Translations under genes and position numbers: made by a program
Notes under the pieces: generated by a model
Told to the model about the DNA's origin: nothing
What the model saw: only the letters and a program-made list of their open reading frames with translations
The model's database searches: none
Shown here: in pieces, positions 1-45,480 of the stretch
How positions within the stretch are numbered: position 1 is the first letter of the stretch
Layout of the letters: each line of letters begins with the position of its first letter
From: Bacilli bacterium
GTDB taxonomy: Bacteria; Bacillota_I; Bacilli_A; RF39; UBA660
Assembly: GCA_016283935.1 (NCBI GenBank)
Contig: JAEENX010000024.1
Span: 1-45,480, forward strand
Reading direction: 5' to 3'
Length of the DNA stretch: 45,480 nucleotides

Positions 1-4
1 TCAT
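1..4 (-). CDS. start codon of a leftward gene (rest outside window)
   Basis: Reading the minus strand from about base 15, GAGGTGATGAT is followed by ATGA at the window edge. The AGGTGAT-type ribosome site spaced about five bases from an ATG matches the starts of many genes in this window. Only the first codon is visible, so the product is unknown. It is divergent from the gene at 152. Confidence 0.45.
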
Positions 5-12
5 ATCATCAC

Positions 13-73
13 CTCATTTCATAAAAATGAGATAACATCTAGTTAATGCGTTCTAGAGAGATAATACTCTCTA
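13..73. other. two small inverted repeats in the divergent intergenic region
   Basis: CTCATTT (13-19) pairs with AAATGAG (25-31), and TAGAGAG (54-60) pairs with CTCTCTA (67-73) around a six-base loop. The first overlaps the ribosome site of the leftward gene and could mask it; the second has no T-run and could be an operator. Function is inferred only from position. Confidence 0.35.
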
Positions 74-151
74 CTTTATATATACACGGTGAATATATCA
101 TTTTACTCGAAAATAGACAGAAAATGTTTTATAATATAACTAGGTGATAGT

Positions 152-811
152 ATGAAATATTTAAAACCATCTTTGATTATTAACTGTATAATTGTATTTT
201 TAGTTACATTAGGAAGTATATTTATGTTTACAGGTTTTAGATTTATGCCATCTGAAACTTTATTAGAATCTACAAAATTAGGTATGTTCAAATTCTATAC
301 AGTAGATTCAAATATATTAGCTGGAATTATTTCATTAGTATTTATAATATTTGAAATAAAATTAATGAAAGGTAAGATTAAAGAAATACCAAAGATTATT
401 TATAATTTAAAATTAATGGCTACAGCTGGTATAACTCTTACATTTATAGTAACTGCAATCTTCTTAGCACCTATGTATGGTTTCTATGCAATGTATAATA
501 ATACTAATTTATTCTTTCATTTGTTTGTACCAGTTTTATCAATGATTACATTTATATGTTTTGAAAATTACGATAATAAATATAAATATGCATTCTATGG
601 AATGATACCTATGATGATTTATTCAGTTTATTACACAACTAATATATTATTACACTTAGAAAATGGTAAACCAACAATAGAATATGATTTCTATTGGTTC
701 CTACAAGGAAATGTTAATAATATATATTTTGTAATACCAATTTTATATTTAGTAGCTTATTTAATATCAATACTTACTATCTTTTTAAACAAGAAGGTAT
801 TGAATAAATAA
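152..811 (+). CDS. six-helix membrane protein, Pr6Pr-like
   Basis: The product is 219 residues with about six hydrophobic helices (near residues 8-28, 54-70, 85-105, 118-136, 148-166 and 190-213). The FYTVDSNILAG stretch near residue 48 recalls the F-T-x-x-SN-I/L motif of Pr6Pr/FAR-17a-like membrane proteins, whose role in bacteria is poorly known. A TATAAT box at 130-135 and AGGTGAT at 142-148 precede the ATG, so the leader is only about ten bases. It is transcribed alone; the next promoter lies over its 3' end. The family assignment rests on one motif and the helix count. Confidence 0.6.
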   Translation: MKYLKPSLIINCIIVFLVTLGSIFMFTGFRFMPSETLLESTKLGMFKFYTVDSNILAGIISLVFIIFEIKLMKGKIKEIPKIIYNLKLMATAGITLTFIVTAIFLAPMYGFYAMYNNTNLFFHLFVPVLSMITFICFENYDNKYKYAFYGMIPMMIYSVYYTTNILLHLENGKPTIEYDFYWFLQGNVNNIYFVIPILYLVAYLISILTIFLNKKVLNK

Positions 812-827
812 TTTAATATGCTATAAT
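800..827 (+). promoter_or_regulatory. promoter of the T-box/glyS unit
   Basis: TTGAAT (800-805), 16 bases, then TATAAT (822-827) preceded by TG at 819-820 (extended -10). Transcription should start near 834. The -35 box lies inside the last codons of the preceding gene. Confidence 0.7.
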
Positions 828-833
828 TGTTGT

Positions 834-950
834 ATTAAAAGAAGCAATGACGGGCTTGGAAACCTAACAGCTATATAGAATACCAATGAGAACAAAGTAT
901 GGTGGAACAGCGTTTAAATACGCCCATATATGATTGTTCTCATTTTTTAT
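834..950 (+). ncRNA. short T-box leader (tRNA-Gly sensing expected)
   Basis: The canonical antiterminator is complete: TATGG (898-902), a seven-base bulge TGGAACA holding the TGGN that pairs with the tRNA 3' end, GCGT, a loop, then ACGC and CCATA (ending about 929). The arm TGAGAACAA (887-895) pairs with TTGTTCTCA (934-942), followed by six Ts: an intrinsic terminator. Only about 50 bases lie between the predicted start and the terminator, so Stem I is greatly reduced. A GGC at 853-855 could be the glycine specifier, but its placement is not classical. Control of glycyl-tRNA synthetase is inferred from the downstream glyS. Confidence 0.8.
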
Positions 951-965
951 TTTAAGGAGGGGTGT

Positions 966-1526
966 ATGAAAGTATTCATTGGATGCTCAGCTAGTAGTTC
1001 ACTTGCAAAAGAATATTATGAGTTAGCTTGTAATGTTTCGGAGATTTTTTCAAAACGAGGGCATAAATTAGTCTTCGGTGGCTTTGATAAAGGCATGATG
1101 GAAAAATGTTACATGACATTTAAATATGAAGATTCTAAAGTTAAAGCAGTTGCAACTGTTCAAGATTCTGAATACATAGCAGACTTAGACTTAGATGCAA
1201 GAGAAGTAGTACCTAAAACATTTGATAGAACAAAAAGATTATATGAAATAGCAGATATAATCGTTATTCTACCAGGTGGAATTGGAACACTTGCTGAATT
1301 TATGTCTATGTTAGACTATAGAAGATGTTCTAACTATGATAAGAAACCAATTATATTATTTAACTATAATAATTATTACACACCTATAATAAATATGTTA
1401 AAAGGTATGTATGATAGTAAATTTTGTAATGCAAATGATTTAAAAGAATTTAATATAGTTAATAATTTGCAAGGATTAGAATTTTACTTAAAACAATTAG
1501 AATTAGATGAAAAAGGAGAAAGATAA
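966..1526 (+). CDS. LOG-family (TIGR00730) Rossmann-fold protein
   Basis: The product is 186 residues. It has a glycine-rich N-terminal Rossmann strand and the family signature PGGIGTLAEF near residue 107. LOG proteins release the base from nucleoside 5'-monophosphates by phosphoribohydrolase activity, but many bacterial members have no assigned substrate. The start at 966 follows a strong AAGGAGGGGTGT site; the earlier in-frame ATG at 930 lies inside the T-box terminator and is unlikely. It is the first gene after the glycine T-box and ends two bases before glyS, so both are co-transcribed. Confidence 0.8.
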   Translation: MKVFIGCSASSSLAKEYYELACNVSEIFSKRGHKLVFGGFDKGMMEKCYMTFKYEDSKVKAVATVQDSEYIADLDLDAREVVPKTFDRTKRLYEIADIIVILPGGIGTLAEFMSMLDYRRCSNYDKKPIILFNYNNYYTPIINMLKGMYDSKFCNANDLKEFNIVNNLQGLEFYLKQLELDEKGER

Positions 1527-1528
1527 AT

Positions 1529-2917
1529 ATGGCAAAAAATATGGAAGAATTAGTTAATTATTGTAAGCAATACGGATATATATTCCAAGGATCTGAAATC
1601 TATGGAGGACTAGCAAACTCTTGGGATTATGGTTCATTAGGAAGAGAATTAAAGAATAATGTTAAAAATGCATGGTGGAAGAAGTTCATTCAAGAAAACA
1701 CTAATGCTGAATATAGAAATTATGGATTAGATTCAGCAATTTTAATGAATCCAGAAGTATGGGTTGCATCAGGACACGTTGCATCATTTGCTGATCCATT
1801 AATTGATTGTAAAAAATGTAAGAGTAGAGAAAGAGCAGATAAGCTTATTGAAGAATTTACTCATGGAGAAGAAACTGGTGATGGATGGGATAATGAAAAA
1901 TTAGAAAAATTCATTGCTGAAAATCATGTACCATGTCCAAAATGTGGATCATGTGATTTTACTCCAATTAGAAAATTCAATTTATTATTTGAAACTCATC
2001 AAGGTGTAACAGAAGATTCTAAATCAATTGTTTACCTAAGAGGTGAAACAGCTCAAGGAATATTCGTTAACTTCTTAAATGTACAAAGAAGTATGAGAGC
2101 AAAAGTACCATTTGGTATTGGACAAATTGGTAAATCATTTAGAAATGAAATTACTCCTGGTAACTTTATATTCAGAACAAGAGAATTTGAACAAATGGAA
2201 CTTGAATTCTTCTGCAAACCAGGAACTGACTTAGAATGGTTTGCATTCTGGAAACAAAATTGTTTAGACTTCCTAGAAACATTAGGATTATCTAAAGAAA
2301 ACTGTAGATATAGAGATCATGCTAAAGAAGAATTATCATTCTATTCTAAAGCAACTACTGATATCGAATATCAATTCCCAATGGGATGGGGAGAACTTTG
2401 GGGTATAGCAGATAGAACAGACTATGACCTTTCAGTTCATATGGAACATTCTAAACAAAACTTACAATATTTAGATCCAGAAACAAATGAAAAATATACA
2501 CCATATGTAATTGAACCATCAGTTGGTGTAGATAGATTAGTTTTAGCTTTATTAACAGAAGCTTATAAGAAAGAAACATTAGAAGATGGAACTGAAAGAG
2601 AAGTATTAGCTCTTAAACCATACTTAGCTCCATATAAAGTAGCAGTATTACCATTAGTTAAAAAGATTCATGGTGAAAAAGCTAATGAAATATTCCAAGA
2701 ATTATCTAGATCATTCATGGTTTCATACGATGAATCAGGTAACATTGGAAAACGTTATAGAAGAGCTGATGCAGTTGGTACACCATTCTGTATTACAATT
2801 GATGATGAAACAATTAATAATGGCACAGTTACTCTAAGAGATAGAGATACAATGGAACAAATTACTCTTAAATTAGAAGAAGTAAAACCATATATTGAAT
2901 CTAAATTAGAATTCTAA
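1529..2917 (+). CDS. glyS: glycyl-tRNA synthetase, single-chain (alpha2) type
   Basis: The 462-residue product charges tRNA-Gly with glycine in the cytoplasm. It is the homodimeric class II type rather than the GlyQ+GlyS heterotetramer. Motif 2 is visible around GKSFRNEITPG and FRTREFEQMELEFF (about residues 200-228) and motif 3 as GVDRLVLALL near 332. Two cysteine pairs (CKKC near residue 92, CPKCGSC near 135) suggest a zinc site in the insertion. AAAGGAGA before the ATG overlaps the end of the LOG gene. The T-box upstream would raise expression when uncharged tRNA-Gly accumulates. Confidence 0.96.
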   Translation: MAKNMEELVNYCKQYGYIFQGSEIYGGLANSWDYGSLGRELKNNVKNAWWKKFIQENTNAEYRNYGLDSAILMNPEVWVASGHVASFADPLIDCKKCKSRERADKLIEEFTHGEETGDGWDNEKLEKFIAENHVPCPKCGSCDFTPIRKFNLLFETHQGVTEDSKSIVYLRGETAQGIFVNFLNVQRSMRAKVPFGIGQIGKSFRNEITPGNFIFRTREFEQMELEFFCKPGTDLEWFAFWKQNCLDFLETLGLSKENCRYRDHAKEELSFYSKATTDIEYQFPMGWGELWGIADRTDYDLSVHMEHSKQNLQYLDPETNEKYTPYVIEPSVGVDRLVLALLTEAYKKETLEDGTEREVLALKPYLAPYKVAVLPLVKKIHGEKANEIFQELSRSFMVSYDESGNIGKRYRRADAVGTPFCITIDDETINNGTVTLRDRDTMEQITLKLEEVKPYIESKLEF

Positions 2918-2946
2918 GAAGAATAGGTAATATTCTTCTTTTTTTA
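2917..2946 (+). terminator. terminator of glyS
   Basis: AGAAGAATA (2917-2925), loop GGTAA, TATTCTTCT (2931-2939), then a T-run. The stem begins at the last base of the stop codon. Confidence 0.9.
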
Positions 2947-3011
2947 TTGTATATAAACCTTAAAATATGATATTATATATTTATAATAGATAAGTATATG
3001 GAGGATGAAGT

Positions 3012-3425
3012 ATGAATCTTAAAGATAAAATAAAAAATTCCTTATTTCCAAACAATGAAGAAATAGATTATGAAGATGATGATCTAGAAGTATCAGAAGT
3101 AAAAGAAAAAGATATAGTTAAAGGTGGAAGTAAAATGGTTCTTGTTGAGCCAAGAGCTTTCTCAGAATCTCAACAAATAGCAGACAACTTAAAAAGAAAG
3201 AATTCAGTAGTAGTTAACCTTAAAAGAGTTACTAGTGATCAAGCAAAAAGAATTATTGACTTTTTAAGTGGAACTCTTTATGCTATTAATGGAGATATGC
3301 AAAGATTAGGCAATGGAATCTATCTTTGTACTCCTAAAAACGTTGATGTAGAAGGTCGTATTTCTGACGAATCTGAAGATAAAAAAGGTAAGAAAAAAAT
3401 CGAAGACGAAATAGACGATTTCTAG
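3012..3425 (+). CDS. sepF: cell division protein SepF
   Basis: The 137-residue product is cytoplasmic and would bundle FtsZ and tether the Z-ring to the membrane. The N-terminus looks like an amphipathic helix ([12 protein letters not shown]) followed by an acidic linker. The conserved core starts near residue 42 ([17 protein letters not shown]) and runs through the VNLKRV...RIIDFLSG region. A charged tail with GKKK ends the protein. TATAAT at 2982-2987 and GGAGG just before the ATG give a short leader. Followed by divIVA, the usual division-gene pairing in Firmicutes. Confidence 0.93.
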
Positions 3426-3459
3426 AATTAACATATAATATTTCTAGTGGGTGAAGCAT

Positions 3460-3888
3460 ATGAGAAAATTTGATAAAAGTCTCTATGGTTATAATGTTAA
3501 TGAAGTTAATGCTTTTGTAGATGATGTTGTTTCAAATGTAGATGACATGATTACAAAGATGAAACAAAAAGACATGGAGATCGATAGACTTAATAAAGAA
3601 TTAGAACATTATAAAAAGATGGATGAAACTTTAAATAGAGCTGTTACAATAGCTGAAGAATCATCTCAAAAATATCAAAATCAATCTATAAACGAAAGTG
3701 ACTTAATAATCACTGAAGCTAAGAAAAATGCTAACCGTATAATAAATGATGCTTTACAAAAAGCAGAAAAATATGAAGAAGAAGCCCAAAGAACTAGAAG
3801 AAATATAATTGTATATAAAAGAAGACTTAAAGATCTTATTGATCAACAAGCTGAACTTATTAATGATATAGATAAAGTAGATTTATAA
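3460..3888 (+). CDS. divIVA: DivIVA-family cell division/polarity protein
   Basis: The 142-residue product has the DivIVA N-terminal signature FDKSLYGYNVNEVNAFVDDV, followed by coiled coil from about residue 25 to the C-terminus. DivIVA binds curved membrane at septa and poles. The ATG at 3460 is chosen because GTGGGTG sits just before it; a GTG at 3451 in the same frame lies inside that site. A TATAAT box at 3434-3439 gives the gene its own promoter with a leader of about 14 bases, in addition to read-through from sepF. Confidence 0.88.
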   Translation: MRKFDKSLYGYNVNEVNAFVDDVVSNVDDMITKMKQKDMEIDRLNKELEHYKKMDETLNRAVTIAEESSQKYQNQSINESDLIITEAKKNANRIINDALQKAEKYEEEAQRTRRNIIVYKRRLKDLIDQQAELINDIDKVDL

Positions 3889-3905
3889 AATCTACTTTTT
3901 ATTTT
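3874..3905 (+). terminator. terminator of divIVA
   Basis: AAAGTAGATTT (3874-3884), loop ATA, AAATCTACTTT (3888-3898), then Ts. The 5' arm is coding sequence for the last residues of DivIVA. Confidence 0.92.
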
Positions 3906-3933
3906 TGACATCAAATATAATTAATACTATAAT
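3905..3933 (+). promoter_or_regulatory. consensus sigma-A promoter
   Basis: TTGACA (3905-3910), 17 bases, TATAAT (3928-3933): a perfect match to the housekeeping consensus, overlapping the T-run of the divIVA terminator. It drives the gene at 3957. Confidence 0.9.
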
Positions 3934-3956
3934 CTTATAAGTAAGAGGGGATTATT

Positions 3957-4226
3957 ATGAAATTTTGTTCAGATTGTGAATTCTTAAATACAAAAGATAA
4001 GAAAAAAGATGGAATATACATGTGTAAAAAATGTAAGAAGTATATGAATTCTTCTACAGATGCATGTGATAAATTTGAAAAAGATTTAAGTACTAATAAC
4101 TGGGAAAAAAATGACCTTTATATGAAAGGTAGAAAGTTAGTAGTAGAAGATTCTTATGCGAATCAGTTATGGTTTTGGATACTAATATTTATTATTATAT
4201 TTATGATTGTAATTACTAAGTCATAA
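3957..4226 (+). CDS. small zinc-ribbon-like membrane protein, function unknown
   Basis: The 89-residue product has two CxxC pairs (FCSDC at residues 3-7 and MCKKC near 22) and a further Cys near residue 37, typical of a zinc-binding knuckle. One C-terminal helix follows (about residues 71-87, WFWILIFIIIFMIVI). The likely topology is a cytoplasmic zinc module on a tail anchor. It has a perfect consensus promoter and a SD of AGAGGGG. I do not recognise the family. The following cyclophilin gene has its own TATAAT box. Confidence 0.75.
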   Translation: MKFCSDCEFLNTKDKKKDGIYMCKKCKKYMNSSTDACDKFEKDLSTNNWEKNDLYMKGRKLVVEDSYANQLWFWILIFIIIFMIVITKS

Positions 4227-4252
4227 TTGTATAATTATGAAGGTGATACAAG

Positions 4253-4855
4253 ATGGATAAAAAGACAATCATAATATTTAGTTTAATATTTATATTACTA
4301 TTAGGAGGTCTAATAGTAATCAAAAAAGCAAACAAAAAGGAAGATGGAAATTATATGACAGGAAAAGTAAATGTATTAATTAAAGTAAAAGAATATGGAG
4401 ATATTAAATTAGAATTAGATGCTGATACAGCACCTATAACAGTTACTAACTTTGTTAATTTAGTAAACGAACATTTCTATGATGGATTAACATTCCACAG
4501 AATAATGGACAATTTCATGATTCAAGGTGGAAATGGTGAAACAGCTGGAAAACATGCTAATACTATTAAAGGTGAATTTAGTTCAAATGGTGTAGAAAAT
4601 AATATTTCTCATGTAAGAGGAGTTATTTCTATGGCTAGAACATCTGTTAAAGATTCTGCTTCATCTCAATTCTTCATTACAAATGCTGATGCAACATTCT
4701 TAGATGGTAATTATGCCGCATTCGGTCATGTAACTGAAGGAATGGATGTAGTTGATAAAATTACAAGTGAAATTGCACCTAGAGCATTAGATAACAATGG
4801 TACAATTTCTAATGTAGATCAACCAGTTATTGAAACTATTACAGTTATAGAATAA
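4253..4855 (+). CDS. membrane-anchored cyclophilin-type peptidyl-prolyl isomerase
   Basis: The 200-residue product begins with a hydrophobic segment (residues 4-24) without a lipobox Cys, so it is probably a membrane anchor with the enzyme outside. The cyclophilin domain follows, with FHRIMDNFMIQGG near residue 82 and SMARTS...SASSQFFI near 125-142. The catalytic Arg (in FHR) and the Q-F-F-I core are present. It would assist folding of secreted proteins at proline bonds. TATAAT lies at 4230-4235 and AAGGTGAT before the ATG gives a leader of about ten bases. Confidence 0.9.
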   Translation: MDKKTIIIFSLIFILLLGGLIVIKKANKKEDGNYMTGKVNVLIKVKEYGDIKLELDADTAPITVTNFVNLVNEHFYDGLTFHRIMDNFMIQGGNGETAGKHANTIKGEFSSNGVENNISHVRGVISMARTSVKDSASSQFFITNADATFLDGNYAAFGHVTEGMDVVDKITSEIAPRALDNNGTISNVDQPVIETITVIE

Positions 4856-4877
4856 ACAGTCATATGACTGTTTTTTA
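4855..4877 (+). terminator. terminator of the cyclophilin gene
   Basis: AACAGTCAT (4855-4863) and ATGACTGTT (4864-4872) form a perfect palindrome, followed by Ts. It starts at the last base of the stop codon. Confidence 0.88.
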
Positions 4878-4887
4878 TTGCTCGTTT

Positions 4888-4916
4888 TTGCCAAAAAGAC
4901 TATAAAATGCTATAAT
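4888..4916 (+). promoter_or_regulatory. promoter of the acyltransferase gene
   Basis: TTGCCA (4888-4893), 17 bases, TATAAT (4911-4916) with an extended TG at 4908-4909. Confidence 0.8.
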
Positions 4917-4938
4917 ATATAACCATCAAAAGGGGTTA

Positions 4939-6060
4939 ATGGTGGTTTATATGAAAAATTTATTTATATCTAATTTAAATAAAAAAGACGTAGATCATTT
5001 TACAACAAATATAGGGTTATTAATTAGAAGAAAAACAGACAAAGCATTTAAGAAAATATGTAATGTTTTTACTAATGTTAATATTATCAGAGAAAACTCT
5101 GATAAATTATCAGATGATGAACATTTTACTAATTATCCTTTAGAATATAAGAATTCTAAGGAATATCCTTTAAATGCAAAAAAACATAATATTATCTTAG
5201 AAAGATATCCTGAATTAAATGATGATGAACCATATATATTTGTAAGTAATCATACATGTCCTGAAGATATTGAAACAATTCTTAATGTATTAGATAGAAA
5301 TGCTTATTTAGTTTTAGGTTCTATTGATTCACTAAAATATAATCCGGAGATGTATTTATCTTTCTTAAATGGTATGATTCCATTTGATATTATGGATAAA
5401 AAAGAAAGACATGAACTTATGGATAAGATGGAAAGAGTATTAAAAACAAATAGTATTTTAATCTTCCCAGAAGGATCACATAATTTTAGTCCTAATAAAT
5501 TAATTAATAATTTATATGATGGTCCAGTTAATTTATCTTTAAGAACTGGTAGAAAAATAGTATTAGTTACATTAGTAAGAGATAATGATAACAATGTATC
5601 TTATATAGATGTAAGTAATCCTATAGATGTTAAGAATATAGATGTACCATCTAACTTAGATGAAAAAAATAAAGTTAAATGTTTATCTTCTTATTTAAGA
5701 GATAAAATGGCAACAGCAGTATATTGTTTATCAGCTAGACATTTAGAAATGATTCATAGAGAACCAAATGATAAAATAGAAGATAAAATAAGAGAAGAAA
5801 AAATAGAAGATGCTTTCAAAAAATTACATTGGAATAAAGATGTATTTGAAGCTGAATATTTAACAAAGAAAACTAAAGAAGAAATAGAATATAATGAAGT
5901 ACAAGAAACTATGAGTAATTTAAGATACGATTTATCAGTTTTAAGAGATACTTTATTAGATATAAAAGACTATGTTATTAGAAATGAAGATGTTCATAAT
6001 AAAGATGTAGTTGAAGTTATGAGAAAACATTTAATTTTAACTAAAAATAAAAAGATATAA
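4939..6060 (+). CDS. PlsC-like 1-acylglycerol-3-phosphate acyltransferase
   Basis: The 373-residue product has the acyltransferase block I motif NHTCPED (His105, Asp110) and block III FPEGS (176-180), the hallmarks of the LPLAT/PlsC superfamily that transfers fatty acid to lysophosphatidate. No clear membrane helix is seen, so it is probably a peripheral membrane enzyme. A C-terminal extension of about 100 charged, helical residues goes beyond the PlsC core. Start choice is uncertain: AAAGGGG precedes the ATG at 4939 closely, while GGTGG precedes an in-frame ATG at 4951. Confidence 0.82.
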   Translation: MVVYMKNLFISNLNKKDVDHFTTNIGLLIRRKTDKAFKKICNVFTNVNIIRENSDKLSDDEHFTNYPLEYKNSKEYPLNAKKHNIILERYPELNDDEPYIFVSNHTCPEDIETILNVLDRNAYLVLGSIDSLKYNPEMYLSFLNGMIPFDIMDKKERHELMDKMERVLKTNSILIFPEGSHNFSPNKLINNLYDGPVNLSLRTGRKIVLVTLVRDNDNNVSYIDVSNPIDVKNIDVPSNLDEKNKVKCLSSYLRDKMATAVYCLSARHLEMIHREPNDKIEDKIREEKIEDAFKKLHWNKDVFEAEYLTKKTKEEIEYNEVQETMSNLRYDLSVLRDTLLDIKDYVIRNEDVHNKDVVEVMRKHLILTKNKKI

Positions 6061-6082
6061 TATTTAATTATATCTTTTTTTA
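6051..6082 (+). terminator. terminator of the acyltransferase gene
   Basis: AAAGATATAAT (6051-6061), short loop, ATTATATCTTT (6067-6077) and Ts. The arm includes the stop codon. Confidence 0.9.
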
Positions 6083-6107
6083 TTATATAATTATCATAGG
6101 TGATAAT

Positions 6108-7970
6108 ATGATAGAGTATGAGATTCCATTTGTTTGTTTGATATTTACATCAATAATATCATTTGTATTCTTTGTAAAAAAGAAAATAAAAATTAAAGAA
6201 AATCTATATTATAAATTAATATTAATATTTTCTTTATCAGTTCATTTAACAAATTTTATATCACATTATATGGCAAGCAAATATGTTATTAATTCAGTAG
6301 TACCGGATTGGTTTGCCCAAATATTTGCAAACATTAATAAATTGGGATCTTTATTTATCGTATGTATAACTTTAAATATATTATTTTATATTCTATATAT
6401 TAGTTATGAAATCTTTCAAAAGAAACACAAATTATTAAATATAACAGGATGTATTATTGCTACTATAGTTGGAATCCTAATCTTTTTATTAGACTTTAAT
6501 GTTTATAATATAGATGGAGTAACATCAGGTGAAGGATCTGCGGTATATTTAACATTTGGAATAGCATTCTTAAATATTATAATTGCTTTAATAATAGCAC
6601 TATTAAACATTAAAAAATATGATAAAAGATATAATTCACTTTTCTACATATTACCATTTATATTTGGATTAGGATTATTTGTAATGTATAATCCACAATT
6701 TAATATATATGATCTAATAATAAGTATATTATGTTATTTAATGTATTTTACTATTGAAAATCCAGATGTAAAAATGCTTGAAGTTGTATCTGCAGCAAGA
6801 GAACAAGCTGAATTATCTAATCGTGCTAAATCAGATTTCTTAAGTAGTATGTCTCATGAAATAAGAACACCATTAAATGCGATAGTTGGTTTATCAAATG
6901 ACATTGCTACATATGTTGATGAAGTTCCATCTGAAGTAGTAGAAGATACAAAAGATATTCAAAATGCATCTCAAACATTATTAGAAATAATTGGTAATAT
7001 ATTAGATATTAGCAAGATTGAATCTAATAAGATGGAAATAGTAAATGCACCATATAATTTTAAAGAAGAAATTGAAGGATTATGCAAAGTTACATCTACA
7101 AGAATAGGTGATAAACCTATAGATTATAAATTAACTATAGCAGATGATATTCCATATGAACTTATAGGTGATAAAGGTAAAATTAAAGAGATTGTTAATA
7201 ACTTATTTACTAATTCAATAAAATATACTGAAAAAGGTCAAATAAATTTAACAATAAAATGTGTTAATAATTTTAAAAATATGTATACAACTTTATATAT
7301 TACATGCCAAGATACAGGACGTGGAATAAAAGCTGAAAGTATAAGTAGATTATTTGAAAAATTTGATAGATTAGATATTGAAAGAAATACTACTGCAGAA
7401 GGAACAGGATTAGGACTTGCTATTACTAAAAAGATGATTGAAATGATGGGTGGTAAAATCAATGTTTCATCTCAATTTGGTGTAGGTTCAATTTTCATGG
7501 TAGCTATACCACAAAAGATTAGTAAGATTACTAGACCAGAAACAGAAGAAAAATTATCTGAAACATCTAGCTTATTTAATATTGATTTTAATAAGAGAAG
7601 AATCTTGATAGTAGATGATAATAACTTAAATATTAAAGTTGCTACTAAAGCACTTAAAGACTTTAATATTAATCTTGATTCATGTACATCAGGTCAAGCT
7701 TGTCTTGATAAGATTAATGCTGGTGAACATTATGATTTAATTCTAATGGATATCATGATGCCAATTATGTCAGGTGAAACAACATTACATAAGTTACAAG
7801 AATCTCCTGGATTTAGAACTCCAGTTATAGCTTTAACTGCAGATGCAGTTGCAGGAGCAAAGGAAAAATATATGTCAGCAGGATTTACAGATTATTTAAC
7901 TAAACCTTTCTCAAGAGAACAAATAGGTAAGAAGTTAAGTAATATATTTGTTCATAATAAAAATAGTTAA
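6108..7970 (+). CDS. hybrid sensor histidine kinase with receiver domain
   Basis: The 620-residue product starts with about seven hydrophobic helices (residues 5-23, 36-52, 83-101, 114-130, 146-166, 178-192, 202-214). The dimerisation domain has the phosphoacceptor at His250 (SMSHEIRTPLNAIVG). The ATPase domain shows the N box near 364-370, the G1 box DTGRGI (402-407), the F box LFEKF (415-419) and the G2 box GTGLGL (432-437). The C-terminal receiver has Asp503-Asp504, phosphoacceptor Asp548 (LILMDIMMP) and Lys599. It transmits a membrane signal by a His-to-Asp relay. No response regulator or Hpt gene is adjacent, so the output partner is unknown. TATAAT at 6086-6091 gives a leader of about ten bases. 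Confidence 0.93.
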   Translation: MIEYEIPFVCLIFTSIISFVFFVKKKIKIKENLYYKLILIFSLSVHLTNFISHYMASKYVINSVVPDWFAQIFANINKLGSLFIVCITLNILFYILYISYEIFQKKHKLLNITGCIIATIVGILIFLLDFNVYNIDGVTSGEGSAVYLTFGIAFLNIIIALIIALLNIKKYDKRYNSLFYILPFIFGLGLFVMYNPQFNIYDLIISILCYLMYFTIENPDVKMLEVVSAAREQAELSNRAKSDFLSSMSHEIRTPLNAIVGLSNDIATYVDEVPSEVVEDTKDIQNASQTLLEIIGNILDISKIESNKMEIVNAPYNFKEEIEGLCKVTSTRIGDKPIDYKLTIADDIPYELIGDKGKIKEIVNNLFTNSIKYTEKGQINLTIKCVNNFKNMYTTLYITCQDTGRGIKAESISRLFEKFDRLDIERNTTAEGTGLGLAITKKMIEMMGGKINVSSQFGVGSIFMVAIPQKISKITRPETEEKLSETSSLFNIDFNKRRILIVDDNNLNIKVATKALKDFNINLDSCTSGQACLDKINAGEHYDLILMDIMMPIMSGETTLHKLQESPGFRTPVIALTADAVAGAKEKYMSAGFTDYLTKPFSREQIGKKLSNIFVHNKNS

Positions 7971-7974
7971 GAAG

Positions 7975-7998
7975 ACAGTCAAGTGGCTGTTTTTTTAT
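7975..7998 (+). terminator. terminator of the histidine kinase gene
   Basis: ACAGTC (7975-7980), loop AAGT, GGCTGT (one G-T pair), then a T-run. Confidence 0.8.
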
Positions 7999-8026
7999 TT
8001 GACAAAAAAGGAAAAATAGCTATAAT
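7999..8026 (+). promoter_or_regulatory. promoter of the 8060 gene
   Basis: TTGACA (7999-8004), 16 bases, TATAAT (8021-8026). The -35 box abuts the preceding terminator. Confidence 0.85.
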
Positions 8027-8059
8027 ATATCAAGGTTTTAGAAAAAGGGGTATAATTAA

Positions 8060-8608
8060 ATGACAAAACAATATTTAGACATCGATGATTTTAAAGACAT
8101 GGGAATAAGATATACATTTGCTGAAATGCTTGATACTTTAGTAGAAGCACAAAAGAAAAATGTATTAGTTAGCTGCAATTTCCATGGACACATGTATTAT
8201 TCGGATTCAATTGATATAGAAGCAGCTTATTTAGATTATTATGATATGACTAAAGAAGAAATGGATTATTATTATGAAAATATTGATGTAATTCCATTAA
8301 ACATACTTCGTAGTATTACACCATATCGATATGTTAGAAAAGAAATGTTCAGAGACTTTGTTTCTTGGATAGTACCAAAACATGCACCTGATTTATTACA
8401 AATCTATGAATTAATTTCTAAAATATTAGGTAGATGTGAAGTAGAAAAATCTGTTGAAAGATTAAATAAGATGAATGATGATAGAAAAGAAGTAGCTTAT
8501 GATTTTATAGATAAATATTTTACTCCAGCTGCGAAGGAATATTTACTATCTATAACTGATATAAAAGAACCAAAAAAACAACAAGAAACAACAATTAGTA
8601 TGAAATAA
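8060..8608 (+). CDS. conserved-looking cytoplasmic protein, function unknown
   Basis: The 182-residue product is soluble, with no signal peptide or membrane helix. It is rich in Tyr and Asp in the first half (runs such as DYYDMTKEEMDYYYENID near residue 58) and helical in the second half. I recognise no catalytic motif. It is expressed alone from a strong promoter and ends in a good terminator. AAAAGGGG lies nine bases before the ATG. Confidence 0.75.
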   Translation: MTKQYLDIDDFKDMGIRYTFAEMLDTLVEAQKKNVLVSCNFHGHMYYSDSIDIEAAYLDYYDMTKEEMDYYYENIDVIPLNILRSITPYRYVRKEMFRDFVSWIVPKHAPDLLQIYELISKILGRCEVEKSVERLNKMNDDRKEVAYDFIDKYFTPAAKEYLLSITDIKEPKKQQETTISMK

Positions 8609-8610
8609 AA

Positions 8611-8636
8611 ATAGAACTGAAAAGTTCTATTTTTTA
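8611..8636 (+). terminator. terminator of the 8060 gene
   Basis: ATAGAACT (8611-8618), loop GAAA, AGTTCTAT (8623-8630), then Ts. Confidence 0.92.
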
Positions 8637-8655
8637 TTTAAATAAAATCATGCAA

Positions 8656-8684
8656 AGAAAAAACTCGAACTATAAGTCCGAGTT
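8656..8684 (-). terminator. terminator of tRNA-His
   Basis: On the minus strand AACTCGGAC pairs with GTTCGAGTT (one G-T pair) around loop TTATA, followed by a T-rich run. It lies just beyond the tRNA 3' end. Confidence 0.88.
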
Positions 8685-8694
8685 ATTTTTCAAA

Positions 8695-8771
8695 TGGGGC
8701 GGCGTGTGGGAATCGAACCCACGCATACCAGAGCCACAATCTGGCGTGTTAACCACTTCACCAACGCCGCC
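8695..8771 (-). tRNA. tRNA-His (GTG)
   Basis: A full cloverleaf is read on the minus strand. Acceptor GCGGCGT pairs with ACGCCGC, and the His-specific extra G-1 pairs with C73. The D arm is GTG/CAC, the anticodon stem CCAGA/TCTGG with loop TTGTGGC (anticodon GTG), and the T arm GTGGG/CCCAC. The 3' CCA is encoded. G-1 identifies histidine independently of the anticodon. Confidence 0.97.
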
Positions 8772-8785
8772 ATTTGACATAGATA

Positions 8786-8814
8786 ATATTATCAAAAAAT
8801 ATGCTGTTATGCAA
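8786..8814 (-). promoter_or_regulatory. promoter of tRNA-His
   Basis: On the minus strand TTGCAT (8814-8809), 17 bases, TAATAT (8791-8786). Transcription would start about eight bases before the mature tRNA. The tRNA-Arg promoter uses the same TTGCAT -35 box. Confidence 0.7.
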
Positions 8815-8871
8815 GTATTTATCTTATTTTCTTTAATATTATGCTATAATTTTACTTAAGGGATGATCAAA

Positions 8872-9357
8872 ATGAAGAAAGACAAGAAGAAAATGAGTCC
8901 TGTTACTATAAGTGTAATAGTAGCAATAATAGGTGTAATAGTAATATTTGGTAGCATAATTTATAATTCAAAACATTCTATAGAAGAATGGGTTGTATGC
9001 AATTATAACGGATCTATTCAAGGTTATAAAGAAACAATTAAGTTTAGATATATGTATGATACTTTATATGGATATTATGAAGAAAAAGATATCATGGCTG
9101 AATCTGAAGATGAAAAAAATAAAATTGAAGAAAAAATAAATGAATTTGGAAAAGATTTTCCAACATCAGATGATGTTAAATTAGAAGTAACATCTGAAGG
9201 ATTAGAAGTTAAAAGTAATTTTTATATCAAAACAATAACTTATACTAATTTTATTGATGATTATTTCAAAGAACAAGAAATCACAATGCAATCAAATTCA
9301 AGTGATATTGTTAATAAATTAAAAAGTGATTATGAATGTAAGATAACAAGAAAGTAG
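8872..9357 (+). CDS. single-span membrane-anchored protein, function unknown
   Basis: The 161-residue product has a basic N-terminus (KKDKKK), one hydrophobic helix at about residues 11-31, and an extracellular-looking acidic domain of about 125 residues containing Cys near both ends (VVCNYNG and YECKITRK). These two Cys could form a disulphide. The start at 8872 is preferred because AAGGG lies nine bases upstream; the in-frame ATG at 8863 abuts that site. TATAAT is at 8845-8850. The stop overlaps the ribosome site of holA, so the two are an operon. I do not recognise the family. Confidence 0.75.
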   Translation: MKKDKKKMSPVTISVIVAIIGVIVIFGSIIYNSKHSIEEWVVCNYNGSIQGYKETIKFRYMYDTLYGYYEEKDIMAESEDEKNKIEEKINEFGKDFPTSDDVKLEVTSEGLEVKSNFYIKTITYTNFIDDYFKEQEITMQSNSSDIVNKLKSDYECKITRK

Positions 9358-9364
9358 GTGTAAC

Positions 9365-10321
9365 ATGAAAAATAAATACATTATTAAATCAACTAGTCAT
9401 ATTATTATTTCTAATGAAATAAAAAAACTAACTGAATCAATTGAAAATGTATCTTATTTTTCTATGAATGACACTGAATTAGATGACATCATAGTTGATG
9501 CATCTTACTTTGGTTTTTTTGATACTGCTAAAGCAATAGTAATAACTGAATTTACTTACTTTGGTGATAAATTTAAACATGAAGAAGAAGCAAATAAAAT
9601 TATTGAGTTCTTAAAGAAACTTGATGAAAGATGTACAGTTATATTTGTAGTATCTTCTTTAGATAGTAGAAAAGACTTTACAAAGAAAGTATTAGAATTA
9701 GGAACTGAATTATTAGATTTTAGTAATTTATCTCCTGAGACTATAAAAAATAATGTAGATCAATATGTTATAGATAATAAACTTATTTTAGATAATAATG
9801 CTTATCAAGAAATATATAATAAAACTAAAGGATATTTAGATATTATAATTGGAGAAATAAATAAATTATCTTTAATAGAAAAACATATAACATTAAATAT
9901 AGTAAATGAATATGGTTCTAATTATATGATTGAACCATATAATCAAGATAATAACTATGATGATATTATATGGAAATTCTATGATGCAGTTACATCAAAG
10001 AATTTTAAAGTTATATTTGAACTATTAGATCAATTATTAGCTAGGGGAGAAGAATATGTTACATTAATAAGTGGTATATTTAATCAATTCTTACCTATAT
10101 ACATAATTAAATGTATGGAAGCTAATAAAGAATCTAAAGAAACCATGATTAAAGTAACAGGATATTCTGATAAAAGAATATTTATGTTACAAAAAAAAGG
10201 AAGAATATATACTAAAGATGATATAGAAAATATATTACTAAAATTAACTGATATAGATATTAAATCTAAATCAGGATATGACATAGCATATATGTTTAAA
10301 GAATTTTTAATAGAATTATAA
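9365..10321 (+). CDS. holA: DNA polymerase III delta subunit
   Basis: The 318-residue product has the layout of HolA, the clamp-loader subunit that opens the beta sliding clamp. An N-terminal divergent AAA+-like region holds the A-I-V-I-T-E strand near residue 56 and VIFVVSSLDSRKDFTKKV near 94. A helical C-terminal domain ends with the conserved I-K-S-G-Y-D-like segment near residue 300. HolA proteins are divergent, and length and architecture agree with the family. TAGGTG overlapping the upstream stop serves as its ribosome site. Confidence 0.85.
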   Translation: MKNKYIIKSTSHIIISNEIKKLTESIENVSYFSMNDTELDDIIVDASYFGFFDTAKAIVITEFTYFGDKFKHEEEANKIIEFLKKLDERCTVIFVVSSLDSRKDFTKKVLELGTELLDFSNLSPETIKNNVDQYVIDNKLILDNNAYQEIYNKTKGYLDIIIGEINKLSLIEKHITLNIVNEYGSNYMIEPYNQDNNYDDIIWKFYDAVTSKNFKVIFELLDQLLARGEEYVTLISGIFNQFLPIYIIKCMEANKESKETMIKVTGYSDKRIFMLQKKGRIYTKDDIENILLKLTDIDIKSKSGYDIAYMFKEFLIEL

Positions 10322-10344
10322 AAAGACCTTATTAAAGGTCTTTT
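10321..10344. terminator. bidirectional terminator between holA and rnhC
   Basis: AAAAGACCTT (10321-10330), loop ATTA, AAGGTCTTTT (10335-10344), with T-runs on both strands. The holA stop ends at its first base, and the rnhC stop lies in its loop. Confidence 0.9.
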
Positions 10345-11282
10345 ATTTTGTCTGTATTTTTAAAGTTTATTTTAGCTACATCAAATAGTTTATTAAAACC
10401 ATATTTATTAACTAATTCTTTACCAATTGAATCAACTTCAGCTCCAGCTCCTTTAGGAAGAGGTAAGTGAAGTTCATCAGATAACTTATCCATTTCTTTT
10501 AAGAATATATATCTTGAAATAATAGAAGATACTGCAACTGATAAACATTTATTTTCTGCATGAGTAGTAAATGTAATATTAGTTACTTTACCAGGAACTT
10601 CCTTAATATGTTCATAGTATTTAGTAGGATATACAAATTGGTCTACTACAATAGCATCATATTTAGGAGTTTGTTGTTTTAATTGATATAACACTTTATT
10701 ATGTAATATAGCTTTAACTTTATTCATATTAAATATTTTAGCTTTATTATAAGCACTTGGGCTTAATATAAAAGTTACATGAGGTATATCTTTTATTAAC
10801 TTAGGTGCAATTGCTAAAATCTTATCATCAGTTACCATCTTAGAATCTTTAACACCTAAATCATTTAACCAAGTTTTCTTAGATATATCTACATATGAAG
10901 CAGTTACAACTATAGGACCAAAATAATCTCCTGTACCAACTTCATCAGAACCAATTGTTGATATCTTCTTAAATCTATCATCTTTAAGTTCTTCTTTTTT
11001 ATCTTCTTTTTTCTTTTTATCTTTATCTATTTCAGATTGAACATCTCTTTTATTATTAACTCTTTCCATTTCAGTCCAATAAGAAGCTTCAATGTCTGCA
11101 CCTAATCCTTGGAACATTATTTTTCCTGATTCATATAGTGTAATAGTGCAATCATAATCTCTAACTTGAAATACTGAATATGGAGGTTTTTTCTCTGTAA
11201 ATCTATCTGAATAAAAATCTATAATATCTTGTTTCATATTATCAGATATTTTAAAAACTATAGTTTGTTGTTTATTATTCAT
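10332..11282 (-). CDS. rnhC: ribonuclease HIII
   Basis: The 316-residue product cleaves RNA in RNA/DNA hybrids. The N-terminal TBP-like substrate-binding domain (residues 1-75) is followed by a charged Lys/Asp/Glu linker (80-105). The catalytic domain opens with GSDEVGTGDYFGP (111-123), which carries the first acidic metal ligands and the GTG...G signature distinguishing HIII from HII. The ATG at 11282 has AGAGGTG six bases upstream; a GTG at 11291 lies within that site. It is convergent with holA and divergent from the CvpA gene. Confidence 0.95.
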   Translation of the reverse strand: MNNKQQTIVFKISDNMKQDIIDFYSDRFTEKKPPYSVFQVRDYDCTITLYESGKIMFQGLGADIEASYWTEMERVNNKRDVQSEIDKDKKKKEDKKEELKDDRFKKISTIGSDEVGTGDYFGPIVVTASYVDISKKTWLNDLGVKDSKMVTDDKILAIAPKLIKDIPHVTFILSPSAYNKAKIFNMNKVKAILHNKVLYQLKQQTPKYDAIVVDQFVYPTKYYEHIKEVPGKVTNITFTTHAENKCLSVAVSSIISRYIFLKEMDKLSDELHLPLPKGAGAEVDSIGKELVNKYGFNKLFDVAKINFKNTDKIKDL

Positions 11283-11365
11283 AGCCAACACCTCTTACCT
11301 AAATAATATACCATATCTTATTGCTTTTTTAAATATCTTTAATTATAATTAACTTAGGTGATAAT

Positions 11366-12082
11366 ATGAATTATTTAGATATAGTTTTAGCTGTAATGTT
11401 AGTATATGCAGCATATAAAGGATGGAAAACAGGTGGTATTTCGTCACTTATTAATTTAGTAGGAACATTAATAGTAATAGTAGCATCTTATTTCTTAAAA
11501 GATCCTATAAGTGTATTACTTTATAAGAATTTACCATTCTTCTCATTTGGTGGATTATTCTTAGGTATTACATCAATAAATATATGTGTATATGAAGCAG
11601 TTTCATATTTAATATGTGTATTTGTTTTAGGAACACTTTTAGCAATTTTAATAAGAGTTACAGGTTTAATTGATAGAATAGTTAATAAAACACTTATACT
11701 ATCTTTACCAAGTAAAATATTAGGAATTGCAGCATCTGTGTTACAATATTACATATTTGCATTTGTATTAGTATTTATCATGGCTCAAGTTCCATATACT
11801 ACAAAACATGTAACTGAATCAAAAGCTGCTCCAATTATTTTAGAGAAAACTCCAGTTATGTCTACTATAACAAATGATATATATCATACAGTTACTGAAA
11901 TATATGATATAGCTATTAAAGCAGATGGAGACGCTGATAAAACAAAAGCAAATTATGATGCATTAGAAGTATTATTAAAATATAAAGTTATTAGTACAAA
12001 GAATGCTAAAGATTTATTAGATAAAGGTAAATTACAAGTAGAAAATTCAGAAGAATTATTAGAAAAATATAAAAATCAATAG
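11366..12082 (+). CDS. CvpA-family membrane protein
   Basis: The 238-residue product has four hydrophobic helices (about residues 4-20, 26-46, 72-94 and 114-140). The opening MNYLDIVLAVMLVYAAYKGWKTG matches the CvpA/colicin V production family. A soluble C-terminal tail of about 80 residues follows. Family members support envelope integrity, but the mechanism is not established. TATAAT at 11344-11349 and AGGTGATA place the transcript start about ten bases before the ATG. It is co-transcribed with the thioredoxin 11 bases downstream. Confidence 0.83.
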   Translation: MNYLDIVLAVMLVYAAYKGWKTGGISSLINLVGTLIVIVASYFLKDPISVLLYKNLPFFSFGGLFLGITSINICVYEAVSYLICVFVLGTLLAILIRVTGLIDRIVNKTLILSLPSKILGIAASVLQYYIFAFVLVFIMAQVPYTTKHVTESKAAPIILEKTPVMSTITNDIYHTVTEIYDIAIKADGDADKTKANYDALEVLLKYKVISTKNAKDLLDKGKLQVENSEELLEKYKNQ

Positions 12083-12093
12083 GGAGGATTTAA

Positions 12094-12390
12094 ATGATTA
12101 AACATTTAGACGAAGAGGAAAACTTTGTTAATGAAATTCAAGCTGATAAAATATTAGTTGATTTCTATGCAGAGTGGTGTGGACCATGTAAGATGATTGG
12201 TCAAATATTTGAAACAATGGAAGATGAAATTGAAGTATTAAAAGTCAATACTGATGAATTTCCAGATTTAGCTCAAAAGTTTGGAGTTATGTCTATTCCA
12301 ACAGTTATACTTTTTAAAAACGGATCAGAAGTAGATAAGTTCATAGGATTAAGAAGTAAAGAGGAAATACTAGAATTTATTAATAAATAG
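12094..12390 (+). CDS. thioredoxin (first of two)
   Basis: The 98-residue product carries the active site WCGPCK (Trp28, Cys29, Cys32) and the cis-proline motif SIPT, so it is a full thioredoxin that reduces protein disulphides in the cytoplasm. GGGAGG precedes the ATG. It pairs with the CvpA gene rather than with a reductase; the trxB-linked paralogue is at 44997. Sequence alone cannot separate their substrates. Confidence 0.92.
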   Translation: MIKHLDEEENFVNEIQADKILVDFYAEWCGPCKMIGQIFETMEDEIEVLKVNTDEFPDLAQKFGVMSIPTVILFKNGSEVDKFIGLRSKEEILEFINK

Positions 12391-12415
12391 GATAATAGAA
12401 ATATTATCCTTTTTT
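12390..12415 (+). terminator. terminator of the CvpA-thioredoxin operon
   Basis: GGATAATA (12390-12397), loop GAAA, TATTATCC (12402-12409), then six Ts. It starts at the last base of the stop. Confidence 0.92.
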
Positions 12416-12471
12416 ATTGTATATATATATTAATTTTGTTAAAATATTATTGATATTAGAGGTGATTAAAT

Positions 12472-12714
12472 ATGGAAGAAACTAGTCTTTATAATTTATC
12501 TGACATAGAAGATGCATTAGTTGAAACTACATTAGATGAAGTTTATTCAGCATTAGTTGAAAGAGGTTTCAATCCTGTTAATCAAATAGTAGGATATTTA
12601 ACTACTGGAGATCCTTCATATATTACTTCTAATAAAGATGCAAGAAATAAAATACTATCTATAGATCGTGGTAAATTAATTGAAACTATAGTAAGAAAGT
12701 ATTTAGAGGGTTAA
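12472..12714 (+). CDS. ireB: IreB/UPF0297 family regulator
   Basis: The 80-residue product matches the IreB (YrzL) family: E-V-Y-x-A-L-x-E-R-G-F-N-P-V-N-Q-I-V-G-Y and GDPSYITSN..AR with an I-x-R-x-K-L-x-E core. In enterococci IreB is a phosphorylation target of the PASTA kinase and influences cephalosporin tolerance. It opens the conserved cluster that continues with ruvX, DUF1292 and mltG, and ends one base before ruvX. AGAGGTGAT serves as ribosome site. Confidence 0.9.
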   Translation: MEETSLYNLSDIEDALVETTLDEVYSALVERGFNPVNQIVGYLTTGDPSYITSNKDARNKILSIDRGKLIETIVRKYLEG

Positions 12715-12715
12715 T

Positions 12716-13141
12716 ATGAAGTGTTTAGGAATGGATTTAGGAACTAGAACATTAGGTCTTGCAACATCTGATAGATTAGGACTTATTGCTAGTCCATATA
12801 AAACTATAAGATATGAAGATATAAATAAATTGGTTGATGAAGTATTAGAAATAATTAAAAATGAAAGAATTGAAGTATTAGTATTAGGATATCCTAAAAA
12901 TATGAATAATACTGAAGGACCTGCAGTAGAAAGAACTAATAATTTTAAAAGTTTATTAGAAGCTAAAACAGATTTAGAAATAAATTTAATAGATGAAAGA
13001 TTATCTACTGTAGAAGCAGAAAATTATTTATTAGAAGAAGATATGTCTAGAAAGAATAGAAAAGGTGTTATAGATGCAGTTGCTGCTTCTGTAATATTAG
13101 ACACTTATCTTAGACAACAAGAAATAAAGAATCGTGGGTAA
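12716..13141 (+). CDS. ruvX: RuvX/YqgF Holliday junction resolvase-like nuclease
   Basis: The 141-residue product has the RNase H-like start LGMDLGTRTLGLATSD (metal-binding Asp7), the central LVLGYPKNMNNTEGP block and the acidic DERLSTVEAE and GVIDAVAA segments. Family roles include pre-16S rRNA 5' end processing and junction resolution. It is embedded in the ireB cluster exactly as in Bacillus, with translational coupling on both sides. Confidence 0.93.
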   Translation: MKCLGMDLGTRTLGLATSDRLGLIASPYKTIRYEDINKLVDEVLEIIKNERIEVLVLGYPKNMNNTEGPAVERTNNFKSLLEAKTDLEINLIDERLSTVEAENYLLEEDMSRKNRKGVIDAVAASVILDTYLRQQEIKNRG

Positions 13142-13145
13142 TAAT

Positions 13146-13445
13146 ATGGATAAAAATGGTAAGTTAGTTATAAAAAATGACAAAGGTGAAATAATGCAAT
13201 GTGATGTATTATTTACATTTGATTCAGATGAAACTGGTAAGAGTTATATAGCATATACAGATAATACTAAAGATGAAAATGGTAATATTAAAGTATATGC
13301 AAATATATATGATCCAAATGGAGAATCATTAAAACTTGAACCAATTACTACAGATAAAGAATGGAAAGCAATTAATAATATATTAATTTCTGTACAAGAA
13401 AAAGTAAGAGAGGTTGTTGAAGAAAATGGGGATACTGATAAGTAA
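13146..13445 (+). CDS. DUF1292 (YrzB-like) protein
   Basis: The 99-residue product is an acidic, beta-rich cytoplasmic protein with the DUF1292 pattern: an N-terminal D-x-x-G-E, then VLFTFDSDETGKSYIAYTDN, an NIYDPNG turn and an E-W-x-x-I-x-x-I-L C-terminal helix. Function is unknown. The ATG at 13146 is chosen because GTGGG lies six bases before it; the GTG at 13134 overlaps that site. Its 3' end overlaps the mltG start by about 20 bases. Confidence 0.86.
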   Translation: MDKNGKLVIKNDKGEIMQCDVLFTFDSDETGKSYIAYTDNTKDENGNIKVYANIYDPNGESLKLEPITTDKEWKAINNILISVQEKVREVVEENGDTDK

Positions 13446-14544
13446 TGAATCTACAACTGATAGAAATATAAGATTTCTACAAAAAGGAGCATTAGTATTA
13501 TTAATACTATTTATCATAATTGGATTTGTAATATCATGTGTATTTGCTGCTAATTTATCTCCTGTAGATGGAAAAGATGACAATGTTTATCAATTCACTA
13601 TTAAAGAAGGAGAACCTAAAGTAACAGTTATTCATAATTTGAAAGAACAAGACTTAATTAAAAATGAATTCTTTTCAAAGCTATATTTAAAAGTAAATGA
13701 TGAATTTACTTTCTATGCAGGAACATATAATTTAAAAAAGAGTATGTCTACATTAGAAATATTTAATTCAATAGGTAATACAAAAGATGCATTAAGTGAT
13801 GATAAAACAATTACTTTCTTAGAAGGTAAAAGATTTACTGATTATGCTAAAGTAATATCTGATACTTTTGATGATATATCTTATGAAGATGTTATTAATA
13901 AAGGAAAAGATAAAGAATATTTAAAAACATTAATAAATAAATATTGGTTTATAAATGAAGATATTCTAAATGATAAGTTATATTATCCATTAGAAGGATA
14001 TTTATTTGCAGATACATATGCATTCAATAAAAATGCTAAATTAGAAGATATATTTGGTAAGATGTTAGATGAAATGGATGCAACATTATCAGCTTATAAA
14101 GAAGATATCGAAAACTCTTCATTAGGAAGTCATGGTTTACTTACTCTTGCAAGTGTGGTAGAATTAGAAGCTGTTAGTGCCGAAGATCGTACACAGGTAG
14201 CTAGTGTATTCTATAATAGACTATCTGCTGGATGGTCATTAGGATCAGATGTAACAACATATTATGATGTTAAAAAGGATATTGTTCCTGGAACATTAAC
14301 TTATAATGATTTAAATGGATGTAATGGATATAACACAAGAAATGCTAACTGTGTTAAAGGATTACCTATTGGTCCAATTGCAACACCATCTAAATCAAGT
14401 ATAGAAGCAGTAATAAAACCTGCAAAAACAAATAATATGTATTTTGTTGCAGACAAAAATAACAAATTATATTTTGCTGAGACACAATCAGGCCATGATC
14501 AAAATATTAGAGATTTAATAAATAAAGGCTTATGGCTTGAGTAA
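13426..14544 (+). CDS. mltG: endolytic murein transglycosylase MltG
   Basis: The 372-residue product has one N-terminal membrane helix (near residues 22-43) and an external YceG domain. The segment LLTLASVVELEAVSAEDRTQVASVFYNRL holds the catalytic Glu, and GPIATPSKSSIEA...YFVADK follows. MltG cleaves nascent glycan strands and so sets strand length. The start is not certain: ATG at 13426 is used, but TTG codons at 13414 and 13417 lie nearer AGAGAGG. Its presence implies a peptidoglycan wall. Confidence 0.92.
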   Translation: MGILISNESTTDRNIRFLQKGALVLLILFIIIGFVISCVFAANLSPVDGKDDNVYQFTIKEGEPKVTVIHNLKEQDLIKNEFFSKLYLKVNDEFTFYAGTYNLKKSMSTLEIFNSIGNTKDALSDDKTITFLEGKRFTDYAKVISDTFDDISYEDVINKGKDKEYLKTLINKYWFINEDILNDKLYYPLEGYLFADTYAFNKNAKLEDIFGKMLDEMDATLSAYKEDIENSSLGSHGLLTLASVVELEAVSAEDRTQVASVFYNRLSAGWSLGSDVTTYYDVKKDIVPGTLTYNDLNGCNGYNTRNANCVKGLPIGPIATPSKSSIEAVIKPAKTNNMYFVADKNNKLYFAETQSGHDQNIRDLINKGLWLE

Positions 14545-14562
14545 AAAGGAGAATCAATTAAG

Positions 14563-15174
14563 ATGAACGATGTAATTAAAGAAATGGAAAGATATGCAGA
14601 AGCAAATAATGTTCCAATTATTGAACCAGATTCAATTCTTTTCATTAAAAAGTACATTAAATTAAATGATGTTAAAAAAATATTAGAAGTAGGAACTGCT
14701 ATTGGTTATTCAGCAATACTAATGGCAACTGCTAAAGATGATGTAGAAGTAACTACAATTGAAAGAGACGACAAACGTTATAGAGAAGCTGTTAAGAATG
14801 TGAATGAAGCAGGATTAGACGATAGAATTGAAGTAGTATTTAATGATGCTTTAGATGTTAACTTAGCAGGTTATTCATATGACTTAATATTTATAGATGC
14901 AGCTAAATCTCAATTAAAAAAATATTTTGAAAAATTTCAAAACTATTTAAACCCAGGTGGAGTTATTATTACTGATAATATTAAATTCCATGGATTAGTT
15001 GCTGAAAAAGATAAAATTGAATCTAAGAATGTAAGACAATTAGTTGATAAGATTGAAGATTATAAGGAATACCTTCAAAATAATGATGAATTCATCACTA
15101 AATTCTATGATGTAGGTGATGGATTAGCAGTAAGTTTTAGGAAAAATGATGAATCTATCAAAGGTATTGATTAA
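14563..15174 (+). CDS. trmR: tRNA 5-hydroxyuridine methyltransferase
   Basis: The 203-residue product is a class I SAM O-methyltransferase: motif I LEVGTAIGYSAILMA near residue 44, the acidic T-T-I-E-R strand, and YDLIFIDAAK near 107 with the conserved D-A-A metal/substrate segment. In Bacillus the syntenic gene (yrrM) makes 5-methoxyuridine at tRNA position 34. The next two genes are the matching hydroxylation pair, which supports this over a generic catechol-type methyltransferase. Its last 29 bases overlap the next gene. Confidence 0.88.
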   Translation: MNDVIKEMERYAEANNVPIIEPDSILFIKKYIKLNDVKKILEVGTAIGYSAILMATAKDDVEVTTIERDDKRYREAVKNVNEAGLDDRIEVVFNDALDVNLAGYSYDLIFIDAAKSQLKKYFEKFQNYLNPGGVIITDNIKFHGLVAEKDKIESKNVRQLVDKIEDYKEYLQNNDEFITKFYDVGDGLAVSFRKNDESIKGID

Positions 15175-15937
15175 TATAAACTCCTTAGGTGATTTAGAAG
15201 ATTATAAGAAAATTGGAATCACCAATTTTCTTTTTGCACTTAAGGATTACTCAATTGGATATAAAGAATTTAATTTAGAAGATATTCCAACTGATTCTTA
15301 CATTTTAATAAATAGAGTTTTAGATACAAAAGGTATAGATGGTATTAAATCTATTAAAGATAAATTATTAAATTATAAAGGTATTATATTTGAAGACTTA
15401 GGCGTATATAATATATTTAAAAATGAAGATATAGAATTAATATGGGCTCAAGCTCATTTTGGTACAAATACTGAATCAATTAATTATTGGTTAACTAAAT
15501 GTGAAAGTGCATTACTTTCAAATGAAATTACTAAAGAAGAAATTACGGATATAGTAAATGATTCTATTAAACCAGTAGTACTAAACGTATTTGGTAAAAA
15601 TATGATTATGTATTCTAGAAGAACATTATTAACTAACTTTAATAAATATAATGAATTAGATGATGTTAATGATGTAGTATTAGATGAAACACATACTAAA
15701 AACAAATTCTATGCACATGAAACTGAAAATGGTACAGCTATATTTAATAATGATTATTTTAATTATATTGAATTTAGTAAATCATTAGATGATTCTAAAA
15801 TTAAATATTATTTAGTATATAATTTAGATTTATCAGTTAATGATATAAAAGATATATTAGAAGGTAAGCCATATGGTAATGATGGATTCTTAAATAAGAA
15901 AACAGTTTATCGTATGAGTGAATATACAGATAGGTAG
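15146..15937 (+). CDS. trhP1: U32-like tRNA hydroxylation protein, subunit 1
   Basis: The 263-residue product corresponds in position and length to Bacillus YrrN. It lacks the Cys cluster of its partner but shares U32-like segments such as WAQAHFGTNTESINYW near residue 100 and the C-terminal GFLNKKTVYR motif. With subunit 2 it is expected to hydroxylate U34 of tRNAs, using a prephenate-derived pathway in characterised systems. The start may be ATG 15146, ATG 15149 or TTG 15167 (AAGG just upstream). It overlaps trmR. Confidence 0.78.
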   Translation: MMNLSKVLININSLGDLEDYKKIGITNFLFALKDYSIGYKEFNLEDIPTDSYILINRVLDTKGIDGIKSIKDKLLNYKGIIFEDLGVYNIFKNEDIELIWAQAHFGTNTESINYWLTKCESALLSNEITKEEITDIVNDSIKPVVLNVFGKNMIMYSRRTLLTNFNKYNELDDVNDVVLDETHTKNKFYAHETENGTAIFNNDYFNYIEFSKSLDDSKIKYYLVYNLDLSVNDIKDILEGKPYGNDGFLNKKTVYRMSEYTDR

Positions 15938-15946
15938 GTGGATAGA

Positions 15947-17149
15947 ATGGTAGAATTACTTGCACCTGCTGGATCATTAGAAAAACTTAAATATGCATTT
16001 TTATATGGTGCTGATGCATGTTATTTAGGTTATAAGAATTTTTCATTAAGAGCTAATGCTAAAAACTTCTCTAAAGAAGAATTAAAGGAAGTATGTGAAT
16101 ATGCTCATTCATTAGGAAAGAAAATATATGTTACATGTAATATAGTTTTCCATAATGATGATTTAGATGGATTATTAGATTATTTAAAATATCTAGAATC
16201 AATTCATGTAGATGCAATACTTGCATCTGATATAACAGTAATGCGTTTAATGAAAGAAAATAATATTAAAGTAGACTTACATGTTTCTACTCAAGCTAGT
16301 ACATTAAATTATGAAGTAGCTAAATTCTATAAAGAAGAATTTGGAGCAACTAGAGTAGTACTTGCAAGAGAAGCTTCTAAAGAAGATATTGAAAGAATTT
16401 ATGAAGAAACAGGAATGGAAATTGAATGTTTCTGTCATGGAGCTATGTGTACATCTATAAGTGGTAGATGTGTATTATCTAACTATTGTACTAATAGAGA
16501 TTCTAACCGTGGTGGATGTGCTCAAATATGTAGATGGGTATTTGATTATTATAAAAATGATAAAAAGATTACTGATACACCATTTAGCATGACACCTAAA
16601 GATCTAAATATGGTATCTCTTATACAAGATATGATTAATTCACATGTATTCTCATTTAAGATAGAAGGAAGAATGCGTTCAATCTATTATGTTTCTACAG
16701 TAATCTTAGTATATAGAAGATTAATGGATAAGATATTAGATGGAACACTTACTCCTGAATATGCTAAATATTCACTTAATATTTTAAATAGAGTTGCTAA
16801 TCGTGAATCTACTCCTCAATTCTTTGATAAGTTACCAGGAGTAAATGAACAATACTACTTAGGTAGAGATGAATTATCTAATCAAGATTTCTTAAGTTTA
16901 GTGCTTGATTATAAAGATGGAGTTGTAACACTTGAACAAAGAAATAACTTCAAATTAGGTGATACAGTTCAATTCTTTGGACCTAACATGGAAACTATTT
17001 CATGGACAGTTGATAATATAATTGATGATGAAGGTAACAATATAGATGTTGCTAGACATCCTCAAATGATAATAAAAATGAATATACCTTTTGAAGTTCA
17101 TAAAGATGATATGATGCGTATAAAAGTATATGATGAAAAAGAATCTTAA
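15947..17149 (+). CDS. trhP2: peptidase U32-family tRNA hydroxylation protein, subunit 2
   Basis: The 400-residue product opens with ELLAPAGSLEKLKYAFLYGADACYLG, the U32 signature. It holds a Cys cluster at about residues 164-198 (ECFCHGAMC, GRCVLSNYC, GGCAQICRW) likely to bind an iron-sulphur cluster. FSMTPKDLNMVSLIQDM and FKIEGRMRS follow. It corresponds to YrrO, the partner of subunit 1 in 5-hydroxyuridine formation. The ATG at 15947 is used because TAGGTGG lies six bases upstream. Confidence 0.88.
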   Translation: MVELLAPAGSLEKLKYAFLYGADACYLGYKNFSLRANAKNFSKEELKEVCEYAHSLGKKIYVTCNIVFHNDDLDGLLDYLKYLESIHVDAILASDITVMRLMKENNIKVDLHVSTQASTLNYEVAKFYKEEFGATRVVLAREASKEDIERIYEETGMEIECFCHGAMCTSISGRCVLSNYCTNRDSNRGGCAQICRWVFDYYKNDKKITDTPFSMTPKDLNMVSLIQDMINSHVFSFKIEGRMRSIYYVSTVILVYRRLMDKILDGTLTPEYAKYSLNILNRVANRESTPQFFDKLPGVNEQYYLGRDELSNQDFLSLVLDYKDGVVTLEQRNNFKLGDTVQFFGPNMETISWTVDNIIDDEGNNIDVARHPQMIIKMNIPFEVHKDDMMRIKVYDEKES

Positions 17150-17166
17150 TTAGATTCTTTTTTTAT
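17138..17166 (+). terminator. terminator after trhP2
   Basis: AAAGAATCT (17138-17146), five-base loop, AGATTCTTT (17152-17160) and Ts. The 5' arm is coding sequence. Confidence 0.9.
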
Positions 17167-17194
17167 TGAAATAATGTATAATTACAATTATAAT
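17166..17194 (+). promoter_or_regulatory. promoter of the 17224 gene
   Basis: TTGAAA (17166-17171), 17 bases, TATAAT (17189-17194). Confidence 0.75.
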
Positions 17195-17223
17195 AAGCAA
17201 CACACAAAAAGGGGACAATAGAC

Positions 17224-17916
17224 ATGACAAAAGATGAATTAGAAAGCTTGAAAGAACAAATTGATTATTTTAAAGAAGTAGTACAAAATATATTAGATAA
17301 TATTAATGATCCAATGTTAGACTTTTTAGTATTTGATGGAGAAATTGTATCAATGAATAAAGAAGAAGGCATAATAGATACAATGGATGTAGTAGATAAT
17401 ACTATATATTTATTAAATGATGAACTAGATAAAAAGAACAAGAAATTAAAGAAATATAGACGTGATGCAAAAATAGTCCATTTTTGCTATAAAAACTTAA
17501 ATAGATGTGCAATAGTAAGCGCAATAGTATTACTTGCTGCTGCAGTTGGAGGAGCAGTTGTAGTGGCTTTAATATCTGCTTTTTCATTTTTCTTATCATT
17601 AGCGGGATCTACATTACTTATTGAACCAAATGTATTTACAGATGTATATGTAGAAACATGTGAAAGTAGAATAGATGAAATAAAATCTATGCTTGATACT
17701 TTAGATGAAACGGATGATAAGTTAGCTGAATTACTAACACGTATAAGAAATAAAGTAGTAGAAGAAATTAATAAAAAGAATGAAGAAAAAATGCTTTCAA
17801 AAGTAACATGTATTGAACCATATGTTATTCAAAATGAAAAAGAAAATGATAATAAACAAGAAAACAATAATCAAGGATATGGAAAAATATTAAAATTTCC
17901 AGGAAAACTCAGATAA
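17224..17916 (+). CDS. coiled-coil membrane protein, function unknown
   Basis: The 230-residue product has an acidic, helical N-terminal half ending in a Lys-rich stretch (KKNKKLKKYRRD near residue 71). A hydrophobic block follows at about 93-137, probably two helices in a hairpin, containing AAAVGGAVVVALISA. A second helical charged region and a Gln/Asn-rich tail close it. It stands where udk sits in the Bacillus cluster but has no P-loop or kinase motif. I do not recognise it. It has its own promoter and AAAAAGGGG ribosome site. Confidence 0.72.
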   Translation: MTKDELESLKEQIDYFKEVVQNILDNINDPMLDFLVFDGEIVSMNKEEGIIDTMDVVDNTIYLLNDELDKKNKKLKKYRRDAKIVHFCYKNLNRCAIVSAIVLLAAAVGGAVVVALISAFSFFLSLAGSTLLIEPNVFTDVYVETCESRIDEIKSMLDTLDETDDKLAELLTRIRNKVVEEINKKNEEKMLSKVTCIEPYVIQNEKENDNKQENNNQGYGKILKFPGKLR

Positions 17917-17945
17917 TAAAAAATACGTTAAATAGCATATTTTGT

Positions 17946-17974
17946 TTGACTTTTCTATATGATTAGTGTAATAT
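17946..17974 (+). promoter_or_regulatory. promoter of greA
   Basis: TTGACT (17946-17951), 17 bases, TAATAT (17969-17974), with TG just upstream. The leader would be about 43 bases, longer than most here. Confidence 0.75.
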
Positions 17975-18023
17975 TTTAGAGGTAGTTTTATTATATTATT
18001 AAGAAAAAAAAGGAATGATTAAA

Positions 18024-18491
18024 ATGGCAGAAAAGAAAACATTTGATTTAACTCAAGAAGGTTTAGATCAATTAAAAGCAGAATTAGATAAATTAAGATT
18101 AGAAGATAGACCTAGAATTATTCAAGCAATCAAAGATGCAAGAGCTCAAGGTGATTTATCTGAAAATGCTGAATATGACGCAGCCAGAGATGAACAAGCA
18201 AAAACAGAAGAAAGAATAAAAGAAATAGAATACATCGTTGAAAACGCAAACGTAGTAAAAGCTTCTAAATCAAAAGTAGGTATTGGTTCAGTTGTTACAG
18301 TACTATACGTTGATGATGACGAGGAAGAAGAATATAAGATGGTTGGAGAAACTGAAGTTGATATTGATAACAATAAGATTTCAGCTAACTCACCAATTGG
18401 TAAAGCAATCTTTGGACAAAAGGCTGGAGAAACAGTTTCAGTTGAAGCTCCAAATGGTTCATATGAATTAAAAATTGTTAGTATTAACTAA
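18024..18491 (+). CDS. greA: transcription elongation factor GreA
   Basis: The 155-residue product begins with the coiled-coil domain (residues 1-75). Its tip motif DARAQGDLSENAEYDAARDEQ carries the acidic pair that acts in the RNA polymerase secondary channel to trigger cleavage of backtracked RNA. The C-terminal FKBP-like domain ends in SPIGKAIFGQKAGETVSV. The ATG at 18024 has AAGGA nine bases upstream; the in-frame ATG at 18015 is too close to it. It closes the conserved ireB-greA cluster. Confidence 0.95.
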   Translation: MAEKKTFDLTQEGLDQLKAELDKLRLEDRPRIIQAIKDARAQGDLSENAEYDAARDEQAKTEERIKEIEYIVENANVVKASKSKVGIGSVVTVLYVDDDEEEEYKMVGETEVDIDNNKISANSPIGKAIFGQKAGETVSVEAPNGSYELKIVSIN

Positions 18492-18501
18492 CAATTTTTT
18501 T
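18472..18501 (+). terminator. terminator of greA
   Basis: AAATTGTTAGT (18472-18482), loop ATTA, ACTAACAATTT (18487-18497), then Ts. The stop codon lies in the 3' arm. Confidence 0.93.
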
Positions 18502-18565
18502 ATGCCAAAATATTCTTGAAATAAAAAAATATTTATCATATAATTAAATAACTAAGGGGCAAGAT

Positions 18566-19171
18566 ATGGAACATTACTTTACTAACAATTCTAATTTAAA
18601 AAGTGATTTTAGAACAATCAACTATGAATATGCTGGAGATACAATTACATTTACAAGTGATCTAGGTGTATTCTCTAAAGATAAGATAGATTTTGGTTCT
18701 AGATTACTGGTTGAAAATTATTTAAAAAGAGGAGAATCAAACATTTCCTTATTAGATGTAGGATGTGGCTATGGTTTTATAGGATTAACTTTAGCTAAAT
18801 TTAAGAATACTAATTCAACATTAATAGATATAAATAAAAGAGCAGTTCACTTAGCTGAAATGAATATTAAAAATAATAAGATAGTTAATGCACAAGCATT
18901 TGAATCATATATTTACGAAAACGTCACTGGTAAGTATGACGCTATTATTACTAATCCACCTATAAGAGCTGGTAGAGAAGTAGTTATGGGGATACTTAAA
19001 GGAGCAGCCGATCATTTAAATGATAATGGTACTCTATGGTTCGTAATTAGAAAGAATCAAGGTGCAGAAACTATAATGAAATTACTTTCCGATACTTACT
19101 CAATGGAAGTAGTAGAGAAAAGTAAGGGCTTTTATATTATTATTGCGAAAAAGTTATTGACACTAGTATAG
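18566..19171 (+). CDS. ybxB: RsmC/YbxB-like class I methyltransferase
   Basis: The 201-residue product has SAM motif I DVGCGYGFIGLTLA (near residue 68) and the N-P-P-I catalytic motif (ITNPPIRAG near 131) typical of enzymes that methylate exocyclic amines of nucleobases, such as the 16S rRNA methyltransferase RsmC. Bacillus ybxB lies directly upstream of rpoB too. TATAAT at 18539-18544 and AAGGGG give a leader of about 15 bases. The exact target is not shown by the sequence. Confidence 0.85.
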   Translation: MEHYFTNNSNLKSDFRTINYEYAGDTITFTSDLGVFSKDKIDFGSRLLVENYLKRGESNISLLDVGCGYGFIGLTLAKFKNTNSTLIDINKRAVHLAEMNIKNNKIVNAQAFESYIYENVTGKYDAIITNPPIRAGREVVMGILKGAADHLNDNGTLWFVIRKNQGAETIMKLLSDTYSMEVVEKSKGFYIIIAKKLLTLV

Positions 19172-19185
19172 ATTATTGATATACT
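19157..19185 (+). promoter_or_regulatory. promoter of rpoBC
   Basis: TTGACA (19157-19162), 17 bases, TATACT (19180-19185). It overlaps the end of the methyltransferase gene and gives a leader of about 67 bases. That leader contains TTTTTTG and CAAAAAA arms that could form a weak A-T hairpin, but no clear attenuator. Confidence 0.8.
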
Positions 19186-19258
19186 TTTAAATTGGTGACG
19201 TATTTCTTTTTTGCATGGAAATATTTCAAAAAAATTACTATAGTATTGGGGTGAAACA

Positions 19259-22200
19259 ATGTCATACAAAGTACAAAAATTTGGTGACCACAGAGAAAGA
19301 AGATCTTTCTCAAAAACTACTAATAATCTTGCCTTAACAGACTTATTAGAAGTTCAAACAAAATCATATAAATGGTTTATAGAGGAAGGAATAGACGAAA
19401 TATTCAAAGACATTTTCCCAATTGAATCTTTCACAGGAAAAGTTACTTTAACTTTCGATTCTTATGAATTCGGTGAACCTAGATATTCTATTAAAGAATC
19501 TAAGGAACGTATGGTAACATACTCAGCTCCTTTAAGAGTTCAAGCAAGAGTTTTCATTAATGAAACTGGTGAAGTTAAAGAACAAGAAATATTCTTAGGT
19601 GACATGCCAATGATGACTGAATCAGGGACTTTCATCATCAATGGTGTTGAACGTGTTATTCAATCACAATTAGTTCGTAGCCCTTCAATCTATTTCAAGA
19701 AAGAATTAGATAAAAACGGAAGACCTGTTGTATCTGGAGAAATTATTCCTAATAAAGGTACTTGGTTAGAATACGAATTAGACGCTAAAGACGTTGTATG
19801 GGTAAGAATTGATAGAACTAGAAAAGTTACTGCTACAACATTATTAAGAGCTTTAGGTCTATCTACTGATGAAGAAATCTTAGAAGTATATGGAAATGAT
19901 AACCAATTCATTAAAAATACTTTAGAAAAAGATTCTACTAAGAATTCTGATGAAGCCTTAATTGAAATCTATGAAAAATTAAGACCAGGAGAACCAGCAA
20001 CATTAGATTCTGCAAAGAACCAAATGATTACTAGATTCTTTGACAAGTTCCGTTATGATTTAGCTAAAGTAGGACGTTATAAATTTAATAAGAAATTAAA
20101 CATCCTAGATAGAGTATTAAATCAAAAAATCGCTGAAACTATTAAAGTAGATGGTAAAGTAATTATCAAAGACGGTGACGTTATTGATAAAGCTATGCTT
20201 GAAACTTTAAGACCAATATTTGCAGATGGTTATAATGTTAAGGATATAACTATCAATGAAGAATTAGATCAATATAATAAAGTTCAAACTATTAAGATAT
20301 ATGATCCAAAAGATGAAAAGAAAGTTATTACTGTAATTGGTAATGATCAATCTATTGATTCTAAGAGATTAACAATTTCAGATGTATACGCTGCTACATC
20401 ATATTACTTAAACCTATTAGCAGGATTTGGTAATGTTGATGAAATCGACCATTTAGGTAACAGACGTGTAAGACAAGTAGGAGAATTAGTACAAACTCAA
20501 TTTAGATTAGGTATTGCTAGAATGGAAAGAGTTATCCGTGAAAGAATGACTACTCAAGAGTTAGATTCTATTACTCCAAAGACATTAGTTAATATTCGTC
20601 CAGTTACAGCTGCAATGAAAGAATTCTTTGGTTCATCACAATTATCAAAATTCATGGATCAAATTAACCCAATTGCAGAGTTAACTGAAAAGAGACGTTT
20701 ATCATCTTTAGGACCTGGTGGTCTTTCAAGAGATAGAGCTGGTCTAGACGTACGTGACGTTAACGTATCACACTACGGTAGAATTTGTCCTATCGAATCA
20801 CCAGAAGGTGCTAACATCGGATTAATTACTTCTTTAGCATCATTTGCTAAGATTAATGAATACGGATTTATTACTACTCCATATAGAAAAGTAGTTGATA
20901 AACACGTTACTGATGAAATCGTATATTTAACTGCTGATGAAGAAGCAGATTACTATATTGGACAAGCAACAACTCCAATGGATGAAAATAATAACTTTAC
21001 TGTTACAGAAACAATTTGTCGTATAAATGGAGACGATGTAATCGTTCCAGTTGAAAAAATCAATTTCATTGATGTTTCACCATCACAAATCGTTTCTATT
21101 ACAACAAGTATTATTCCATTCCTTGACCATGATGATGCCACTCGTGCATTGATGGGTTCAAACATGCAACGTCAAGCTGTTCCATTATTAAGAACTGAAG
21201 CTCCATTTGTTGGAACTGGTGTTGAATATATTGCTGCAAGAGACTCAGGATCTACAGTAGTATGTAAAAATGATGGTGTAGTAGAATACGCTGACTCATT
21301 AAAGATTGTTGTTAAAACTAAAAAAGATCAAGATGTATATTATTTAGCAAACTTCGAAAAGAGTAATGCTGAATCTTGTATAAATCATTCTCCAATTGTT
21401 AAGGCTGGAGATAAAGTACATAAAGGCGAAGTTATCGCTGATGGTCCATCTACTAATGCTGGAGAATTAGCATTAGGTAAGAATATGACAATTGCATTCA
21501 TGACATGCAATGGTTATAACTACGAAGATGCGATCGTATTAAATGAAAATCTAGTTAAAGATGATGTATTCACATCATTACACCTAGAACATTATGATAT
21601 TGAATGCCGTGATACTAAGTTAGGACCAGAAGAAATCACTAGAGATATTCCTAACGTATCTGAAGCAGCAAGAAAGAACCTTGATGCTGAAGGTATCGTA
21701 AGAATTGGTACTGAAGTTAAAGATGGTGATATCTTAGTTGGTAAAGTAACTCCAAAAGGTGTTCAAGAATTAACAAGTGAAGAAAAATTATTACATGCAA
21801 TATTTGGTGAAAAGACTCGTGAAGTAAGAGACACTTCATTACGTGTACAACACGGAGCAGGTGGTATTGTTCATGATGTTAGAGTTTATACTAAAGAAAA
21901 CTCTGATGAATTACCAGCAGGTGTTTCAAAAGTTATAAGAGTTTATATTATCCAAAAACGTAAGATCCAAGTTGGTGACAAGATGTCAGGTCGTCATGGT
22001 AATAAAGGTGTTGTATCATTAATATTACCTCAAGAAGATATGCCATACATGGCAGATGGTACTCCTGTAGATATTTGTTTAAATCCACAAGGTGTTCCTT
22101 CACGTATGAATATCGGACAAATCCTAGAATTACACTTAGGTATGGCTGCTAAAAAACTTGGTGTATACTGTGCTACTCCAGTATTCGATGGTGCATCAAT

Positions 22201-22921
22201 TGATGAAATCTATGAAATGATGGATGAAGCAGGTATGGATCATGATGGTAAACAATGGTTATACGATGGTAAAACTGGTGAACCATTTGAATCAAGAATT
22301 TCAGTTGGTGTTATGTACATGATCAAGTTACATCACATGGTTGATGATAAATTACATGCACGTTCAACTGGACCATACAGTTTAGTTACTCAACAACCAT
22401 TAGGTGGTAAAGCACAATTTGGTGGTCAAAGATTCGGTGAAATGGAAGTTTGGGCATTATATGCTTATGGTGCTGCTCATGTTCTACAAGAAATGATGAC
22501 TGTTAAATCAGACGATGTTGTTGGTAGAGTTAAAGTATATGAAGCTTTAGTTAAAGGTAAGACAATTTCTACTGCAGGAATTCCTGAATCATTCAGAGTA
22601 TTAATTAAAGAATTCCAAGCATTAGGATTAAATGTTGAAATGTTAGATTATGAAGATAAGATTCATGATTTAAGAGAACTAGAAGCTCAAGAAGAAGAAG
22701 AAAAGGAAGTAGTTACTGTTGATGAAATCGATCCAGTTACTGGTGAAGTTAAACCAAAAGAATCTATTATTCCTGAAATAATTGATCCTCCAAGAGAGGA
22801 TGACACTCCAATCGAAGACTTAGAAGATGAAGAAGACGACGATTACGAGGATGAAGACGAAGAACCAGATTTCGATGAATTAGAAGACATTGAAGCAGGT
22901 TTTGAAGGGGAGGATGAATAA
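19259..22921 (+). CDS. rpoB: RNA polymerase beta subunit
   Basis: The 1220-residue product is a full beta subunit. Landmarks include the rifampicin region (about residues 462-483), the active-centre segment [32 protein letters not shown], and the C-terminal clamp [21 protein letters not shown]. In the rifampicin pocket, the positions equal to E. coli 513, 522 and 526 are Lys464, Ala473 and Glu477 instead of Gln, Ser and His. An acidic tail of about 45 residues, rich in Asp and Glu, follows the conserved end. The stop shares one base with the rpoC start, so the two are coupled. No ribosomal protein genes precede it. Confidence 0.98.
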
Positions 22922-25900
22922 TGATAGACGTTAATAACATAAAAGGTATTAAAATCAGTATTGCTAGCCCTGAAAAGATCAGAGAATGGTCTTACGGTGA
23001 AGTTACTAAACCAGAAACTATCAATTACCGTACTTTAAAACCTGAAAGAGATGGTTTATTCTGTGAAAAGATTTTTGGACCATCTAAAGATTATGAATGT
23101 TCTTGTGGTAAATACAAGAGATTAAGATACAAAAATGTAGTATGTGATAGATGTGGAGTAGAAGTTACAAGTTCTAAAGTTCGTAGAGAACGTATGGGAC
23201 ATATTGAACTTGCTTCTCCATGCTCTCATATTTGGTTCTTTAAAGGTGTTCCTTCAAAGATGGGATTAGTACTTGATATTTCTCCAAGAGAATTAGAAGA
23301 AGTACTATATTTCGTAAGTTATATAGTATTAGATCCTGGTACAGCTCCACTTGCAAAGAAACAAACTTTATCTGATAAAGAATATAGAGCTTACTATGAA
23401 AAATATGGTGATACATTCAAAGTTGGAATGGGTGCTGAAGCTATCAAGACATTACTTCAAGAAGTTGACATCGATAAAGAAGTTGAAGAAGTTAATGCAG
23501 AACTTGAAGGTGCTACAGGACAAAAGAGAGTTAGACTTGTTAAACGTCTAGACTGCTTAGTTGCATTCCAAAAGAGTGGAAATAGACCTGAATGGATGAT
23601 ACTAGATTGTATTCCAGTTATTCCACCAGATTTAAGACCAATGATTCAATTAGACGGTGGTAGATTTGCTACTTCTGACTTAAATGATTTATATAGAAGA
23701 ATCATCAATAGAAATAACAGATTAAAGAAATTACTTGAACTTGGAGCTCCATCAATCATTGTTCAAAATGAAAAGAGAATGCTTCAAGAAGCAGTAGATA
23801 CATTATTCGACAATGGTAGAAGAGGTAGAAGTATTACTAACGCTTCTCAAAGACCATTAAAATCTTTAGCATCAATGCTAAAAGGTAAACAAGGACGTTT
23901 CAGACAAAACTTATTAGGTAAACGTGTTGACTATTCTGGTCGTTCAGTTATCGCTGTTGGTCCATCATTAAAGATGTATCAATGTGGTATTCCAAAAGAA
24001 ATGGCTGTTGAATTATTCAAACCACATGTTATCAATGGTTTAGTTGAAAGAGGATTAGCTCATAACATCAAAGGTGCTAAGAAGTTAATCGATAATAGAG
24101 ACGATGTAATCTGGGATGTTGTAGAAGATGCAATCAAAGAACATCCAGTTATGTTAAACCGTGCCCCAACATTACATAGATTAGGTATCCAAGCATTCGA
24201 ACCTAAACTAGTTCCTGGTAAGGCAATGAGATTACACCCATTAGTATGTACAGGTTTCAACGCTGACTTCGACGGTGACCAAATGGCTATCCATGTACCA
24301 CTATCAGAAGAAGCTAAAGCAGAAGCTAGAATATTAATGTTATCTGCAAACAATATCTTATCTCCAAAGGATGGAAACCCAATCGTTACTCCTGGACAAG
24401 ATATGGTATTAGGAAACTACTATATAACAATGGAAATTACTCGTAAGGCATTACCTTTCTACTTAGTTAAAGGTGATAAATTACCAAAAGATACTATTGA
24501 TTATATTAGACATTTAGATACAGATGAAACAATTGAATATGTAATTGATGACTTAGAAGTTGATACATCAGCAGTTGATTTAAAAACTCCTGGTGAATAT
24601 ACTTATAAGATTGTATTCAAAGATACTAAAGAAACATATATCGAAGGTACTGTTGAAGTATTCGAAGATGAAAAAGCTAAGAAAGCTAAATTAGAAGAAG
24701 TAGCTAAGAAAGATTACAAGAATGATGGTACTATGAAACCAGCAGGTACTTCTGAAGGTAAAGTATTTAAGAACTTAAATGAAGCATTAATGGCTTATGA
24801 AAGAAAAGAATTAGACTTACAAACAAGAATTGCTGTTCCTGTAAGATCTATTAAATACAAATTATTCCCAGAAGATGTAATTGATTCATACTTAGTTACA
24901 ACAATTGGTAAGATTAAATTCAATGAAATTTTACCAGATACATTCCAATACTTAGAAGATTCTTCAAGTGAAAATATCGAAGGAATGACACCAAAGAAAT
25001 ATTTCTTACCAATGGGTGTTAATATTCCATTAGAAATTGCTAAAATGCCAATCGTAAAAGCATTTGGTAAGAAAGACTTAAAGAATATCATTGGAGAAGT
25101 ATATAAGAGAAATAAAACAACTGAAACAAGTATCATGCTTGATAAGTTAAAAGATGCTGGATTCAAATATTCAACTATCGCTGGTATTACATTCTCAATG
25201 AGTGATATCGTAACATCTAAACATAAAGCTGAATATATTGCTGAAGGACAAGAAAAAGTTGAAAAGATTAATAAACAATTTAAACGTGGTTTAATTACTG
25301 ACGAAGAAAGACATGCATCAGTAGTAGATGTATGGAATGGCGTACAAGACTTAGTTCACAACGAACTTGCTGCTTATGCTGATGAACAAATTGAAAACCC
25401 AATCTTCATCATGATGAACTCAGGAGCTCGTGGTAACAAAGGTAACTTCGGACAAATGGCTGGTATGTCAGGTATCATGGCTAAACCAGATGGTACTGAA
25501 GTAGAAGTTCCAATCATTTCTTCACTAGTTGAAGGTCGTCAAGTTAACGAATTCTTCTTAAATACACATGGCGCTCGTAAAGGTTCTGCCGATACAGCGT
25601 TACGTACTGCAGACTCTGGTTACTTAACTAGACGTTTAGTAGATGTATCTCAAGATATTATTATCAGAGAACATGATTGTGGTTCAATCTCAGGATTAAC
25701 TGTAGAAGAATTAATTGATGAAAAAGATGGTTCAGTAATCGAATCATTAACTGAAAGAATTGTTGGTAGATTCGCATCTAAAGATGTAATCAATCCAGAA
25801 ACTAAACAAGTTATCGTAGCAAAAGATGAACTTATTACAGAATCTGCTGCTCGTAAGATTAAGAAAGCCGGAATCAAGAAAGTTGAAATTAGATCAGTAT

Positions 25901-26904
25901 TTACATGTCATGCTAAATCTGGTGTATGCCAAAAATGTTATGGTGTTAACCTAGCAACTGGTAACTTAGTTGAAACTGGTGAAGCTGTTGGTATTATGGC
26001 TGCTCAATCAATTGGTGAACCTGGTACTCAGTTAACAATGCGTACATTCCACTCAGGTGGTGCTGCGCATGGTGGTGACGCTGATATCACTCAAGGTCTT
26101 CCAAGAGTTGTTGAACTTTTCGAAGCTCGTAATCCAAAAGCAAAAGCTACTATTGCTGAATTAACAGGAACAGTAGAAAAGATTGAAAACGTAAATGGTA
26201 AGTGGAAAGTTACTATTAAGAATAATGCTGATTCTCATGAACATACAACTGCATATGACGCTAAGTTAGTTGTAGAAGTTGGTCAAGAAGTTAAAGCAGG
26301 TGACAAGTTAACTCAAGGTGCTATTTCACCAAAAGAATTACTTGCAGTAACAGACCCAATTACAACATTAATGTATATCTTAACTGAAGTACAAAAAGTT
26401 TATAAATCTCAAGGTGTTGATATCTCAGATAAACACGTTGAAATTATTGCTTCACGTATGATTAATAAGATGAAGATTGTTGACGCTGGAGATACAGACT
26501 TAGTTGCTGGATTAACAGTATCAATGAATGAATTCACTGAAAGAAATAAACCAGTTATTCTTGAAGGTGGAGTACCTGCTACTGGAATTCCAGTTATGTT
26601 AGGTATTACTAAGAGTGCTCTTGAAACTGATTCATTCTTATCAGCTGCATCATTCCAAGAAACTACAAGAGTTTTAACAGATGCATCTATAAGAGGAAAG
26701 ATCGATTACTTAAACGGTCTAAAGGAAAACGTTATCTTAGGAAAACTAATTCCTGCTGGAACTGGTTACAAAGATTACTCAAATATCGATATCGAATTAG
26801 AAAAGGAATACTTATCTGATGATGCTTCAGAAGTTCTTGAAAACGAATTCATGAGCGATGATGATGAAGATATCGAAGTACAAACTGTAGAAGAAGAAGC
26901 TTAA
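22921..26904 (+). CDS. rpoC: RNA polymerase beta' subunit with a large insertion
   Basis: The 1327-residue product is complete. It has the N-terminal zinc ribbon ([20 protein letters not shown]), the catalytic [10 protein letters not shown] at residues 447-456 with three metal-binding Asp, the trigger-loop region ([22 protein letters not shown]) and the C-terminal [15 protein letters not shown]. Between GNYYITME (to residue 505) and SEGKVFKN (611) lie about 105 residues, where Bacillus has only about eight. This insertion contains an Ig-like sequence and a charged helix. The product is about 130 residues longer than the Bacillus protein. GGGGAGGATG at the end of rpoB is its ribosome site. Confidence 0.98.
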
Positions 26905-26920
26905 TAAGCTTCTTTTTTTT
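26893..26920 (+). terminator. terminator of rpoBC
   Basis: AAGAAGCTT (26894-26902), three-base loop, AAGCTTCTT (26906-26914), then a long T-run. The stop codon lies in the loop region. Confidence 0.93.
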
Positions 26921-26988
26921 GCAATTTTTTCTTTAATATTTATTCTATTTGTTATATAATTTACATAGAGTAAGGTTTGAGGAAATAT

Positions 26989-29900
26989 ATGATGAAGAAA
27001 ATATTAAAAACAAAAGAATTCTTCTTTTTTATAGTATTTTTAATGATTCTTTCATTAAGTTCTTTTATTGCGTTTAAATTTGATAGTATTACTACCCAAA
27101 TAAGTACAGTTGCAAGAAAATTATATTTAGCAACAGTTGATGTATCAGGTATGGATATTTCTACTTTATTAATTGATGTAACAAATAGTAATACTGAATA
27201 TACAACATCATATGAGTGGAATGCTGTTGATAAAACTGAATCAAAAAATATCATATATCAAATAAATTACAAAAATAATGATGTTTCCAAAACTTATAAT
27301 TCTGGAGACTTAGAATTAAAAGTTCCGAATTTTTTATATGAATTTGAAGGCGCGACAAGTTATTACTATAATAGATACTTTCATAATATAGATATCAGTG
27401 CTGATTTATATTCATCATCAACAAAAAATTATGATTGGTCGTATAAATATACTAGTGATAGTAATTATATTATTTTTACAAATAACTATAAAATTGAGGC
27501 TAATTCGAATTTTGAAGGTAGCTTGCAAATATCATACACATTAACAGCTATTGACCTTTATAAGAGTATAAATAAGAATATTGTTACAACATTAAACAAT
27601 ACTAAATTATCAAATACTATTGTATTTAAAAGTACCACAAATAAAAGAACTTATAGCATGACACCAACTAATTCCAAAGTAGATAGTTTAGATGGACTTC
27701 CAGAGGGAGATTATATTTGGGTTAAAACGAAAATTAAAATTGATGAAACTAATAATGGTATTAGATATTTGAATAATCCAGCATTCGGCAATAATAGACC
27801 AATATTCCATTTTGATGTACCTGCAGATGTTATTATAATTGGATCAGACTTTAATGAATTGAGTAAGAATGATTCAGGTAAATATTATTCCAGTATGCTT
27901 GGATCAAGTTACTGTCAATTTCTAGATTCTATTTTTGAAGAATATTCTCTATGCGTTGGCTTAAACGATCAAACATTTTACATGGGAATTCCTAGGTCAA
28001 CATATTTCGATTCAAATATGAATTATTCAGTTTCTATGGAAGGTATATATACAAAATCAAATGCTAACAACAAAATTGACTCTGATAATGAAGGATACGA
28101 AGAGATAGCTGATGTATCTAGTACTATTAAAGTAAGTGATTATGTTTTTAATTATTCAGGACTATTGTATAAAATAGAAAAATTAAATCAAGATACAAAA
28201 ATTAATATAGTAGATGTTAAAACAAATTATTATTATACTTATTTTAATGTTAAAGGCTATAGCATTTATACTGGTACCAAATATGACTTCAAAATTGGTG
28301 ATGACTTGTTATTGTATAATAGCAGTAATGGTATAAGAAAATTGAATGACGATGAATATCATTTTGAATCAATTTCTTTTCCTGAAGGAAAAGATTATTC
28401 GTCTAGTAGTCATCCAAACATATATCAGTCTCCATGTTTAATAAATGGAAATAAGCTTCAAATAGTTTCCGAAAAATATGATGTAGATTTATATGTAAGA
28501 TATGCCAATTCTAATGAATATGTTTTATATCAATCTTTTAAAAATAAAGATATAACATTTAATAATTTTGCATCACCAGTTGTAGGATATTATTTTTATA
28601 TTCATGATGTGACAGAATCTATATATTTTAATAATCCTCAAAGAGTTGTATTAAATATTCCTAATGCTGAAAACGATTCATCTATAAGTAATTTTGATTA
28701 TTTAGAAATATATCAAAATGATAAAACTACACCAGTTAACATACCTAGTGATAGTAGTTATGGAAGTACAATTAGTAGGGATATTGTAAAAACATATGAT
28801 AATAATACATATGGTAGAAATGTACAAAGAGGTGTGGCAACAAATAATATAGATAATATAGGAAATTTTATTTCTGACTATCTTGAAATTGGTACTTTTG
28901 ATAGTAATGATGATGAGAAATATGTTTCTTCATTTGATTCGGAAATGAGTATAGGAAATTGGTCTAACATTAATTATCATTTATCGGATAATTATATAGG
29001 ATATGAAATATATAATTTACTATCTGAAGGATTGGAATTTGATTATAGCAGAGATATTACAATGAAAAGAAATACTCATTACTATTATCCTTCATCAGTC
29101 GTCAGTTATGGTAGAAAAAAAGATGGAACATATTTAACTTTAGATGAATATTATGATTTAGTTCAAAGTCATGTTTCTCACAATATTATTGAAAATTGGA
29201 ATAATACTAATAAAACTTTGATAATTACAACACTTGATTTATCTGATTCTCCGATCGACTTTAGATATGCAAGAGATATGCATGATAATGCATTTTTTGA
29301 AGATGTTGAAATATTTAATTATCCAATAAGTATCACTAAAGATAGTGTTTTGGAATATGGAAATAAAATAACAATCAAATCTTATGTTAAACCATATGGA
29401 AGTATATATTTACCATCAACAGGTACTGGTTTGACTATGCTAGATGAAGATGTAAATGATATAAATTCAAATAATGATTATACAGAACTAGTTTGGGAAA
29501 CAACAAAAAATAAAAATATTATTACATCAGCATCGTCTAATCAAGATCTAATTGTTTTTTCTAAATCTGATAAAAATAATTATGTTAGTAGTACTGGCAA
29601 TGTATCTTTAAATACTAATTATTCTTATAAATTAAGAGCTAGAAATGCTAATAATAAAATAACTAACTTGGTTATATATGATAGTATTGAAAAATATGTA
29701 AAAAAATCAGGATCATATGTACTTGCAAGTGATGGTAATGAACAATTCTATGGAACATTCCAAGGAGTAAATACATCATATGCTGAATCACAGGGATATA
29801 CTGTTAAAGTGTATTATTCTGAAAATGATAAACCTGGTTCTCTTGGAAGTGATTCCTCTTGGAAAGTATATTCATCATCAACAGATAAATCTAAAGTCAA

Positions 29901-32900
29901 ATCATTAGCATTTGAATATTTGAATTCAAGTAATAATAAAGCGGTCTTACCAGAGAATTCATTAACATATGTTGAAATAATAATGAAATCTCCAGCATCA
30001 ATAGTCGGATCTAAATATCGAACTTATAATGGTGCTTGGGTTGAATGGAATGCATTAGATACAAATGATCAAATTATTACAGATGTTGTTGGAATCAATT
30101 CGAATTCTATGGATGTATCATTACCAGCAACATTAAAAGTAAAACACTTGGAAGAAGATACTAATAAAGTTTTATCAGACGAAGAAATAACTGAGAACTT
30201 ATTATTTGGTAAAACATACACCACTTCTGAAAGTACTAATATTCCACCTAACTATGAATTTTCAAGGACAGATGGTGATGATCCAAATGGTATTATTAGT
30301 AAAGGCGTTACAGAAGTAATTTATTATTATAAAATGAAAACACCTATTGAAGAGTATGATGGTGTAGCAACTGCAACACCAATAATTGATAAAAGAACAG
30401 ATGCTGTGTCATATTATATTAAGGCTAATTATAATATCAAAGATTACTTAGGCGATTATAATTATGGTGAAAGTATAGAATTGCCATATGAAATAGATTT
30501 AAGTAAATCCGACTTAGATGGTGGAACATATAATTCTAATACTAAAGAAATAACATGGAAAAAAAATTTAGTAATTGATACTATGGATAAACATGAATAT
30601 GATGTTGAACATAGCGTATCAGTTGTATACAATAATCTTCAAATTGATGTTACTGAATTAAAAGTTGGTCTTAGATATGGGTATACTTATCATACTGATA
30701 GCAGTTATTCAAAAGGAAGTCAAATTTTTAGAACAACTCAAATAAATGAAAAGTATAAAATAACAGTAAAACATTTAGAAAATGGAACAAATAATGTAGT
30801 AGCTCCAGAAGAAACTTATTATAAATATTATAATGAAGAATATGAATATGGAATAAGTTCATCATTACCTGGTAACTATCAACTTAAAACAAGACCAAGT
30901 AATTATAAAGGCAATGTACTAGCTGAATCTACAACAATAACATACTTATATGAAAAGAAGACACCTGTGTTAACAAATACAACTTCAATAACAGGAACTG
31001 ATACTATAGATAATAGAACAAAACCTGTTACATATAATATAAGTAGTACATCAACAGTAAAAGATTTTATAGGATCAGGAACAGTAACTGATGTAATAAC
31101 ACTTCCATATGAGATAGATACAACAAAGTCTAATCTATCAGGTGGAACATATAATAATTCGACAAAGAAGATAACATGGACTAAATCATATGAAGTTACA
31201 ACAGCAGATACGAATACAGTAACTACATCACATGAAATAAGTGTAGTGTATAAGAATATACCAATAAGTGTATTAAATATATCTGCAAATTATGCAAGTA
31301 CAATTTCAAATGACTTAGGTAATAAGTCGTCAAGTGCTATTAAATCAACAGAGATCAAAGAAAAGTATAAGATAACAGTAAAACACTTAGAAAATGGAAC
31401 AAATAATGTTGTAGCACCAGAAGAAACTTATTATAAGTATTACAATGAATCATATGAATATGGAATAAGCTCTGAGTTACCTGGCAACTATAAATTAAAA
31501 ACAAGACCAGATAATTATAAAGGTAATGTATTATCAGAAGAAACTGTAATAACATACTTATATGAAAAGAAGAATCCAAACTTAACAAGTAATGTTACAC
31601 TTACATCAACTGATGTAATTGAGCATAGAGTAGATGCAGTTACATATAATGTAAGTAGTACTTCTACTGTTAAGGATTTCATAGGATCTGGAACAGTAAC
31701 AGATGTAATAACACTTCCATATGAAATAGATTTAACAAAATCTAACCTAGATGGAGGAACATACAATTCATCTACTAAGAAAATTACATGGACTAAATCA
31801 TATGAAGCTGCAACAGCAGATACAAATGCAGTAAATACATCACATGAAATAAGTTTAGTATATAAGAATATACCAATAAGCGTATTAGATATATCAGCTA
31901 ACTATGAAAGTACTATTTCAAATGAATTAGGAACTATGTCTTCTAATAAAGAAGTATCAACTGAGATAAAAGAAAAATATAAGTTGATAGTAAAACATTT
32001 AGAATATGGAACTAATAAAGTATTAGCGGACGATGATGTATTTGAAAAATATTACAATGAATCTTATGAAGTAGGTATATCAGCAAACTTACCTGGTAAT
32101 TATAAGTTGAAAACAAGACCAAGTAATTATAAAGGTAATATATTAGCAGAAGAAACAATTGTAACTTATTTATATGAAAAGAAAACACCTATATTAAATG
32201 GAAATGTTAATATAACAGGAGTAGAATCTATAGATAATAGATTTAATCCAATTGATTATAAGATAACATATAATGGATCAGTTAAAGATTTAATAGGTGA
32301 GTATAATTCAAATATAGTAATTGAACTACCATATGAAATAGATTTATCAAAATCTAATCTAGATGGAGGAACATATAATTCAAGTAATAAAACTATTACA
32401 TGGAATAATGTTGATTCAACAACAAGTATAGATAAGAAAGATATATCATATGAATATAATATAGAAGTAGTATATAAAGATGTACCAATTAGTACAAAGA
32501 AATATGAAGTAAAAGCAACAACAACTTTATCAGCAGAAAAAGAAAATATTATAAGTGAATCTTTAAATACTATAAATGTATTAGAAAAATATAAATTAGT
32601 TGTTAAACACTTACAATATGAAACAAATAAAGTATTAGCTACTGAAGAAACATACTATAAGTTATATGATGAAGAATATAATACAAGCCCTTCATCAGAA
32701 GTAACTGATAATTATACTTTAAAGATAACACCAAGTAATTATCGAGGAAGTATAAAATCTGAAGAGACAGTTGTTACATATTACTATGAAATGATAGATT
32801 CGGATTTAATAACAAATATCAATGTTGAATGTCCTGAGGTAATAAGTGAAGTAGATGAAGAAGTAAATATCAAAATAACTTATAAATTTACAACAAAAGA

Positions 32901-33555
32901 TTACTTAGGGGAATCTAAGGTAATAATAAACGATGTATTACCATATGATATAGATGAATCTAAATCATATCTAGATGGAGGAACATACGATTCTTCAACT
33001 AAAACAATTACATGGGTAATAGATGACATCGTTGAAAACTTAGAATCTACGGAAAAAGAATATACAAAAGGTATAAAGATAGTATTTATAGATGCTAAAG
33101 TAAATGAACCTATTGTAAATAATGTATCTGGAAGTGTAATACTTGAAAATAATTCTAATACTAAAGAAACATCAGGAATAACTGATGTAAAAGTATATAG
33201 AAATATAATAGTTAAATATTTAGATGTGGATACGAATGAATCAATAAGTGAAGATACAATCTTTAATGCTTTAGTTGGTGAAAGCTATACTCCAGTAGCT
33301 AAAACTATTGAAGATTATTCTTTAGTATCAAAACCAGATAATGATAACTATGTTATTACAGTTAATAATCAAACTCTCACTTATAAATACAAGAAGAGAG
33401 TAAAGGAAGTAGCAAAAGAAGAAATATCAAAAGTTGATGAAAATCCTCAAACTGGAGAGTTTAAAGCTTACTATTTGTTATTGATTCCAATTACTATATT
33501 TATAGTTATATTAGTTAGAATAAGTAAACGTAATATATTTAAAAGATATGTATAA
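26989..33555 (+). CDS. giant MucBP-repeat surface protein with NPQTG sorting signal
   Basis: The product is 2188 residues. A signal peptide (basic start, hydrophobic core about residues 9-27) leads to a region of about 1040 residues with beta-rich, Ser/Asn/Tyr-rich sequence that I do not recognise. Six MucBP-like domains then alternate with five domains of about 130 residues sharing LPYEIDLSKSNLDGGTYN and K-x-I-T-W motifs. The C-terminus has NPQTG at 2152-2156, a hydrophobic helix and a basic tail: a sortase anchor. Such proteins bind mucus or host surfaces. The ATG at 26989 has GAGG six bases upstream; a TTG at 26977 is less likely. No sortase gene is in the window. Confidence 0.9.
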   Translation: MMKKILKTKEFFFFIVFLMILSLSSFIAFKFDSITTQISTVARKLYLATVDVSGMDISTLLIDVTNSNTEYTTSYEWNAVDKTESKNIIYQINYKNNDVSKTYNSGDLELKVPNFLYEFEGATSYYYNRYFHNIDISADLYSSSTKNYDWSYKYTSDSNYIIFTNNYKIEANSNFEGSLQISYTLTAIDLYKSINKNIVTTLNNTKLSNTIVFKSTTNKRTYSMTPTNSKVDSLDGLPEGDYIWVKTKIKIDETNNGIRYLNNPAFGNNRPIFHFDVPADVIIIGSDFNELSKNDSGKYYSSMLGSSYCQFLDSIFEEYSLCVGLNDQTFYMGIPRSTYFDSNMNYSVSMEGIYTKSNANNKIDSDNEGYEEIADVSSTIKVSDYVFNYSGLLYKIEKLNQDTKINIVDVKTNYYYTYFNVKGYSIYTGTKYDFKIGDDLLLYNSSNGIRKLNDDEYHFESISFPEGKDYSSSSHPNIYQSPCLINGNKLQIVSEKYDVDLYVRYANSNEYVLYQSFKNKDITFNNFASPVVGYYFYIHDVTESIYFNNPQRVVLNIPNAENDSSISNFDYLEIYQNDKTTPVNIPSDSSYGSTISRDIVKTYDNNTYGRNVQRGVATNNIDNIGNFISDYLEIGTFDSNDDEKYVSSFDSEMSIGNWSNINYHLSDNYIGYEIYNLLSEGLEFDYSRDITMKRNTHYYYPSSVVSYGRKKDGTYLTLDEYYDLVQSHVSHNIIENWNNTNKTLIITTLDLSDSPIDFRYARDMHDNAFFEDVEIFNYPISITKDSVLEYGNKITIKSYVKPYGSIYLPSTGTGLTMLDEDVNDINSNNDYTELVWETTKNKNIITSASSNQDLIVFSKSDKNNYVSSTGNVSLNTNYSYKLRARNANNKITNLVIYDSIEKYVKKSGSYVLASDGNEQFYGTFQGVNTSYAESQGYTVKVYYSENDKPGSLGSDSSWKVYSSSTDKSKVKSLAFEYLNSSNNKAVLPENSLTYVEIIMKSPASIVGSKYRTYNGAWVEWNALDTNDQIITDVVGINSNSMDVSLPATLKVKHLEEDTNKVLSDEEITENLLFGKTYTTSESTNIPPNYEFSRTDGDDPNGIISKGVTEVIYYYKMKTPIEEYDGVATATPIIDKRTDAVSYYIKANYNIKDYLGDYNYGESIELPYEIDLSKSDLDGGTYNSNTKEITWKKNLVIDTMDKHEYDVEHSVSVVYNNLQIDVTELKVGLRYGYTYHTDSSYSKGSQIFRTTQINEKYKITVKHLENGTNNVVAPEETYYKYYNEEYEYGISSSLPGNYQLKTRPSNYKGNVLAESTTITYLYEKKTPVLTNTTSITGTDTIDNRTKPVTYNISSTSTVKDFIGSGTVTDVITLPYEIDTTKSNLSGGTYNNSTKKITWTKSYEVTTADTNTVTTSHEISVVYKNIPISVLNISANYASTISNDLGNKSSSAIKSTEIKEKYKITVKHLENGTNNVVAPEETYYKYYNESYEYGISSELPGNYKLKTRPDNYKGNVLSEETVITYLYEKKNPNLTSNVTLTSTDVIEHRVDAVTYNVSSTSTVKDFIGSGTVTDVITLPYEIDLTKSNLDGGTYNSSTKKITWTKSYEAATADTNAVNTSHEISLVYKNIPISVLDISANYESTISNELGTMSSNKEVSTEIKEKYKLIVKHLEYGTNKVLADDDVFEKYYNESYEVGISANLPGNYKLKTRPSNYKGNILAEETIVTYLYEKKTPILNGNVNITGVESIDNRFNPIDYKITYNGSVKDLIGEYNSNIVIELPYEIDLSKSNLDGGTYNSSNKTITWNNVDSTTSIDKKDISYEYNIEVVYKDVPISTKKYEVKATTTLSAEKENIISESLNTINVLEKYKLVVKHLQYETNKVLATEETYYKLYDEEYNTSPSSEVTDNYTLKITPSNYRGSIKSEETVVTYYYEMIDSDLITNINVECPEVISEVDEEVNIKITYKFTTKDYLGESKVIINDVLPYDIDESKSYLDGGTYDSSTKTITWVIDDIVENLESTEKEYTKGIKIVFIDAKVNEPIVNNVSGSVILENNSNTKETSGITDVKVYRNIIVKYLDVDTNESISEDTIFNALVGESYTPVAKTIEDYSLVSKPDNDNYVITVNNQTLTYKYKKRVKEVAKEEISKVDENPQTGEFKAYYLLLIPITIFIVILVRISKRNIFKRYV
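30130..33400 (+). repeat. tandem MucBP repeat array, period about 610 bases
   Basis: MucBP-like units start near 30130, 30754, 31363, 31975, 32584 and 33199. Each runs about 70 codons (pattern V-K-H-L-E-x-x-T-N-x-V...Y-N-x-x-Y...P-G-N-Y-x-L-K-T-R-P-x-N-Y-K-G...V-x-T-Y-x-Y-E), followed by a spacer domain of about 130 codons. Units two and three are nearly identical in DNA and protein, and the outer ones are more divergent. That pattern suggests recent duplication in the middle of the array. Confidence 0.88.
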
Positions 33556-33574
33556 TACATATCTTTTTTTATAT
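33541..33574 (+). terminator. terminator of the surface protein gene
   Basis: AAAAGATATGT (33541-33551), loop ATAAT holding most of the stop codon, ACATATCTTTT (33557-33567), then Ts. Confidence 0.92.
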
Positions 33575-33600
33575 ATTTTTAACAAAATTAGCAAAACCTA

Positions 33601-33629
33601 TTGACAAGTGCTAATTATGATACTATTAT
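33601..33629 (+). promoter_or_regulatory. promoter of the hrcA-dnaJ operon
   Basis: TTGACA (33601-33606), 17 bases, TATTAT (33624-33629). Transcription would start near 33636, inside the CIRCE element. Confidence 0.85.
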
Positions 33630-33633
33630 TATA

Positions 33634-33660
33634 TTAGCACTAAAAAAAGAAGAGTGCCAG
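33634..33660 (+). promoter_or_regulatory. CIRCE operator (HrcA binding site)
   Basis: TTAGCACTA (33634-33642), nine bases, GAGTGCCAG (33652-33660). The consensus is TTAGCACTC-N9-GAGTGCTAA, so the left arm matches 8 of 9 and the right arm 7 of 9. HrcA binding here would repress the chaperone operon until heat stress. The right arm runs into the AGGA ribosome site of hrcA. A further GTGCTAA sits upstream at 33608-33614. Confidence 0.9.
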
Positions 33661-33671
33661 GATGTGGTTAT

Positions 33672-34673
33672 ATGGGTGAAAGAAAAGAAGAACTATTAAG
33701 ATGTATAGTAGAAGAATACATCAAAACATTTAATCCTGTTCCGTCTAAAGACTTAGTTGAAAAATTCAAATGTTCTTCAGCTACAATAAGAAATGATATG
33801 GCTGAACTTGAAAAACTAGGACTTCTAGAAAAGGAACATACTTCAAGTGGTAGAATACCATCTGAAAAAGGATATAAATATTATGTTGATAATTTAATGA
33901 AACCAAAAGAATTAACTGGTGAAGATGTATTAAAATTACAAACTATATTAAATAATAATCAATTAGTAATATCTGATGCAGTTCAACAATGTATGGAAAT
34001 AATAAGTGATATTACACATTATACAAGTGTAGTAATTGGACCAAATAAAAATGATTCAACACTTAAACAAATTAGTATTATTCCATTGGATGATGCAGAA
34101 GATAGTAAAAGAGTATTAGCTATATTAGTTACTAATCAAGGATTAGTAGAAAATAAACAATTTAATATAGCAAGTGATATTGATTTAAATGAGTTATTAA
34201 AAACTTGTGAAATAATCAATAAAGCATTAGTAGATACTCCAATTGATAAGATTCAAGAAAGACTTGAGTTAGATATCAAACCAAAGATTAGAACAGTTAT
34301 TAATAGATATGAAGAAGTAGTATCTTTCTTCAATAATGCATTTAGAGATTTCGCTATTGATAAAACTGATGTAGTATTTGGTGGTAAAACTAATTTACTA
34401 GATTATAAAGAATATGAAGAACCAGATAAATTAAAAGAAATGATTTCTAAATTAGAAGATCAAGAATTAGTTAAACACATTGATACAAATGATTCTGATG
34501 TAAAAGTTTACATTGGAGATGAAACTGAATTTGACCCAGATGTAACAATTATTAAAACACATTATAAAGTAGACAATGATGAAGGTACACTTGCTATCAT
34601 AGGTCCAAAGAGAATGGAATATGATAAAGTAGTTACATTATTAAACTTCTTAAAGGATTACATTGAAAAATAG
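33672..34673 (+). CDS. hrcA: heat-inducible transcription repressor HrcA
   Basis: The 333-residue product has an N-terminal winged helix (residues 1-75; SSATIRNDMAELEKLGLLEKEHTSSGRIPSEKGYKYYVD is the family hallmark) followed by the GAF-like dimerisation domain. It represses its own operon through CIRCE. The ATG at 33672 begins MGERKEELLRCIVEEYI, in line with the usual start; the in-frame GTG at 33654 lies inside CIRCE. Its stop is within the grpE ribosome site TAGGTGATA. Confidence 0.95.
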   Translation: MGERKEELLRCIVEEYIKTFNPVPSKDLVEKFKCSSATIRNDMAELEKLGLLEKEHTSSGRIPSEKGYKYYVDNLMKPKELTGEDVLKLQTILNNNQLVISDAVQQCMEIISDITHYTSVVIGPNKNDSTLKQISIIPLDDAEDSKRVLAILVTNQGLVENKQFNIASDIDLNELLKTCEIINKALVDTPIDKIQERLELDIKPKIRTVINRYEEVVSFFNNAFRDFAIDKTDVVFGGKTNLLDYKEYEEPDKLKEMISKLEDQELVKHIDTNDSDVKVYIGDETEFDPDVTIIKTHYKVDNDEGTLAIIGPKRMEYDKVVTLLNFLKDYIEK

Positions 34674-34681
34674 GTGATAAT

Positions 34682-35212
34682 ATGACTGAAGAAAATAAAG
34701 AATTAAAAAAAGAAATAAAAGAAGAGAAAAAAGAAATTAAAAAAGATAAAAAAATATTAGAAGAATTTAAAGAACAAATAGAAGTTTTAAACAATAGTCT
34801 ACAAGAAGAAAAAGAAAAAAGTATGCGTATACAAGCTGAAATGATTAATTTCAAGCAAAGAAAAGAATTAGAAGTAGCTAACATGTATAAATATGCTAAT
34901 GAAGATATCTTAAAACAATTATTATTAATATCAGATAACTTCGAAAGAGCATTAGCTATGGAAAATGAAGAAAATAAAGAATTCTTAAAAGGATTCAGAA
35001 TGATATATCAATCTATAAGAGATATATTAGATAAAAATGAAGTCACTGAAATAAGTGAATTAAATGTTGAATTTGATCCTGCAATACATCAAGCTGTTTT
35101 AACTGAAAAGAAAGAAGGAGTTAAAGAAGGCTTAGTAATAGATGTATTACAAAAAGGTTATAAATATAAAGATAGAGTACTTAGACCAGCTATGGTTAAA
35201 GTATCTGAATAA
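34682..35212 (+). CDS. grpE: nucleotide exchange factor GrpE
   Basis: The 176-residue product has a long charged coiled coil (residues 1-65, dominated by Lys and Glu), then the conserved dimer helix around AEMINFKQRKELE and the C-terminal beta domain with NEVTEISELNVEFDPAIHQAV and the final VLQKGYKYKDRVLRPAMVKVSE. It promotes ADP release from DnaK. It lies eight bases after hrcA. Confidence 0.95.
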   Translation: MTEENKELKKEIKEEKKEIKKDKKILEEFKEQIEVLNNSLQEEKEKSMRIQAEMINFKQRKELEVANMYKYANEDILKQLLLISDNFERALAMENEENKEFLKGFRMIYQSIRDILDKNEVTEISELNVEFDPAIHQAVLTEKKEGVKEGLVIDVLQKGYKYKDRVLRPAMVKVSE

Positions 35213-35233
35213 TAAGAAAGAGGGAATTATATT

Positions 35234-37051
35234 ATGGCAAAAATTATAGGTATTGACTTAGGTACAACAAACAGTTGTGTATCAGTTCTTGAAGGTGGTA
35301 CTCCAACTGTAATTACAAATGCTGAAGGAGAAAGAACAACTCCATCAGTTGTAGCATTTAAAAATGGAGATGAAATCGTTGGTGTTCAAGCTAAAAGACA
35401 AGCAGTAACAAACGCTGATAACACTATTTCATCAATTAAAAGATTAATGGGTTCTGGAGAAAAGGTTAAAGCTAATGGAAAATCTTATACTCCAGAAGAA
35501 ATTTCAGCAAAGATCTTAATGAAATTAAAATCTGATGCTGAAGCTTATTTAGGAGAAAAAGTAACTAAAGCAGTTATTACTGTTCCAGCTTACTTTAATG
35601 ATGCTCAAAGACAAGCTACTAAGAATGCAGGTAAGATTGCAGGATTAGAAGTTGAAAGAATTGTAAACGAACCAACTGCTGCTGCATTAGCATATGGTTT
35701 AGATAAACAAGACAAAACACAAACTATCTTAGTATATGACTTAGGTGGTGGTACATTCGACGTATCTATCCTTGAATTAGGTGATGGTGTATTTGAAGTT
35801 AAATCTACAAGTGGTAACAACCATTTAGGTGGAGATGATTTCGATAAGAGAGTATCTGACTACTTAGTTGAAGAAATTAAGAAAGAAACAAAAGCTGATA
35901 TTAAAAATGATAATATGGCAATGCAAAGAGTTAAAGATGAAGCTGAAAAAGCTAAGAAGGCATTATCTTCATCTACAACTACAACAATTAGTTTACCATT
36001 CATCGCTCAAGTTGATGGACAACCAGTAAACTTCGAAACAGATTTAACAAAAGCTAAATTTGAAGATTTAAATAAAGACTTATTTGATTCTACATTAGAT
36101 TCAGTAAGAAAAGCATTATCTGATGCTAACTTAAAAGCATCTGATATTGATCAAGTTGTATTAGTTGGTGGTTCTTCAAGAATTCCATATATTCAAGAAA
36201 TCGTTAAGAAAGAATTAGGAAAAGAACCAAATAAATCAGTTAACCCTGATGAAGTAGTTGCTATGGGTGCTGCTATTCAAGGTGGTGTATTAACTGGTGA
36301 AGTTGAAGACTTAGTATTACTAGATGTTACTCCATTATCATTAGGACTTGAAACATTAGGTAATGTTATGACAGTATTAATTCCAAGAAATACAACTATT
36401 CCTACAAGTAAATCACAAGTATTCTCAACTGCAGTTGATAATCAACCAGCTGTTGATGTACATGTATTACAAGGTGAAAGACCAATGGCTTCAGACAATA
36501 AGACATTAGGAAACTTCCAATTAACTGATATTCCTCCAGCAAGAAGAGGAGTACCTCAAATTGAAGTTACATTTGATATTGATGCAAATGGTATCGTTAA
36601 TGTTAAAGCTAAAGATTTAGGAACTGGTAAAGAACAAAAGATTACTATTACAAGTAATACAAACTTATCAGATGAAGAAATCGATAAGATGATGAAAGAA
36701 GCAGAAGCTAACAAAGAAGCTGATGAAAAACGTAAAGCAATGGCTGATGCTAAGAATGACGCTGATCAAGCAATCTTCGCTGCTGAAGGTGCTATCAGAG
36801 ATTTAGGTGAAAAATTAACTGACGATGAAAAGAAAGATGTTGAAGATAAGATTCAAGCATTAAAAGACGTTGTTGGAAAAGATTCATCTACAGTTGATGA
36901 AATTAAAGATAAGACTAAAGAATTACAAGATAAAGCTATGGAATTAGCTGGACGTGTATATCAAGAAGCTCAAGCTGCTAACCAAGGAGCACAAGCAGAT
37001 GCAAGTGCAAATGGTGGAGCTGAAGAAGCTGAATTTGTTGATAAAAAATAA
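35234..37051 (+). CDS. dnaK: chaperone DnaK (Hsp70)
   Basis: The 605-residue product has the phosphate-binding start [30 protein letters not shown], and [14 protein letters not shown] in the ATPase domain. The linker [14 protein letters not shown] leads to the peptide-binding domain. The C-terminal lid is helical and ends in EEAEFVDKK. It lacks the extra segment of Gram-negative DnaK in the ATPase domain, as in Firmicutes. It works with GrpE and DnaJ in this operon. Confidence 0.98.
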
Positions 37052-37060
37052 TATATAATT

Positions 37061-37097
37061 ACATTAAAAGTTCTAGGCGACTAGAACTTTTAAATGT
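37061..37097 (+). other. long hairpin between dnaK and pepF
   Basis: AAAAGTTCTAG (37066-37076), GNRA-type loop GCGA, CTAGAACTTTT (37081-37091). Outer pairs ACATT and AAATGT extend it with one bulge. The 3' side has only four Ts followed by AAA. It is therefore a weak terminator at best; partial attenuation, mRNA processing or stabilisation of dnaK mRNA are alternatives. Confidence 0.8.
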
Positions 37098-37118
37098 ATA
37101 TAAGAAAGAGGAATACTC

Positions 37119-38912
37119 ATGGAAAAATATACTTCAAGAAAAGACGTTCCAGAAAAATACAAATGGGATTTAACTCCATTCTTTAAGAATGAAGAAGAAT
37201 TCGAAGAAAAATTTAAACAAGCTACAAAAGATGTAGATAGTTTAAAAGAATTTGCAGGATGTACAAAAGATGCTAATAAATTATATGAATTCTTATCTAA
37301 AGATATTAATACAGCTGCTTTAGTTGAAAACATATATGTATATTCATATTTAATTAATGATCAAGAATTAGGTGTATCTTCTTCAATTGAAAGAAAGAAT
37401 AAAGCCGAATCATTAATGAATAAATATATGATTAATACTAGTTTCTTTTCACCTGAATTATTAAAACTATCTGAAGAAGAATATAATAAATTATTCATTG
37501 ATAATGAAAGTTTAAATGAATTCAAATCAGGATTAGATGATATTTATAGAATGAAAAATCATATATTACCTGAAGATAAACAAAACATTATTACTGAATT
37601 AGAAAATGCTATGAATCATTTTGATGATATGTCATCTACAATGTTGAATTCATGCCATAACTATGGAAAAGTAAATGTTGATGGAGAAGAAGTAGTATTA
37701 TCTCCAACTAATTATAGAAAGATTATGAAATCTTCTAAAAGAGAAGAAAGAAAAGTTATAAGAAAACAATTTACTGATGTATTAAATCAATATGGTGATT
37801 TATCAGCAAATTTCTTAGATTCATATGTTAAAGCAAATGTAGCTGAATGCAAGATCAAAAATTATAAATCTGCTTGGGATTCTAAACTATTTAATCTAAA
37901 ATTAACAGATAAAGTATTTAAATCTCTTGTAAGTGCAACTGAAGAAAATTTAGATGTATTACAAAAGTATTATAATTTATATAAGAAGGTTTATAAATAT
38001 GATAAATTATATCAATATGACCTTGTTTTAGACCTTGTAAAGGATAATAAAGAGTATTCAATAGAAGAAGCTCAAGAATTAATTAAGAAAGCTCTAATTC
38101 CATTAGGAGAAGATTATTTAAAACTATTTAATAAAGTATTTGATAATAGATATATTGATTATTGCCAATATAAAGGAAAATGTTCAGGAGGATATTCATT
38201 TGGTACTCTTGATAATGATTCACGTATACTATTATCATTCAATGGTGATTTAGATTCTGTATCTACAATTGCTCATGAAGGTGGACATAACGTACATCAT
38301 CAATTAATTACTTTAAATAATAGATTACAAGATAGAGAAAAACCATCAATTATATGTGAAGTTGCTTCACTTACAAATGAATGTTTATTATCCAGTTATT
38401 TAAGTGAACATGGAAGCACTAAAGAAGAAAGACTTGCAGGTATTGATAATATCATGGGAGTTATTGTTTCTAACTTATTTGGTGCAGTAAGAGAAGGTAA
38501 AATGGAACAAGACATGTATGAACATGTTGAAAAAGATGGAACATTAACAAAAGACTATATGGATAAATTAACTATAGACGCTTTATCTAAGTATTATGGT
38601 AATTCAGTTGAATTAGATGAAAATTCTAATACTTCTTGGATGAATAGAAGTCATTACTATATGTTCTTCTATCTATATAGTTATGCTATATGTATTTCAG
38701 TTGCTTCAAATGTAGCAAAAGAAATATTAGCAGGTAATAAAGAAATGTTAGACAATTATATTAAATTCTTATCTACAGGTTCAAATGTAGATAATTTAGA
38801 CACATTCAAAATATTAGGTGTTGATATTGAATCTAAAGATGTATATATTAATGCTATTAAATATTTTGATGAATTAATTGATAAATTTAATGAAATATAT
38901 GAGGAGGCATAA
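37119..38912 (+). CDS. pepF: oligoendopeptidase F (M3 metallopeptidase)
   Basis: The 597-residue product has the zinc site HEGGH at 386-390 (IAHEGGHNVHHQL). A downstream E-V-A-S-L-T-N-E segment supplies the third ligand, and the PepF-type N-terminal domain is present (VPEKYKWDLTPFF). It is a cytoplasmic enzyme that trims oligopeptides. The gene stands between dnaK and dnaJ, which is not the usual arrangement, and its last codons carry the dnaJ ribosome site GAGGAGG. Confidence 0.95.
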   Translation: MEKYTSRKDVPEKYKWDLTPFFKNEEEFEEKFKQATKDVDSLKEFAGCTKDANKLYEFLSKDINTAALVENIYVYSYLINDQELGVSSSIERKNKAESLMNKYMINTSFFSPELLKLSEEEYNKLFIDNESLNEFKSGLDDIYRMKNHILPEDKQNIITELENAMNHFDDMSSTMLNSCHNYGKVNVDGEEVVLSPTNYRKIMKSSKREERKVIRKQFTDVLNQYGDLSANFLDSYVKANVAECKIKNYKSAWDSKLFNLKLTDKVFKSLVSATEENLDVLQKYYNLYKKVYKYDKLYQYDLVLDLVKDNKEYSIEEAQELIKKALIPLGEDYLKLFNKVFDNRYIDYCQYKGKCSGGYSFGTLDNDSRILLSFNGDLDSVSTIAHEGGHNVHHQLITLNNRLQDREKPSIICEVASLTNECLLSSYLSEHGSTKEERLAGIDNIMGVIVSNLFGAVREGKMEQDMYEHVEKDGTLTKDYMDKLTIDALSKYYGNSVELDENSNTSWMNRSHYYMFFYLYSYAICISVASNVAKEILAGNKEMLDNYIKFLSTGSNVDNLDTFKILGVDIESKDVYINAIKYFDELIDKFNEIYEEA

Positions 38913-38916
38913 TTAG

Positions 38917-40050
38917 ATGGCTGCTAAAAGAGATTACTATGAAGTTCTAGGTGTTGATAAGAATGCCTCAGATGCTGAAATAAAAAGTGCATTTCGTAAA
39001 TTAGCTAAGAAATATCATCCAGATGTTTCTAAGGAACCAGATGCTCAAGAAAAGTTTAAAGAAATTGGTGAAGCATATTCTGTTTTATCTGATAAACAAA
39101 AGAAAGCTCAATATGATCAATTTGGACATGCTGCATTTGATCAAAATGGTGGATTCGGTGGAGCTGGTGGAGCTGGATTTGGTGGATTCGGTGGCTTTGA
39201 AGATATTAACTTTGAAGATATATTTGATATCTTTGGTAATGCATTTGGTGGAGGATCTAGAAGATCTTCTGGAGGTTCTAGAGCTCAAAGAGGTGCAGAT
39301 AAACAAGTTAATATTACTTTAACTTTTGAAGAAGCAGTATATGGCTGTGAAAAAGAATTTAAAGTTAATATTCAAGATACATGTGAAGCTTGTAAAGGAA
39401 AAGGTGGCTTCAATGAAAAAACATGTCCTACTTGTGGTGGACGTGGTAGAGTAGTTCAAGCTCAAAGAACTATGTTTGGTATGTTCCAAACTGAAACAGT
39501 TTGTCCTGATTGTAATGGACATGGTCATACATTTGAAAAGAAATGTACTGCCTGTGGTGGAGATGGTATAGTATCTACATCTAAGACTATTAAATTAAGA
39601 GTACCACGTGGAGTAGAAGATGGAGATACAATGCGTATGCCAGGTAAATCTTCTGCTGGACGTAACGGTGGTCCTCGTGGAGATATTTATATTAACTTCC
39701 AAGTTAAAGAACATGATATCTATCAAAGAGATGGAAGAGATATCTATGTTAAGATTCCTTTAACTATCACAGAAGCTATTCTAGGATGTAAAAAAGAAGT
39801 TCCTACTATTCACGGAACTATCATAACTGAAATACCAGCTGGAACTCAAAATTCTGAAAAATTCAGATTTAAGGGTAAAGGTGTAGATGATGAAAAATCA
39901 GGTAAACTAGGAGATGAATATGGTATTATTCAAATAGTTGTTCCTAGAAAGTTAGATAAGAATCAAAAAGAATTATTAAAACAATTATCTGAAACTAAGT
40001 TAGGTAATGAACCTGAATTCAAAAAATACAATAAATATACAGAAGATTAA
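38917..40050 (+). CDS. dnaJ: chaperone DnaJ (Hsp40)
   Basis: The 377-residue product is a type I J-protein. The J domain (residues 1-70) has His34-Pro35-Asp36. A Gly/Phe-rich linker runs from about 76 to 120. The zinc region has four C-x-x-C-x-G-x-G repeats ([32 protein letters not shown]). The substrate-binding C-terminal domain follows. It stimulates DnaK ATP hydrolysis and delivers clients. Confidence 0.98.
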
Positions 40051-40067
40051 TAATCTTCTGTTTTTTT
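40039..40067 (+). terminator. terminator of the hrcA-dnaJ operon
   Basis: ACAGAAGATT (40039-40048), three-base loop, AATCTTCTGT (40052-40061), then seven Ts. The 5' arm encodes the last DnaJ residues and part of the stop. Confidence 0.94.
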
Positions 40068-40113
40068 ATTCAATTATATAGTATATAATAATACATTAAT
40101 TAGGAGTGATTAT

Positions 40114-41067
40114 ATGGAAATTACATCTTCAGTAGAATATGATATAAGTGCAACACCAACATTAAATGTTTGTAATTTACATCCTGAAAAATTAAATAAA
40201 AAAATATATAAACTTTTTTATGATGATTTAAATAGAGATAGAAAAAAAGATATGACTATATTCTTTCATAATCTTGAAACAGTTAAATTAAAACGTGTAC
40301 CTGAAAATCATGGAATTACATATAGTACAGCAGCACAATATAATATAGATGAGAATATTATAGAAATATTAAAAATAGACAAGTTTTATGACTCAATTGA
40401 TCATGAGTTATTACATTTAGCATCATGTATTGTAGATAAAAATGGAAATATATTTTCAGGATTTAGTCAAAGAAGAGGAGATGCACTTGTTGGCTTAGGT
40501 TTAGATGAAGGTTACACAGCATTATTAGATGATAGATATTTTCTTCATAGAACAGAAAGAAAAGAGAAAAATAATCATCTTATATATCCATTTGTTAAAA
40601 CTCTAGCTAGAAGAGTTGAAGAGTTTGTTGGAACTGAAGAAATGGAAGATTTTTATTTCACTGCTGATTTATTAAGCATTGTAAAGATATTAAGTTATTA
40701 CACTTCATTAGATGAAACTATAGAGTTTCTTAAAAATATGGATTATATATTATTGAATTATGAGCAAGCTCAATTTTCTAATATATTTCTTGTATTTAAA
40801 AAGTACTCTGAATGTATGTTATTTATAGTTGAAGCTTGGGTATATAGAATTGCTGAAGGATATATAAATGGTCAAATGAATAATAAAGAATATTTAAATC
40901 TTTTAAAAATGGCAAGACATATTTTATCTTATAGAATTAGTATAGGATTATTAAAACCAGTTAATATAGATAAGTATTTTCCTAAAATAGAAAAGAAAGT
41001 AGCTAAAAAATTAGAATTAAAATATAGAGGCGAAATAAAAAAGATACAACTAGTTGATGTAGTATAA
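40114..41067 (+). CDS. putative HExxH zinc metallopeptidase
   Basis: The 317-residue product contains DHELLHLAS with His97-Glu98 and His101. It is followed 31 residues later by GLDEGY with Glu132, the spacing expected of a gluzincin-type zinc site. There is no signal peptide, so it is probably cytoplasmic. The rest is helical and I do not recognise a family, so peptidase activity is inferred from the motif only. TATAAT is at 40084-40089 and TAGGAGTGAT precedes the ATG. The last 18 bases overlap the end of the convergent regulator gene. Confidence 0.72.
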   Translation: MEITSSVEYDISATPTLNVCNLHPEKLNKKIYKLFYDDLNRDRKKDMTIFFHNLETVKLKRVPENHGITYSTAAQYNIDENIIEILKIDKFYDSIDHELLHLASCIVDKNGNIFSGFSQRRGDALVGLGLDEGYTALLDDRYFLHRTERKEKNNHLIYPFVKTLARRVEEFVGTEEMEDFYFTADLLSIVKILSYYTSLDETIEFLKNMDYILLNYEQAQFSNIFLVFKKYSECMLFIVEAWVYRIAEGYINGQMNNKEYLNLLKMARHILSYRISIGLLKPVNIDKYFPKIEKKVAKKLELKYRGEIKKIQLVDVV

Positions 41068-41083
41068 CAGTTGTATCTTTTTT
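41037..41083. terminator. bidirectional terminator inside two overlapping gene ends
   Basis: A-rich arm ending GATACAACT (41037-41051) pairs with AGTTGTATC and a T-run (41069-41083), a 15-base stem. The left arm lies in the metallopeptidase-like gene and the right arm in the regulator gene, with poly-A or poly-T correctly placed on both strands. Confidence 0.85.
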
Positions 41084-41691
41084 CCTTTTTGATTAATTAA
41101 TCCTTCATCTTTAAGATTCTTTAATTCTCTCATCATAGCAGATCTATCAATAGATAAATAATCAGCTAAATTTGTTAAAGAAAAAGGTATGGTAATATTT
41201 TTACTTAAATTTCTTTTATATAAAGTATTAAAGTAATTTAATAATTTATTTCTAATAGTTTTTTCGGTTAATATTTGTATTCTATCGTTTGTAGATTGTA
41301 GTTTGTTAGCAAGTATTTTAACTACATTTTCATTGAATTGGTAATGTAGGTCTATATTTTTAGAATATCTTTGAAATATATTATCATAATTAAATGAAAT
41401 TATTTCAGCATCAGTATCAGCAATTACATATAGTTCTTCAGATGTAGCAGAAGAGAAGTTTCCGAATACATCATCTTCTTCAAGAGTTTCTATTATTGTA
41501 CGCGTACCATTATAGTTGAAACGTATTATATTAACTATTCCAGATTTAACTATATTAAAATCTCTTGTAGTTCTTAAATTAGACATTATAGTAACACCTT
41601 TACTAAAAGTAGATGATCTTGCTTTAAAGTCATTTAATAACTTTATTTGATCATTGAAGGATATTTCATTAAATATAGATGTTTTAGCCAT
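41050..41691 (-). CDS. Crp/Fnr-family transcription regulator
   Basis: The 213-residue product has an N-terminal cyclic-nucleotide-binding-like beta barrel (about residues 15-125; GIVNIIRFNYNGTRTIIETLEEDDVFGNF). A dimer helix and a C-terminal winged helix follow, with SLTNLADYLSIDRSAMMRELKNLKDEGLI as the recognition region. No Fnr-type Cys cluster is present and the effector is not evident. The ATG at 41691 has GGAGGT seven bases upstream; longer in-frame starts lie across the promoter. The gene probably controls itself and dut through the palindrome at 41728. Confidence 0.88.
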   Translation of the reverse strand: MAKTSIFNEISFNDQIKLLNDFKARSSTFSKGVTIMSNLRTTRDFNIVKSGIVNIIRFNYNGTRTIIETLEEDDVFGNFSSATSEELYVIADTDAEIISFNYDNIFQRYSKNIDLHYQFNENVVKILANKLQSTNDRIQILTEKTIRNKLLNYFNTLYKRNLSKNITIPFSLTNLADYLSIDRSAMMRELKNLKDEGLINQKGKKIQLLYYIN

Positions 41692-41712
41692 ACAGTTACC
41701 TCCATAAAAAAT

Positions 41713-41741
41713 ATTATATATAAATAGTGTTGCAAAAGCAA
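41713..41741 (-). promoter_or_regulatory. promoter of the Crp/Fnr-type gene
   Basis: On the minus strand TTGCTT (41741-41736), 17 bases, TATAAT (41718-41713). The -35 box lies within the palindrome at 41728-41743. Confidence 0.7.
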
Positions 41742-41743
41742 CA
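41728..41743. promoter_or_regulatory. CRP-type palindromic operator
   Basis: TGTTGC-AAAA-GCAACA is a perfect inverted repeat. Written as TGTTG-N6-CAACA it has the 5-6-5 layout of CRP-family sites. It covers the -35 region of the leftward regulator gene and is centred about 42 bases before the predicted dut transcript start. Confidence 0.75.
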
Positions 41744-41762
41744 AAAATAAGATGAATAAAAA

Positions 41763-41771
41763 TGTTATAAT
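41763..41771 (+). promoter_or_regulatory. extended -10 promoter of dut
   Basis: TG-T-TATAAT (41763-41771). There is no good -35 box at 41743-41748, which fits an activator-dependent promoter. Transcript start is expected near 41778. Confidence 0.65.
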
Positions 41772-41796
41772 TCTTTTTGGAAAGATGAGGATTTTT

Positions 41797-42255
41797 ATGA
41801 AAACAAGAGGATTTGAAGTAGCAGCAGGATTTGAAGATCAAAACATCAATTTACCAGTTAGAAAAACTAAATTTGCAGCTGGATATGATTTTGAATGTGC
41901 AGAAGATGTAGTAGTACCTTCATTTAAAGAAGGCATGGCTCCTACATTAATTAAAACAGGTATTAAAGCTTATATGATGGATGACGAAGTATTATATCTA
42001 TATAATAGAAGTTCTAATCCAAAGAAAAAAGGATTAATACTTGCAAATTCAGTAGGTGTTATTGATAAAGATTACTATGGTAATCCAGACAATGATGGTC
42101 ATATTATGTTTGCATTCTATAATATAAAAGATGAAGATGTTGAAATCAAAAAAGGCGAAGCTATTGGACAAGGAGTATTTGCTAAGTATCTATTAACTGA
42201 TGACGATGTTGCAGCAGGAGATAGAACTGGTGGATTTGGTTCTACAGACAAGTAA
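41797..42255 (+). CDS. dut: dUTP diphosphatase, trimeric type
   Basis: The 152-residue product converts dUTP to dUMP and pyrophosphate, which keeps uracil out of DNA. Conserved blocks are visible: AAGYDFECAED (motif 1), NRSSNPKKKGLILANSVGVIDKDYYGN (motifs 2 and 3, with the catalytic Asp in VGVIDKDY), GEAIGQGVF (motif 4) and RTGGFGST (motif 5). The ATG at 41797 has GAGGA upstream; an in-frame ATG at 41785 is weaker. It is divergent from the Crp/Fnr-type gene with a shared operator. Confidence 0.92.
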   Translation: MKTRGFEVAAGFEDQNINLPVRKTKFAAGYDFECAEDVVVPSFKEGMAPTLIKTGIKAYMMDDEVLYLYNRSSNPKKKGLILANSVGVIDKDYYGNPDNDGHIMFAFYNIKDEDVEIKKGEAIGQGVFAKYLLTDDDVAAGDRTGGFGSTDK

Positions 42256-42267
42256 TATATAACCTGT

Positions 42268-42297
42268 AAAGATAGTTTACATAAACTATCTTTTTTG
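42268..42297 (+). terminator. terminator of dut
   Basis: AAAGATAGTTT (42268-42278), loop ACAT, AAACTATCTTT (42283-42293), then Ts. Confidence 0.92.
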
Positions 42298-42298
42298 T

Positions 42299-42327
42299 TT
42301 GACTATTTAAATTGACTTATATATAAT
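42299..42327 (+). promoter_or_regulatory. promoter of the 42356 gene
   Basis: TTGACT (42299-42304), 17 bases, TATAAT (42322-42327), directly after the dut terminator. Confidence 0.85.
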
Positions 42328-42355
42328 AAGCAATATTATTGAAAGGGGTGTTATC

Positions 42356-43306
42356 ATGAACGTTTTTGATAGAATGTTTTCTGGAAATAAATTTAAAAGT
42401 AAATATCCTTTGTTAGATAAATATGTTGTTGATTCTAACGTTCGTGATAATTTACTAAAAAATGAATTTGTATTAAACCAATATAAATCTAATGAAACTT
42501 TAATTAAAGCATTTTTATTTGAACTTGATAAACACTTTGATAAAGATACAATCTATAACATAATTAGAGATTCTATATTTACTATGCCAACTGAAACTTT
42601 AAAATCATTTATATCAGCATATTTAGCTTCTGATGAAGTAACTAAATCTAATTCTGATGTAATAAGATATTATAAAAAGATTAGTCATAATGGAATAGAT
42701 TCTACAAAATATATTGAATCACATGGAATAATTACGAATAGAACATTTAAAGATGTTCCATTAAAAGCATTAAAAGAAAGATTTAATGCTGCTAATTCAA
42801 ATGATTATTCATTTAATAATGTTAAGATTAGTTCTATATATGAATCTTTATCATATGCAGAAAAAGTATTATTAATTGATATTTTAGAAAGTGATATATT
42901 TAATTCATTTAATACTATATATGATTTAAAATTAGAAAAGTATAATATACATAATCATTTTGATTTAAAAACATTATTAGGATTATTAGTAACAAATGAA
43001 ATAGATACTAATATATTAAATAAAGATGTAATATCTAAAATAGGTGAGGATTATATTTTGTTTTTATCTTATATGATATTTGGAATGGAATTTGGTCAAT
43101 CAGTTACTAGAATTATTAAATACTATATTTCTATTAATAAAATTGAACTTATTCAAACTATGATAGGTAAAGGATTTATACCAGCATTAGAAGGATTATC
43201 TATACAAGATATTAAGAATGTAGACGATAAATTCTTACTAAAATTACTTGAGAAAAAAATGAATGAAGAAGGAGTATTCTTATCTTTAAATAAAAATGCA
43301 GCATAA
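42356..43306 (+). CDS. helical cytoplasmic protein, function unknown
   Basis: The 316-residue product has no signal peptide. It is predicted largely helical, with repeated short Leu/Ile/Phe-rich segments suggestive of an alpha-solenoid (for example SNETLIKAFLFELDKHF, LSYAEKVLLIDILESDIF and FDLKTLLGLLVTNEI). No catalytic motif or known domain is recognised. It is transcribed alone from a strong promoter with an AAAGGGGTG ribosome site. Confidence 0.72.
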   Translation: MNVFDRMFSGNKFKSKYPLLDKYVVDSNVRDNLLKNEFVLNQYKSNETLIKAFLFELDKHFDKDTIYNIIRDSIFTMPTETLKSFISAYLASDEVTKSNSDVIRYYKKISHNGIDSTKYIESHGIITNRTFKDVPLKALKERFNAANSNDYSFNNVKISSIYESLSYAEKVLLIDILESDIFNSFNTIYDLKLEKYNIHNHFDLKTLLGLLVTNEIDTNILNKDVISKIGEDYILFLSYMIFGMEFGQSVTRIIKYYISINKIELIQTMIGKGFIPALEGLSIQDIKNVDDKFLLKLLEKKMNEEGVFLSLNKNAA

Positions 43307-43333
43307 AGTGAGAATATTCCTTGCATTTTTATA
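43293..43333 (+). terminator. possible terminator of the 42356 gene
   Basis: AAAATGCA (43293-43300) pairs with TGCATTTT (43322-43329) across a loop of about 21 bases, then T and A. The loop is long, so the call is tentative. The 3' arm contains the TTGCAT -35 box of tRNA-Arg. Confidence 0.45.
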
Positions 43334-43349
43334 AAAATTGATATATAAT
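43321..43349 (+). promoter_or_regulatory. promoter of tRNA-Arg
   Basis: TTGCAT (43321-43326), 17 bases, TATAAT (43344-43349). The leader before the tRNA would be about 14 bases. Confidence 0.75.
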
Positions 43350-43369
43350 TATCTAGTCAATTGAGATAT

Positions 43370-43446
43370 GTCTGCGTAGCTCAGCTGGATAGAGCATCCG
43401 CCTTCTAAGCGGCAGGTCTGGAGTTCGAATCTCCACGCGGACACCA
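43370..43446 (+). tRNA. tRNA-Arg (TCT)
   Basis: A full cloverleaf is present: acceptor GTCTGCG/CGCGGAC with discriminator A and encoded CCA, the D-loop sequence AGCTCAGCTGGATAGAGC, an anticodon stem around loop CTTCTAA (anticodon TCT, reads AGA, the main Arg codon here), and T arm GGAG-TTCGAAT-CTCC. Confidence 0.97.
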
Positions 43447-43456
43447 TTTAGAATAT

Positions 43457-43485
43457 AACCAGTGAATTTCACTGGTTTTATTTTG
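43457..43485 (+). terminator. terminator of tRNA-Arg
   Basis: AACCAGTGA (43457-43465), loop ATT, TCACTGGTT (43469-43477), then a T-rich tract. Confidence 0.88.
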
Positions 43486-43486
43486 T

Positions 43487-43509
43487 TTAATTAAATTGTG
43501 TACAATTTA
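43487..43509 (+). promoter_or_regulatory. OhrR-type operator, copy 1
   Basis: TAAATTG-TGTA-CAATTTA (43492-43509) is an inverted repeat, within a 23-base sequence (43487-43509) repeated exactly 34 bases downstream. The core AATTGTGTACAATT differs by one base from the AATTGTATACAATT core of the Bacillus ohrA operator. It lies upstream of the -35 box. Confidence 0.82.
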
Positions 43510-43511
43510 TC

Positions 43512-43540
43512 TTGACTTTATTAATTAAATTGTGTACAAT
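43512..43540 (+). promoter_or_regulatory. promoter of the gpx-trxB-trxA-ohrR operon
   Basis: TTGACT (43512-43517), 17 bases, TACAAT (43535-43540). The -10 box lies inside operator copy 2, so bound repressor would block RNA polymerase. Confidence 0.8.
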
Positions 43541-43547
43541 TTAATTA
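43522..43547 (+). promoter_or_regulatory. OhrR-type operator, copy 2
   Basis: TAATTAAATTG (43522-43532), TGTA, CAATTTAATTA (43537-43547): a perfect inverted repeat with 11-base arms covering the -10 box and likely transcript start. Confidence 0.85.
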
Positions 43548-43564
43548 GAAAGAAGGAAAAATGT

Positions 43565-44107
43565 ATGAATATATATGATATAACAGTAAAAACAAGAGAA
43601 GACAAAGATTTTAAATTAAGTACTTTAAAAGGAAAAGTATTATTAATAGTTAATACAGCTACAGGATGTGGATTTACACCACAATATGAAGCAATAGAGA
43701 ATTTATATAAGAAATACCATGATAAAGGATTAGAAGTATTAGATTTCCCATGTAATCAATTTGGACATCAAGCTCCAGGTTCAGATGACCAAATTCATGA
43801 ATTCTGTACTGCTAAATACAATACAACATTTGATCAATTTAAAAAGATTGATGTAAATGGTGAAAACGAATCAGACGTATTTAAATTCTTAAAAGAATCT
43901 GAATTAACTGATGAAATACATGGTATGAAAAACAAATTAGCTATGAAAGGTGTTGAAAAATTAAGTTCAACATGTAAGAATAAATATGACATCAAATGGA
44001 ACTTCACTAAATTTTTAGTTGATAAAGAAGGTAATGTTGTTAGAAGATTATCTCCAATTGAAGATCCAATGAAATTAGAAGATGCTATTAAAGAATTATT
44101 AGGATAA
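43565..44107 (+). CDS. gpx: thioredoxin-dependent glutathione-peroxidase-family enzyme
   Basis: The 180-residue product reduces hydroperoxides. Peroxidatic Cys35 lies in NTATGCGFT (Cys, not selenocysteine). FPCNQFG (60-66) and WNFTKFLVD carry the active-site Gln, Trp and Asn. Cys80 (IHEFC) is at the position of the resolving Cys of thioredoxin-dependent members. The gene order gpx-trxB-trxA supports thioredoxin as donor. The ATG at 43565 follows AAGGA; an in-frame GTG at 43532 lies inside the operator and is rejected. OhrR is the likely repressor. Confidence 0.93.
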   Translation: MNIYDITVKTREDKDFKLSTLKGKVLLIVNTATGCGFTPQYEAIENLYKKYHDKGLEVLDFPCNQFGHQAPGSDDQIHEFCTAKYNTTFDQFKKIDVNGENESDVFKFLKESELTDEIHGMKNKLAMKGVEKLSSTCKNKYDIKWNFTKFLVDKEGNVVRRLSPIEDPMKLEDAIKELLG

Positions 44108-44118
44108 GAGGTGTTTAT

Positions 44119-44994
44119 ATGTACGATATTATTATAGTAGGAGCAGGACCTGCAGGATTAACTGCAGCATTATATGCAAGAAGAGCAAATAAAAGTGTTC
44201 TACTATTAGAAAGTAAATCTTATGGTGGACAAATTATTAATGCTCATTTAGTTGAAAATTATCCAGGAGTAGATTCTATATCAGGATTTGATTTAGCTAC
44301 TAATATGTATAATCAAGCAATTGATAAAGGTGCTGAAATAAAATATGAAACAGTTGTTAATATAAATAAAAATTTAGAAGTAACTACTAATAAAGATACT
44401 TATAAAGGAAAAGCAATTATATTAGCAACAGGAGCTCAAAACAGAAAATTAAATTTACCAAATGAAACTGAATTTATTGGTAAAGGTGTTTCTTACTGTG
44501 CTACATGTGATGGTAATTTCTATAAAGGTAAAGATGTTGCTATTGTAGGTGGAGGAAACACAGCATTAGAAGATGCATTATATTTATCTGATATAGCTAA
44601 TAAGGTATATTTAGTTCATAGAAGAGATACTTTTAGAGGAGAAGATAAATATATTGAAGAAATCAATAATAGATCAAATATTGAAATATTAACTAATTCA
44701 GTAGTTGAATCAATAAATGGAACAAATTTACTAGAATCAATTACACTAAATGATAATAGAACTATTAATGTATCTGCATTATTTGTTGCAGTAGGTCAAG
44801 AACCTAAAAATGAAATATTTAAAGATGTAATTGAAATAGATGAAAAAGGATACATTGAAACTAAAGATGGTGTTCATACTAATGTAGAACATATTTATGT
44901 TGCAGGTGATTGTAGAAATAAATCATTAAAACAATTAACAACTGCTGTATCTGACGGTTCTATAGCTGCCACTATGGCAATTAAGGAGATGTAG
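44119..44994 (+). CDS. trxB: thioredoxin reductase
   Basis: The 291-residue product has FAD-binding GAGPAGLTAALYARR at its start, the redox pair CATC (127-130), NADPH-binding VGGGNTALEDA with HRRD, and the C-terminal AGDCR...L..A..DG FAD motif. It passes electrons from NADPH to thioredoxin, here to the TrxA encoded two bases downstream and so to the peroxidase. GAGGTG precedes the ATG. Confidence 0.95.
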   Translation: MYDIIIVGAGPAGLTAALYARRANKSVLLLESKSYGGQIINAHLVENYPGVDSISGFDLATNMYNQAIDKGAEIKYETVVNINKNLEVTTNKDTYKGKAIILATGAQNRKLNLPNETEFIGKGVSYCATCDGNFYKGKDVAIVGGGNTALEDALYLSDIANKVYLVHRRDTFRGEDKYIEEINNRSNIEILTNSVVESINGTNLLESITLNDNRTINVSALFVAVGQEPKNEIFKDVIEIDEKGYIETKDGVHTNVEHIYVAGDCRNKSLKQLTTAVSDGSIAATMAIKEM

Positions 44995-44996
44995 TT

Positions 44997-45296
44997 ATGG
45001 TTAAGAATATAACAGAACAAGATTTTAATAAAGAAATAAAAGAAGGGAAAGTATTAGTTGATTGTTATGCAGAGTGGTGTGGACCATGTAAAATGTTAAG
45101 CCCAATTGTTGATGAATTATCTGAAGAATTAACTGATGTTAAATTCTTTAAATTGAATGTAGATGATAATCAAGAATTAGCTCAAGAATATCAAATAATG
45201 TCTATTCCAACATTATTAATCTATGAAGATGGTAAATTAGTAAATACATCTGTAGGATTAAAATCTAAAGATGAATTGAAAGAATTATTAAAATAG
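44997..45296 (+). CDS. trxA: thioredoxin (trxB-linked)
   Basis: The 99-residue product has active site WCGPCK (Cys28, Cys31), the SIPT cis-proline loop and the V-G-L-K-S-K-D-E-L C-terminal helix. AAGGAGATG at the end of trxB is its ribosome site, so production is coupled to the reductase. It is the second thioredoxin of the window; this one probably serves the peroxidase. Confidence 0.93.
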   Translation: MVKNITEQDFNKEIKEGKVLVDCYAEWCGPCKMLSPIVDELSEELTDVKFFKLNVDDNQELAQEYQIMSIPTLLIYEDGKLVNTSVGLKSKDELKELLK

Positions 45297-45308
45297 GAAG
45301 TGAAATTA

Positions 45309-45480
45309 ATGGAAGATTCATTAAAATTACAAAATCAATTGTGTTTTCCTCTATATGTAGCTTCTAAGGAAGTAATTAGAAAATACAAGCCAATTTTAGA
45401 TAAATTAGATTTAACATATACTCAATATATAACTATGTTAGTACTATGGGAACAAAGTAATATAAATGTTAAAACATTAG
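45309..45480 (+). CDS. ohrR: OhrR/MarR-family peroxide-sensing repressor (5' part)
   Basis: Only the first 57 residues are in the window. They read LKLQNQLCFPLYVASKEVIRKYKPILDKLDLTYTQYITMLVLWEQ, a close match to OhrR. Cys12 in NQLCF is at the place of the peroxide-sensing Cys15 of Bacillus OhrR. Oxidation of this Cys would release the operators at 43487 and 43522 and switch on gpx, trxB, trxA and ohrR itself. The C-terminal part with the recognition helix lies beyond the window. Confidence 0.9.
   Translation, partial: MEDSLKLQNQLCFPLYVASKEVIRKYKPILDKLDLTYTQYITMLVLWEQSNINVKTL

Follow-up and report, generated by a model that had tools for sequence, protein, structure and literature searches.

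In current models, a transcriptional T-box works by a swap between antiterminator and terminator. It is held to depend on a Stem I that contacts the tRNA elbow, which gives it speed, and on a Stem III for binding of the tRNA acceptor end. The glyQS/glyQ T-box of Bacillus subtilis (RF00230) is specific for glycine, lacks Stem II, harbours a UGGN bulge between helices A1 and A2, and controls a glycyl-tRNA synthetase through an intrinsic terminator, all of which are also features of the leader described here. A translational T-box with an ultrashort Stem I has reportedly been described for actinobacterial ileS by Sherwood et al. in 2015. According to a review, these actinobacterial ileS T-boxes act on translation and need a Stem II along with their short Stem I (PMC7583486).

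The window is a 45,480-nt stretch of a Bacilli genome (assembly GCA_016283935.1, contig JAEENX010000024.1; GTDB family UBA660). Its positions 834-950 form the leader upstream of a LOG-type gene and glyS (Table 1). Its identity as a glycine T-box is nearly certain. The specifier matches the amino acid of the regulated gene, helices A1 and A2 are separated by a 7-nt bulge that contains a UGGN sequence complementary to the NCCA end of the tRNA, and the leader of these amino-acid-related genes (LOG gene and glyS) ends in an intrinsic terminator (885-948). From 5′ to 3′, the small hairpin at 843-872 is followed in the transcript by a single-stranded segment, the antiterminator and the U tract, with terminator arms enclosing the antiterminator. 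It has no elbow-binding tip, no Stem II and no Stem III.

Table 1. Features of the glycine T-box leader and of the genes that follow it (positions in the window)
Feature	Position	Strand	Basis or remark
Promoter	800-827	+	TTGAAT 800-805, 16-nt spacer, TATAAT 822-827, TG-extended -10
Ultrashort Stem I	843-872	+	basal helix 843-845/870-872, internal loop, helix 852-854/863-865, apical loop 855-862
K-turn-like internal loop of Stem I	846-851, 866-869	+	sequence, fold
Specifier codon GGA (Gly)	858-860	+	in apical loop CUUGGAAA; U857 before, conserved purine A861 after
Linker (tether), single-stranded	873-884	+	joins Stem I to terminator 5′ arm; Stem II absent
Terminator 5′ arm	885-895	+	remnant purine string (AAUGAGAACAA) where Stem III would be
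Antiterminator	897-929	+	A1 897-902/924-929, A2 910-913/920-923; T-box model match
T-box bulge UGGAACA, 7 nt	903-909	+	UGGA 903-906 complementary to tRNA-Gly 3′ end UCCA
Terminator 3′ arm	934-944	+	fold, arm swapping, covariation
U tract of intrinsic terminator	943-948	+	sequence
Shine-Dalgarno AAGGAGG	954-960	+	outside terminator hairpin
LOG/SLOG-type gene, first of operon	966-1526	+	Pfam PF03641, PF18306
glyS, class II glycyl-tRNA synthetase	1529-2917	+	follows LOG/SLOG-type gene

Homologous leaders stand ahead of glyS, or ahead of a LOG gene followed by glyS. A LOG/SLOG-family gene between the glycine T-box and glyS was seen in the window and, apparently, in several relatives as well.

The first-pass annotation had described an ultra-short T-box with a drastically reduced Stem I, and it had allowed for a transcript starting well upstream of 834. 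The description is borne out by the specifier, the UGGA bulge and a Stem I of ~30 nt directly preceded by a promoter, and we saw no sign of a more distant start; judging from the promoter position, transcription would begin at about 834. Promoters were scored at 24 positions before Stem I, with a threshold of at least 10 of 12 matches. Of the 110 homologous leaders, 84 have such a promoter at this site, in most cases with the TATAAT box 20-21 nt ahead of GATGA, as opposed to 1/110 in a control window further upstream. Since the promoter occupies a fixed spot directly before Stem I, these sequences give no sign of a long Stem I hidden upstream and appear to rule it out.

Within Stem I, the putative K-turn, a motif marked by tandem G.A pairs at the base of the stem, reads GAUGA...GAGC in most relatives and AAUGA...ACAGC in the window. 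Having CA for the 3′ GA, and an extra A, the K-turn of the window is apparently weakened. The window shares the AAUGA/CA form and the extra A with L010, its closest relative; nearly all relatives have GAUGA/GA. The start of the linker (873-877, AUAUA; AAUAUA or similar in relatives) is strongly conserved, with no evident pairing partner.

The GGC triplet at 853-855, which the first-pass annotation described as the only one and as lying on the unexpected side, had been taken as the specifier. We rejected it because 853-854 belong to the helix below the apical loop; the loop itself presents GGA at 858-860. Only Gly codons were found at this place in the 110 parsed leaders (GGA 93, GGC 15, GGG 2), in a re-anchored count that replaces a looser early pattern, which had given some GGG and GGT. 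The U before the codon and the purine after it were part of the search pattern, and hence their constancy is partly built in; UGG plus a purine is also present in each of the seven leaders that had escaped the pattern on other grounds. Stem I is kept in the 110 leaders with helix variants such as GGG/CCC, UGAG/CUCA and CAAGG/UCUUG, the helix beneath the specifier loop varying in length, mostly between 3 and 5 bp. The tRNA-Gly species of the same genome have anticodons UCC and GCC. The anticodon loop of tRNA-Gly(UCC), CUUCCAA, is complementary to UUGGAA over six bases, and tRNA-Gly(GCC) fits the GGC form of the specifier. Both tRNAs end in UCCA, matching the UGGA of the bulge, and the non-glycine T-boxes of this genome have UGGU or UGGC instead.

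The nested layout is not unique to the window leader. Two checks proposed in the first-pass annotation, a search with the Rfam T-box model and an alignment of glyS leaders from relatives, were carried out. In all nine other genomes of the genus with a full glyS, the layout of the glyS leader is identical. The window leader scores 23.4 bits with RF00230, whose cutoff is 93, and the leaders of five relatives likewise remain under the cutoff. As the Rfam model misses such leaders, T-box control in gut Bacilli is under-counted. We built a covariance model, R1, restricted to Stem I, A1 and A2, with the terminator arms left out. At E<=1e-3, R1 matches 269 of the 291 family genomes, mostly draft assemblies, and 145 of 150 genera, although some of the weakest of these matches will be other T-boxes, those of the window's own genome reaching at most 34 bits. 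At E<=1e-6, it matches 18 of 198 class genomes and 8 of 295 phylum genomes, all of the same family, and no genome outside the family in these two samples. In the genomes searched, this reduced kind of T-box thus appears confined to one family of Bacilli. A peptide-pattern scan of contigs yielded MAGs carrying the leader, labelled Tenericutes (L110), Erysipelotrichaceae (L067) and Bacilli (L040 and L042), and missed the closest relatives.

The parsed leaders are of two types. Type A (96 leaders) keeps Stem III (GATTC-TTCTA-GAAT) and mostly has a bulge ending in ACC with a G.U closing pair. Its terminator 5′ arm is built from the Stem III sequence, so that only one of the two, terminator or Stem III, can form at a time. 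Type B, with 14 leaders including that of the window, plus L183 and L223, has no Stem III and harbours A[AC]CAAA at its position. It occurs in at least five genera, and the evidence on it comes from 14 to 16 leaders of limited diversity with few independent arm changes. In the window, Stem III is absent from between the RRRxG and AA elements that flank it elsewhere, and the purine flanks remain. The median distance from Stem I to A1 is 24 nt in type B and 31 nt in type A.

All 14 type-B leaders combine the bulge UGGAACA with a G-C closing pair of A2. When all leaders are considered, a bulge ending in ACA is combined with G-C in 17/17 cases, and the closing pairs found with ACC are G.U (80), A-U (7) and G-C (6). 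Since the loss of Stem III is accompanied by both the C-to-A change in the bulge and the G-C closing pair (14/14), the discriminator appears to have been remodelled as a unit. In the core of the 5′ arm, AGAMCAAA, seven of the eight positions are invariant in 14/14 type-B leaders, and the eighth covaries with its partner (A-U/C-G). Four of these invariant positions nevertheless face a mismatched base in the 3′ arm in 1-4 of the 14 leaders. The 5′ strand is thus conserved beyond its pairing, which argues for a second job of this strand. One leader from an uncultured Bacilli MAG (L042:1811-1930) is nested and devoid of Stem III, with a different arm, AGAGAC/GUCUCU, and an ACC bulge.

All the structures discussed here are predictions. 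The leader folds with a minimum free energy of -26.2 kcal/mol (z = -3.0), and 0 of 200 shuffled sequences were as stable. An 11-bp terminator helix, 885-895 with 934-944, encloses A1, A2 and the bulge. The first-pass annotation had recognized nested arms, at 887-895 and 934-942, and only their extent had to be revised. Its antiterminator, given as 898-929 and called textbook, does have good A1 and A2 helices; it begins at 897, and it departs from the textbook in its bulge, which ends in ACA and not ACC, and in the closing pair of A2, which is G-C and not G.U. Folding gives -8.6 kcal/mol for the antiterminator alone and -20.1 kcal/mol for the antiterminator with the outer helix, which contributes ~11.5 kcal/mol of its own. 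Terminator and antiterminator are therefore predicted to fit into one secondary structure and not to be mutually exclusive. This agrees with the earlier view that both helices can form together and that the classical swap fails to explain regulation, the nested, compatible fold being conserved in relatives. In the nascent RNA 834-933, before the 3′ arm is made, the 5′ arm is predicted to be ~94% unpaired, and no competitor for it is predicted within this segment.

Nesting was further examined across the relatives. The strand before the U tract pairs 5′ of A1 in 102 of 109 leaders, and those of the remaining folds that were inspected had a misplaced U tract; the alternative terminator excluding the antiterminator that the first-pass annotation had envisaged in relatives was not found among these leaders. 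A1 and A2 covary, with 100% of cells paired. The outer arms covary as well, 3 of 12 outer pairs being changed on both sides among 15 distinct type-B leaders. Over the complete nested fold, 7 pairs are changed on both sides in 15 distinct type-B cores, a number reached by 0/500 shuffles, and slid control versions of the type-B structure have 0-1. In this count the register of the 3′ arm was chosen by pairing, and the cleaner test is by permutation: in both type A and type B, the arms of a leader pair better with each other than arms swapped between leaders (0/5000 permutations). As the outer arms covary in relatives, nesting is no chance fold, and fold, covariation and arm swaps together uphold the claim that the terminator encloses the antiterminator.

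Other T-boxes differ in their geometry. The Rfam model found 12 others in the window's own genome at E<=1e-3; 7 of them are nested, 3 pair the T-box sequence with the terminator and 2 are classical. In the group of three (L001, L008 and L151), the T-box sequence itself, AGGAUGGUACC, pairs with a downstream complement, and the terminator encloses only helix A2, which represents a third switch geometry. The best-scoring other T-boxes in the family comprise 19 classical ones, 6 called nested (4 of them clear), 2 T-box-sequestering ones and 3 that were left unclassified. According to these predictions, the glycine leaders of the family are as a rule nested, and nesting is a minority trait among its other T-boxes. 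We rejected nested terminators as a general T-box feature, since 26 of the 29 classified T-boxes from other families of the class are classical; two ‘nested’ calls outside the family (L270 and L279) look like wrong U tracts on inspection. One tyrS-like leader of the window's own genome (L150; G000:C8:8933-11051, leader ~9933-10051, minus strand) also has an ultrashort Stem I and a nested terminator. Its apical loop presents UAC, a Tyr codon, and the leader further contains Stem III and an element resembling Stem IIA/B.

Based on these analyses, the window leader is probably a transcription-attenuating glycine T-box reduced to a specifier hairpin and a discriminator. We infer tRNA binding, the direction of regulation, and exclusion by a latch or a tether as follows. 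The Stem I hairpin would present the Gly codon of its apical loop to the anticodon of tRNA-Gly, and uncharged tRNA-Gly would be held twice, with its anticodon on 858-860 and its UCCA end on UGGA 903-906. The rival of the terminator would not be the antiterminator but the segment 5′ of it, namely Stem III in relatives and the purine string 885-896 in the window. With the tRNA bound at both ends, the purine strand would be stretched between the two contacts and lie on the tRNA:T-box helix; it could not pair with 934-944, and RNA polymerase would read through. With charged tRNA or none, the free strand would pair with 934-944 once this is transcribed, and the closed outer helix would make the antiterminator the top of one long terminator hairpin. 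The second task of the invariant 5′ strand is likely that of a latch on the tRNA-bound antiterminator. In favour of a latch, the published purine string RRRxG-Stem III-AA sits exactly at the position of the terminator 5′ arm of the window (PMC7583486). More tentatively, T-box switching might here do without two mutually exclusive hairpins, and the terminator arms would be separated by the doubly bound tRNA itself. If so, a tRNA sensor acting on transcription could manage with two contacts, needing neither Stem II nor Stem III nor a contact to the elbow.

With both ends of the tRNA bound and the outer helix closed, ~12 linker nucleotides would have to start at the anticodon end, pass the acceptor end and cover another 11 bp. 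This rough length estimate, which is not a computation, points the same way and favours tether exclusion. Against our best explanation, the ON and OFF states are predicted not to be exclusive by secondary structure alone. Furthermore, published complexes show stacking of the tRNA on A1 on the side of the bulge, and thus the opposite end of A1, from which the outer helix extends, would not be directly blocked. The apparently weakened K-turn of the window is a further point against it. According to the review cited above, an antiterminator without Stem III hardly binds tRNA, and the elbow contact is generally needed by T-boxes that act on transcription (PMC7583486). The window leader has neither, which also counts against the proposed mechanism; in another study, truncation of Stem III had a minor effect only (PMC6197855).

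Regulation might instead be that of a classical kinetic T-box, in which a long-lived complex between tRNA and antiterminator delays closure of the outer helix until the polymerase has passed the U tract, and in which the purine string plays no special part. The 5′ arm is indeed predicted to be free until 934-944 is made, and T-box complexes live at least 24 s, which is long relative to elongation (PMC6197855). However, this scenario does not account for any hindrance of the outer helix by a complex with both arms free, and it leaves the one-sided invariance of the 5′ arm unexplained; we consider it less likely. In the most stable terminator fold, the antiterminator makes up the upper half, which might also hint at reverse control, with the antiterminator nucleating the terminator and tRNA promoting termination, or at a constitutive attenuator with a relic T-box. 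Both appear very improbable, given that about 150 genera have preserved Stem I, specifier, bulge and UGGN, and that repression of glyS under uncharged tRNA-Gly would be physiologically senseless. Lastly, a longer transcript from an upstream promoter could bring a normal Stem I or another antiterminator, and read-through from the upstream gene, which ends at 811, is conceivable. We find this hardly credible in view of the promoter fixed next to Stem I (84/110 leaders versus 1/110 in the control) and of a 5′ arm that is ~94% unpaired in 834-933, where nothing competes for it.

We file the window leader as a T-box variant that is new with respect to both the canonical transcriptional type and the translational ultrashort type. 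A search of the literature outside subscription journals found no paper on transcriptional ultrashort glycine T-boxes or on enclosing terminators. Family-wide leaders devoid of an elbow-binding Stem I, with nesting and, in one subtype, without Stem III, make the supposed requirements testable in ~115 nt. They also suggest a stepwise reduction, from a long Stem I with a classical terminator to an ultrashort Stem I with Stem III opposed to the terminator, and then to the loss of Stem III.

Compared with glyQS, whose long Stem I ends in a tip that binds the elbow and which possesses a genuine Stem III, the window leader has a Stem I of ~30 nt without the elbow-binding double T-loop, and no Stem III. 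In glyQS, the 5′ strand of the terminator is the 3′ strand of the antiterminator, making the two mutually exclusive, whereas the terminator of the window encloses the antiterminator in a nested and compatible arrangement. With the actinobacterial ileS translational T-box, the window leader shares a short Stem I that exposes the specifier in its apical loop and lacks an elbow-binding tip; it differs by its transcription terminator, its free Shine-Dalgarno sequence and its lack of Stem II. The tyrS-like leader L150 resembles it in its ultrashort Stem I and nested terminator, but has retained Stem III and an element of Stem IIA/B type. The type A relatives of the same family have the same ultrashort Stem I and the same nested terminator and, unlike the window leader, have kept Stem III.
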